Virus record (IMG/VR): IMGVR_UViG_3300037468_000288
Location: 1-41,290 of that record
Reading direction: 5' to 3' (one strand)
DNA length: 41,290 nucleotides
Source: a virus
How positions within the stretch are numbered: position 1 is the first letter of the stretch; the number at the start of each line of letters is the position of its first letter. The position numbers and the translations under genes are program-made. Below the pieces are notes generated by a model. That model was not told the origin of the DNA. It made no database searches and saw only the letters and a list, made by a program, of their open reading frames with translations. Of the stretch, positions 1 to 41,290 are shown piece after piece.

Positions 1-126
1 TTAGAATCAGCCTTGGGCTGAGCCAGACGGAATTCTGGGGGCGTATCGGGGTATCCCAAACGAGCGGTAGCCGCTACGAGTCATACCGGGAACTGCCCGA
101 ACCTATCACGATTCTGATTGATATGG
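1..126. repeat. Terminal direct repeat, left copy
   Basis: Bases 1-126 are identical to 41164-41289. The next base differs (C at 127, A at 41290). The repeat lies inside the coding region of the HTH gene and restores its frame when the ends are joined. It is most simply an assembly overlap of a circular or terminally redundant molecule, not a biological repeat with its own function. Confidence 0.95.
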
Positions 127-230
127 CGTACAACTTTACGCTTGATCAGGCGATTGACCATTTGAAGATAATTAGAGGCGTCCGCCAGGAAACCGTGCGT
201 AACGGGCCCAGCTGCCACTGCAATCCATAG
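1..230 (+). CDS. Cro/CI-type helix-turn-helix regulator, C-terminal part (gene crosses the join)
   Basis: This is the 3' part of a gene that starts at 41148; on the closed circle the product is 81 aa. The start of the protein reads MNLKELRISLGLSQTEFWGR and the next residues are IGVSQTSGSRYE, a typical XRE/Cro helix-turn-helix with the LSQ-x5-G-x-S-Q pattern. The frame is open from base 3 to the TAG at 228-230. The tail (NGPSCHCNP) contains two cysteines. The gene is first in the plus-strand left operon, 22 nt downstream of the -10 box at 41121. A role as early transcriptional regulator or autorepressor is inferred. No integrase or second divergent repressor is present, so it is not evidence for lysogeny. 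Confidence 0.8.
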   Translation, partial: RISLGLSQTEFWGRIGVSQTSGSRYESYRELPEPITILIDMAYNFTLDQAIDHLKIIRGVRQETVRNGPSCHCNP

Positions 231-304
231 GTAAGTCTCCGGCAGGGAAGCAGCAGCGAATGGGGGGCCGCTTGGTAGTCCCCCACCTACATAAGGAGAA
301 TGAA

Positions 305-463
305 GTGAAGAAACTAGTCGTAGCGGTGCTGATGGCCGCCCTAGCAGCACCTGTGATTGCCACGACTTGTGGCTTTCCGCCCTTCGCCCCACTCGGATGC
401 CGCATGGTTTGTCAATGCGATCAACATGGTAGAAATTGCTACTGGGTATCCGTTTGTAAATAA
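305..463 (+). CDS. Small secreted six-cysteine protein
   Basis: A 52-aa product with a GTG start chosen because AAGGAG lies 6 nt upstream. Residues 2-3 are lysines, followed by a hydrophobic stretch and a likely signal peptidase site after Ala19. The mature part is about 33 aa and has six cysteines (22, 32, 36, 38, 45, 51), including CQC, so it is probably folded by disulfides in the periplasm. Similar tiny exported cysteine-rich proteins occur in several proteobacterial phages, without known function as far as I recall. It is separated from the zinc-ribbon gene that follows by 11 nt holding a second AAGGAG. Possible roles, all inferred, are superinfection exclusion or envelope modification. 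Confidence 0.8.
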   Translation: MKKLVVAVLMAALAAPVIATTCGFPPFAPLGCRMVCQCDQHGRNCYWVSVCK

Positions 464-474
464 GGAGAATTGAA

Positions 475-642
475 ATGGACATATTCACCACGATGTGCTG
501 GAGCTGCCAGCATGAGTACGACTTTGAACTGGAGTCATGCCCCAAGTGCGGAAAGGCTAACGCCAATGTTGATATAACCCTGGCGATTTGGCAAATGACC
601 GAAGACCCGGCCGCCCCTGATACCCCGAAGGAACAAGCATGA
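475..642 (+). CDS. Small zinc-ribbon protein
   Basis: A 55-aa product with ATG at 475 preceded by TAAGGAG. It has two CxxC knuckles, C8-W-S-C11 and C22-P-K-C25, separated by ten residues, so it should bind one zinc ion. The C-terminal half is acidic and proline-rich without recognised motifs. The stop overlaps the next start as ATGA at 639-642, which indicates translational coupling. Function unknown; zinc-ribbon miniproteins of phages often bind nucleic acid or host RNA polymerase, but nothing here shows that. Confidence 0.78.
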   Translation: MDIFTTMCWSCQHEYDFELESCPKCGKANANVDITLAIWQMTEDPAAPDTPKEQA

Positions 643-902
643 ATACTCTTGAATTAGCAGCTCACTCCGCCACCAAGTACGACGTGGAGGGCCTAGTGGA
701 GTTTTGCAAGACCTTAGAGCCGGAAGTCTTCATGGAGCTGTTCGCTACCCTCCTGGTCAATATGCTACGGATGCGCGACGGCGACCTGGACTATAAGTAC
801 ATGCCTATCGGCACCGCTAAGGAAGCGGCGGAAGCCATCGTGAAGCATATCGAGAACATGCGCAAGTTGTTCGCGATGATGCAGACGGGGACCAAGCAGT
901 AG
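639..902 (+). CDS. Hypothetical helical protein, 87 aa
   Basis: The start is the ATG inside the ATGA overlap with the zinc-ribbon gene. The sequence is mostly predicted helix (EFCKTLEPEVFMELFATLL and a second helix AKEAAEAIVKHIENMRKLFA). There is no signal peptide or membrane segment. I recognise no family. Position in the early plus-strand operon suggests a small cytoplasmic host-interaction factor, but this is only inference. Confidence 0.7.
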   Translation: MNTLELAAHSATKYDVEGLVEFCKTLEPEVFMELFATLLVNMLRMRDGDLDYKYMPIGTAKEAAEAIVKHIENMRKLFAMMQTGTKQ

Positions 903-973
903 GGTAGCAGTTCCAGGGCCTGGGCGACCGGGCTCTGTGGCGGCAATCCTGCCGACTCCAAGGAGAAACACAA

Positions 974-1735
974 ATGAAGCACTTTTCTATCGCCCTTATC
1001 GCGGCCCTTCTCGCCGGCCCGGCCTTCGCTCTGTCGCTTGTTCCTGAGAACGTAAATACGAACACCAATACTCCGGTGGCGTCGGCGAACCAGGGGCAGA
1101 ACCAGAACCAGGGCCAGGCTCAAGGTCAGCTGCAGGGCCAAGCGCAGCTTCAAGGTCAGGGCCAGGGACAAGGGCAGGGTCAAGCCCAGGGCCTGATCAA
1201 TACCCAAAACTTTGACGTCAAGAGCAACAGCCGCAGCAACGCCGACGCATTCTCGGACTCCAACTCGAAGTCCGGGGCGGCATCCGACGCTAGCGCAAAG
1301 TCCAACAGCGGCGGCAACGTCCAGCAGACCATCGTTACTGACTCCGGCCAAGTTCGCTACTCCGGCAGCTACGACGTTCGCAACGTACCGAGCATCGTCG
1401 GCGGCACCATCTACCCTACTGCTCCGTGTATGGGGTCCTCGCAAGTGGGCGGGGCTGGCGTCGGCTTTGGGTTCAGTGTCGGCACGACCTGGAAGGACGA
1501 CGAGTGCGGCGTACGTGAAACCGCCCGTTCGTTCCAGCAGATGGGTCTGGGCAGCGACGCTCTGGCTATCCTCTGCTCTAGCCAGTACGCTGGCAACGCG
1601 CCGTCCTGCGCCAAGGTGAATCCGCTGGTCCCCCCGGCCACGAACAAGCCCGAGGCGGCGGCGATTACTACCAATCACGGCTGTTACACCGATCCAATCG
1701 TTGCCGGCCGTATGGGTAAGCCCGTCTGTAAGTAG
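974..1735 (+). CDS. Exported Gln/Gly-repeat protein
   Basis: A 253-aa product preceded by AAGGAG. Residues 1-19 form a signal peptide ending AFA. Residues about 39-75 are a low-complexity run of Gln-Gly, Gln-Ala and Gln-Asn pairs, and residues 80-115 are rich in Ser, Asn and Asp. The C-terminal part has six cysteines and a PSIVGGTIYPTAPCMGSS segment followed by glycine-rich sequence. Phage proteins with this layout (export signal, GQ/SN-rich linker, small cysteine domain) are known as hypothetical proteins. The product is probably periplasmic or outer-membrane located. The repeat composition resembles aggregation-prone linkers, so a fibrous or surface-coating role is possible but unproven. 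Confidence 0.82.
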   Translation: MKHFSIALIAALLAGPAFALSLVPENVNTNTNTPVASANQGQNQNQGQAQGQLQGQAQLQGQGQGQGQGQAQGLINTQNFDVKSNSRSNADAFSDSNSKSGAASDASAKSNSGGNVQQTIVTDSGQVRYSGSYDVRNVPSIVGGTIYPTAPCMGSSQVGGAGVGFGFSVGTTWKDDECGVRETARSFQQMGLGSDALAILCSSQYAGNAPSCAKVNPLVPPATNKPEAAAITTNHGCYTDPIVAGRMGKPVCK

Positions 1736-1807
1736 GAAACAAGACAGCCCGGAAAGACGGGCACTATCTAACTAGCGTTGAGAATTGCTTACTACAGGAA
1801 TATCAAC

Positions 1808-2161
1808 ATGTCAAATAACATCGTAGTTACTACTGTTTCTAGCCGTAATGACAAAGTAGTTTCCAGATTCCAGCTCGAATTGTATGATGCTAGAGAGGGG
1901 GTAACTGACTTCTTTCGCGGAAGTTGTGGAGAAGCTGTAATAAAGCTTCGACGCATGCCGGAGTTTTCTGGGGAAGGAAGGTGGAATGTAGCGTATCGCA
2001 CTGTTATAAAGGACTACAAGGATACCGTTATTTCAGACACGGGAGTTATACAAACTCCAGGAATGACCAACTACAGATTCAAACTGTTTCAATTGTGGTC
2101 TGTTAAGCAACTAGCTAAAACCATTGCAGCAGTAAATGCGGACCTAAAAAGGAAAGGCTAG
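1808..2161 (+). CDS. Hypothetical protein, 117 aa
   Basis: The start at 1808 (MSNNIVVTTV) is preferred over an in-frame ATG at 1778 because AGGA lies about 8 nt upstream. The protein is beta-rich with a basic C-terminus ending LKRKG. Its codons are visibly more AT-rich than those of the flanking genes, which suggests later acquisition. No signal peptide and no recognised family. Confidence 0.7.
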   Translation: MSNNIVVTTVSSRNDKVVSRFQLELYDAREGVTDFFRGSCGEAVIKLRRMPEFSGEGRWNVAYRTVIKDYKDTVISDTGVIQTPGMTNYRFKLFQLWSVKQLAKTIAAVNADLKRKG

Positions 2162-2165
2162 CGCC

Positions 2166-2348
2166 GTGCCGTATCATAGTGATGATCCAAAGCCGAGTGA
2201 CACCTGTAAGGGGTGCGTTCATCGGACTGAACCTATCAACGCTTGGTCCAACCCGACGTGCAAAAAGAACGTCAACATTATGGTATGGTGCTGGCAGTAC
2301 CGCACTACCGAGAATCGTAAGTCTTCCTCAACCCTGGGGCGCCCATAG
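2166..2348 (+). CDS. Small cysteine-containing protein
   Basis: A 60-aa product with a GTG start five bases after the previous stop; AGGAAAGG lies upstream. Cysteines occur as CKGC (residues 14-17), one at position 32 and one at 42, a pattern compatible with a single zinc site. No recognised family. It sits in the same short-gene operon. Confidence 0.55.
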   Translation: MPYHSDDPKPSDTCKGCVHRTEPINAWSNPTCKKNVNIMVWCWQYRTTENRKSSSTLGRP

Positions 2349-2416
2349 TCTTTTGAAGAAAGGACGGACATCTGTAGTGGGAAATGCAAGCGCCCCAGAC
2401 CTACAAGGAGAATGAA

Positions 2417-2737
2417 ATGGATGACTTCAAACGACAGATTTACATGCGGGTAAGGGAGCTGATAGCCGAGGACTTCTCCCGCCACATTTGTACTACGCTA
2501 TTTGAGGCACTGAACGAAATAGCATGTACAGAGCTTAAATTTTCCTACACCACAGCAGATGTTATGGAGTTGCTACCGGAGGTGGGGGGGATTAGTGACG
2601 GCGTGTACTGGGACGTGGATGGGGGGTTTATGGATTATGGGCTCCGACACAGGCTCATAGTCTATTCGTGGTTCCCACTAAACAAGTGGGGCCAATCGCG
2701 GCGGTTGCAAGTATTGGACCACATACTAGGAGCATAA
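2417..2737 (+). CDS. Hypothetical protein, 106 aa
   Basis: Start MDDFKRQIYM at 2417 is set by AAGGAG 9 nt upstream; an in-frame ATG at 2384 has no such site. The N-terminal half is helical, followed by a glycine- and aspartate-rich segment (DGVYWDVDGGFMDYG) and an aromatic-basic C-terminus. No family recognised. The spacing to the next start is 2 nt, consistent with one mRNA. Confidence 0.7.
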   Translation: MDDFKRQIYMRVRELIAEDFSRHICTTLFEALNEIACTELKFSYTTADVMELLPEVGGISDGVYWDVDGGFMDYGLRHRLIVYSWFPLNKWGQSRRLQVLDHILGA

Positions 2738-2739
2738 CA

Positions 2740-2895
2740 ATGAACAGACCATCCCGACGTAAGGGTGATGCCACCTCCCCTCTTATCGACCTGGACCAGA
2801 AGGACGAGTGGGAGCCCGTCCCTGAAGAGGGGCGAATTGTCTTCGTTAGCATTTTGATGCTGGTGATTTCCCTCTGCGCGTGGTTCTTCCTATGA
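2740..2895 (+). CDS. Tail-anchored single-pass membrane protein, 51 aa
   Basis: ATG at 2740 with AGGAG upstream. The N-terminal 30 residues are hydrophilic and charged (RRKGD, DEWEPVPEE). Residues 32-51 form one hydrophobic helix running to the last residue, so the protein should be anchored in the inner membrane by its C-terminus with the N-terminus in the cytoplasm. It is a candidate for a holin-like or host-membrane effector, but its place in the early operon and single helix do not decide this. The stop overlaps the next ATG as ATGA. Confidence 0.72.
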   Translation: MNRPSRRKGDATSPLIDLDQKDEWEPVPEEGRIVFVSILMLVISLCAWFFL

Positions 2896-3275
2896 GCATA
2901 CTATCTACGCTCATCGGCAACTTGGTCGAGCACCCGGTCATCGAACTGAAGGAGGGCGGCAAGGGGACGGGGGTAGCCGGCACTGGCCCCAAGAAGCCCG
3001 GCCCAGTAGCAATGGTTCCTCATAACAACGCGTCGAGGGTTCACGCCTTTACCCGCTACATCGAAGCGCTGAAGGAGAAGCCGCTTACCGCCCAGGAGTT
3101 GGCGGCTAAGCTGAGGCTGAAGAACGCCAGAACGATGCTGATGAAGATGACAAGGGAGGGATACGTCAGGAACATCGTACCGGACGCGAAGCGTGCCCCG
3201 AAGCAGCAGAAGGTGTGGGTCTATACCGGCAAGCCCGCGCCGATCATTGAAACTAAACGAGGACCATACAAATGA
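2892..3275 (+). CDS. Winged-helix DNA-binding protein
   Basis: The start at 2892 lies in the ATGA overlap with the membrane-protein gene; a GTG at 2880 is less likely. The 127-aa product has a disordered Gly/Pro-rich N-terminus and a compact domain at residues 53-112. There, LTAQELAAKLRLKNARTMLM is a helix-turn-helix and EGYVRNIV followed by KVWVYTG forms the wing. This is the usual build of small replication or transcription regulators. The ligand and operator are unknown. The next gene overlaps it by ATGA. Confidence 0.68.
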   Translation: MSILSTLIGNLVEHPVIELKEGGKGTGVAGTGPKKPGPVAMVPHNNASRVHAFTRYIEALKEKPLTAQELAAKLRLKNARTMLMKMTREGYVRNIVPDAKRAPKQQKVWVYTGKPAPIIETKRGPYK

Positions 3276-3529
3276 AAGTCGATAAGCTAATCCAGCACCT
3301 TGATAAGGCACTGCGGAAGTACTGCGCAGGGACTACAAAAGTAGCGGTACTGACCTTTACCCACGAGGGTATAATGCTCGAACAGCGGGAGGGGACAGTA
3401 GGAGACAAGAACCTGCGCGGCAATCCGATCATCGGCGGTTACGCAGAGCTTTCGCCAAGGCCGCCGCCTCCTCAGGGGTCAATTTCTTCCCGTCCTGCAA
3501 AGGATGGGGAACCGTGGCCCGAGGATTGA
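3272..3529 (+). CDS. Hypothetical protein, last gene of the left plus-strand operon
   Basis: 85 aa, started by the ATGA overlap at 3272. Residues 1-56 look like a folded domain (MKVDKLIQHLDKALRKYCAG, then a beta-rich part). The remainder is Pro/Ser/Arg-rich and low in information. That remainder overlaps the convergent minus-strand gene 3429-3641 by 101 bases, which probably explains its odd composition. No family recognised. Confidence 0.6.
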   Translation: MKVDKLIQHLDKALRKYCAGTTKVAVLTFTHEGIMLEQREGTVGDKNLRGNPIIGGYAELSPRPPPPQGSISSRPAKDGEPWPED

Positions 3530-3641
3530 GATTGACCTGACCCTTCGCGGGTTGACCAGGGGGGGACGATGGTTTGTCCTCCCCTTCGTATTTCCGCATT
3601 TCCTCTAGCCCCTCTTGGGTGTTCCTAGTAAAGCCTTTCAT
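3429..3641 (-). CDS. Small basic/proline-rich protein at the end of the late operon
   Basis: A 70-aa product whose ATG overlaps the stop of the lipoprotein gene (ATGA) and is preceded by AGAGGA. It has a charged N-terminus (NTQEGLEEMRKYEGED), a Pro/Ser linker and a C-terminal helix DGKKLTPEEAAALAKALRNR that looks like genuine coding sequence. Function unknown. It converges on and overlaps the plus-strand gene ending at 3529. Confidence 0.62.
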   Translation of the reverse strand: MKGFTRNTQEGLEEMRKYEGEDKPSSPPGQPAKGQVNLNPRATVPHPLQDGKKLTPEEAAALAKALRNRR

Positions 3642-3778
3642 TCTTTTTCCTCTTTCTTTGATGAGTCGTGATTAACATTGGTAAGGTTACAAAAGCCTAA
3701 GCACTGAAGACTAAGTGTCTCGTGCTTCGCCGCCGAAGTGCAGCCGGCGAGGAAGCCGAGGAGCAGTAGCCATCTCAT
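3638..3778 (-). CDS. Tiny lipoprotein, 46 aa
   Basis: Reads MRWLLLLGFLAGCTSAAKHE at the N-terminus: one Arg, a hydrophobic run and a lipobox L-A-G-C with Cys13 as the lipidated residue. Mature length is 34 aa, with two more cysteines and a Lys/Glu-rich end (SSKKEEKE). It begins 5 nt after the fibre stop codon and overlaps the next gene by ATGA. A late-operon lipoprotein of this size could be an outer-membrane spanin-like lysis protein or an exclusion factor. No paired inner-membrane spanin was found, so the role is open. Confidence 0.75.
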   Translation of the reverse strand: MRWLLLLGFLAGCTSAAKHETLSLQCLGFCNLTNVNHDSSKKEEKE

Positions 3779-3782
3779 GGGT

Positions 3783-5741
3783 CTATGCTAGTCTCAAAAG
3801 TACGCCCGAAGAAAGTGCGGTCGTGATCTGTGCCGTTCCGGTTGCGGAAATATCCTGCCAGAACTCCACGTAGTCGGTGGTTCCGTTCATATATATCAAG
3901 GCATCGGCTTGCACTGAACTATAGAGGTTTGCATACGGCCCGTTCGTGTTCATAATCACGATTGATCCATTCTTCCTTATCTGCATGGATATATACAAAA
4001 TGGAAGTGGTAACATTGATAGACAGCGAACCGCTTAACCAGTAATAACCGGCGACATTCGGGGTGAAGCGTCCTGCCGAGTAGCAGTTTTCTATATCAAT
4101 GGTTTCATTTAGCTGAAGAAGCAAAGCGCCGTTGACAGTTCCTTGAGATGCAGTGCTGGCGCTAAACAACGGCCCCTTGAGTCCGCCCACCTGACCCCAC
4201 CCGCCAGGCGTGTAGCCCTCGAACTGCGCTTCGGTAGTGTTGTAGCGGAAGAACCCATTAGAGGGGGTAACATCCCGCTCGCCCGTACTACCGGCAGGGA
4301 TGATAGCAGAGCCTACATTAGAGGTTTTGGTAACGACAGAAGAGGAGTCAGCCAAGGTGTAGTACCAACCGTCTGGGTTGGTTACGCTACCAGATACGTA
4401 CTGAATATATTCTCCAGCTACAACGCCTATCGGCCCACTTACAAAGGTGATGGGATCGATCAGCTCCAGGGTGCCGCCGATGCTGATGGTATAATAGGCC
4501 CCGCTGTTGTACGTACCGGAAGGCAAGACCCCCGGAGAAGCGTCAAAGAATCCCATAAAGGATGTCTGACTAGCCGGTAGCTGGCCTATTTTAATCTTAC
4601 CCGCAGCGTCCAGCTTCGGAATCCCGTAAGCTACATCGGACTGGATGTCCAACACCGGCAGGACTGGATCAGTCTCATCGATATTGATCATGTTCGCGTC
4701 AGAGGTGCCGATGCCAGTAAGGGTGCCATTAGATGACGTACCATCATTCACCGCCTTGATGTAGTAGTCAAGAGCCGTGTTGGCGGGGACTGTCTCAGTT
4801 CCTCCGGTAGCGCCGATAGCCAGCCCGGTAGCCGCCGCGTAATTGATCGCCGTGGTAGAGGTAGTGGCCCCACCGAGGTTCCCCACCGCCTGTATGGAGG
4901 TTCCGGTGTAGGCGCCTTGGACTGCCGGTTGGGCAGAGCCCATACCGAAGTCTCCGGTAGCCACGATGCTGATGCCCGTTACGTTAGCCGCAGTACTAGC
5001 GGCTTGGTTTATGACGGACCAGGGGCCGCTACCGCTGTTAGCCGAGATATCTTGGAACCCCGCCGTAAAGGTATGAGCGTGGCCAGGATCACTAACCCCA
5101 TGGGTATGGGCATTCAACGCGTGGGTGTGGGCAGCCTGACCATGGACGTGGCCTGGATCATTCATCCCATGGCTGTGAGAGATCGTCGTCGCCGTGTGGC
5201 TATGAGCCTGCTGGGTATGGTTGTGGCCGGGGTCTTGGGCAGTGTGCGTATGGGATGCCAGACTTGCCGCCTGCTTACTGCCTATCGCACGGGCGTCGGA
5301 CTTGCCCCGTACGAACTGGTCCCGCAGGTCTGGGAGGTTGAACGTAGTGGAGTTGTCCCCTGCGCCGTAGATGGTCCCGATGGCGGCGAACAGAGCGGCA
5401 TAGGTCGTGCGGCTTACCGCTGCCCCGTCGCACTTCAGCCAGCCGGGAGGAGCGACTGCTCCGCCGTAGGCAGCTATGGCACCGATAGGCATCCCCGTAG
5501 CATAGGCCAGGAAGCTGTCCACATAAGCTTTGGACGTAGCGTGCCGGGATTCCGTAGGCATCCCGTTGGCCAGCGTGAGAGGGCCGGTCATAGGGGCGGA
5601 GCCGTCCCTGGGAAGGCTACCCGTCAGGGCCTGAGCAATATCGTCCATCGTGGAGTTAGCCCACGTGGACTCAATCAGGGTGCCGCTGACTACCGGATTC
5701 CCTGGAGGTAGAGTGTATAATCCTTGACTATCACGAGACAT
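3783..5741 (-). CDS. Tail collar fibre with His-x-His repeats and C1q-like tip
   Basis: 652 aa. Residues about 84-142 are a phage tail collar domain (MPIGAIAAYGGAVAPPGWLK, then FNLPDLRDQFVRG), as in T4 short-fibre-type proteins. Residues 164-223 contain eight His-x-His motifs at 7-9 residue spacing; in related fibres such histidines from three chains bind a row of metal ions in a thin needle. The middle is a repetitive beta-rich shaft. The last about 130 residues (RFTPNVAGYYWLSGS, then RKNGSIVIM) resemble a C1q/TNF-like trimer tip. It is the probable receptor-binding fibre and lies at the end of the virion genes, after the ejection proteins. Confidence 0.88.
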   Translation of the reverse strand: MSRDSQGLYTLPPGNPVVSGTLIESTWANSTMDDIAQALTGSLPRDGSAPMTGPLTLANGMPTESRHATSKAYVDSFLAYATGMPIGAIAAYGGAVAPPGWLKCDGAAVSRTTYAALFAAIGTIYGAGDNSTTFNLPDLRDQFVRGKSDARAIGSKQAASLASHTHTAQDPGHNHTQQAHSHTATTISHSHGMNDPGHVHGQAAHTHALNAHTHGVSDPGHAHTFTAGFQDISANSGSGPWSVINQAASTAANVTGISIVATGDFGMGSAQPAVQGAYTGTSIQAVGNLGGATTSTTAINYAAATGLAIGATGGTETVPANTALDYYIKAVNDGTSSNGTLTGIGTSDANMINIDETDPVLPVLDIQSDVAYGIPKLDAAGKIKIGQLPASQTSFMGFFDASPGVLPSGTYNSGAYYTISIGGTLELIDPITFVSGPIGVVAGEYIQYVSGSVTNPDGWYYTLADSSSVVTKTSNVGSAIIPAGSTGERDVTPSNGFFRYNTTEAQFEGYTPGGWGQVGGLKGPLFSASTASQGTVNGALLLQLNETIDIENCYSAGRFTPNVAGYYWLSGSLSINVTTSILYISMQIRKNGSIVIMNTNGPYANLYSSVQADALIYMNGTTDYVEFWQDISATGTAQITTALSSGVLLRLA

Positions 5742-5751
5742 ATTGGTTCCT

Positions 5752-7983
5752 TTATTGGGCAGCGGCTGCGCCGATCAAGCTGTTCTGGAGGGTCTGGTTA
5801 GTGAGAACCCCCCGGAGCTTATTGATCGCACTGTTTCTCATACCTACAGGGATGGTTTCAATCAAGTCCGCCATCCTACGAGGATCAAGCATGGCCTCAT
5901 CGATCATCGCTTGAACTTGCTCGTCGCTCTTGCGCCCGGCCACCCTTAGTGCCGTGCGAATAGCCGTAACGGCGGGGCTAATCAGTCCTGGAACCTTTCG
6001 CTCCAAGGTCTCAAGTGGGCTGATATTCTCGGGGACCATTCCGGGCGCAGTGGAAAGCTTCGCGTAGTCTGCTTCTCTGCGTAGTGCGCTACCTACTCCG
6101 CCCACTTGGCGCATCTGATCCGGGGTCATTACGTCCCCTATGTTCTCAAATCGAGGGGACAGGTCCGCCCGCTTGATCGTGCGGGGGGCATCCTCCATGG
6201 CCTTCTCGAATTGGCTAGCCCGAGTGCCGGGGCTGGCCGCGTCGAGTGATCGGCGAAGAACAGAGGCAACATCTGCCTGGTTCTGAGGGGCCGACATATT
6301 CTTGAACATCGTGTTGGCCAGACTGAAGTCCCCCGACTGCTTCATGGCGTCGGTGATCCTCCCACGCTCGCGCATCAACTCCTTGGCGCGTAGCGCCGCA
6401 TCGGGATGAGGACTTCCCGCCAACTGCTTCAACTGGTCATCGATGTCACGCCGAACCGTCCACAACTCGTCAATGGAGCGGGTAGGCTGCTGCGGCATGA
6501 ACAAACCCTCATCTGGAACCAAAGGATTTTGGGCACCTGGAGCGGGTGGGGCAGCTGCAGTATTCAATCTAGCCGTTTCATTCGCACCTTGATTTACATT
6601 CAGCAATCGCTGAGTGCGAGGGGCGTTCATGAGCGCCTCAACCTCGGGAGGCATCCCTACCCGCTGGTTACGCGACCGGGCCAGTAGGGGGTCCACAACT
6701 TGAGACCGCGCCGCTTGATGCATCGAGGGCTCCAGCGTCTGATCCGCGATGTTGTAGAACTGCCGGCCTGGGTCAGCGATGTTATCAAGCACCTTAGCCT
6801 GGGCCGCTTGGTTAGCTTCGTCGCGCCCCAAGAACTTGCGACCATGAATGCCCTTCCTGGCTCGCTCCTCGAAAACTTTAAGCTCAGGGGTACTCACGTC
6901 AGCGGCCCTCCCCGCCGTAAGCGATTCGCCCGGTACGTCTCCCCGTAGGTTTCGTAGAGCGTCGATGACTTGTTGCTTACGGTCCCCGAAGGTCGTGGCC
7001 ATATGCTTGGCGATACGATTCGGAACCCCGCCCGTCATTTCATTGGCGACATCTAGCACCTTAGAGCCCAGCGCCCCTGCACCTTTCATCAGAGGGCCTG
7101 CTACAGCCCCTCCGCCTGCCCCTACTAGCGGGTCATCGCCAACTACGGCCGAACCCGCTGCTCCCGCTGCCGCTCCGGGAAGGACGGCGTTGAGTACTGC
7201 CTTCGTCTTCGTCAGAGCCTGGGGAAGCATCCTAACGCCCCCGGAGACCAAACTACCCGCACGTGCGCCTGGAGCCGCTCCAATAGCAACGTCGCCGGCA
7301 AACTCCCCGATGGAGGAGGCTGGGCCGGTGTCTTCAACGTACTTCTTGCCCGCAGCGACCATGGGCTCTAGGCTTTCCCCGGTGGGGAGTCCGATAGAGC
7401 CAGCAGCGCTTTGAAGGGCGGCTGCTGCCTTGTCCCAAGAGTGCTTCGCACCCTTAAGCCCTTGCATCAGGATGTCGTCATCAATCTTAGGCTTGGTGGC
7501 TTTCGGGAGGGCGGACTTCTTGGCGGTACTGTCTGTCTTCCACGGGGCCTCCTCCTCGGTGCTGTCGGTCTTCCAGGGCGGGGCCTCGTCGCCGTCATTC
7601 ACTTTTCGCGGGGAACGCCCGCCACCTTGCTCAGCCATGCGAACCTTCCTTACATATTGTTGCGCTTCGAGGGGCATCTTCCCACCCTTTTGCACATTGC
7701 CTGGACCCCAATTGTAGGCAAGCAACGCCTTATCCACGTCGCCTCCAAACGTGTTAGCGAGGTCAGTAAGGTAGCGGGCAGCTGCCTTGCGGGCAGAGGG
7801 CTCGTCATGGGGATTAGCCAGCCCATACTGCTTCGCCGTACCGGGCATGAACTGATACGGCCCGCGAGCACCTACCGGAGATACCGCATTGACATTCCCC
7901 CTGCTCTCCACGTGCCTTACGGCATCGAGGATTTGCGGGGTAATGAGGGTGCTATCCGTCAGCCAGGGTGCCTTCTCAGCCAT
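5752..7983 (-). CDS. Virion-associated lytic transglycosylase / ejection protein
   Basis: 743 aa. The N-terminal about 120 residues are a soluble lytic transglycosylase (goose-lysozyme-like) domain: HVESRGN with Glu26 as catalytic residue, GARGPYQFMPGTAKQYG, and AYNWGPGNV. Two short copies of a PWKTDST motif follow (PPWKTDSTEEEAPWKTDST). The rest is a long Ala/Gly-rich and then helical region typical of internal virion proteins. The domain would cut peptidoglycan locally when DNA is ejected. Its ATG overlaps the preceding stop (TAATG). It is the only peptidoglycan-cutting enzyme recognised in the window. Confidence 0.88.
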   Translation of the reverse strand: MAEKAPWLTDSTLITPQILDAVRHVESRGNVNAVSPVGARGPYQFMPGTAKQYGLANPHDEPSARKAAARYLTDLANTFGGDVDKALLAYNWGPGNVQKGGKMPLEAQQYVRKVRMAEQGGGRSPRKVNDGDEAPPWKTDSTEEEAPWKTDSTAKKSALPKATKPKIDDDILMQGLKGAKHSWDKAAAALQSAAGSIGLPTGESLEPMVAAGKKYVEDTGPASSIGEFAGDVAIGAAPGARAGSLVSGGVRMLPQALTKTKAVLNAVLPGAAAGAAGSAVVGDDPLVGAGGGAVAGPLMKGAGALGSKVLDVANEMTGGVPNRIAKHMATTFGDRKQQVIDALRNLRGDVPGESLTAGRAADVSTPELKVFEERARKGIHGRKFLGRDEANQAAQAKVLDNIADPGRQFYNIADQTLEPSMHQAARSQVVDPLLARSRNQRVGMPPEVEALMNAPRTQRLLNVNQGANETARLNTAAAPPAPGAQNPLVPDEGLFMPQQPTRSIDELWTVRRDIDDQLKQLAGSPHPDAALRAKELMRERGRITDAMKQSGDFSLANTMFKNMSAPQNQADVASVLRRSLDAASPGTRASQFEKAMEDAPRTIKRADLSPRFENIGDVMTPDQMRQVGGVGSALRREADYAKLSTAPGMVPENISPLETLERKVPGLISPAVTAIRTALRVAGRKSDEQVQAMIDEAMLDPRRMADLIETIPVGMRNSAINKLRGVLTNQTLQNSLIGAAAAQ

Positions 7984-9164
7984 TACTGGGCCACCCAGTC
8001 AGCTCTGTCTTCTCCGGTAGTGCCGGGCTTTTTGACGTACGTCACGCCCTTGTAGGTTCGTGTCTCTCCGCCCCCGCCAGTATTACCGCCCCCACTATCG
8101 CCACCGGGCACCTCAAACTGGCCCTTGCGACGATTCATCATTTCCTGGATCGTTTGGGCAGCCTGCATCCGCACGTTCCTGGGAAGGGTACTGTCAGCCA
8201 ACCGGCCCGCAGCTTCCTTATACACCTGGGTGTCTGCGTTGGACTGCGGCCCCTCGAATCGGGGAATCTGCATCAGGATGGGGTTGACCAGAGGTGCGAG
8301 ACTCGCGGCATTCTGTGCCCCTTCCGTACCATGACCGAAGAACCCCGCTGCTTGATCCACCAACGTTCCAAGTCCAGAGCTGGTAGCCTTCTTGAGGGGG
8401 CTGTCCTCTCCAAGGATAATGCTAAGGTTGGTCTCAGCCTCTTTGAACATATCTGCCTTAGCCTTCTCCTTTGCTTGCTGAGCGGTAGCCGTAGCCCCTT
8501 TGGCAGCGGCCTTCTCTGTAGCAAGAGTGAGACGCCCCTGGGCAGCGGCACGGTTGGCCTCAATCTGAGACCGACGCAGTTCCTCCTGAGTTTCAGCGCT
8601 CATCTTGAACTCGCGGTCGCGCTCAAGCTGCTGTGCCGCCCGCTGGGCCATTGCTTCCTTCAGCACAGCTGCCTTCTCCTCCGCCTCAGCTTGGCGTAGC
8701 GGAGCCTCAGCAGCGGACTTCAGCCCGTACTGCCCCATCGCTTGGGCCAGAGGATGACGAATGTTTCCACCCTCCATAGCCCACCGCTGCATTTCCTCAG
8801 CCTGTTGGCGAGGCGGCTTGGGCGTCTGGACGGGCGGAAGTACCCCACCATCGGGTGTCGGGCCTTCCATCTCCACCGTAGTGGATGCCGAGGGAACCTT
8901 GCCCATCCAATCTTGGAACTGACCCTGACGCTGCTTGTCAAGAGCGAGCATCTTCTCCTGAGCCTTGCTTTCAAGGAACGGGGCGGCAACCTTGCTAGCG
9001 ATGTCGCCAAGCTGATTCCCGACGATGAACACCCGTCCCTGGCCCTGGTAGCCCGCTCCACCCCGATTGCCGGAACCCTCACGCAGCTTGCTGGCGTAGC
9101 GTAGCTGGCGCTCAATCTCGTCTTGTTCAGGATCCATCGACCGAGTTGCTTGATAGTTTGGCAT
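7983..9164 (-). CDS. Predicted internal virion (ejection) protein, helical
   Basis: 393 aa, start set by AAGGAG upstream of ATG at 9164. About residues 45-250 are strongly helical and Gln/Glu/Ala/Lys-rich with likely coiled coil. The C-terminus has a Gly-rich spacer (GGDSGGGNTGGGGE) and a short YKGVTYVKKPGT end. It is encoded between the transglycosylase and another Gln-rich virion protein, the usual place for podovirus ejection proteins. Assigned from context and composition, not from a specific motif. Confidence 0.65.
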   Translation of the reverse strand: MPNYQATRSMDPEQDEIERQLRYASKLREGSGNRGGAGYQGQGRVFIVGNQLGDIASKVAAPFLESKAQEKMLALDKQRQGQFQDWMGKVPSASTTVEMEGPTPDGGVLPPVQTPKPPRQQAEEMQRWAMEGGNIRHPLAQAMGQYGLKSAAEAPLRQAEAEEKAAVLKEAMAQRAAQQLERDREFKMSAETQEELRRSQIEANRAAAQGRLTLATEKAAAKGATATAQQAKEKAKADMFKEAETNLSIILGEDSPLKKATSSGLGTLVDQAAGFFGHGTEGAQNAASLAPLVNPILMQIPRFEGPQSNADTQVYKEAAGRLADSTLPRNVRMQAAQTIQEMMNRRKGQFEVPGGDSGGGNTGGGGETRTYKGVTYVKKPGTTGEDRADWVAQ

Positions 9165-9173
9165 GTGAACTCC

Positions 9174-10208
9174 TTAGAAGATCGTTGCGCCGATACTCGC
9201 CACCGAGCCAAGCGCGCTCATATTATTAGACTTGTCCGCGTTCTTGGCGTTTGTCTTGTCCAGGTTGGCCTGGTATTGCTGCTGCGTAGCGCCCATCAGG
9301 TCGCCAGGGTTGTAGGTCCCGACGTTGCCGACGTTACCGAACTGAAGCTGCGGATTCTGGCCAAGCCCGAACATCCCCTGAAGCTGCTGGAGGTTCCCGG
9401 CCCGCTGGTTGAGGATGTCCTCCACGCCTTGCTGGTGCACATTGGACCCTTGGCCGAACTGAGCATTCTCCTGGGCTATACGGGCTTGTTCCTCGCTCAT
9501 GCCCTGCTGGCGGAGCCCCATGCCCTGATTGAACGCCTGGCCCGCTTGGCCCAGGTCGAACTGGCTACGGTCCATCCCCTGGCCGAACTCGATGTTGCCC
9601 TGATTGATACCGGCCAGGATAGCCTGGAGGTCTGCGTTGTTAGCCGTCTCGCCAAGGTTCTGCTGCTCCGCGTTCCACGCCTGGCCCGAGCCGGTGCCGA
9701 GCCCCATAGCCGCCAGTTGGGCTTCCTTCGCTGCCCGCTGCCGTTGGAGACCAGGGGCCTGGAGCGCCCGCATAGTGTCGATGGCTTGCTGGTTATAGCC
9801 GCCAACCTCAGGGGTGCTGATTCCGCCAGGGGTGATAGTCTGTCCAGGCATGCCAGGGGCATTGCCCATGTCGAAGTCACCGGCGACCTCGGGCATCCCC
9901 GGAGCCTGGCCGAGATCAATCTGGCTTGTGTCCAGCCCGCCCATCATCCCAGCAGTCTTACCGGCCAGTGTGCCCTGGTTCCCCCATTGCTGATTGAACA
10001 CGTCCTGCTGCTGCGGGTTGAACGATTGGGTCTGCGTCCATTGGCCGGTAGTGGGGTCTTTAGCCCACGTGGAGGAGCCAGACGGACCAATCTGGTTAGG
10101 ACGGTTGGCCTGTACTCCTTCCTCCCAAGCCTTCTTGTTCAGCGCAGTCTGCTGGTTAGCGACGCCCGTGTAATCAGGCGCCTTTGGAGTCTTTGTCTTT
10201 TTACCCAT
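9174..10208 (-). CDS. Predicted internal virion / tail-associated protein
   Basis: 344 aa. The start MGKKTKTPKAPDYTGVANQQ resembles the N-terminus of many phage internal virion or tail-accessory proteins, where a basic leader is followed by APDY. The body is Gln/Asn/Gly-rich with recurring GQ, GMG and FNQ segments, and it ends in a small hydrophobic, glycine-containing segment (ALGSVASIGATIF) that could insert in a membrane. It overlaps the end of the acetyltransferase gene by 8 nt. The ejection role is inferred. Confidence 0.65.
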   Translation of the reverse strand: MGKKTKTPKAPDYTGVANQQTALNKKAWEEGVQANRPNQIGPSGSSTWAKDPTTGQWTQTQSFNPQQQDVFNQQWGNQGTLAGKTAGMMGGLDTSQIDLGQAPGMPEVAGDFDMGNAPGMPGQTITPGGISTPEVGGYNQQAIDTMRALQAPGLQRQRAAKEAQLAAMGLGTGSGQAWNAEQQNLGETANNADLQAILAGINQGNIEFGQGMDRSQFDLGQAGQAFNQGMGLRQQGMSEEQARIAQENAQFGQGSNVHQQGVEDILNQRAGNLQQLQGMFGLGQNPQLQFGNVGNVGTYNPGDLMGATQQQYQANLDKTNAKNADKSNNMSALGSVASIGATIF

Positions 10209-10614
10209 GCTGTAACCTCTTCAGCCAAATGCAATCATTCTTGGTAAGGGTCATGATCAGCATGTCCCCGTCCTCATAGACGTCTTTGATACGCCCCTCT
10301 TGTTTGAACCCCATCTTGCGTAGCAGGTTCAACGACTTAACATTCCAATAGTGGGCATAAGCGATAATCTTGCTAACGCCCAACTGGTTGAACGGATAGT
10401 CGAAGATGGCCCATATGAACTTGCGACTCCATCCTACCTTATCGAAAGCGATGCTAGCAACAATAGAAGCGCCAGTGTAACTATCAAAGACAACGCCACC
10501 AACAATTTTTCCATCTCGAATGTCTCCAATCGAGGTTGCCCCCTGGGAAGGGAACATGCCCTCAATCCGAATGCTTACCCAATGGGCTACGTGGGCGCTA
10601 TTGACGATCAGCAT
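10201..10614 (-). CDS. GNAT-family N-acetyltransferase
   Basis: 137 aa, near the usual GNAT length. IVGGVVFDSYTGASIVASIA gives the central strands, YPFNQLGVSKIIAYAHYWN covers helix 3 and the following strand, and SLNLLRKMGFKQEGRIKDVY is the acceptor-side motif B with the common GFxxEG turn. The acetyl-CoA loop is degenerate. Substrate unknown. It overlaps the APS/PAPS reductase-like gene by 7 nt and both sit inside the tail genes. Phages often carry such enzymes as host-modifying or base-modifying genes; the sequence does not say which applies. Confidence 0.8.
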   Translation of the reverse strand: MLIVNSAHVAHWVSIRIEGMFPSQGATSIGDIRDGKIVGGVVFDSYTGASIVASIAFDKVGWSRKFIWAIFDYPFNQLGVSKIIAYAHYWNVKSLNLLRKMGFKQEGRIKDVYEDGDMLIMTLTKNDCIWLKRLQHG

Positions 10615-11306
10615 TTGACTAGCTTCCTGATGATCTGATCCTTGATCTGCTCCCGCTTCAGGCGGACGTACCGGGCCGCAGTGGGGTGGCGGTCAATGAA
10701 GCCGGGTACAGTTTTGTCCCACCATCCGGTACAGCACATGCAGTCCACCCCATAGGAACCGTACTGGTATACAGGGTGGATTGGCGCATCCATTGTTTCC
10801 AGCAAGTCCATGACGTCCCGGTCGGTGTAATGTTCAAGCGGGAATATAAATTCAATACCATCAATAATGTCCCATGAATTAACTGGCGACCTTGGGCTAT
10901 CGCATGCCTTCTGACCTCTTATGATACAGGTAACACCGTCTGCCAGCACACGCTCGTGGAGGGGAAGCATGATGTTAGCGGCGCAGCAAGCATAGGAGTC
11001 CGAGAGCTTTATATCAGTTGGTCTCTGGTGACAATTTCTCCCGTCTGCAATAATAACGTCGGAGGGCATGCCATTATGCTTGATCCACTTGCTAACGTTG
11101 GACCTTACTTCCACGAAGAACGGGCAAATATCCCTACACTCCTCAATTACCTCGATGGTCTCGGGGTAGTTGTCTCCAGTATTCAGCCAATACACCGTGA
11201 TACGGTGTAGGTAGTCCTTAAGCAAGTACAGACACGCCACAGAGTCCTTCCCACCAGAAAGCTCTAGGGCGATATTCTGATGCCGGGATAGGAAATCAAG
11301 ATTCAT
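10608..11306 (-). CDS. APS/PAPS reductase-like PP-loop enzyme
   Basis: 232 aa. The start at 11306 is fixed by an ATGA overlap with the tail hub stop and by GAGGAAGG upstream. The PP-loop SGGKDS is at residues 17-22, where the adenylyl group of (P)APS binds. CC at 107-108 and C189-x-x-C192 match the CC...CxxC pattern that holds a [4Fe-4S] cluster in APS reductases, with PLHERVLADG and RGQKACDSPRS between them as in that family. The C-terminal catalytic Cys of assimilatory reductases (ECGLH motif) is not seen, but the last residue is Cys232. It may reduce adenylylsulfate, or act as a PP-loop ATPase in a thiolation reaction. Its place in a tail operon is unusual but known in phages. Confidence 0.83.
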   Translation of the reverse strand: MNLDFLSRHQNIALELSGGKDSVACLYLLKDYLHRITVYWLNTGDNYPETIEVIEECRDICPFFVEVRSNVSKWIKHNGMPSDVIIADGRNCHQRPTDIKLSDSYACCAANIMLPLHERVLADGVTCIIRGQKACDSPRSPVNSWDIIDGIEFIFPLEHYTDRDVMDLLETMDAPIHPVYQYGSYGVDCMCCTGWWDKTVPGFIDRHPTAARYVRLKREQIKDQIIRKLVKC

Positions 11307-12910
11307 AGTACACCGCCTTCCTCTAACAGCCAGTCGGTCGACACCCAGAACGTCTCTTGGCGGGTTCGTAAGAGGATACGGATAGCCGCCGCAGTACCAA
11401 TTCCTACAACGGACTGCCAGGATTTGTAGGTAGTGAGCCCGCCCGCCCACACTGCCTCATCCCAATAATCCTCGTCCCAAGTACCAGGGACCACGAAATC
11501 AAAGGCTGTGGGAGATACCGGGGTATCGAACACGAAGTCTGTATTCACCGACAGACTCAGGGCAAACTGGCCTCGCGACAGTAGGGTGGGACGGACCATC
11601 TTGAAGTGCTTCTGCTTGCCGAGAGTGTTGAAATAACTGAACACCGTCTGGGCTTCGGAGCGAATGTCCGCACCTTCTACCACTAAGCCACCCTGGATGT
11701 AGGAGTCGTCGGTGCCACCCTCCCAAGCCCGATAGACCGCGCCGAAGCCCCCATAGAAGGGCAGCTGATTGTGCAGCTCCCAGCAATACGCTTGGTATCC
11801 GATGAACTCACTCCATGCTTTGGTAATGTCGTTCATGGCAAACTGGAAGGACGTGGTCGTAGTGGCCGGGATATTGATTATTAGCATATTGTTACCCGGA
11901 TACACGAAGGGCTGCCATCCGAACAAGTCACCGGTGGCATTAACCGCTGACGAGATCAATTGTTGGATATACTTGGCGGAGCTGTCCTGAGTCGGATTAA
12001 CTTTAGTGCTCTTCAGCAGATCGGTCAGATGAACGATGCCGTGCTGGGTAAGGATCAATACGTCTCCGCCATACCGGCAAGCGCAGCGACGGCCAACGGG
12101 AGCACCAGCATAATAAACTCCATGAAGCCCCCATGTATCAGCCCCATCGACATCCACACCCTTGAACACCGAGACTTGCCCCTCGCTGCTAATTGCAATA
12201 AGGTGGTCATCGGCCCCTTCGCCGTCATCGACCGTCCAGGTGATGATCTGCTGGAGATAGCCACCGCGCGTCCAGTAGCCACCGAAGTCAAATGACTTGG
12301 CTACTCCGAACAATTGGTCAGGCGGGAGATACCACCCGCGCGTGCTGTTCTTCTCCACGAACCAGATGCGCTTCTGGTGAGCATAGACGTGGATCAGAAG
12401 CTTAGGATCAATGCCGCTAATCGTATTGACCGTGCCGTCACCCGCCGAAATACGAGTGGTAGCACTTACCGGGTTGACCCAGATGATGTTGTCTGCGCCA
12501 TTACAAGCAATCAGATGAACGCCCGCCGAGTTGGCAAAGTTGATATGTTGCCACCGAGCATTGGTAAGGTCACAAGGCAAGTCGGGACCGCCACCAATAA
12601 GCGGATTGACTAATAGTTGATCAGTAACGTCCCTCATACAGGCCGCCTGCGAATCCTGGACTATGGCATAGAGGGTGCTTCCATTGGTCTTGTTGTGGCT
12701 CATAAGAGTCTCAACACTACCGCCCAACCCATCTACGTGGCGCCTATAGCCCCGGCGCACCTGGCAACCGTACGGCTGAGCAAACAGATTGCGAAGGACT
12801 AGCGCGTAACCGTCCGGCATATTGACGATTGAGTCATAGGCGTTCAAGCCTTTCACCGGGGCAGGCCGGGTCGTGACCTCAGAGACTTGAGGAATGGCTA
12901 CCTGTTTCAT
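11303..12910 (-). CDS. Tail hub / nozzle protein (propeller-like)
   Basis: 535 aa with start MKQVAIPQ at 12910, overlapping the previous stop as TAATG. The opening (TTRPAPVKGLNAYDSIVNMP, then LRNLFAQPYGCQVRRGY) is typical of podovirus gp10-like or tail-tube-B-like nozzle proteins. The body has repeated beta segments (GVHLIACNGADNIIWVN, KRIWFVEKNS, GGDVLILTQHGIVHLTD) suggesting a beta-propeller. It follows the head-tail adaptor directly, as expected for the nozzle of a short tail. Confidence 0.78.
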   Translation of the reverse strand: MKQVAIPQVSEVTTRPAPVKGLNAYDSIVNMPDGYALVLRNLFAQPYGCQVRRGYRRHVDGLGGSVETLMSHNKTNGSTLYAIVQDSQAACMRDVTDQLLVNPLIGGGPDLPCDLTNARWQHINFANSAGVHLIACNGADNIIWVNPVSATTRISAGDGTVNTISGIDPKLLIHVYAHQKRIWFVEKNSTRGWYLPPDQLFGVAKSFDFGGYWTRGGYLQQIITWTVDDGEGADDHLIAISSEGQVSVFKGVDVDGADTWGLHGVYYAGAPVGRRCACRYGGDVLILTQHGIVHLTDLLKSTKVNPTQDSSAKYIQQLISSAVNATGDLFGWQPFVYPGNNMLIINIPATTTTSFQFAMNDITKAWSEFIGYQAYCWELHNQLPFYGGFGAVYRAWEGGTDDSYIQGGLVVEGADIRSEAQTVFSYFNTLGKQKHFKMVRPTLLSRGQFALSLSVNTDFVFDTPVSPTAFDFVVPGTWDEDYWDEAVWAGGLTTYKSWQSVVGIGTAAAIRILLRTRQETFWVSTDWLLEEGGVL

Positions 12911-13653
12911 TATGCGCCCACCTGCCAACTGCCGTCCGGGATATTGTTAATCCCGATAAGCATGGTACGGGCACGCGGCGCGAGGGTCAGCATCGGCGCC
13001 CCCTTGTTCTTGCTAATTCGAGCCTCCCAGACATTCAAGAAGTCCTTGGTATAGGCTGTCGTGTTCAGGCCCTTGGCCTCCCAGTACTTGAGTTTGAGGT
13101 ACGCCGTAACCACCCAAGGGTCGAACATCACAATGTTGGTATCGTCCTCAATATACGGATAGAACGTGTTAGCCACCGCGGCATTCTTCAACCACGTATC
13201 TGCCACGTACTCCATCGCAATGGCGGAGTCGATGGAATCGGTGGGGAACATCTCGATGTTTCCCCCGACGATGCGGTAACGGATGCGAGGGCCGGAGGAC
13301 AGTAGCCCGCCCTTGAGCCACTGCCACTCTTGCGCGCTCTTGGGTCCGAGCAAGGGCCAGTGGTTAGTCCGGTCCCATTGGGTCTGGTCCAGAAAGTACG
13401 ACCAGTCAGACGGCAGGGGCTGGATGAAGGTCTTGCCGTCCGGGCTCTCCACAGAGTCCGCCGTGTTGAAGGTGTATTCCTTGGTAAGCTGCTCCCAAGG
13501 ATAGCCCATGACCATTTCAGACCCCGCCCGGTTCAACAGGGCAAGAACTTGCTGGACGGTTGTATCCGAGTTTGAAACGACCGATAAGGGCTTGGTTAGC
13601 CCCATTTCGACCATCGCTTGCTGCACTACCTTCAAAACCGTCCAGTTGGCCAT
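12910..13653 (-). CDS. Head-to-tail adaptor
   Basis: 247 aa. ATG at 13653 gives a 6-nt spacing to AAGGA; an ATG at 13656 is also possible. Helical N-terminus (VLKVVQQAMVEMGL), then VLALLNRAGSEMVMGYPWEQL with the YPW signature seen in gp4/gp11-like adaptors, then a beta-rich part and a closing helical part (VTAYLKLKYWEAKGLN). Located between the virion surface genes and the tail hub, it most likely forms the ring under the portal. Confidence 0.75.
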   Translation of the reverse strand: MANWTVLKVVQQAMVEMGLTKPLSVVSNSDTTVQQVLALLNRAGSEMVMGYPWEQLTKEYTFNTADSVESPDGKTFIQPLPSDWSYFLDQTQWDRTNHWPLLGPKSAQEWQWLKGGLLSSGPRIRYRIVGGNIEMFPTDSIDSAIAMEYVADTWLKNAAVANTFYPYIEDDTNIVMFDPWVVTAYLKLKYWEAKGLNTTAYTKDFLNVWEARISKNKGAPMLTLAPRARTMLIGINNIPDGSWQVGA

Positions 13654-13662
13654 CATTATTCC

Positions 13663-14331
13663 TTACTTGGTTACGGGGACTGCCTGCGACTTCTGCTGAG
13701 CTACGGGAGTAACAAGCTTGGCCGCGGCAACGTCCTCAGTAGTCTTATGGGAGAGCTGCTTTACCAACTCCTCCAGCTGCGCCACCCGGTTGGCCATGGC
13801 CTCCTTCTCGGCATCGACCGCGTTGGCGGCAGTGCTGTCTAGCCACTCTTGCGCCTTCTTACAAAGTTCGTGCCCGCCCATAACCGACTGTTTGGCACCG
13901 TCCGATAGGGTAGCCAATTGCTCAACCGTGAAGACGTTGCGATACTTAAGCTCTGCGATCAGAGATGGCTTGGTAAAGAGGAATGGGAAGTTCTCCAGCG
14001 GGGTGCCGCCAGCCTTCTCCTCCTGACCAGCCTTCCACAACCGGTATTTTTCGGCAAGGACCGGGCGACCTGGAACGTATTTCTTCGCCGGATGTACGAT
14101 AGATGTAAGTTGAGACCCAGGGGTACGGATAGTAATCATGTCAATGTCGTCATAGATCGGACGCCCCGCTTTGGTACTGGCTGACGGATTCAGAACTGCT
14201 TCCGTAGCAAAGGTTACATACAACTTGTCGTCATTAGCGTACAAGCTATCTGACCCTCCGCCGTCTAATGTGTGTAAAGGGTTGAACTCGGTAGGAATGC
14301 TGCTTACGTCAAAATCATTAAGACTTTCCAT
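13663..14331 (-). CDS. Hypothetical virion-module protein, 222 aa
   Basis: The start MESLNDFDVS at 14331 is chosen for AAGGA 8 nt upstream; the longer frame starting at 14382 lacks such a site. The N-terminal half is beta-rich (KLYVTFATEAVLNPSAS). Then comes a segment with PLENFPFLFTKPSLIAELKY and a helix-hairpin-like LATLSDGAKQSVMGGHELCK. A coiled coil (EKEAMANRVAQLEELVKQLS) and a flexible tail close it. It could be a minor head or packaging accessory protein. No family recognised. Confidence 0.65.
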   Translation of the reverse strand: MESLNDFDVSSIPTEFNPLHTLDGGGSDSLYANDDKLYVTFATEAVLNPSASTKAGRPIYDDIDMITIRTPGSQLTSIVHPAKKYVPGRPVLAEKYRLWKAGQEEKAGGTPLENFPFLFTKPSLIAELKYRNVFTVEQLATLSDGAKQSVMGGHELCKKAQEWLDSTAANAVDAEKEAMANRVAQLEELVKQLSHKTTEDVAAAKLVTPVAQQKSQAVPVTK

Positions 14332-14392
14332 GATGTTTATCCTTATGTTGCGTGGAATTGATGGATACCTTGGGCGTGCCACGCTTCATCGC

Positions 14393-15295
14393 TCAAGTGT
14401 TGTAGCCTAGTTTCACTGCATATTCGCCGTCAGCAAGTGCCGGCCAAGACACCATATCAAAAATCCAATAGCCCGATGTGTAGATCGGATGGATAGCAAT
14501 AACCCCCTCCTGAGCCCCAACAAAGATGCTGTCTCCAACGCCTATATTAGACAACGCGGTATTGTGATCCACGCCATCCTTGTCGATGTTATTTATGCGA
14601 ACCTGAACCCCGGTAGAGGTAATGTTGCCGGTAGCGGGAACAGCTCCAACCGTCTTGTAGTCGTACCGAGCACTGACGATTGGGACCCCATTACTTACAG
14701 CTGTGTTTGCCCCAACCGCATTAGTGGCAGTAACGTGACAGGTCAGGATATGACCCAAGTCGCCAGCCTGTACTACATAGGTGCTAGAAATTGCGCCAAC
14801 AATTGGGGTGCCTCGTTGAAACCATTTATAGGCGTAGGTTATCGTCGCAGTCCCCGTCCAAGTCCCTGAAGTACAGGTTAGGGTACTTCCTACGATAGCG
14901 TCTCCAGTTACGTGTGGGGAAACGGTATTTGTAGGAATATCGCCGGTAGGAGGCGCGGTCAAAGTTGTGTATACCCCTCCTGCCGGACCAACTCGAATTC
15001 CTCCGACAAACGGATCAGTTGCTACCGGGGTAGTGTCGGTCTGCGCCTTCAACGCGCCTGTGCTAGTACGAGGCAATCCATCAACGAAGGTCACAATGGC
15101 ATCAGAGCTTAGTACCAATGCTCCATTATCAGCTACCATTAATCCATTGACAAAGTTATCACTTACCACATTAGTTACATGAACCTGATTAGTGTTGCTA
15201 ACAGCGACACCACCCCGGAGAGTGCTAGTTGCTGCAACCGGGGAAGACGTTGAGCTAACCCGGCCCGCGTCGTCTAAACAATCTCCGGGGATCAT
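14393..15295 (-). CDS. Ig-like domain virion surface protein
   Basis: 300 aa. Residues about 124-208 form a bacterial-type Ig-like domain: GDAIVGSTLTCTSGTWTG, then TYAYKWFQRGTPIVGAISST and GHILTCHVTATNAVGA, with Cys141 and Cys186 placed for the core disulfide and Trp158 in the core. The flanks are beta-rich without known motifs. Ig-like domains on phage heads or fibres bind weakly to carbohydrates or mucus. It is encoded just after the decoration-like protein behind the capsid gene, so exposure on the head is likely. Confidence 0.75.
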   Translation of the reverse strand: MIPGDCLDDAGRVSSTSSPVAATSTLRGGVAVSNTNQVHVTNVVSDNFVNGLMVADNGALVLSSDAIVTFVDGLPRTSTGALKAQTDTTPVATDPFVGGIRVGPAGGVYTTLTAPPTGDIPTNTVSPHVTGDAIVGSTLTCTSGTWTGTATITYAYKWFQRGTPIVGAISSTYVVQAGDLGHILTCHVTATNAVGANTAVSNGVPIVSARYDYKTVGAVPATGNITSTGVQVRINNIDKDGVDHNTALSNIGVGDSIFVGAQEGVIAIHPIYTSGYWIFDMVSWPALADGEYAVKLGYNT

Positions 15296-15296
15296 C

Positions 15297-15689
15297 TTAC
15301 GACTCCGCCGTTAAAGAGGCCCAGAAGAAGTCGCCAACAACGACTCCGCCCTTTACATAACAACTGTAAGTACCAGCACCCGCAGTCGCAGCTCCCGCAG
15401 TAACAGTACAAGTAGCATTTTCTGCGATAGTACCCGCCGCCCGGACCCACTGTGAAGACCCACCGGTTACGTCGTTATCGTTATCCGGGCAAGTAAAGTC
15501 CGGCTGAGGGGCTGTGCCCGCGACAATACTACCTTCTCCAAGAACGTTGGTCTTGTACCCGGTAGCTGAGTTGTACCCAATGTAATTGGTATTCGCTGCC
15601 AAGGCAGTTTCTGTTGGGGCCTCTACATACAGCCCAATGGCCGGCTGAACTCCCGCCGCCCCGATATGTGCACCTGCTGCTCCAGCCAT
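15297..15689 (-). CDS. Predicted capsid decoration protein
   Basis: 130 aa preceded by AAGGAG. Ala/Gly/Thr-rich and beta-rich, starting MAGAAGAHIGAAGVQPAIGL and ending SCYVKGGVVVGDFFWASLTA. Contains two Cys pairs that could form disulfides. Position after the major capsid gene and the small size fit a head decoration or head-fibre base protein. Assigned from context. Confidence 0.6.
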   Translation of the reverse strand: MAGAAGAHIGAAGVQPAIGLYVEAPTETALAANTNYIGYNSATGYKTNVLGEGSIVAGTAPQPDFTCPDNDNDVTGGSSQWVRAAGTIAENATCTVTAGAATAGAGTYSCYVKGGVVVGDFFWASLTAES

Positions 15690-15699
15690 GATCTACTCC

Positions 15700-15747
15700 T
15701 TACTTTTTAGGCGGCAGTGGAGGCCGCTTGGTTTTACTACATCCCAT
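15700..15747 (-). CDS. Possible 15-aa micropeptide
   Basis: ATG at 15747 with AGGAAG 6 nt upstream encodes MGCSKTKRPPLPPKK. Its TAA overlaps the ribosome site (TAAGGAG) of the decoration gene, so translation of one would feed the other. Tiny basic proline-rich reading frames like this recur in phage capsid regions, but the length gives no statistical support. Confidence 0.3.
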   Translation of the reverse strand: MGCSKTKRPPLPPKK

Positions 15748-15788
15748 GATACGCTTCCTGTAAAAAGCGGCTGATGTTTTAATCCAGT

Positions 15789-15816
15789 CCCCGCCAAGCT
15801 TTCGGCAGTGGCGGGG
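15789..15816 (-). other. Stem-loop after the capsid gene
   Basis: Inverted repeat CCCCGCCA/TGGCGGGG with a 12-nt loop, 21 nt downstream of the major capsid stop. No T-run follows in either direction, so it is not a classic terminator. It could protect the 3' end of capsid mRNA or act as a partial stop that raises the capsid-to-downstream ratio. Confidence 0.5.
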
Positions 15817-15836
15817 AAGGCATCAACCGTGAAACC

Positions 15837-16823
15837 TTACTCCGCGATGATACCCTGGAACTGAGCACCCGAGCAAGTCAGGTTGCCGGCCCATGCGAGG
15901 ATTTGCACGGCGGCGTCCTGGTTGACCGAGTAGCGCGAACCGGGGGACAGCGGAACCATGTTGCGCTGAGCGTGTGGACGGTACTTGATGTACTTGGTAT
16001 TCAGGAAGTACATCGTCTTGGACGCAACACCCGCCGACGACATCCCGATACCGCCGTCCAATACCACGTCGGCGTCCATGTACTTCACGGATACAAAACC
16101 CAACTTGGCGTCTTCGGCAGACGTGAACCGCTGGATTGCTTGCAGGGAAGCAACGAAGTAGCCCCAATACGAGTTGTCCATTACGACCAGGTCAGGGCGA
16201 TCAGTACCACGAACCAGGGATGCCCACATCGCGTTCATCACGGCCTGGATATTGGCCGAGGTGGTGGCGGCGCCGTTGAAGGTACTAGCGTCAAGAGCCT
16301 GATTCTTCCAGAAGGTCCAAGTGGCGCGGTCGATGCCGCCGTAGGAGTTAGTGTTAGTGGTGGGAACTGCGGCCTTTAGGCCGGTGATCTGCTTGCCGCC
16401 CGAACCCGTACCATCGCTGTAGATGCCCGATGCAATGAGGTTGGCCATAGTCGATTCGGCCACCGTCATGCGGGACTCCAGCAAGTCGATAATTTGCTCC
16501 TTGCCGGCGTTCTGCAGTTGCTCCAGGCCGGAAATAGTGACCGGACAGGCTGCCTGCTTGATGTCGAACTGCGCTGCGCTGATCACGTCCTGCGCGGCGA
16601 CCGGCAGCGTCTCATAACCGCTGTAGTAGCCCGCGTTGCCATTCGGGGCAAAGCTGAGTTCTTCGATGATGATGTTACCGCCGCTGAATGTCTTGATGTT
16701 CCCGCGCTGCTTGAGACGGGACAGGAGGGCGTTGTTCGAGGTCACGTTGTCGGCAATTTGGCCGGTACGGGATTGGATCGTAGTAGCGATGATGTCGCTA
16801 ATTGCGCTGTTTGCGAAAGCCAT
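15837..16823 (-). CDS. Major capsid protein (HK97 fold)
   Basis: 328 aa, preceded by GGAGT. The sequence has the layout of short HK97-type capsid proteins: helical N-arm (IATTIQSRTGQIADNV), an extended loop region (GGNIIIEELSFAPNGN), a spine-helix region (IIDLLESRMTVAESTMANLI) and a C-terminal part with MVPLSPGSRYSVNQDAAVQI. No protease domain is present. It follows the scaffold gene and a 61-codon gene. It forms the shell together with the decoration-like proteins encoded downstream. Confidence 0.88.
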   Translation of the reverse strand: MAFANSAISDIIATTIQSRTGQIADNVTSNNALLSRLKQRGNIKTFSGGNIIIEELSFAPNGNAGYYSGYETLPVAAQDVISAAQFDIKQAACPVTISGLEQLQNAGKEQIIDLLESRMTVAESTMANLIASGIYSDGTGSGGKQITGLKAAVPTTNTNSYGGIDRATWTFWKNQALDASTFNGAATTSANIQAVMNAMWASLVRGTDRPDLVVMDNSYWGYFVASLQAIQRFTSAEDAKLGFVSVKYMDADVVLDGGIGMSSAGVASKTMYFLNTKYIKYRPHAQRNMVPLSPGSRYSVNQDAAVQILAWAGNLTCSGAQFQGIIAE

Positions 16824-16841
16824 GATATTACTCCAAAAAAG

Positions 16842-17027
16842 TCAAATGAGGGGTCTGCGTCCTACAACTAATACTTCATCCTCTACCAGACTGGGCTCAT
16901 CTGCTGTCTTGGGTTGGGGCGTCTCCAGTGACGCCAGGGGCGTCTGGAGGTACTGCGTGGGTAGTACTTCATCAATCCTCTTGATGGGGAGGATTGGTCC
17001 AACAATTATATGTAACATTGTGTTCAT
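16842..17027 (-). CDS. Small protein between scaffold and capsid
   Basis: 61 aa. The ATG overlaps the scaffold stop as ATGA at 17027-17024, and the capsid gene begins 18 nt after its stop. Hydrophobic N-terminus (MNTMLHIIVGPILPI), then an acidic, proline-rich part. It is short, in the same operon and coupled to scaffold translation, which supports it as real. Function unknown. Confidence 0.6.
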   Translation of the reverse strand: MNTMLHIIVGPILPIKRIDEVLPTQYLQTPLASLETPQPKTADEPSLVEDEVLVVGRRPLI

Positions 17028-18097
17028 ATTCTTGCCGAGTTGAAGGCTGATTCAAGGTGCGCCCGCAAGCTGTTATCTGCGGGGGTAAATCCGGCGCCAC
17101 CAACTGGAGCCCCGGATACGCTGGAAGCTGCGGCTTTTGCCCGCTGAGCTTCGGCATGTTGCTGATTTGCGGTAAAGCTGGTCGTTTGAGCGTTTGGGGT
17201 GGATTCGTACCCCGCAGCTAGCACGGCCGTCTTGTAAGCGTCTTCAAGGGACATCGCCCTGTTACGTCTCGCGGCCAGATCAATAAGGTCAGCCATGTCT
17301 GCGCGAACGTCATCAAAGTGCGGATACTTCGGGTCAAGCGCCATCGTCTCAACCGTGTGCTCGATTTCCTCCTGGCTACGCCGGGCGGCTTCCTGCTCAC
17401 GACTCAGGATGGGCGCGAGAGCTTGGCGTAGTTGCTCCTGCACCAGCGCTTGTATATCCATAGCCTGAGGTTGTGCGGGAGCAGTTTGAGCACCGGCCAG
17501 CGCGTTGTCAAGTTCGGCAATGTCAACGTCGTATTCCTTGATCAGTCGAGCCATGTAGGCAGCCTTTTGCGTGCGAGGAGCTGACGCAAGTAAGTAGTCG
17601 GCCTTGAGTAGTTCCTCGACAGCATGCAGAGGCGACGAAGCGCCAGCAGCCTGGATTCGCGCCATGTAGGGCGTGACAGTCTTGGTGAATTGCTCAGCCA
17701 ACTGACGGGCCGGGGCCGTCTCTTGAAGGGCCTTCTCGATTTGCATTTCACGGCGATGAATCTCCTGGCGGACTGGTAGAGGAATATTGCCCCACTCTTT
17801 GCGGGGGTCCATCTTCCAGGACACCGGAGCCCGATCAACACGGGACTGCTTCATCTCCGGGGTAGCAGGCTCATCGGCAACCTTCTTCGTGGGGTCCACC
17901 CCGGCATCAGCCTCAGACGGCTTGAGCGAGGAGGGGCCAGCGGCTGGCGGAGCCGTTTCATCGGAAGCTGCCGGGGGAGTGGTAGCAGGTTCCGCAGACG
18001 ACGCCGGGGCCGGGGTGGATTCGGCAGTGACGGCTGCTTCGGGTGTTTCCACCTCAGCCATCGCACTCTCTAGTGCTTCACGAAGATCGGTTGTCAT
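17024..18097 (-). CDS. Capsid scaffolding protein
   Basis: 357 aa. The first about 85 residues are Ala/Pro/Thr/Glu-rich and disordered. The middle is helical and charged (VRQEIHRREMQIEKALQ, DIQALVQEQLRQALAPILSR, QEAARRSQEEIEHTVETMAL). The C-terminus is basic and short (LRAHLESAFNSARI), as in scaffolds that bind the capsid inner face. It lies upstream of the capsid gene in the packaging-to-head order. No catalytic motif suggests a protease fusion. Confidence 0.78.
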   Translation of the reverse strand: MTTDLREALESAMAEVETPEAAVTAESTPAPASSAEPATTPPAASDETAPPAAGPSSLKPSEADAGVDPTKKVADEPATPEMKQSRVDRAPVSWKMDPRKEWGNIPLPVRQEIHRREMQIEKALQETAPARQLAEQFTKTVTPYMARIQAAGASSPLHAVEELLKADYLLASAPRTQKAAYMARLIKEYDVDIAELDNALAGAQTAPAQPQAMDIQALVQEQLRQALAPILSREQEAARRSQEEIEHTVETMALDPKYPHFDDVRADMADLIDLAARRNRAMSLEDAYKTAVLAAGYESTPNAQTTSFTANQQHAEAQRAKAAASSVSGAPVGGAGFTPADNSLRAHLESAFNSARI

Positions 18098-18100
18098 GAT

Positions 18101-18418
18101 TTATCCTTTTAGATAGCCACGTGAGTTGATCACGTCGGCGATTACTCGTTTGGTTTGTTCCCGGTACTCTGGGGTGGCACGATGCTGGAGTGTCGGCTTG
18201 GGCGGGAGTCCCGCCAATTCCGCAGTTGGGACAACATTATGACGGGCGCAGTGATCGCGCATACCAGCACGACCGCGAACAATACTCCCGTCAATGGGGC
18301 TACGGAAGTCTGGGAGGTCAGCCATAATGGTCGGTCCCGACGTGACTTGCGTTTGTTCAATATACTCATCAGCTGGTATTAACTCCCCATTAACTTGAAT
18401 CCAACGTTGTCTGCTCAT
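18101..18418 (-). CDS. Conserved small head-region protein
   Basis: 105 aa from the ATG in the ATGA overlap at 18418. A TTG at 18430 with AGGAGG 7 nt upstream would add four residues, but that AGGAGG also encodes Glu codons of the upstream gene. LPDFRSPIDGSIVRGRAGMR followed by DHCARHNVV looks like the small zinc-ribbon-derived proteins (residue-set I-G-x3-GR-x3-R-x2-LR/C-x2-H) found near portal and scaffold genes in many phages. Function unknown. Confidence 0.65.
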   Translation of the reverse strand: MSRQRWIQVNGELIPADEYIEQTQVTSGPTIMADLPDFRSPIDGSIVRGRAGMRDHCARHNVVPTAELAGLPPKPTLQHRATPEYREQTKRVIADVINSRGYLKG

Positions 18419-18789
18419 GCTAGCATCCAAATAAGTGCCTCCTCTTCATCCGCATCTTCATCCAGCTTCTGTTTCAGGCGGATGTCCATTAGCACAATTG
18501 CTATTACGGTCTCAATGTCCTTCAGTAAGGCTGTCCAGTCAATTCCTCTAGCAACTCTATAGGGGGCAATAACTTGCTGCACCTCTACTACTTCCATTGC
18601 TATCAACTCTCGATAAGCGTCTTTTACTATCTTCCGCTTATCAACTTCAGTACATTCCCATGGGCGCCTAATAAACTGCTGAAGCACCCAACCCCTACCA
18701 CCCCCTCCACCAGCTGTAGGTGGCTTTATCAACAGCCCCCAACTGTTGCCCCAAGAGCGCAGCCAAGATAGTCCCCAAGCTGAGCTCAT
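18415..18789 (-). CDS. Hypothetical protein, 124 aa
   Basis: Start MSSAWGLSWL at 18789 overlaps the previous stop as ATGA. The N-terminal 40 residues are Trp/Gly/Ser-rich with a GGGGGRGW run. The remainder is helical and charged (EVDKRKIVKDAYRELIAMEV) and ends very acidic (DEDADEEEALIWMLA). The helical part may pack as a small bundle. No family recognised. Confidence 0.6.
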   Translation of the reverse strand: MSSAWGLSWLRSWGNSWGLLIKPPTAGGGGGRGWVLQQFIRRPWECTEVDKRKIVKDAYRELIAMEVVEVQQVIAPYRVARGIDWTALLKDIETVIAIVLMDIRLKQKLDEDADEEEALIWMLA

Positions 18790-19289
18790 ACCGGACCCCA
18801 TGGGTCTGCGTCTTGACCAGTACCATCCACGTCAATGTAATTGACCTGAACTATATTAACCGGCAAGACTGCGGCAATTAACGCATTAACTATCGCCTGT
18901 ATATCAGCGGCGGTCAACGTCATCTGACCAGGGTTACTTGCCGCTCCAACCACGTCCCCAGGGTTTCCAACAACAATACCTGATGTATCGTGTATTATTG
19001 CTGCGCCCGTTCTAGCTGCTACACCTACTACATTACCTGCATTTCCAACAACTACCCCGGAGGTGGGGTGGGTTCCGACCCTTGATGCCGCTCCAACTAT
19101 ATTAGCTGCGTTTCCAACGATTACCCCGGAGGTGGGGTGGGTTACTGATCCAGTACTTCTGCTTGCCTCTCCAACTACGTTGGCCGTATTGCCGACAACG
19201 ACGCCTGAAGTAGCATGCGTTACTCCGCCGCTACTTACTGAAGGAGGTTTGCCAATTGCCCATTTCGCAATTGCCGACTTGGCGATCAT
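18786..19289 (-). CDS. Four-repeat beta protein of the surface module
   Basis: 167 aa. After a 22-residue leader come four copies of a 23-26 residue unit with consensus H-x-TSG-V/I-V/I-VGN-x3-VVG-x-A, His at 25, 51, 74 and 100. At DNA level two neighbouring copies share a stretch with CCCCGGAGGTGGGGTGGGTT. The C-terminus (ADIQAIVNALIAAVLPVNIV, then VNYIDVDGTGQDADPWGPV) matches the closing segment of small phage structural proteins ending in NPWGP-like residues. The regular spacing suggests a beta-solenoid or fibre. Likely a virion surface protein. Gene starts 2 nt after the preceding stop and overlaps the next by ATGA. Confidence 0.68.
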   Translation of the reverse strand: MIAKSAIAKWAIGKPPSVSSGGVTHATSGVVVGNTANVVGEASRSTGSVTHPTSGVIVGNAANIVGAASRVGTHPTSGVVVGNAGNVVGVAARTGAAIIHDTSGIVVGNPGDVVGAASNPGQMTLTAADIQAIVNALIAAVLPVNIVQVNYIDVDGTGQDADPWGPV

Positions 19290-19290
19290 A

Positions 19291-19500
19291 CTATGTCAGA
19301 ACCTTAGCAATACGTCTAACCACCCCTGTAACAGTCCTTACATATCCTTTTAGCGTCGATACCGATGTATGGTTACTAATATTATCGATGATAGCCTGTA
19401 GCACTTCAATTTGCTCTTTAACCTCTTGCCGGTCAAGTATCTTCGCAGCTACCGCAAGAATAACGGCGGCAGTGCGCCGATCTGTGGACAGTGATCTCAT
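19291..19500 (-). CDS. Small helical protein, 69 aa
   Basis: Start MRSLSTDRRT at 19500 overlaps the previous stop as ATGA. Largely helical (AAVILAVAAKILDRQEVKEQ and EVLQAIIDNISNHTSVST). The C-terminal part is basic (LKGYVRTVTGVVRRIAKVLT). No signal peptide. It is part of the coupled chain between portal and scaffold. Function unknown. Confidence 0.6.
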   Translation of the reverse strand: MRSLSTDRRTAAVILAVAAKILDRQEVKEQIEVLQAIIDNISNHTSVSTLKGYVRTVTGVVRRIAKVLT

Positions 19501-19874
19501 GTCAGTTCCGGCCAATCTACTGTAACCGCCTCCACTTCTTCAACCGTAGTAGCGACATTAATCTGGTCCCTTGCTACATTACTTGCGTCGATAGTCGCCG
19601 CCACCCCATTCGCATGATTGGAACGCGCGGTCTCGCCATAAATTCCCGTAGCTCTACTGACTTGCTCCCCCCCATCGCCGTAAAACTCAAATAGGCGACG
19701 CTTGCATTCTTGACGATCTGTTTCTATGCGGTCGGCTTTGGCAGCGGGCAACTCGGCGGAGTCTATAGCTGCTTGATCTGGCGGGGTAGTCAGCCATTGC
19801 ACATGGTCGTCAAATAGCACATAATCTATATCGAGTAAATATCCCATGTAGCTTAATGTTACATTCAAGCTCAT
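19497..19874 (-). CDS. Hypothetical protein, possible tail-fibre assembly type
   Basis: 125 aa from the ATG in the ATGA overlap at 19874, with GGAGG 5 nt upstream. YLLDIDYVLFDDHVQWLTTP is followed by PPDQAAIDSAELPAAKADRI and a basic helix (DRQECKRRLFEFYGDGGEQ). A short beta part followed by a helix with D-R-x2-C-K resembles small fibre-assembly chaperones or fibre-adjacent proteins. It directly follows a fibre-like gene. This is suggestive only. Confidence 0.55.
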   Translation of the reverse strand: MSLNVTLSYMGYLLDIDYVLFDDHVQWLTTPPDQAAIDSAELPAAKADRIETDRQECKRRLFEFYGDGGEQVSRATGIYGETARSNHANGVAATIDASNVARDQINVATTVEEVEAVTVDWPELT

Positions 19875-20944
19875 ATGACCTCCGTTATTCCGAACCAGCA
19901 TGAACCAGCGACGGCACCTATTCCACCTTCTTCCGTCCGATATTTGTAAACTAGATAATCTCCGACAACTAGCGGCAACTCTCGCATGCTTTTGCATACT
20001 GGTCCAGTGCCGGCGCCAATCGCCGTAGGCGCAACAACTTGGTCAAATATAACCAGTGTTACACCTGCTGATTTGAACAGTCCGACAGAAATATACTTGA
20101 GGCTACTTATTGCGTCCTTTGCGCGAAACGATACATTAGTTATATAGTTGCCACCGCGTCTAATCGTAATACGATCTGATCCGACCGTTGCAATCGAGCC
20201 ATTATCTATTCGTGCTGTCCAAGCACCAGGTGCCGCCGCAGCTGTCGGTTGGGTGAATGTAGCTGCTGACTCCCCATCGGCCGCTGTAGTTAATTCCATG
20301 TCGCAGGACTGGGCTATACGCCCGTCAATATCTATCACCCACGCCGAATTTGCAGTAACGCAGCGAATAATAACGACCTCATTCGTGATGAATATCCTGC
20401 TCCATTCTGTTCCACCTGCCACGCCGTTGAGCGTATCCCCCGATGCCGCTGTAATCAACAGTTCGTAACTATCATTGCCGCCTGTAAGCATGATGCCAAC
20501 ACGATCTCCAACAGCCGCAACAGCGGGTAGCGTGTAAGTCCGATCTGCTGTAGCCCAAGCTGCCATCGACCCAACATATAGCGAATTGACAACCATGGTT
20601 GTAGCTGCGTCGGCGAGCGCAACTTGCTCTAACGGTAATGATTGTTGCTCTCGCAGTGCTGTACGAGTGACATAGACCTTCTCCGACCCGCTAAGACTAA
20701 TCGCGCTACCAGTACTCGACGCCTCCAGGGTGCCTCGTGTTAGCGTCGTCCCTGAGTGCGTGTAAAGACACTCTCGCGCGACCTCCCACGCTGTACCGTC
20801 CTCGATCACAACATCGAAATAGAGTCCGTTATCACCAGTAGCAAGCGCTTGATAGCCGGACTCCGCAGCTCCGAGCGTCAGCGTGCCGGTGCCTACCGTA
20901 GCGCTAGCCTGGCCTACGCGGTTTTTGTATGTTGGGATTGGCAC
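19871..20944 (-). CDS. Fibre-like virion protein with C-terminal beta tip
   Basis: 357 aa from a GTG at 20944 with GGGAG 6 nt upstream. Residues 9-95 (VGQASATVGTGTLTLGAAES, FDVVIEDGTAWEVARECLYT, GTTLTRGTLEASS) form a conserved N-terminal domain seen on many phage tail and fibre proteins. The middle is beta-rich (YTLPAVAAVGDRVGIMLTGG). The end (GNYITNVSFRAKDA, KYISVGLFKSAGVTLVIFDQ, GDYLVYKYRTEE) resembles a C1q-like trimer tip. It is a second receptor-binding or decoration fibre, unusual because it is encoded between portal and scaffold. Confidence 0.72.
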   Translation of the reverse strand: MPIPTYKNRVGQASATVGTGTLTLGAAESGYQALATGDNGLYFDVVIEDGTAWEVARECLYTHSGTTLTRGTLEASSTGSAISLSGSEKVYVTRTALREQQSLPLEQVALADAATTMVVNSLYVGSMAAWATADRTYTLPAVAAVGDRVGIMLTGGNDSYELLITAASGDTLNGVAGGTEWSRIFITNEVVIIRCVTANSAWVIDIDGRIAQSCDMELTTAADGESAATFTQPTAAAAPGAWTARIDNGSIATVGSDRITIRRGGNYITNVSFRAKDAISSLKYISVGLFKSAGVTLVIFDQVVAPTAIGAGTGPVCKSMRELPLVVGDYLVYKYRTEEGGIGAVAGSCWFGITEVI

Positions 20945-20954
20945 GCCGTACTCC

Positions 20955-21353
20955 CTACTGACTCAAAGCAGCATAGGTGAGGCTGGAACAAGAGACAATA
21001 TCACCGGCGTTGATAACTAACCCGTTGGTCATATTGATATCGCTTCCTGACGCGGCCACGGCGCAACGCACAATGGCAGCAGATGCTGAAGTTTGGAAGG
21101 TTGCGAATGCCGCCGTTCCTCCTCCCGCAGCGTTGGAATCAGAGGTAATAGCTGCCGCCGTAGCTATGCCTCCTGTAGCGGCGCCGAAGGCATTAGGGGT
21201 AGTGAATGGAAGGGTAGCCAACGCCGCACCAGGGGATGCTACGCTTCCACCAGTAGGATTGAATACCAACTTGCTTGACGCTCCTAGCAAAGCGGTTACG
21301 GCATTGGTAGCCGCGTTCTTTGCCGAGTCCGAATGGGTTACTGTTGCTGACAT
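20955..21353 (-). CDS. Small structural protein, beta-rich
   Basis: 132 aa, preceded by AAGGA. The pattern SDSAKNAATNAVTALLGASS, LVFNPTGGSV, TLPFTTPNAFGAATGGIATA, TFQTSASAAIVRCAVAASGS and MTNGLVINAGDIVSCSS is that of a widespread family of small phage structural proteins, probably head or tail decoration, with alternating Ala/Gly/Thr strands. It overlaps the 52-codon gene before it by 16 nt. Confidence 0.65.
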   Translation of the reverse strand: MSATVTHSDSAKNAATNAVTALLGASSKLVFNPTGGSVASPGAALATLPFTTPNAFGAATGGIATAAAITSDSNAAGGGTAAFATFQTSASAAIVRCAVAASGSDINMTNGLVINAGDIVSCSSLTYAALSQ

Positions 21354-21496
21354 TGTGAAGTTCCTTCAATTGGTTGCAGCTGCGGGTCATCAACTACATG
21401 ACCTACCATGTCATATGTTTCCGTCAAACCGGTAGCTTTACGGATGATGGTAACCGTGAAGGTGACCTCACCGGGCGACCCCTTTACATCGTTCAT
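21338..21496 (-). CDS. Small portal-adjacent protein, 52 aa
   Basis: The ATG shares its A with the portal stop (TGATG at 21498-21494). The protein starts MNDVKGSPGEVTFTVTIIRK and continues ATGLTETYDMVG, a conserved-looking beta segment known to me from similar short phage frames beside portal genes. The last ten residues overlap the next gene and look non-conserved (QCQQQ). Function unknown. Confidence 0.65.
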   Translation of the reverse strand: MNDVKGSPGEVTFTVTIIRKATGLTETYDMVGHVVDDPQLQPIEGTSQCQQQ

Positions 21497-23700
21497 CACT
21501 CTACTCCCGACACTTTACCGTCCCCGTCGCGCTTGACGGTTTTTGGTTTGGTTATAGCTGCTACGGTTTCCTTATGTCTGGTCTCGTCCAGTTCAGCTTT
21601 CCGCTTATCGGACTCCTCCTTCTGGGCCATCTGCTTCTGCTTCACCTCGTTGTCTCGAACGGCGATTCCGTAATCAAGATCAGCTTTCTGCTGACTAAGT
21701 TGGAGATTCTGCTGCTCTTGCGACATCTTCAAGTTAAACTCTGCTTGCAACTGCTGCATCTTCAAGGCGAACTCCTGCTGCATTTGTTGCATCTTCATCT
21801 GGTGTTCTTCTTGCTGCATAGTTAGATCAGCCTGCTGCTCTTGTTGCTTCATTATCATATCCGATTGCTTCTCTTGCTGCTTCATGCCCATTTCTTGCTG
21901 CTTCATATCCAGTTCCATCTTAACCTTCTCCACTTCGGGGTCAGGTTGGGGCGGAGCGTTCTTCTGCTGCTCGATCTGGGCGTTGAACTCCTTGATGTAG
22001 CGGTCGAACGTGCCCTCAATCTCCTTGCTAATGCGGAACCCGGCGACGCCGAATTTGAGAAGCTCTAGCATCAGGGGGACCAACTCCGGCTGGCCCTGGC
22101 CTACGGTCGAGGCGGATTGGAGGAAGGTGGCCACCGCGGTCATGAACTCGCTGCGCTCAGTCTTCTGGCGGGCGTAGTCGATCTGCGCCATCGCGTCGGA
22201 CTGAATGGTAATCCGCCACTCCATCCTCTCAGCATCGCCCTTGAGCAGCGCCATGGAGTCCTGGATGAACTGCTGATCATTGGGGTCAATGAACATCACG
22301 TTCGCCATCTGCAGCATGATGTTGGCGTCAACGTGCTTGGTGAGCATCTGCGCCTTGATCTGCAGGATGTCCTCCGCGAACCGGGTCACCTCATCCTGGA
22401 GCTTTTGGATGCGCACGCTCGCATACTTGCTCTTGAGTTCCTGCGCGCCCAGCGTCTCGCTCGCCTTGGTGTTTCCATGTACGATGTCGTTGATACCGGT
22501 CAGCTCGTAGATTTGACCCTTGATCGCCTCGCGGTGAGCGTTCAGCTGGCCGAGGGCCTGGACGACTACATCGAGGGGTAGCCAATCGACCTGCCCCTTG
22601 ACCCCGCCCTTCTCCGCAAACATGGCCCAGTTGTCCACCGGGATCAACGTGTTGTCGTAGCCCTCGGTGAGCATGCGCTGGATACCGTCGGCGGAGCGGT
22701 CATACACGCCGACGCACTTACAGGCGATGACCAACAGGCTGATGCGGTTGTTCACCTCGTCCAGCTCGTTGTACTGATCCTGGATCATCGCAAAGTCGGG
22801 CTTCGGCAGGCACCGGCTGGTAGTCAGGTTGGCGAACAGCGGCTTGGGACAGGGCTCAAAGCGGTCGTGGAGCTGTAGGGGGTCATCCTGGACCTCGATC
22901 AGCCCAGAGTTGTAGCCCTTAGAGAACCAGATGACCTGGCGCTTCTCGATGTCCCAAATCTCGTACACGCACGCCCGTTGGAGGATCATCGACTCGGTGT
23001 CGAGCTTATCCTTGATCTGCTTAATGCCGTAGTCCAGCGGAATCTGCTTGCCCCTCTCCTCGCCCCAGCGCTCTACCAACTGGTCACGGGTCATCGGCAC
23101 GCGACGAGCAACCCAGCGGCGCTCCGCCCATACCCGGCAGGGCGACCACAGGAAGTCCTCCCAGTACACGTAATCAACGCAGACCTCTTGGTACGTGATC
23201 TGCTCCAGCGGGTTGCCCTCCTCGTCCACCGCACCACCCTCTTGGGGGCCAGTCTCGGTCTCCAGACGCAACCACGCCGTGCCCAAGCCGGAGATCAGTC
23301 GGTCACTGACCGTTTGACGCATGACTTGATCGAAGTCACAGTCTGGCTCGGACATGTCTTGCTGAATACACCGTTGTAGTATAGTGCCAGCAACGCGGGC
23401 GACATCGTCGTCCATATCGGTGAACTTGCGGGACACATCAACCGTGGGGATGTTCGCATAGAGGCTGGACTCCAGTATGCCGACGTTGGTATTGAAGATG
23501 TTGAACCACTTCTGGTTGCTATTTATCGCATCCCGCTCGTCAATGTACCGTTGCACCACCTTGCGGGCGGAGTCGTGATACTTGGCCAGTGCCTTCTCCG
23601 CGGCCCGGATTTCCGCGTCCCACCGCTGGCGCTGCCCCTCGGGGGTGGCTTCCAGTTTGGCTAGGCTGTCGATGCTACCAGTGGTGCTGTCTTGGCTCAT
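21496..23700 (-). CDS. Portal protein with long Gln/Met-rich coiled-coil tail
   Basis: 734 aa. The N-terminal half has the podovirus portal layout: KWFNIFNTNVGILESSLYAN, VSDRLISGLGTAWLRLET, YWEDFLWSPCRVWAERRWVA and KPLFANLTTSRCLPKPDFAM with NELDEVNNRIS. A helical region (VNNRISLLVIACKCVGVYD to ELTGINDIVHGNTKASETLG) carries the tunnel and wing. Residues about 590-710 are a Gln/Met/Lys/Glu coiled coil with repeated KQQE, QMQQ and FALKMQQL units, longer than in most portals and possibly a barrel inside the head. It overlaps its neighbours at both ends (ATGA, TGATG). Confidence 0.88.
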   Translation of the reverse strand: MSQDSTTGSIDSLAKLEATPEGQRQRWDAEIRAAEKALAKYHDSARKVVQRYIDERDAINSNQKWFNIFNTNVGILESSLYANIPTVDVSRKFTDMDDDVARVAGTILQRCIQQDMSEPDCDFDQVMRQTVSDRLISGLGTAWLRLETETGPQEGGAVDEEGNPLEQITYQEVCVDYVYWEDFLWSPCRVWAERRWVARRVPMTRDQLVERWGEERGKQIPLDYGIKQIKDKLDTESMILQRACVYEIWDIEKRQVIWFSKGYNSGLIEVQDDPLQLHDRFEPCPKPLFANLTTSRCLPKPDFAMIQDQYNELDEVNNRISLLVIACKCVGVYDRSADGIQRMLTEGYDNTLIPVDNWAMFAEKGGVKGQVDWLPLDVVVQALGQLNAHREAIKGQIYELTGINDIVHGNTKASETLGAQELKSKYASVRIQKLQDEVTRFAEDILQIKAQMLTKHVDANIMLQMANVMFIDPNDQQFIQDSMALLKGDAERMEWRITIQSDAMAQIDYARQKTERSEFMTAVATFLQSASTVGQGQPELVPLMLELLKFGVAGFRISKEIEGTFDRYIKEFNAQIEQQKNAPPQPDPEVEKVKMELDMKQQEMGMKQQEKQSDMIMKQQEQQADLTMQQEEHQMKMQQMQQEFALKMQQLQAEFNLKMSQEQQNLQLSQQKADLDYGIAVRDNEVKQKQMAQKEESDKRKAELDETRHKETVAAITKPKTVKRDGDGKVSGVE

Positions 23701-23867
23701 GCTTTCTTCCTTAAGGCACGAGACATGGCGTGAGCCTTGGCCTCATCGGCTTTATTGAACTCTTTGGCGACCTTGACCGGGATGCGAATGCCGGACGATG
23801 CCGGTGGCTTCCATCCGTGAGCAATAGCGGCCATGGTTCTCTTTTGGGCTGGAGATTTGGATGGCAT
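23697..23867 (-). CDS. Small basic protein between terminase and portal
   Basis: 56 aa, start shared with the terminase stop (TAATG) and stop shared with the portal start (ATGA). It reads MPSKSPAQKRTMAAIAHGWK, then PVKVAKEFNKADEAKAHAMS and ends RALRKKA. This AQ-K-R/Q-x-MAA-x2-H...IP-x-KVA-x-EF-x3-D pattern is a widely conserved small phage family beside portal genes. Its role is not established to my knowledge; nucleic-acid binding or packaging assistance would fit the charge. Confidence 0.75.
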   Translation of the reverse strand: MPSKSPAQKRTMAAIAHGWKPPASSGIRIPVKVAKEFNKADEAKAHAMSRALRKKA

Positions 23868-25357
23868 TACAGTCTCGCTCTCGTTCCGTTCATACGCTCC
23901 CGGTGCTCCCAGAGCTCGTTAAGTGTGACTTGCTCAATTGTCTTCAAAGGTGCCTTTGGCTTGACCTCGTCGCTGGCGGGCCTGGCTATGTAGTACAGGT
24001 GACGCCCGAGGAGCGACATGGCGTCAATGCCGTCATCCACCCCGTCACCCAGCGCGTTGGGGAACTCCATGACCTCCTTGGTCAGCCATACGTTCCAGCT
24101 GGCGCGCTTGAAGAACACCTTCTTCCTCTTGAACAGTCCCCTCATGGGCGCGGCGCGGGTTTCCTTGTCTTGACCTCGGAGGGACAGGGCCTTGTATGGG
24201 ATGGGTATCCCCTGCTCCTTGGCCATCGACCCCAGCAGCTGCTTATACACCTTCCCGGCGTTGTCGTCGTCAATAAGGGCCAGCTCGGGGTGGTAGGTCT
24301 GGGCCAGAGCCAGGTGCGCATCGGCCACCTTCTCAATGCTCACCCGCTTTCTCCATGCGTCCACGAAGTACGCGTTCTCATCCTGGTCCATGCCTACGAC
24401 CAGATGCACCGACCAGTCCCCTCGGTTCACCGATAGGGCCAGATCGCTGACTATGTAGTACTTCAGATTGGCCGGGACGATGTCCACGACCTGGATCTCA
24501 CTCTCATCCACCCAAGCGCCCGTGTCCGCTGGCGGCTCCTGTTGGTACAGGGTCTTCCACTTGAACTCATCTCGCTGGGCATCGAGGACCATCTCCTCCG
24601 TGTACCACTCAGGCCACAGCCGCTCGCCCGGTTGACGCCCCAGGGGGTCATCCTCTCCGGCAAGCATGGGCAGCTTCAGTATCCGCTGGCGACGGGTGGC
24701 TTGGATCAGGTTGCGGTCAATCATGTACCCCGCCAGGTCATTCCGGGCCAGCCGCTGGCAGATCAATACCACCTTCGCCGTTGGCTTCAGCCGGGTGATG
24801 AAGTCAGTCTCGTACCAGCCATGCATCTTGGCCAATTGCGTCATGCTCTGAGCCTGCTCGAAGCCAGATACAGGGTCGTCAATGATCGCCAAGTCCGCCC
24901 GGAAGCCCAGGATGCCCGAGAGGACACCCGCGGCATACAGCTCACCCCCTTTGTCGTTGGCCCATCGCCCGGCAGCGGTGGAGTCCTTGGACAACTCAAG
25001 TCCGCCAAACAGGTTGCGGTATTGGGGAGAGCCTACTATGTTCCTCACCCGTCGGCCCCACTTCTCCGCCAGCTCAGTTGAGTATGAGGCGGTGAGGATT
25101 TGCGCCTTGGGGAACCGCCCCATGTAGTATGAGGGGAGCCCTATGGAGGTGTAGGTGCTCTTGGCGCTACCTGGCGGGGCGAGGATTATCAGCTCGTCAT
25201 ACTCGTCATTTATCAGCTCGTCAATGGCGTCGCAGATGGCTACGTGGTGGGCAGCGGGGGTGACGTCAAGCATGTACTCACTGTAGGCAGCCAAGTGAGT
25301 TTGGGCCCGCTCTCGGCGCTCAATCTGATGGAGGAGCTGCCTGGCGTCAAGACCCAT
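23867..25357 (-). CDS. terL: Terminase large subunit
   Basis: 496 aa. ATPase: Walker A-type APPGSAKST at residues 60-68, adenine and coupling region around AQILTASYSTELAEKWGRRV, Walker B LAIIDD at 156-161. Nuclease: YYIVSDLALS near residue 300, LALIDDDNAG near 350 and DDGIDAMSLLG near 455 supply the acidic metal ligands of the RNase H-like fold. It cuts and pumps phage DNA through the portal. It overlaps the small subunit gene by 11 nt and is followed by the 56-codon gene and the portal. The packaging type (pac, cos or terminal repeats) cannot be decided from the motifs alone. Confidence 0.93.
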   Translation of the reverse strand: MGLDARQLLHQIERRERAQTHLAAYSEYMLDVTPAAHHVAICDAIDELINDEYDELIILAPPGSAKSTYTSIGLPSYYMGRFPKAQILTASYSTELAEKWGRRVRNIVGSPQYRNLFGGLELSKDSTAAGRWANDKGGELYAAGVLSGILGFRADLAIIDDPVSGFEQAQSMTQLAKMHGWYETDFITRLKPTAKVVLICQRLARNDLAGYMIDRNLIQATRRQRILKLPMLAGEDDPLGRQPGERLWPEWYTEEMVLDAQRDEFKWKTLYQQEPPADTGAWVDESEIQVVDIVPANLKYYIVSDLALSVNRGDWSVHLVVGMDQDENAYFVDAWRKRVSIEKVADAHLALAQTYHPELALIDDDNAGKVYKQLLGSMAKEQGIPIPYKALSLRGQDKETRAAPMRGLFKRKKVFFKRASWNVWLTKEVMEFPNALGDGVDDGIDAMSLLGRHLYYIARPASDEVKPKAPLKTIEQVTLNELWEHRERMNGTRARL

Positions 25358-25781
25358 GGGGGCTCACTACTTCTGCCTCGACCGCTTCTTGGGCTGCTTG
25401 GCGGAGAACCAACGCCTTGAGCTGATCCGTGGTTACACTCTTCAAGTCCTCTTCCGACATGGCGTTGGGGTCTAGTTGGGTGAAATCCACCTTTACTGCG
25501 GCGGGGATCATCTTGGAGTAGAGGGAGAAGAATGCCGTTGGATTCTTGTCAGCCCATAGGGCCAGCCGGGGCACCCCTCCAATCAATTGGAAGGCAGAGT
25601 GGAACTGCTGTACGATGTTTTGACGCTTGAAGGTCGAGACTTGACGGCGGTTGTGGCGGGCATACTCGGCAAGGTCTGATGCCTCCTCGGACAGTTTGCT
25701 TCCTGGAGAGAAATCCATCAACGTGTTGGAGTCCAGGGTATCTTCCTGGTCCTGGCGGAGGAGTTGTATGGAGGCACTCAT
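25347..25781 (-). CDS. terS: Predicted terminase small subunit
   Basis: 144 aa, first gene of the late operon and directly upstream of the large subunit. Mostly helical (EEASDLAEYARHNRRQVSTF, RQNIVQQFHSAFQLIGGVPR, ALWADKNPTAFFSLYSKMIP) with a C-terminal EDLKSVTTDQLKALVLRQAA. The RQNIVQQFHSAF...GG..LA.WA..NP..FF..Y.K..P pattern is typical of small phage terminase-region proteins. The assigned ATG is only 2-4 nt from the expected transcription start. A start at Met22 (25718) would give a normal leader but has no clear ribosome site. Confidence 0.75.
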   Translation of the reverse strand: MSASIQLLRQDQEDTLDSNTLMDFSPGSKLSEEASDLAEYARHNRRQVSTFKRQNIVQQFHSAFQLIGGVPRLALWADKNPTAFFSLYSKMIPAAVKVDFTQLDPNAMSEEDLKSVTTDQLKALVLRQAAQEAVEAEVVSPHGS

Positions 25782-25789
25782 ATACGCAT

Positions 25790-25818
25790 ATTATAGGCCA
25801 GACGGCGGGGAAAGTAAA
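25790..25818 (-). promoter_or_regulatory. Late operon promoter
   Basis: On the minus strand TTTACT (25818-25813), 17 bp spacer, TATAAT (25795-25790). Transcription would begin near 25783-25785, at the ATG of the terminase small subunit. The 5' flank CCCC and following TTCC match the other promoters of this genome. Confidence 0.8.
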
Positions 25819-25898
25819 GGGGTATTTTAGTGGGGGCTTTCGGGGCTGTTTAGTGCTAGGTACTTGGCGCATGCGGTGCTAAATGTTGAGCGTATGCG

Positions 25899-25970
25899 GT
25901 GGCGAATTTTTGATATTCATGCTCTGCTCGGTGCCTTCGATTCCTGCAGTGGCGAATTTTTGATATTCAT
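25899..25970. repeat. 22-nt direct repeat, 50-bp period
   Basis: The sequence GTGGCGAATTTTTGATATTC plus AT occurs at 25899-25920 and 25949-25970 without a mismatch. The copies lie 80-180 bp upstream of the late promoter. They could be binding sites for a phage or host regulator. Confidence 0.85.
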
Positions 25971-26186
25971 GAGGGGTTGTACCGCCATCGGGACGAGGGT
26001 CACCACGCCACGATGGTGGGGGTGGGCTGCTGGCTGACTGCCTGCTGACTGCCCCCATGCTGACTGACTGCCCTGCCTGCCCTGCTGGCTGCCTGTCCCC
26101 ATGCTGCCCTGCCTGCCTGGCTGCCTGTTGGCGGGATACCCCGGCCCCAACCGCTTGCCCGGCCCGCTGGCCCCGTCCCCAAGCAT

Positions 26187-26304
26187 CCCAGCGTAATATC
26201 CCGACGTACTGACTGGCTTACCCGTACGTCGTATCCTGCCTAGGACGGCGGGATATGCTGGCCAGTACGACGGGATATGCTGCTTACGACGACGGGATAC
26301 GCTG
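26187..26304. repeat. Iteron-like cluster with inverted copy
   Basis: Three direct copies of a GACGGGATA(T/C)GCTG unit at about 26245-26260, 26267-26282 and 26289-26304 (22-bp period), and an inverted related copy (AGCGTAATATCCCGACGTA) at about 26190-26208. One-helical-turn-pair spacing is typical of protein-bound iterons or operators. Confidence 0.7.
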
Positions 26305-26788
26305 GTTATTGGTTTGTACTAAGCTGATTATTGGCATGTACTAGGTTGTATACCTGTATGTAATTGGAGGTTGACTGGCTGGCGCCCCACCCAGCTACCT
26401 TTCTGGGCACGAAGGGCATAGAACGTTGGCCCCACCCAGGTCACTTTCCGGGCATCGAGCGGCACGAAGTATCATAAGCTTTCCCTTACCGGAAGCTCGC
26501 TATACATAAGGTTTTCTTTATAGGTTCGCCCGAAAGAAAATATGACCTATATTTCTTGCTACTTACCAATAATCACGAGCGTCGGCACGAGAGCGTAGGA
26601 GCGCGTAGGAGCGTCGGGAATACTCCTGCTCGGGTAAGTCTGCGATCGCCCCGCCTATGGCCACCTGCGTCGGTCTCAGGGCTATTCTAACCCTACTCGC
26701 TAACCCGTACGCGAGCGCGCGCGACCGTACCGATAAGCTCCCCTTATGCCCCCATAGAAAAGTTATCTCTAAAATGCCCAGAAATGCC

Positions 26789-26816
26789 TTTACTTCCCCG
26801 CACTAGCCCCTATACT
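26789..26816 (+). promoter_or_regulatory. Promoter of the 26.9-27.9 kb operon
   Basis: TTTACT at 26789-26794, 16 bp spacer, TATACT at 26811-26816, followed by the expected start near 26823. The sequence TTTACTTCCCCG matches the other promoters of this phage. A 6-bp stem (CGGCTA/TGGCCG, 26825-26830 with 26839-26844) begins two bases after the expected start. Confidence 0.75.
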
Positions 26817-26884
26817 TGATTCATCGGCTAGACGGAACTGGCCGACGGGCCGAAAGCCCTCAACCCTACCTACTGGAGACTCAA

Positions 26885-27280
26885 ATGAACGCTGCTACTA
26901 CCGCTACCCGTACCGTCCTTATCGTTGGCGACAAGGAAGTCATCTTCACCCCGTACGTTATCCGTAAGGGCAAGACCTACGAGGCCATCGATATTACCAT
27001 CGATGGTAAGGAGAGCGAAGCCATCCTTAACGCCCACCGCGGTCTGACCTACTTCTCGCTTGAAGGCGTGACCGGCCGCGTCGCCTATGTCCTGGAAGAC
27101 GGCGGCGTTTATACTACCAAAGCCAAGAGCGCCCGCGTTACCCCGCCGAAGGCCAAGCGCGCTCCCAAGGTCGAAGCCCCAGCCGCTGAAGAGCCCAAGG
27201 TCGAAGAGCCCAAGATCGAAGAGCCCAAGGCCAAGCCCGCCCGCGTTCGTAAGCCCAAGGCCGCTACCGCCACCGTCTAA
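26885..27280 (+). CDS. Small protein with Lys/Pro/Ala-rich tail (paralogue A)
   Basis: 131 aa; start MNAATTATRT chosen because GGAG lies 8 nt upstream. Residues 10-78 form a beta-rich domain (EVIFTPYVIRKGKTYEAIDI, TIDGKESEAI, RGLTYFSLEGVTGR, VLEDGG). The tail from residue 80 is a run of Lys, Pro, Ala and Glu with repeated EEPK units and basic ends, like histone H1 or HU-type tails. The domain pairs with that of the gene at 30421-30870: TP-x-V-x-RK, DI-x-I/V-IDG-x-E-x-EA, LTY/ITY-x2-L-x-GV and L-x-DG are shared. A DNA-coating or early transcription role is inferred. Confidence 0.72.
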   Translation: MNAATTATRTVLIVGDKEVIFTPYVIRKGKTYEAIDITIDGKESEAILNAHRGLTYFSLEGVTGRVAYVLEDGGVYTTKAKSARVTPPKAKRAPKVEAPAAEEPKVEEPKIEEPKAKPARVRKPKAATATV

Positions 27281-27288
27281 CCCTACCT

Positions 27289-27304
27289 GGCCCCAAAAGG
27301 GGCC
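27289..27304 (+). other. Intercistronic stem-loop
   Basis: GGCCCC-AAAA-GGGGCC, six GC pairs and a four-base loop, 8 nt after the stop of paralogue A and without a T-run. A likely mRNA stabiliser or processing signal. Confidence 0.55.
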
Positions 27305-27325
27305 AACCTCTTAAGGAGTAACACC

Positions 27326-27604
27326 ATGCCCCACTCTACTATGTGCGAAACCCTCCTGGCCGCCAAAGAGGCGCGCTACGTTGCCTACACTATGTCTGAC
27401 GGTAAGGTCTCATGGGACTGCGGCGACGATGCCGCTCGCGTCCTTCGCGGCCTGTCCGTTGAAGCAGCCATGTTCGCTGCCGATCGCATTAAGCGCAAAG
27501 AGCCAGGTTACCACGCCGCCAAGTACGCCCACCTCAACCCCGGCCAGAAGCGTATGAACGCTGGTAACATTATCCGCGCTGCCTACAGGAAGATATTCAA
27601 ATGA
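27326..27604 (+). CDS. Hypothetical protein, 92 aa
   Basis: Preceded by AAGGAG. MCETLLAAKEARYVAYTMSD, an acidic patch (WDCGDDAARVLRGLSVEAAM), then basic helices (FAADRIKRKEPGYHAAKYAH, NAGNIIRAAYRKIFK). The mixture suggests a small nucleic-acid- or protein-binding factor. No family recognised. The stop overlaps the following start as ATGA. Confidence 0.68.
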   Translation: MPHSTMCETLLAAKEARYVAYTMSDGKVSWDCGDDAARVLRGLSVEAAMFAADRIKRKEPGYHAAKYAHLNPGQKRMNAGNIIRAAYRKIFK

Positions 27605-27870
27605 ACCTGCCTAGCCAATACGATCACCGCCCACTCGCCCACTCCACCTTGGAGTGTCTTCGGGAAGACTACCTAGCCAATGTAGACAGGGCCGAGTTGG
27701 AGGCCCTGTTAACAACCCTCCCCACCATGGACCTGATCGCCCTCCTCGCTGCCGCTACCCACAGCCCAAGGTCGTTCTACGCTACCAAATGGAGAGGTGC
27801 TTCCGACGCCCAGCTACGTTGCTGGTCTATAAGCTCCCTGGTCGGGAACCTGACCTACTACACTGACTGA
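27601..27870 (+). CDS. Hypothetical protein, 89 aa
   Basis: ATG in the ATGA overlap at 27601. LECLREDYLANVDRAELEAL and TTLPTMDLIALLAAATHSPR are helical. The end is WCISS-like in composition (RCWSISSLVGNLTYYTD). No motif recognised. It is the last gene before a terminator-like hairpin. Confidence 0.62.
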   Translation: MNLPSQYDHRPLAHSTLECLREDYLANVDRAELEALLTTLPTMDLIALLAAATHSPRSFYATKWRGASDAQLRCWSISSLVGNLTYYTD

Positions 27871-27892
27871 CCTCTTCTGGTCGCCCCACTAC

Positions 27893-27915
27893 TGGCCGCC
27901 CTCGGGCGGTCATTT
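27893..27915 (+). terminator. Terminator-like hairpin
   Basis: Eight-base-pair stem (27893-27900 with 27905-27912, one G-T pair, loop CTCG) followed by TTT. It lies 23 nt after the stop of the preceding gene and should end the 26.9 kb transcript, though the T-run is short. Confidence 0.55.
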
Positions 27916-27927
27916 AGCACACCCGGC

Positions 27928-28155
27928 ACGGTAGCGGAGGTAGCGGTAGCGGGCGGCTTTTACTTCGCTTAGTAAACGTAAACGTAAACGTTTATTGAGA
28001 CTTATATAAATAACCATATTTCCCCGTCTATATGATTTAACTCGCTACCCCGCTACCCCGTTACCTCCACCCTCACAACCTAGGTGCGGCGGGGCTTTGA
28101 CCGCCCCTGCCAGGTAACGGGTTCCCCCGCCAGGTAGCGGGTTCCCCGTTACCCC
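27928..28155. other. Candidate replication origin: GGTAGCGG iterons around an AT-rich core
   Basis: Left: three overlapping GGTAGCGG copies (27930-27952). Core: three GTAAAC units in tandem (27972-27989) and an AT-rich stretch to about 28040. Right: the inverted motif in tandem at 8-bp period (GCTACCCC, GCTACCCC, GTTACCTC, 28044-28067), then two 19-nt copies (28109-28127 and 28129-28147) containing CAGGTA(A/G)CGGGTTCCCC. It lies beside the primase-helicase gene, convergent on the plus-strand operon. This arrangement is what an origin or a replication-initiator operator would show; function is inferred. Confidence 0.5.
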
Positions 28156-28158
28156 TTG

Positions 28159-30210
28159 CTACTTAGACCGCGTATCGAGGTGCTCGACAGCCGAAATCAA
28201 CAGCGGAAGCTGCTTCTCCCCAATAGCTAACAGCTCCGGCCCAGACTCCCCGCCATAATATGTAGCCGTTTCGCCCGCCAGCCGGAAACTACCCGCTACC
28301 GCTCTTTTGCCGAAAACTCGGTAATTTAGGTTGATCCCGCCAACCTTTATTTGCTTCCGCCCACTCTTCCAGCCCCGCTTGCGCATAAGCCCGTTGAAGT
28401 GGTTGAACACCTCCTTGTACTTAGCGATGAACGACGGGCTAATAACTAACAACGGTTCCCCGGACTCTACCCACCCCGCCATAAGGGTATCGGCAGCCGT
28501 ACCAGTGGCCGACCTTGACCCCTCTATGAGCTCCAGAGCAGCCTCGCCATTCTCCACCGGGGCAGTTGGGTCATACTCCTCAAGACTAACCCTCTCTGCC
28601 CAGCAGCGTACGCTCGCCAGCCATCTGGCCCGATCTGCCTGCCACGGGCGGACGACTTCAGTCCGTAGCCAATCGACCCAACCCGAGTGAGTGTCGTCGG
28701 TAACGGTAGGGAAGCAGACCCAGACTCGCCTATTGCCGACGCTCAGTCTAGCTGCCACCTCCATGTTGGAGTTGAACAGGAAGCGGCGGAAGTTCTCCAC
28801 TGAGAACACTGCCCCATTCTTGACCTCGACCTGAACCATTTCCGTCGTCAGGAGGTTCTTCATCCACCCTTCCGATTTGGCGAATCTCAACTCTAGCTCG
28901 TTCCAGAGCATGAACGTCTTGGTCTTCAAGTGGTCGTTGAACCGCGAGTCGAGGATGGACTCATTAACCTCGGCATAGTGGTCGAGACCGACGCAGTGGC
29001 CGATCATCTCCCCCAACAGTGACTTACCGATACCCATATGGGGCGTAGCCACTAGCACCGCCTGGCCGGTCTTCTCCCATGGCCTCATGATATAGTGGGC
29101 TATCCAGCACGAGACCTGATCGGGGAACTCTCCCGCCATAGTTCGCACCAAGGTGTCGAACGCTGTAACGTACTCCTCCACTATCAAGTCCGCTGAGTGC
29201 TCCCGGAAGGGTGGCCAGAGGTTAATCACCCTCCCATCCGGGTGGAAGCCGGGCGTTAGGCGTGGGTCTAGGACGAAGCGGTCAGCTACCGGCCTGTCTG
29301 GTCGCTCCAAGAACGCCTGGGCCACATAGGTCTTACGAGGGGCCTTGCCCTCCACGGGTTCCATCTTGATCTTGTTACTATTGATCTCACGGAAGTCGCC
29401 AAAGGTATGGGTAATGCCCAAGTCAGAGTCCCAGACGGTGGGCTTTGAGAGATTGACAACGACATACCGCTCGAACATCTCCGCCATAAGCTCGCAGCCC
29501 GGTGGGGGCAGTGCGGGCTCAGTGATCAGCCGGCCCGCGTCCCCTCCCTGGCGGAAGTAGTCATCGAGGCCAATCTTACCCACCATCCCCTGCTCCGCGC
29601 CAAGGACGCCCAGACGGGTGCAGTACACCATAGCCTTGCGCTCCGCCAGTGCCTCGGCCAGCTTAGCCAGCTGGTTGGCCACCTGGGGCTTGTACGCTCC
29701 TGGCTCGCAGCCGTCGTCGTGGTCGAAGGAGATATAGACCACCCGTCCCTTCCACACGATGTCCTGAGCCAGTAAGAACCGCCACATGGTCACCCCGCCG
29801 ATGGCCAACACTGGTACGGTCGCCAAGTAGCGTTGGGCTATGATAGCCTTGACCTCGCCCTCTACGATGACCATTGGCACAGCGGGGTCAGCGAAGACAT
29901 CCGGCCAGTCGTGGACACCCTGGGGCAAGTACGCCCCTGGGTCGCCGGAACCCTTGGGCTGCCAATACTTCATCTTGTCCCTAGGCACGAGCATTCGGTA
30001 GCGGCGCTCGTCCCGCTGCTCGCCCTCGGGAGTATAGTAAGGGATCACTACGGCCGGCTGGACCCAGTCTGGGACCTTGAACGCTTCGGCTTCGGATGCG
30101 GTAAGGAGGTGGATATCGCCATCAACTACGTCTTTGTTGTTAAGCTCTTGGCGCTCCCGATACTGCTCGTAAAGCTTCATCGGTGAGCCAAGGTTATATA
30201 TGTTGCTCAT
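28159..30210 (-). CDS. Primase-helicase (TOPRIM-like domain plus D5-like SF3 ATPase)
   Basis: 683 aa; AGGGGG 8-9 nt before the ATG. Residues about 110-170 are a TOPRIM-like domain as in DUF3854 (VPMVIVEGEVKAIIAQRY with Glu118, VPVLAIGGVTMW, VVYISFDHDD with Asp163/165). Residues about 375-560 are an SF3/D5-like helicase as in DUF5906: Walker A TPHMGIGKSL at 389-398, MLWNELEL with the acidic Walker B residues, and FNSNMEVAARLSVGNRRVWV with sensor and arginine finger. No zinc finger precedes the TOPRIM part. It would unwind and prime the phage DNA for the family A polymerase. It is transcribed opposite to the other replication genes. Confidence 0.82.
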   Translation of the reverse strand: MSNIYNLGSPMKLYEQYRERQELNNKDVVDGDIHLLTASEAEAFKVPDWVQPAVVIPYYTPEGEQRDERRYRMLVPRDKMKYWQPKGSGDPGAYLPQGVHDWPDVFADPAVPMVIVEGEVKAIIAQRYLATVPVLAIGGVTMWRFLLAQDIVWKGRVVYISFDHDDGCEPGAYKPQVANQLAKLAEALAERKAMVYCTRLGVLGAEQGMVGKIGLDDYFRQGGDAGRLITEPALPPPGCELMAEMFERYVVVNLSKPTVWDSDLGITHTFGDFREINSNKIKMEPVEGKAPRKTYVAQAFLERPDRPVADRFVLDPRLTPGFHPDGRVINLWPPFREHSADLIVEEYVTAFDTLVRTMAGEFPDQVSCWIAHYIMRPWEKTGQAVLVATPHMGIGKSLLGEMIGHCVGLDHYAEVNESILDSRFNDHLKTKTFMLWNELELRFAKSEGWMKNLLTTEMVQVEVKNGAVFSVENFRRFLFNSNMEVAARLSVGNRRVWVCFPTVTDDTHSGWVDWLRTEVVRPWQADRARWLASVRCWAERVSLEEYDPTAPVENGEAALELIEGSRSATGTAADTLMAGWVESGEPLLVISPSFIAKYKEVFNHFNGLMRKRGWKSGRKQIKVGGINLNYRVFGKRAVAGSFRLAGETATYYGGESGPELLAIGEKQLPLLISAVEHLDTRSK

Positions 30211-30223
30211 TCTAAAATCCCCC

Positions 30224-30252
30224 TTTTCTTTTTCTACGGAACCGGGTATAAT
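30224..30252 (+). promoter_or_regulatory. Promoter of a short transcript
   Basis: TTTTCT at 30224-30229, 17 bp spacer, TATAAT at 30247-30252 with the CCGGG-TATAAT-AG context seen at other promoters of this genome. A perfect 7-bp dyad GACTCAC-TTGGTG-GTGAGTC (30254-30273) begins right after the -10 box, where an operator would sit. No plus-strand gene starts before 31053. Confidence 0.6.
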
Positions 30253-30258
30253 AGACTC

Positions 30259-30326
30259 ACTTGGTGGTGAGTCCGTTGTACCCGTAGTGGAAGCCCAGAG
30301 GGTTGTAGTGGCCCTCTGGGCTTTTT
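30259..30326 (+). ncRNA. Candidate small RNA, about 68 nt
   Basis: Bounded by the promoter above (expected start near 30259) and the terminator ending at 30326, with no reading frame of note inside. The RNA would end in an 11-bp hairpin with U-tail and begin with a GU-rich stretch (TTGGTGGTGAGTCC) that could be single-stranded. Start position and expression are inferred. Confidence 0.5.
30292..30326 (+). terminator. Strong intrinsic terminator
   Basis: Perfect 11-bp stem AGCCCAGAGGG/CCCTCTGGGCT (30292-30302 with 30312-30322), 9-nt loop, then TTTTT at 30322-30326. The T-run follows only on the plus strand, so it acts on rightward transcription. Confidence 0.88.
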
Positions 30327-30365
30327 CGCAGACGCGAACTTCTATTCTACTCCTTTTCTCCGGGC

Positions 30366-30404
30366 AAAAATATAGCGGCGTTCGTTTCCGAAGCCGCTAT
30401 TTTA
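30366..30404 (-). terminator. Terminator of paralogue B gene, possibly bidirectional
   Basis: Stem ATAGCGGC/GCCGCTAT (30372-30379 with 30393-30400), 13-nt loop. On the minus strand it is followed by ATTTTT (30371-30366), on the plus strand by TTTACTTT. It lies 20 nt beyond the stop of the minus-strand gene 30421-30870. Confidence 0.82.
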
Positions 30405-30420
30405 CTTTCAGATCAGTGAC

Positions 30421-30870
30421 TTACTCGGCCACTGCCTCCACCTTCGGCTTGCGAGTACGCTTGGCCTTCACTGCGCCTTCGCCCGCCACCGCCTCATCCT
30501 TGGGGGCCTTGGGGGTACGCGGCTTGCGAGCTACCGGGTTGCCGTCAGCGTCAAGCTTCGGGGCCTTCGGTGCCTTGGCCTTCGGCTCCCAGTCCGCGCT
30601 GACGAAGCTGGCGCCGTCGTCCAAGACCTTCATGGTACGGTAGCCAACGCCGTCGAGGGTCACGTAGGTGATCTTGCGAGCGTAGTTCACACGAGCTTCC
30701 TGCTCCACGCCGTCGATCACGAGGTCGATGTCCTCGCCCACTTTGCGCATAACGTGAGGGGTGCAGAGATAGACCGTGCCATCCGTGCCCGTCAGGGTCT
30801 TGTTGCCCGCCTTGCCATCCACGACAGTGATCTCATCGTAAGCAACTTCCAGTTCAGCATTCTCATCCAT
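30421..30870 (-). CDS. Small protein with Lys/Pro/Ala-rich tail (paralogue B)
   Basis: 149 aa, AAGGAG upstream. A 28-residue acidic leader is followed by a beta domain (GTVYLCTPHVMRKVGEDIDL, VIDGVEQEARVNYARKITYV, TLDGVGYRTMKVLDDG) and a tail from about residue 93 rich in Lys, Ala and Pro (KAKAPKAPK, RKPRTPKAPK, KAKRTRKPK). It is a monocistron with its own promoter and terminator, so it is probably made in quantity. It shares domain and tail plan with the product of 26885-27280. A DNA-binding nucleoid-like role is inferred from the tail. Confidence 0.75.
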   Translation of the reverse strand: MDENAELEVAYDEITVVDGKAGNKTLTGTDGTVYLCTPHVMRKVGEDIDLVIDGVEQEARVNYARKITYVTLDGVGYRTMKVLDDGASFVSADWEPKAKAPKAPKLDADGNPVARKPRTPKAPKDEAVAGEGAVKAKRTRKPKVEAVAE

Positions 30871-30921
30871 TTTGATTCTCCTTGTGGTATCGACCAGGCC
30901 AATCCCGACCGCATAACACCT

Positions 30922-30949
30922 ATTATACCGATCAACGTGCGAAAGTAAA
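30922..30949 (-). promoter_or_regulatory. Promoter of paralogue B
   Basis: Minus strand TTTACT (30949-30944), 16 bp spacer, TATAAT (30927-30922), flanked CCCC-TTTACTTTCGC and CGG-TATAAT-AGG. The leader to the ATG at 30870 is about 45 nt. Confidence 0.8.
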
Positions 30950-30977
30950 GGGGTTCTCTGACTAGATGCGAAAATAG

Positions 30978-31034
30978 TTTCCCTTTTCCCTACGTTTCCG
31001 GTATAGTAGAGTCTCCGGTAGCGATAGTGCTACC
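30978..31034 (+). promoter_or_regulatory. Promoter and 5' stem-loop of the replication operon
   Basis: TATAGT at 31002-31007 in CCGG-TATAGT-AG context; the -35 box is weak (TTTCCC at 30978-30983, 18 bp). The expected start is near 31014, and the stem GGTAGC/GCTACC (31017-31022 with 31029-31034) begins three bases later. A nearly identical GGTAGC hairpin follows the promoter at 37145. Confidence 0.62.
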
Positions 31035-31052
31035 CCTTCCTGGAGAACTGAA

Positions 31053-31406
31053 ATGCAAGCCTTCCCAAGACGCATACCCTCCAAGCTCAAAGAGGCGTCC
31101 ATGGCTCCCCGCCTACAAGACGCTCTCGATATTATCAACGAGCTAGACATCGACCCCGAGAAAGTCACCGCCCACGAGTATGGCCGGCTGACCGCTAACC
31201 TCCAGCTCTGCTACAATAACGCCGTCCCCGAGGACAACCTGAAGCAGCTCTGGGAGCAGTTTATCGAGCACCTCTGCTACCCGGACTACAAGGATTTCCC
31301 CCACGGGCTGTTCCTCTCCTCCCAGAAGCAGAACACTCATTACCACCTCCTCCTCAAGGCCATCGAAGACCTGTACGATCGGCTGGCGGGAGACGACGAT
31401 GAGTGA
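31053..31406 (+). CDS. Hypothetical helical protein, 117 aa
   Basis: First gene of the replication operon, GGAG 8 nt before the ATG; a second in-frame ATG at 31101 (MAPRLQDALD) also has a usable site. ALDIINELDIDPEKVTAHEY, LKQLWEQFIEHLCY and HYHLLLKAIEDLYDRLAGDD form helices, with an acidic end. No family recognised. It overlaps the next gene by 8 nt. Confidence 0.68.
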   Translation: MQAFPRRIPSKLKEASMAPRLQDALDIINELDIDPEKVTAHEYGRLTANLQLCYNNAVPEDNLKQLWEQFIEHLCYPDYKDFPHGLFLSSQKQNTHYHLLLKAIEDLYDRLAGDDDE

Positions 31407-31770
31407 GATCCACGAACGGCTAGACCACATAGCCACCCTTCGCCGGGAGCGGCTAAGTCTCCAGAAGCAGGTAGATCGCATGAAGCAGGAGGAGGACGGC
31501 CTAGCCGCCAAGCTCGCCAGCGACATGCGAGACCTGGGGATGGCCTCCTGTACCGGCATCTTTGGCAAGCTTACGCTTAAGGTAGTCGAAGTCCCCGAAG
31601 TCGTCAGCTACCCCGAGTTGTACCAGTACATCCTCGAAACCTCCTCCTTTGACCTCCTCCAACGCCGTCTATCCCTTGCCGGGGTGCGCGAGCGGTGGCA
31701 GGAGGGCCTTGATGTACCAGGGGTTGCCCGAACCCTGGAAGACAGTTACACCCTGGGCTTTGCTAGCTAA
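31399..31770 (+). CDS. Conserved coiled-coil phage protein
   Basis: 123 aa. N-terminal coiled coil (RLDHIATLRRERLSLQKQVD, RMKQEEDGLAAKLASDMRDL), then a strand pair (GIFGKLTLKVVEVPEVVSY) and a C-terminal part PELYQYILETSSFDLLQRRL with VRERWQEGLDVPGV. The last part, F-x-LLQRR-x-L/N-x2-A/GVRE-x4-G-x-x-VPGV, is a well-conserved signature of hypothetical phage proteins encoded beside recombination or replication genes. Function not established; the layout is also reminiscent of Gam-like nuclease inhibitors, but I do not claim that. Confidence 0.7.
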   Translation: MSEIHERLDHIATLRRERLSLQKQVDRMKQEEDGLAAKLASDMRDLGMASCTGIFGKLTLKVVEVPEVVSYPELYQYILETSSFDLLQRRLSLAGVRERWQEGLDVPGVARTLEDSYTLGFAS

Positions 31771-31787
31771 CTAACTAAGGAATCAAA

Positions 31788-32555
31788 ATGGAACAAACAA
31801 ACGTACCCGCCACTCCTATCGACTACGCCAAGCTTATGATGGAGGCGGCGAAGCAGGCGCTGAGCAAGGTTAGGCCGGAGACGAAGCAAATCTCCTTCAA
31901 GGCCGGCGTGCTTGCCTACGACGGCCAGGCGGCCCCCGGTAACAAGCTTCAGGTCATCGTTCTGGGCTTCGCCTACGAGAACCAGTGGTTCGCCAAGGCG
32001 TATGATCCGAAGAACATCGTCAGCCCGACCTGTTGGGCCGTTGGTCCCGAGGAGTCCGGTCTGTACCCTATCCAGAAAAAGGTAACGTGGATGGCCAGCG
32101 ACTCCTGCGACACCTGCCCGAAGAACGAGTGGGAGTCCGACCCCAAGGGCGGCAAGGGTAAGGCGTGCAAGAACGTAGTGCGCCTGGGCCTGGTAGTCCT
32201 CCCCTCCAAGATCGAAGACCTGGCCGATGCGGACTTCCTGTTCGCCAAGCTGCCGGTGACTTCCCGGAAGAACTGGGCCAAGTATGTCTCCCAGATCGGC
32301 AACGTTCTCAAGTGCGCTCCTTTCGGCGTGGTTACGGAAATCTCTACCGTGCCGGATATGCAGTCTCAGTTTAAGGTGAACTTCAAGTTCGTGTCGAAGC
32401 TCCCCGACGAGTGGCTGGAGCACGTCTTCCCGATGTACGAGCGGATGGGAACTGAGATCATGTACGACAACGGCATTGACGAGGAGTTTGACGAGGCGGA
32501 CCTGGAGCAACCGCCTCCCAAGGCTGCCCCGGCTTCGGCTAAGGCCAAGAAGTAA
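31788..32555 (+). CDS. Predicted ssDNA-binding protein with cysteine cluster and acidic tail
   Basis: 255 aa, AAGGAAT upstream. A beta-rich core from about 35 to 200 (KQISFKAGVLAYDG, LQVIVLGFAYENQWFAKAYD, VVRLGLVVLPSKIEDL) contains four cysteines (82, 107, 110, 127) with CDTC spaced to bind zinc. The end is strongly acidic (YDNGIDEEFDEADLEQ) followed by a Lys/Ala/Pro tail. An OB-like core plus acidic tail fits phage ssDNA-binding proteins. The place just ahead of the SSB-tip protein and the polymerase supports this, but no specific family motif was recognised. Confidence 0.6.
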   Translation: MEQTNVPATPIDYAKLMMEAAKQALSKVRPETKQISFKAGVLAYDGQAAPGNKLQVIVLGFAYENQWFAKAYDPKNIVSPTCWAVGPEESGLYPIQKKVTWMASDSCDTCPKNEWESDPKGGKGKACKNVVRLGLVVLPSKIEDLADADFLFAKLPVTSRKNWAKYVSQIGNVLKCAPFGVVTEISTVPDMQSQFKVNFKFVSKLPDEWLEHVFPMYERMGTEIMYDNGIDEEFDEADLEQPPPKAAPASAKAKK

Positions 32556-32562
32556 TCAACCT

Positions 32563-32586
32563 AGGGGGCAGAGCGATTTGCCCCCT
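32563..32586 (+). other. Intercistronic stem-loop
   Basis: AGGGGGCA/TGCCCCCT (32563-32570 with 32579-32586), 8-nt loop, between two replication genes and without a T-run. It probably stabilises or processes the mRNA. Confidence 0.6.
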
Positions 32587-32603
32587 AACTACAAGGAGAA
32601 CCT

Positions 32604-32885
32604 ATGGCCCATATGGAATTGAGGGGAGCGCTGAACCTCTCCAAGTACTACCGAGAGCCCAATCAGCCCCGCTTCTACGGCAGGGCCCTTATCAACGGTA
32701 TCCTGTACGACCTCAAGGGGTGGGAGAAAACAAATGCCCAGGGTGAGCCGTGGATCAGCCTGCTGTTCGAGATTCGGGAGCAGTTCGTAGTGGAGGAGAG
32801 CACCAAGCCGGTGGCGCCGTCCCGCATGTTTGAGACCCCCAGGACGGATACTAGCTGGATAGGTGAGGATGACATCCCGTTTTAG
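32604..32885 (+). CDS. Small protein with SSB-type C-terminal tip
   Basis: 93 aa, AAGGAG upstream. The first 60 residues are beta-rich and OB-like in pattern (LRGALNLSKYY, RFYGRALINGILYDLKGWEK, PWISLLFEI). A flexible part leads to the end GEDDIPF. This is the acidic-plus-Pro-Phe tip by which bacterial SSB recruits its partner proteins. The protein may be a mini-SSB or a decoy that binds SSB partners. Function inferred. Confidence 0.65.
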   Translation: MAHMELRGALNLSKYYREPNQPRFYGRALINGILYDLKGWEKTNAQGEPWISLLFEIREQFVVEESTKPVAPSRMFETPRTDTSWIGEDDIPF

Positions 32886-32921
32886 TATCAATAGCACGAG
32901 CTGTAGCGGAAAGTCGAGAAG

Positions 32922-32947
32922 CTCGCGGAGGATACCCCGCGAGTTTT
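32922..32947 (+). terminator. Intra-operon terminator-like hairpin
   Basis: CTCGCGG/CCGCGAG (32922-32928 with 32937-32943), 8-nt loop, then TTTT. It stands between the SSB-tip gene and the polymerase gene, so it would reduce polymerase mRNA relative to the DNA-binding proteins upstream. Confidence 0.68.
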
Positions 32948-32975
32948 CGCCGTAGAAGCCCTTTTGGAGCACTAA

Positions 32976-34835
32976 ATGATCTACTTTGACTTTGAAACGG
33001 AGGCAATCGCCCCGTATCCAGACTACCCACCCAAGCCGGTGGGTGTTTCTATTCAAGTGGATGACTTCCCCGCATTCTACCTAGCGTGGGGCCATCCGAC
33101 TGAGAACAACTGCTCCCGAGATATGGCCAGCTTCTACCTGAAGTGGATGTGGGAGTCCGAGCACGAGCTATGCTGTCAGAACGCCCGCTTCGATATGGCC
33201 GTCCTGATACGCTGGTTCCCCGAGGTCACGACCGACTGGGGGCCCTGGGAGCGCATCCATGATACGATGTACCTCCTGTTTCTCAATGACCCCCTATCGC
33301 CCCTGGGCCTAAAGCCCTCTGCCGACCGTCTGCTAGACCTGCCCCCCGAGGAGCAGACGGCGGTGAGGGACTGGCTAGTAGCCCACGGCGTGATCAAGTC
33401 GAACATGCTCAAGTGGGGCGGCTTCATAGCCAAGGCGCCAGGCGACCTTGTAGGCACCTACGCCGGTGGGGATACCCTACGAACTAAGCTTCTGTTCGAG
33501 CTGCTAATGCCCAAGATCGTCCAGGAGAAGATGCTGGAGGCATACGACCGCGAGCGGCAGCTGGCCCCTCTGCTCTCGATAAGCGAGCGCGACGGGCTGC
33601 GCATAGACCTGCCCCGGTTGAAGGCTGACCTCGATACCTACACCGAAGTCTTCCAGCGTGTTACGAGGGAGGCAATCGAGTATCTAGGCAAGGAGGTGCT
33701 CTCAGACTTCAACATAGACTCGGGAGTCCAGCTGGCGTTCGCGGCGAAGGATGCCGGGATGACTATCAGCGATGACGAGTGGCCTAAGACGCCAACGGGA
33801 AAGCTGTCCACGAAGCGAGAAGTCCTGGATCAAGTCATTACAGACCGCCACCTGTTCTCCCTCCTGGCCTACCGGGGCGCGCTGAAGACGCTCCTCGGCA
33901 CCTTTATGGGTCCATGGTACGAGAAGGGGCTGCTAACCGGGGGCATCCTCCACCCTCACTGGAACCAGGTGAAGTCCGACCAGTACGGGGCGCTTACCGG
34001 GCGGCTGTCGAGCTCTGACCCTAACTTCCAGAACATTCCTACCGAGTACGCCATCACTCCTCCGCCCGGCTACCCCGAGCTGCCCCATATGCGAGTGTAT
34101 GTCCTAGCCGACGCAGCGGCCACGGATGACCCCGAGGATGAGGAGGTGTTTGTCTCAGCGGACTTCCACTCACAAGAGATTCGCATGCTTGGTCACTACG
34201 CCGGTGGCGGGATTAAGTACATCTACGACAACGACCCATCGGCGGATGTCCACCAGGTAGCGGCCGTCATTATATCCGAGAACACCGGCCACGTCCTAAC
34301 CCGGAAGCACACGAAGATCGTGGCCTTTTCCATCCTCTACGGGGCCGGTATCGGCACGATGGCCGGCCGTATGGGGGTTCCCCGCAACGAAGCGGCAAAG
34401 ATTCGGTCATCCTACATGCGAACCCTGACTGGAGTCCAAGAGTTCATGACGCTAGTAGAGTTCACCGCATCCCAGGAAATGCCGGTAAGGTCGTGGGGTG
34501 GGCGACTACTCCGCGCGCCACCTCCTGCGGTGCAGCGGGATGGGAGGATATGGAACAAGGACTACGTGCTACTTAACTACCTTATCCAAGGAAGCTCCGC
34601 CGACCAGACGAAGCAGGCCATTATCGAGTACCACAAGACGCGGAAGCACGGCCGCTTCCTGGCTACGGTACATGACGAGATTTGTATTAGTGTGTCCAAG
34701 AGGCATCTTGATTCTGAGGTGGCTATCCTGAAGGCAGCTATGGAGGGGGGAGTATTCAATATCCCTATGAGGGCTACCGTAAAGGTTGGCCCTAACTGGT
34801 TTGATATGAAAGATCACTATGCCGCGACCAACTAG
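32976..34835 (+). CDS. Family A DNA polymerase with 3'-5' exonuclease
   Basis: 619 aa. Exonuclease motif I is DFETE at residues 5-8 (Asp5, Glu7), with further exonuclease motifs expected around CCQNARFDMAVL and YAGGDTLRTKLLFELL. Polymerase motif A is ADFHSQEIRML (Asp396), aligned one-to-one with the DYSQIELR type. Motif B is RKHTKIVAFSILYG (Arg443, Lys447, Phe451, Tyr455), with Phe in the position that excludes dideoxynucleotides in Pol I. Motif C is VHDEI (His566, Asp567, Glu568). No 5' nuclease domain. It copies the genome, probably accepting a modified dUTP analogue (see the operon at 37.2 kb). The nuclease gene overlaps its 3' end by 17 nt. Confidence 0.95.
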   Translation: MIYFDFETEAIAPYPDYPPKPVGVSIQVDDFPAFYLAWGHPTENNCSRDMASFYLKWMWESEHELCCQNARFDMAVLIRWFPEVTTDWGPWERIHDTMYLLFLNDPLSPLGLKPSADRLLDLPPEEQTAVRDWLVAHGVIKSNMLKWGGFIAKAPGDLVGTYAGGDTLRTKLLFELLMPKIVQEKMLEAYDRERQLAPLLSISERDGLRIDLPRLKADLDTYTEVFQRVTREAIEYLGKEVLSDFNIDSGVQLAFAAKDAGMTISDDEWPKTPTGKLSTKREVLDQVITDRHLFSLLAYRGALKTLLGTFMGPWYEKGLLTGGILHPHWNQVKSDQYGALTGRLSSSDPNFQNIPTEYAITPPPGYPELPHMRVYVLADAAATDDPEDEEVFVSADFHSQEIRMLGHYAGGGIKYIYDNDPSADVHQVAAVIISENTGHVLTRKHTKIVAFSILYGAGIGTMAGRMGVPRNEAAKIRSSYMRTLTGVQEFMTLVEFTASQEMPVRSWGGRLLRAPPPAVQRDGRIWNKDYVLLNYLIQGSSADQTKQAIIEYHKTRKHGRFLATVHDEICISVSKRHLDSEVAILKAAMEGGVFNIPMRATVKVGPNWFDMKDHYAATN

Positions 34836-35484
34836 AGCAAGCTACTCCTCCATCAAAAAGTGGGAGAACTGTCCCAAGGCTTACGAGCTACATTACATGC
34901 AGGAAATCCGCTACCCCTCGGGGCCGGCTGCGGCTAAGGGTTCCCGGCTTCATACGGCCTGCGAGCGGTATCTGAAGGGAGAAATCCCCGCCACGGCGCT
35001 ATCGGTGGATTTCTACTTCATCCGCCCACTCTTGGAAGAAATGAAAGCTGTGGGGGCCGTAGCGGAGGAGAAGTGGTTTCTGAGGGACACCGACTGGGCC
35101 TATCAAGTGGAGGAGGATGAGGATAGCAGTCTCATAACCATAGTTGATATGCACTGGAAGGACAACGCCATCCTCCATATCCGTGATCTCAAGTCCGGGC
35201 GGAAGCAGGCGGACCACTATGACCAGCTGGAGCTCTATGCCCTAGCCGGGTTTGTGAAGTTCCCCGAAGTGAAGGAGGTCAGTGTAGCCCCCCTCTACCT
35301 GGAGGGGCTAGGCGACATCGTATGGTACACGCGGGCTATGCTCCCATTCCTCCAAGAGCGGTGGAAGGAGAGGTGGGACAAGATGAACGCCGATACCGTG
35401 TTCGAGGCAACTCCTGGCACCGATAACTGTAAGTGGTGCCCCTACAAAAAGTCGAAGGGAGGTCAGTGTGAGTGGGACTTCTGA
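34819..35484 (+). CDS. Cas4/RecB-like PD-(D/E)XK nuclease with four cysteines
   Basis: 221 aa. Motifs in order: YSSIKKWENCPKAYELHY with Cys18; AAAKGSRLHTACERYL with His45; an Asp in ITIVDMHW; DLKSGRK (D-x-K catalytic core); YDQLELYAL (Q-x3-Y). The end has Cys204, Cys207 and Cys217 (NCKWCPYKK...GQC). Cys18 plus this C-terminal triad is how Cas4 and AddB hold a [4Fe-4S] cluster. Probable exonuclease for recombination or end processing. It overlaps both neighbours by 17 nt, so it is coupled to polymerase and VRR-NUC. Confidence 0.85.
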   Translation: MPRPTRASYSSIKKWENCPKAYELHYMQEIRYPSGPAAAKGSRLHTACERYLKGEIPATALSVDFYFIRPLLEEMKAVGAVAEEKWFLRDTDWAYQVEEDEDSSLITIVDMHWKDNAILHIRDLKSGRKQADHYDQLELYALAGFVKFPEVKEVSVAPLYLEGLGDIVWYTRAMLPFLQERWKERWDKMNADTVFEATPGTDNCKWCPYKKSKGGQCEWDF

Positions 35485-35782
35485 GTTAGAGAATGCCACC
35501 GAGCGTAAGGCGTGCGCCGTTGCAACCGGGCTAGGCATGCTGAACTTGAAGCTGAACGTTAGAGGCAACATAGGCTGGCCGGATAGGATGTTCCTATACA
35601 AGCATGCGGTACGGTTTGTTGAGTTTAAGCGGGAGGGCGAGAAGCTTCGACCAATACAGGAGTACATCCACTACCTTATGCTCAAGCAAAAGATACGCGT
35701 GTATGTTATTGACAACCTTCCCGATGCCGTAGCGCTTCTAAACAAGATCAAGGAGGAGCAAGATGCTCTATACCCCTCATAA
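35468..35782 (+). CDS. VRR-NUC domain nuclease
   Basis: 104 aa, GTG start with GGGAGG 7 nt upstream. The core is GWPDRMF (Asp39), VRFVEFKREG (Glu52-x-Lys54) and LRPIQEYIHYLMLK (Gln64), followed by a closing strand RVYVIDN. These are the catalytic residues of the stand-alone VRR-NUC family, which cuts branched DNA including Holliday junctions. In the phage it probably resolves recombination or replication intermediates before packaging. It overlaps the upstream nuclease gene by 17 nt and the helicase by 20 nt. Confidence 0.88.
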   Translation: MSGTSELENATERKACAVATGLGMLNLKLNVRGNIGWPDRMFLYKHAVRFVEFKREGEKLRPIQEYIHYLMLKQKIRVYVIDNLPDAVALLNKIKEEQDALYPS

Positions 35783-37136
35783 GTACCAAGAGGAGGCAAT
35801 CGCCTTCCTGCTCGCCCGGAGATTCGCCGGCTTGTTCCTCGATATGGGCTTGGGGAAGACATCCATCTGCCTCTACGCGGCCCGTCAATTGATACAAGCC
35901 GGCCACGTGAAGAAGATTCTGCTCATCGGCCCGCATCGAGCACTGTCTATGGTATGGCCAAAGGAGATAGAGCGGTGGGACATCTTTCGTTCGATGACCT
36001 ACCATAATCTCCACGAGTCCCGCCTCAACCCGATTCGTGCCCCGGATGCTACAATACATGCTATCAACCCGGAGTCCGCCCTGAAGTATATGCGCTCCGG
36101 CACCCTCTACTCGCCCGGCTACGACCTGCTCATCATAGACGAGTCCGCTGACTGGAAGAGCCATAAGTCTCAGCGGTTCAAAGCCCTGAAGAACGGGCTT
36201 GATCGGTTCAAGTACCGATGGATTCTCACCGGCACGCCCCGGCCGAATGCTATGGCGGACCTTTGGTCCCAGATATTCATTCTCGACCAGGGTGCCGCGT
36301 TGGGGGGATACATCACGCACTTCCGCAATAAGTACTGCTTCAGGGACCGATCTGGCTTCAACTACATCGTTCCCCCTCCGCTGAGGGAGGTAGTCTATCA
36401 ACGCATCTCTCACCTTGTACTTCGCATGTCGGCCAGGGACAACATCGACATGCCGGAGCTTATCCATAACCAGATTCTCGTCAAGCTCCCCGCCGATGCG
36501 ATGATTACATACAAGGATATGGAGAAGAAGTACATAACAATCCTGAAGGACGGCACCCCTATTGCGTCCCCTAATGCCGCGGTGGCGGGCGGAAGATGTC
36601 GTCAGATTGCCAACGGCGGGCTGTACAAGGTCATACCTGGCACGAACCCTCCCAAGAATGAGACCGTCCATATACACGACGCCAAGACGGATGCGCTGAA
36701 GGAGATAGTGGAGGGGCTAAACGGCACGCCCCTCCTCGTATTCTATGAGTTCAATCATGACGAGGAGCGCATCCAGGCGGCTATTGGCCCGGTTCCCAAC
36801 CTTACTACTTCCAAGGACGCCGCATCTTTGGTGGCTAAGTTCAATGCTGGGGAGATTCCCGTGCTACTTGGCCACCCTAAGACGGTGGGGGTGGGACTAA
36901 ACCTACAAGGGGCGTGCTACAACGTACTCTGGATGTGTCCTCCGTGGGATATGTACCTCCACGATCAGGCTAACGCCCGAGTATTCCGCCAGGGGCAGCA
37001 GGCCGAGAGGGTATTGGTCCACTATCTGGTAGCGGAGAAGACCATGGACGTAGAAGTCCTCAAGGTTCTTGCCGGGAAGCAGGCCGATCAGGAGGAGTTG
37101 TTCGCGGCCCTTGTACGGTACAGTAATTCTCTATAG
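35763..37136 (+). CDS. SNF2/SF2-type DNA helicase-translocase
   Basis: 457 aa with AAGGAGG upstream. Q-like motif YTPHKYQEEAI; motif I DMGLGKT (27-33); Ia KKILLIGPHRALSMVW; motif II DESAD (126-130); motif III WILTGTPRPN; motif V VGVGLNLQG near residue 375; motif VI DQANARVFRQGQ near 400. This is the compact SNF2 form common in phages, which moves on double-stranded DNA. With the Cas4-like and VRR-NUC nucleases it forms a coupled repair/recombination set. The promoter of the next operon starts 9 nt after its stop. Confidence 0.92.
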   Translation: MLYTPHKYQEEAIAFLLARRFAGLFLDMGLGKTSICLYAARQLIQAGHVKKILLIGPHRALSMVWPKEIERWDIFRSMTYHNLHESRLNPIRAPDATIHAINPESALKYMRSGTLYSPGYDLLIIDESADWKSHKSQRFKALKNGLDRFKYRWILTGTPRPNAMADLWSQIFILDQGAALGGYITHFRNKYCFRDRSGFNYIVPPPLREVVYQRISHLVLRMSARDNIDMPELIHNQILVKLPADAMITYKDMEKKYITILKDGTPIASPNAAVAGGRCRQIANGGLYKVIPGTNPPKNETVHIHDAKTDALKEIVEGLNGTPLLVFYEFNHDEERIQAAIGPVPNLTTSKDAASLVAKFNAGEIPVLLGHPKTVGVGLNLQGACYNVLWMCPPWDMYLHDQANARVFRQGQQAERVLVHYLVAEKTMDVEVLKVLAGKQADQEELFAALVRYSNSL

Positions 37137-37144
37137 GTACTGTA

Positions 37145-37195
37145 TTTACTTCCGTTAGGATTCCGGTATAATAGGGGTTCGGTAGCGCCGCTGCC
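37145..37195 (+). promoter_or_regulatory. Promoter and 5' stem-loop of the base-modification operon
   Basis: TTTACT at 37145-37150, 16 bp spacer, TATAAT at 37167-37172, with CTGTA before and CCGG-TATAAT-AGG around the boxes. The expected start is near 37179; the stem GGTAGC-GCC-GCTGCC (37181-37195, one G-U pair) begins two bases later. The GTG start of the first gene is 20 nt further on. Confidence 0.82.
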
Positions 37196-37214
37196 CTTAC
37201 AAGGAGAATGTAAA

Positions 37215-37439
37215 GTGATTGTTTTTAGAAAGAGTGACCTGTCCGGAGAGCAGCATGAGATGGAGCTCCCCATCACCGAGGATGATTTTGACAACGGGAT
37301 GGCTCGGTGGCTAAGTGGAACCCCTATCCAGCATGCGTTCCCGACGCTTACTATTGACCAGCGGGAGTTCATCATGACTGGCATAACGCCAGCGGAGTGG
37401 GCGGAGTTCACGAATCAGCTTGACGAGGAGAAGTTCTGA
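37215..37439 (+). CDS. Hypothetical protein, first gene of the modification operon
   Basis: 74 aa, GTG start with AAGGAG 8 nt upstream. Acidic and compact: EMELPITEDDFDNGMARWLS, then GTPIQHAFPTLTIDQREFIM and TGITPAEWAEF. The Q/A-F-P-x-L-x3-Q-x-E-F-I-M/L-T-G-I-T/S-P-x-E-W segment is well known from small phage proteins; function unknown. Its stop overlaps the kinase start (TGATG), so it is translated with the modification enzymes. Confidence 0.7.
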   Translation: MIVFRKSDLSGEQHEMELPITEDDFDNGMARWLSGTPIQHAFPTLTIDQREFIMTGITPAEWAEFTNQLDEEKF

Positions 37440-38014
37440 TGAACCTGAAGCTTATCAAGATTCACGGGACCAGCGGCTCTGGCAAGACTACCATCGTGCG
37501 CGACCTGATGGAGTACGCCAGCCGCGTGGACAAGATGGGGGATAATCCCAACCGCCCCTCGGCGTACTGGCTCAGCCTTCCGGGATTCCAGAACCCTGTG
37601 GTAGTACTGGGGTCATACGAGAGTACTTGCGGCGGGATGGATAGCATTACCTGCGTCCAGACCCAGATCGATCTGATCCATAAGTACTACGCCCTTGGCG
37701 CCCACGTGATCTACGAGGGCCTGCTGCTCTCCACCTATTACGGCAAGCCGGGCAAGGCGGTGGAGTGCTACGGCCAGGACCACATCTGGGCCTTCCTCGA
37801 TACCCCCATCGATGTCTGCATCGAGCGGGTGAAGAAGCGTCGGCTGGAGGCTGGTAACACCAAGCCTCTTAACGAGCGCAATACTCGGGAGCGGGTGAGG
37901 CCAATCATGGCTCTCCGCACTCGACTGATCCGTATGGGGGCCCACGTCGTAACGCTGAACCACGACGACACCCCGGCTAACCAAGTAATGGACCTTATGG
38001 AGGGCCCGGCATGA
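37439..38014 (+). CDS. P-loop kinase, likely 5-hmdU DNA kinase
   Basis: 191 aa. Walker A GTSGSGKT at residues 10-17. VVVLGSYESTCGGMDSI and HVIYEGLLLSTYYGK follow, then AFLDTPIDVCIERVKKRR with the lid-type arginines. The combination G-x-Y-x-T/S-x-CGG-x-D and the EGLL segment is, as I recall, characteristic of the phage 5-hydroxymethyluracil DNA kinases shown in thymidine-hypermodifying phages (M6 and ViI type). These add phosphates to hmdU in polymerised DNA. It overlaps its neighbours at both ends (TGATG and ATGA). The alternative is a kinase acting on free nucleotides. Confidence 0.78.
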   Translation: MNLKLIKIHGTSGSGKTTIVRDLMEYASRVDKMGDNPNRPSAYWLSLPGFQNPVVVLGSYESTCGGMDSITCVQTQIDLIHKYYALGAHVIYEGLLLSTYYGKPGKAVECYGQDHIWAFLDTPIDVCIERVKKRRLEAGNTKPLNERNTRERVRPIMALRTRLIRMGAHVVTLNHDDTPANQVMDLMEGPA

Positions 38015-38790
38015 GCACCTATGATCCCCTGGTCAAGTTCATCAAGGAGCGCGAGTCCATCCGCGTCAAGAAGGAGCTTGGCCTCCCAAAGCCCTGGACG
38101 GATGACCCTATCCTCCAGCACTACCGCTTCTGTAACGTAAATCGTAACGACGACAAGGTGAGTCAGTGGATATTCGAGAATTGGATTGCCCCAAACGAGG
38201 GCAGCGCGTACCTGGTCCATAACATCATAGCCTCCCGGATGATCAACTGGCCGGATACGCTGGAGGAGGTTGGCTTCCTGCACCCATGGGACGAGGACAA
38301 GTTTGTCGACAGAGTACGCTCCCGTATCGCTCGCGGCGACAAGACCTGGACCGGGGCCTACATGATTACAGCCGAGCACGACGGTACGCCCAAGGAGGTC
38401 AGCGTAGCCCGTACCATAGCGATGGTGGATTGTATTACCCCGCTGAATAATAGCTGCCACAGAGCATGGCGACAGCTCAAGAAGCTACCCCGTATAGGCA
38501 GCTTCATGGCGGCTCAGTTCGTAGCGGACTTCAAGCGTACGTACATCCTTGGCACCGCTCACGACTATGAGACGTTCTGCGCCCCAGGGCCGGGGAGCAT
38601 GAAGGGGCTGAATGTCCTACTCGGCTGTGATATCAATAGGAAGTGGGAGCAATACGACTTCGAGGATGAGGTGAACTACATCCGTTCCGTCATCCCCATC
38701 CGGCTCGATGCGCAGAACGTCCAGAACTGCCTTTGTGAGTTCTACAAGTACCATCGCGGGAAGTCCCGCTCAACCTACCCAGGAGTCTAA
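38011..38790 (+). CDS. HhH protein of the HMUDK-helical / aGPT-PPlase type (base hypermodification)
   Basis: 259 aa from the ATGA overlap. WTDDPILQHYRFCNVNRNDD is the hallmark start of the family (DDPIL-x2-YRF-x-NV-x-R). LPRIGSFMAAQFVADFK is a helix-hairpin-helix of the DNA-glycosylase kind. FCAPGPGSMKGLNVLLG is the G-P-G-x2-x-GLN signature near residue 195. This family was predicted by comparative genomics (Iyer and co-workers) to act on modified thymines in phage DNA and is listed as the 5-hmdU DNA kinase helical domain. Here it is a separate gene beside the P-loop kinase, so the two products probably work as one enzyme or in consecutive steps. Confidence 0.8.
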   Translation: MSTYDPLVKFIKERESIRVKKELGLPKPWTDDPILQHYRFCNVNRNDDKVSQWIFENWIAPNEGSAYLVHNIIASRMINWPDTLEEVGFLHPWDEDKFVDRVRSRIARGDKTWTGAYMITAEHDGTPKEVSVARTIAMVDCITPLNNSCHRAWRQLKKLPRIGSFMAAQFVADFKRTYILGTAHDYETFCAPGPGSMKGLNVLLGCDINRKWEQYDFEDEVNYIRSVIPIRLDAQNVQNCLCEFYKYHRGKSRSTYPGV

Positions 38791-38791
38791 C

Positions 38792-39769
38792 ATGATTACT
38801 ATAGAAGCACGTAACGTCAATGAGGTCTTCCGGCGAGGCATGGAGCTCCTTGCTGATCGGGGCCACGACTATGGCTCCCGTAACGGAAGGGTGCGTACCA
38901 TCCCCTGGCCGGTCTGTATCGTCTATCGACAGCCCATGGAGAGGATGCTCTTCTGCCCCGAGCGCGACGCCAACCCCTTCTTCCATATCATGGAGGGGCT
39001 GTGGATGCTAAACGGCCAGCGGGATGAGGACTTCATCGTACAGTACAACAAGCAGATGGCGGAGTACGCCAACGACTTCGGCACCTTCGATGGGGCTTAT
39101 GGGTACCGCTGGCGCTACATGTTCGGCACGGATCAAATTGCCGACGTGATCAGCCTTCTGCGCTCCAATCCGGACACTCGCCGGGCGGTGATCCATATGG
39201 GGTATCCGGGAGTGGACAACCTGCGTAAGAGCAAGGACGTTCCGTGTAACACCTCCATCTACTTCCGGGTGAACCCCAGCAATAACAAGTTAGACATGAC
39301 GGTCGTGAACCGTAGCAACGACGCCATCTGGGGAGCCTTCGGCGCCAACGCGGTCCATATGTCCATGCTCCACGAGGTCGTTGCGGTAAGCTCCCGGCTT
39401 GCGGTTGGGACGTACTACCAGTTCACTAATAACCTCCACGCGTACTACGACAATCCCAAGATGGAGCAGCTTCTGTGGGAGGACATCGACACCACCGATC
39501 TATACGAGTCGAGGGGTTGGAAGCCATACCCGATAATAACCCACCCTGATCGGTGGTTCGTACAGCTAGACGAGTTTATGAATGACGGCGGGGAGTACAG
39601 TAAGAAACTATACAACCCGTGGTTCTATGCCGTAGCCCGGCCGGTAGCTAAGGCTCACCTTCACTATCGGGTTGGGGCGTACGCTCTGGCCCTTGAACAG
39701 TGCTACTCTATCGCTGACCCCGCCATTTCCCACGTGTGCCGGAATTGGATAGAGCGGAGGATCAAGTAA
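38792..39769 (+). CDS. Thymidylate-synthase-like enzyme, likely dUMP hydroxymethylase
   Basis: 325 aa, start 38792 set by AGGAG 7 nt upstream. Motifs: FHIMEGLWMLNGQRD, YGYRWRYMFG, TRRAVIHM, KDVPCNTSIYF with the nucleophile Cys152, and NRSNDAIWGAFGANAVHMSM, the RS-x-D...N block. Asn186 falls where thymidylate synthases keep the Asn that selects dUMP; dCMP hydroxymethylases have Asp there. The lengthened A-F-G-A-N-A block is typical of phage members. Next to hmdU DNA kinase genes, formation of hydroxymethyl-dUMP from dUMP and methylene-tetrahydrofolate is the best reading; plain thymidylate synthesis is the alternative. The stop overlaps the HD gene (TAATG). Confidence 0.82.
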   Translation: MITIEARNVNEVFRRGMELLADRGHDYGSRNGRVRTIPWPVCIVYRQPMERMLFCPERDANPFFHIMEGLWMLNGQRDEDFIVQYNKQMAEYANDFGTFDGAYGYRWRYMFGTDQIADVISLLRSNPDTRRAVIHMGYPGVDNLRKSKDVPCNTSIYFRVNPSNNKLDMTVVNRSNDAIWGAFGANAVHMSMLHEVVAVSSRLAVGTYYQFTNNLHAYYDNPKMEQLLWEDIDTTDLYESRGWKPYPIITHPDRWFVQLDEFMNDGGEYSKKLYNPWFYAVARPVAKAHLHYRVGAYALALEQCYSIADPAISHVCRNWIERRIK

Positions 39770-40272
39770 TGGATGCCGAACACACGATCCAAATGGTCCG
39801 TAGCGGTAACAAGGTGCGCCGCTTCCATACGGTCGATCTGCTTGTCCCCGAGACGGTTGGCCACCACTCGGCTAACGTGGCGCTAATCTGCGCTTACTTG
39901 GTAGAGTTCCCCAGCCTGAACTTGATCATGGCGGCTCTTCACCACGACCTTACCGAGCAGTGGACCGGGGACGTTCCCGCCACGGCTAAGTGGGAGAGTC
40001 AGAAGCTGAAGGACACCTTGACCGAGATTGAGAACAAGTATGACTTCTGCCGGTGGAAGCTCACCGAGGGGGACTACGCCATTCTCAAGTGGGCCGACAT
40101 GCTCGACCTGTGTTACAAGTGCGTGGATGAGATGAAGCTGGGCAACTCCACGGTATCCCCCATCCTCAACCGGGGCCTGGCCTTCCTGCGAGCATCTAGC
40201 CCGTCAGAGAAGGTCATGTACCTGGTGGAGGGAATTGAACGTTCAATTGAAAGGATACTATATGGCCGCTAA
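39769..40272 (+). CDS. YfbR-like HD-domain 5'-nucleotidase
   Basis: 167 aa, GGAGG upstream, start in the TAATG overlap. GHHSANVALICAYL (His32/33), MAALHHDLTEQWTGDVPAT (His59-Asp60, Glu63) and LKWADMLDL (Asp near 119) are the metal-binding HD set of deoxynucleoside 5'-monophosphatases of the YfbR group, and the length is usual. In this operon it could dephosphorylate host dTMP or other dNMPs so that the modified pyrimidine dominates the pool. Substrate is not readable from the sequence. Confidence 0.83.
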   Translation: MDAEHTIQMVRSGNKVRRFHTVDLLVPETVGHHSANVALICAYLVEFPSLNLIMAALHHDLTEQWTGDVPATAKWESQKLKDTLTEIENKYDFCRWKLTEGDYAILKWADMLDLCYKCVDEMKLGNSTVSPILNRGLAFLRASSPSEKVMYLVEGIERSIERILYGR

Positions 40273-40519
40273 TGATATGCAGGTTCAGGGCGATCACTAC
40301 CGCAAGGTTCCCGGAGAGCAACACTGGGACCGTCAGTGGCGCCTTAATGGCCGGGGCTACTTCGTCGGCTGCGTCACGAAGTACGTGGAGCGGTATCACC
40401 TCAAGAACGGTATTGACGATCTGCGCAAGGCCCGCCACTTCCTGGACAAGCTGATCGAGCTGGAGACGGCGGAGGAGGAGGAGGACTTAATCGAGTCTCG
40501 AAGGAGGACGGGAGCGTAG
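40262..40519 (+). CDS. DUF3310-type small phage protein
   Basis: 85 aa; start at 40262 fits AAAGGA 7 nt upstream better than the ATG at 40235 inside the HD gene. MQVQGDHYRKVPGEQHWDRQ, YFVGCVTKYVERYHLKNGID and DLRKARHFLDKLIELE match the DUF3310 pattern (D/G-x-Y...Q-W-D...G-x-x-x-KY-x-x-R...K-N-G...DL-x-KA-x2-x-L). The family is widespread in phages and sometimes fused to nucleotide kinases; its activity is not established to my knowledge. It overlaps the HD gene by 11 nt and closes the operon. Confidence 0.82.
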   Translation: MAANDMQVQGDHYRKVPGEQHWDRQWRLNGRGYFVGCVTKYVERYHLKNGIDDLRKARHFLDKLIELETAEEEEDLIESRRRTGA

Positions 40520-40580
40520 AACGCGGCCGGTAGAATCGAGCCGGACGAGGCGATCGGTTCGCTACCCTAGTCCTAGTATT

Positions 40581-40613
40581 CCCGGAATCGTCCTAGCGCG
40601 ATTCCGGGCTTTT
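40581..40613 (+). terminator. Intrinsic terminator of the modification operon
   Basis: Perfect 10-bp stem CCCGGAATCG/CGATTCCGGG (40581-40590 with 40599-40608), 8-nt loop, followed by CTTTT. It lies 62 nt after the DUF3310 stop. Confidence 0.88.
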
Positions 40614-40625
40614 GAAAGGTAAATT

Positions 40626-41084
40626 ATGGGGAGTTTTAAGTCGAAAGACAGGCTTATGTTGGAACGAGTATATGGAGAACTCTACCATATTCGTCTTCGT
40701 GGAAGCCGGTACAAGTGCGTCTATTGCGGCGATGTACGGGAGTGCCTAGATCATTGTCCTCCACTAACGCTGATGGATACAAAAGGTCCAAAGTATTTCC
40801 GGGATATTGATGTCCCCTTAGTCATGTACCCGTGCTGTAACGCGTGTAATAGGGAGCTGGGACATCGACACCTCCTCACCTATGAGGACAGACTACTTCA
40901 TCTATATCGGGCACTACAACGAAAGGTGGAGGGGAAGACTCTGTGGACCTCAGAGGAGATCAATTCTCTTACCGGAAACCTCAAGAGAATGGTCTCTGCT
41001 CGCCAGGCACATATCCGGCGAGAATTGGTAAGTAGGTTGAGAGGAGTGGAGGCTCGACTGGCCAGTATTGACTTAGAGAATTAG
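40626..41084 (+). CDS. HNH-like endonuclease, probably free-standing
   Basis: 152 aa, AAAGGT upstream. YKCVYCGDV (Cys31-x2-Cys34), CLDHCPPLTL (Asp42-His43 as the first HNH motif), and YPCCNACNRELG (Cys71-x2-Cys74, Asn75 as the N of HNH). The two CxxC pairs bind structural zinc. The C-terminus is helical and basic. Proteins of this type include homing endonucleases and phage packaging nucleases. It sits between a terminator and the left-operon promoter, codons are more AT-rich than the operon before it, and no partner gene is attached, so a mobile or homing origin is plausible. Confidence 0.72.
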   Translation: MGSFKSKDRLMLERVYGELYHIRLRGSRYKCVYCGDVRECLDHCPPLTLMDTKGPKYFRDIDVPLVMYPCCNACNRELGHRHLLTYEDRLLHLYRALQRKVEGKTLWTSEEINSLTGNLKRMVSARQAHIRRELVSRLRGVEARLASIDLEN

Positions 41085-41097
41085 TTTTCGGACTGTA

Positions 41098-41126
41098 TTT
41101 ACTTCCCGTTAGTCTCCCGGTATAGT
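41098..41126 (+). promoter_or_regulatory. Promoter of the left (early) operon
   Basis: TTTACT at 41098-41103, 17 bp spacer, TATAGT at 41121-41126, flanked CTGTA and CCCGG-TATAGT-AG. The leader to the HTH gene is only about 15 nt and carries AGGAGA 6 nt before the ATG. Confidence 0.82.
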
Positions 41127-41147
41127 AGCGGAATAGGAGAAGCGACG

Positions 41148-41290
41148 ATGAACTTGAAAGAACTTAGAATCAGCCTTGGGCTGAGCCAGACGGAATTCTG
41201 GGGGCGTATCGGGGTATCCCAAACGAGCGGTAGCCGCTACGAGTCATACCGGGAACTGCCCGAACCTATCACGATTCTGATTGATATGGA
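41148..41290 (+). CDS. Cro/CI-type helix-turn-helix regulator, N-terminal part (continues at base 1)
   Basis: ATG at 41148, AGGAGA upstream. The frame runs to the end of the window and continues from base 1 to the stop at 228-230 once the 126-nt overlap is removed. Helices 2 and 3 of the HTH are LSQTEFWGRIGVSQTSGSR. Residues after IDM differ if the final A of the window is real. See the entry at 1-230 for the full description. Confidence 0.82.
   Translation, partial: MNLKELRISLGLSQTEFWGRIGVSQTSGSRYESYRELPEPITILIDM
41164..41289. repeat. Terminal direct repeat, right copy
   Basis: Identical to bases 1-126. Base 41290 (A) is the only mismatch with base 127 (C). Supports a circular map of 41163 bp. 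Confidence 0.95.

Follow-up and report, generated by a model that had tools for sequence, protein, structure and literature searches.

What would be the final base in the DNA of a phage that encodes the hydroxymethylase, the kinase and the HMUDK_hel protein of thymine hypermodification but lacks the transferase? This question is raised by a thymine-hypermodification operon at positions 37215-40519 (plus strand, as are all genes and sites below) of the IMG/VR record IMGVR_UViG_3300037468_000288, which we analysed over its whole length of 41,290 nucleotides (the window). In order, the operon encodes a 74-aa protein, a P-loop kinase, an HMUDK_hel protein (HEL), a hydroxymethylase-type thymidylate synthase homolog, an HD protein and a DUF3310 protein. 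Adjacent reading frames abut or overlap (TGATG, ATGA, TAATG). The features named in a preliminary description of this DNA, a P-loop kinase, an HhH protein, a synthase homolog, an HD protein and a DUF3310 gene, were all found, and the overlapping frames have a promoter-like site in front and a strong terminator behind. The promoter-like site upstream of the operon (TTTACT-16-TATAAT, 37145-37172) has 10 of 12 matches, and the sequence around it occurs again at 41096-41126, but the genome scan for such sites was itself near chance, with 4 found against 2.4 expected. The intrinsic terminator hairpin (40581-40608; -19.2 kcal/mol, z -3.9) is followed by CTTTTG, and none of the shuffled sequences folded equally well. 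The genome is apparently complete, with the assembly closing on itself at about 41.16 kb through a 126-bp terminal direct repeat (1-126 and 41164-41289, the last base of the record differing). The record is labelled linear.

The order kinase-HEL-(Nmad5)-hydroxymethylase-HD-(DUF3310) is common to phages M6, PaMx11 and Pam3. On the one hand, the Pseudomonas phages M6 and YuA (5-NedU) and Sphaerotilus phage SN1 carry kinase, HMUDK_hel, synthase, HD and DUF3310-family genes in the same order as here. On the other hand, an amino-acid:DNA transferase (ADDT), a PLP enzyme, radical SAM and Nmad5 are missing here, the DNA polymerase gene is located upstream instead of downstream, and the genome is a 41-kb podovirus-like one, whereas theirs is that of a 60-kb siphovirus. 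The closest characterised kinase (34% identity) and hydroxymethylase (40%) are those of Pseudomonas phage PaMx11, in which the kinase-HEL-hydroxymethylase-HD order is alike; that phage has ADDT, an FAD enzyme and an acetyltransferase, whereas ours is without all three. Homology and synteny thus bear out the earlier proposal of an M6/PaMx11-type cassette on a podovirus-like genome, and we consider it very probable that the operon is a thymidine-hypermodification cassette. Among podoviruses, ctfPj964 (MW202557) and Rhodoferax phage P26218 (KP792623) have VRR-nuclease, SNF2-helicase, kinase, hydroxymethylase and HD genes ordered as here, together with ADDT and without HEL, which is the complement of the present set. 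Pelagiphage podoviruses are described as having TS and aG/PT-PPlase1 near PolA, already read as DNA hypermodification (PMC9599517); going by that description, they are like this phage in being small and in having TS with aGPT-Pplase1.

The kinase (37439-38014) carries the motifs GTSGSGKTT (Walker A), CGGMD and YEGLL, and is predicted by homology to be a 5-hmdU DNA kinase. Its best Pfam family is PF18748 (HMUDK_HMUD1), with E 5.3e-5 and 23.3 bits, under the curated cut-off of 27 bits; the kinases of ctfPj964 and P26218 are likewise under this cut-off. When the two proteins were searched against family profiles, as had been proposed in the preliminary description, the helical protein was placed firmly in HMUDK_hel, but the kinase came near HMUDK_HMUD1 and stayed below the cut-off. 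Despite this score, the kinase is clearly homologous to those of PaMx11 (gp49, 34% identity), Pam3 (Pam3_49, 31%) and M6 (gp54, 28%), as judged from sequence, synteny and the Walker A, CGGxD and EGL motifs.

HEL (38011-38790) matches PF18723 (HMUDK_hel, also named aGPT-Pplase1) over residues 3-251 with E 1.9e-36 and 126.3 bits against a cut-off of 25, and shows the signatures DDPILQHYRFCNV and GPGSMKGLN. It keeps all family invariants (R14, D32, N42, R45, D48, R76, N79, Y117, G163, F165 and D173, as well as D185, G193-P-G, C242, E243 and K246), and 20 positions of the alignment are wholly invariant across 37 relatives. Based on an AlphaFold2 model (pLDDT 90.6, pTM 0.88), HEL appears to adopt a helix-hairpin-helix DNA-glycosylase-like fold. 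The top fold matches are Ogg-type DNA glycosylases (Z 10.9-9.7; best rmsd 3.9 over 179 residues), and the match list is mostly of one superfamily, with weak Foldseek E-values of 0.09 at best. In Bacillus phage SBSphiC, the same kinase and HEL domains (PF18748 at 35-193 and PF18723 at 312-597) lie in a single protein of 636 aa, where this phage has two genes, which suggests that kinase and HEL work together. A few Bacillus phages have such a fusion. The separation of the two parts had been regarded earlier as the distinguishing trait of this locus. Since kinase and HMUDK_hel also have a gene each, side by side, in M6, SN1, PaMx11 and Pam3, separate genes are the usual state, and the split was rejected as a novelty. 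The unusual feature is the missing transferase with kinase, HEL and hydroxymethylase kept.

The thymidylate synthase homolog (38792-39769; PF00303, 9.4e-21; phrog_5131, 2.7e-94) has Cys152 and Asn186 aligned with C146 and N177 of E. coli ThyA, both invariant among 34 relatives. In common with SPO1 gp29, which is annotated as a dUMP hydroxymethylase, it has lost Trp80 of E. coli and has D at L143 and W at L172. The active-site pattern of the gp29 type (no Trp80, D at L143, W/Y at L172, C146 and N177 kept) is therefore present, and family and residues together suggest that the enzyme would make 5-hydroxymethyl-dUMP. The next gene (39769-40272; PF12917, 8.7e-16) encodes a YfbR-like HD protein, a predicted 5'-deoxynucleotidase, which matches the YfbR structure weakly and has an equivalent position in M6, PaMx11 and Pam3. 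The last gene (40262-40519; PF11753, 1.9e-6) encodes the DUF3310 protein, homologous to M6 gp61 and PaMx11 gp53.

In pathways of this type, ADDT normally puts an amino acid in place of the phosphate. This substitution, assumed as the last step in the preliminary description, finds no ADDT enzyme in this genome. ADDT (PF18724) was absent from the apparently complete genome in searches with the Pfam HMM, with two custom profiles and with unfiltered hmmsearch, whereas PF18724 found all the positive controls (M6, PaMx11, Pam3, phiW-14 and ViI). A PLP enzyme, radical SAM, FAD lyase, FAD enzyme, acetyltransferase and Nmad5 were likewise absent from this genome, and tblastn of the M6, PaMx11 and Pam3 tailoring enzymes against it gave no match better than E 0.1. 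A search of ten records for aGPT-Pplase3 (PF18746) found none and hence was without a control.

We compared 37 distinct metagenomic cassettes with identical gene order, this phage included. ADDT is present in 30 of them, in 28 between the VRR-nuclease and SNF2-helicase genes. In this phage that site is empty, and the two genes overlap by 20 bp (35763-35782); such a direct overlap is seen in all seven cassettes without ADDT, L167-L170 and G034 also being without it. On the tree, ADDT presence or absence changed at least three times, and this phage groups with L167 in a clade that is without ADDT and branches from within the ADDT carriers. Kinase, HEL and hydroxymethylase are intact in the ADDT-less cassettes, with catalytic and family-invariant residues kept in seven of seven. 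In alignments of the cassette proteins, no residue distinguishing carriers from non-carriers was found.

We propose that some or all of the thymine in the phage DNA is replaced. The 5-hydroxymethyl-dUMP from the synthase homolog would be polymerised into DNA, and the HD nucleotidase may lower competing dTMP. Considering its homology and the gene fusion, the kinase would phosphorylate 5-hmdU within DNA, and HEL may be its base-flipping or DNA-recognition partner. With neither ADDT nor any tailoring enzyme present, we expect the pathway to go no further than the kinase, and the mature base would be 5-(phospho- or pyrophospho-oxymethyl)deoxyuridine. We hold phosphorylated 5-hmdU as the end product in this DNA to be a tentative prediction, with somewhat less than an even chance, and give about the same chance to a recurrent, kinase-terminated hypermodification with predicted (pyro)phosphorylated 5-hmdU as its product. 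That at least three small-phage lineages end at the kinase step, with (pyro)phosphorylated 5-hydroxymethyldeoxyuridine as the final base of virion DNA, is a little more doubtful. To our knowledge, phosphorylated 5-hmdU occurs only as a biosynthetic intermediate and no finished DNA modification of that kind is known; a base phosphate as a finished modification was not found in the literature searched. As a precedent, pyrophosphorylated hydroxymethyluracil builds up in the DNA of a phiW-14 mutant that is deficient in making putrescinylthymine (PMC5977210). Against this, phiW-14 requires putrescinylthymine for packaging full-length DNA (PMC5977210), and a genome with only phosphorylated bases might therefore be at a disadvantage.

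The phosphate may instead still be replaced, whether HEL does this or some enzyme of phage or host that went unrecognised, and the DNA would then carry an adduct with an amine or an amino acid, as it does in phiW-14 or SP10. Such a role for HEL is predicted by the family name aGPT-Pplase1 and fits the complementary distribution of HEL and ADDT in small podoviruses, but ctfPj964 and P26218, with ADDT and kinase and without HEL, agree as well with interchangeable roles as with separate ones. HEL also shows a weak local profile similarity to ADDT at the C-terminal CE/EC motif (E 0.003, probability about 10%); a structure model of the ADDT from L003 was too poor for use (pLDDT 50.9). SP10 DNA carries alpha-glutamylthymine, and SBSphiC is without PF18724 though it carries the kinase-HEL fusion; if SBSphiC is close to SP10, as we suspect, another transferase unseen by these profiles exists. 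However, the protein credited with glycinyl transfer in PaMx11 is gp46 of the ADDT family (PDB 8z2m, titled 'Glycinyltransferase'), though HEL is present too, the fusion partner of HEL is a kinase and not a transferase, and both HEL and ADDT are kept in 30 of the 37 cassettes. Accordingly, we regard replacement of the phosphate as unlikely. An ADDT simply overlooked in a full M6-type pathway is very improbable and largely refuted. The linear label of the record and the diversity of the family, in which profile A1 misses ViI, would allow it, but PF18724 detects ViI and phiW-14 and nothing here, and L167-L170 and G034 are in the same state. Loss of the gene through contig truncation was rejected on the basis of the 126-bp end overlap and the closed syntenic site.

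The kinase could also act on nucleotides (hmdUMP to hmdUDP), with another role for HEL and plain 5-hmdU in the DNA as in SPO1. Thymidylate-kinase profiles match it weakly, and one relative is annotated as a deoxyguanosine kinase. Nevertheless, it is homologous to the M6-type kinase, the purified form of which works at TG sites of SP8 DNA (unpublished, cited in PMC6449724), its profile extends to T4 polynucleotide kinase in a PDB search, and a partner domain with the DNA-glycosylase fold in the fusion points to DNA as the substrate, which makes this reading improbable. We give similarly little credence to a conversion of hmdU back to ordinary thymine by kinase and HEL after replication. Some of the hydroxymethyluracil of phiW-14 is turned into thymine once it has been polymerised, by a mechanism described as unknown (PMC5977210), and kinase and HEL are the part retained by ADDT-less phages, but the operon is without a redox enzyme and the HEL fold without a redox relative. 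Finally, kinase and HEL might be relics of a decaying pathway. Since ADDT carriers surround this lineage on the tree, a loss would explain its history most simply; but the frames are intact, family-invariant residues are all kept, and deep-branching ADDT-less clades (0.4-0.8 changes per site) still hold all three genes, so decay is highly improbable.

If the ADDT-less cassettes do stop at the phosphate, these phages would have a negatively charged genomic base, with effects on polymerases, restriction and packaging, and natural enzymes for phosphorylating the bases of DNA could be drawn from them. Otherwise, kinase and HMUDK_hel are here isolated from the transferase, by which the role of HMUDK_hel, and also the conversion of hydroxymethyluracil to thymine in DNA, become testable.

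Also inside the operon is its first gene (37215-37439), which was not named in the preliminary description. The 74-aa protein, of unassigned function, matches phrog_20898 (E 2.2e-18), and its homolog in G034 sits at a different place in that genome.

The operon predicted for thymine hypermodification (window 37215-40519) comprises six tightly spaced genes, whose frames mostly touch or overlap, between an upstream promoter-like site (37145-37172) and a strong downstream terminator (40581-40608). In order, these genes encode a 74-aa unknown protein, a P-loop kinase, the HMUDK_hel protein, a thymidylate-synthase homolog, a YfbR-like HD protein and DUF3310. A near copy of the promoter region (TATTTACTTCC...CCGGTATAGTAG) at 41096-41126 precedes the gene crossing the record ends, and a cysteine-rich protein weakly similar to endonuclease VII/HNH families is encoded just 3' of the terminator (40626-41084).

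We aligned the synthase homolog with E. coli ThyA (its sequence agreeing with that in the PDB) and SPO1 gp29, which is annotated as a dUMP hydroxymethylase. Considering that Glu58, Cys146, Arg166, Asn177, His207 and Tyr209 (E. coli ThyA numbering) are retained, the window enzyme should act on a uracil nucleotide. Trp80 is absent, and Leu143 and Leu172 are replaced by Asp and Trp, in the window protein, SPO1 gp29 and all cassette relatives. This residue pattern, which is evidence for the enzyme type and not proof of activity, points to a predicted hydroxymethylase rather than a thymidylate synthase.

In profile searches, the family placement given in the preliminary description held firmly for HMUDK_hel (1.9e-36, an unambiguous match), but the kinase scored 23.3 bits against PF18748, below the cut-off of 27. 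The kinases of P26218 and ctfPj964 likewise fall below this cut-off, and the window kinase is homologous along its length to those of PaMx11, Pam3 and M6. The division of the kinase and HMUDK_hel between two genes, pointed out in the preliminary description, is not new and is shared with M6 (gp54/gp55), SN1 (SN1_021/SN1_020), PaMx11 (gp49/gp50) and Pam3 (Pam3_49/Pam3_50), where the genes are also separate and adjacent. Fusion does occur, though less often: PF18748 and PF18723 lie within one 636-aa protein in the Bacillus phage SBSphiC (L143:3613-5523, minus strand), and Goe26 has the same arrangement. Such fusion is evidence for joint action of the two proteins. The SBSphiC fusion gene adjoins a hydroxymethylase gene, and PF18724 is absent from that genome. 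Homologs of the 5-hmdU kinase (M6 gp54 and relatives, L029:5686-6249) widely carry the label 'terminase small subunit' in GenBank and PHROGs (phrog_800), which looks like a misannotation.

The HMUDK_hel model (pLDDT 90.6) shows a helix-hairpin-helix DNA-glycosylase fold (MjOgg, Z 10.9). Ogg enzymes carry a catalytic lysine at the usual place in this motif. As read from the motif (LPRIGSF) rather than from a residue-level structural alignment, an invariant Phe165 appears to occupy that place, which would suit base flipping without excision.

M6, PaMx11, Pam3, phiW-14 and ViI each have one amino-acid:DNA transferase (ADDT, PF18724), that of PaMx11 being PDB 8z2m, Glycinyltransferase. No ADDT was found in the window genome by Pfam HMM, by our ADDT profiles A1 and A4 or by unfiltered hmmsearch, and the PLP, radical SAM, FAD, acetyltransferase and Nmad5 proteins of M6, PaMx11 and Pam3 had no match in the window. 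The gene order in related viral contigs is polymerase, (exonuclease), VRR nuclease, ADDT, SNF2 helicase, kinase, HMUDK_hel, (methyltransferase-like gene), hydroxymethylase. Among 37 distinct cassettes having VRR, SNF2, kinase and HMUDK_hel, 30 carry ADDT, which in 28 cases lies between the VRR and SNF2 genes. The remaining seven lack it, and in each of these the stretches matched by VRR and SNF2 share 10-37 nt; the overlap of the two genes is 20 bp in the window. When the whole records of the ADDT-less contigs were searched, no ADDT turned up at any other place; these contigs included the 39-kb G034, whose ends overlap, and two others of 61 and 64 kb.

A tree built from four concatenated proteins shows at least three changes of ADDT state; it is a quick tree for which SH-aLRT is the sole support measure, and the long branch to contigs L289/L299 may be misplaced. 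Inside a group of ADDT carriers, the window pairs with L167 as an ADDT-less branch with full support. A second ADDT-less clade, which is deep, comprises L171, G034 and L285. The family-invariant residues of the kinase, HMUDK_hel and hydroxymethylase are all retained in ADDT-less members, and no residue in these three proteins separates them from ADDT carriers. A roughly 240-aa methyltransferase-like protein, encoded near HMUDK_hel and the hydroxymethylase (L002:2256-2969, L003:4114-4815, L130:15072-15794), occurs in 11 of 30 ADDT carriers versus none of seven ADDT-less cassettes. Small as the numbers are, this distribution would be expected of an enzyme that tailors the ADDT product, a role the protein may have. 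In G034 (L128), the second ADDT-less genome that appears complete, HMUDK_hel and the hydroxymethylase gene are separated by an ORF (11803-12255, minus strand) with a HAD-like DLDGT motif; part of this ORF, searched against Pfam, had no match.

Most likely, the synthase homolog would convert dUMP to hmdUMP, the hmdU nucleotide would be polymerised into DNA, the kinase and HMUDK_hel would phosphorylate hmdU there, and the pathway would stop at phosphorylated hmdU. For M6, kinase activity on hmdU at the DNA level has been reported as an unpublished result (PMC6449724). In the chief alternative, the phosphate would still be replaced, by HMUDK_hel or by another, unrecognised enzyme. Since ctfPj964 and P26218 have ADDT and the kinase without HMUDK_hel, HMUDK_hel and ADDT could be partly interchangeable. 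In a further rival to a pathway ending at phosphorylated hmdU, the kinase and HMUDK_hel would account for the unexplained conversion of hydroxymethyluracil back into thymine.

Thymine hypermodification and the kinase-HMUDK_hel pair as separate genes are already known, and podoviruses with the synthase and aGPT-Pplase1 (HMUDK_hel) are described in PMC9599517. Repeated transferase loss at a single syntenic position, while the upstream steps persist, may be new; no description of it was found in the papers searched, which lie outside the main pathway literature. Varied gene combinations in viral metagenomes are reportedly covered by Lee et al. 2021, one of the main pathway papers, which may touch on such loss.

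The window assembly closes on itself. Its first 126 bases recur at 41164-41289, the last base alone differing, which makes a complete genome of about 41.16 kb most likely; the 'linear' label is probably due to the end match not being exact to the last base. This direct repeat suggests a circular or complete record despite the label, and G034 (39,235 bp) has the same kind of 126-bp end overlap. The minus strand encodes the structural genes (terminase, portal, major head, tail), and the plus strand the replication genes (A-type polymerase, exonuclease, VRR nuclease, SNF2-type helicase). The podovirus-like label proposed earlier fits, as no tape measure gene was recognised in the window and Stenotrophomonas phage BUCT555 and Myxococcus phage Mx8 are among the portal relatives. 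Contigs related by their portal reach 35-42 kb. In BUCT555 (L133, MW291508; 13954-15328), the polymerase has as neighbours DUF550 and an adenylosuccinate synthetase-like gene, which usually mark genomes with 2-aminoadenine (Z). BUCT555 and the window carry different base-modification modules within one virion lineage. A PAPS-reductase-family protein (PF01507, 4.7e-13), with no match in G027 or G034, is encoded among the structural genes of the window, overlapping its neighbours (10608-11450, minus strand).
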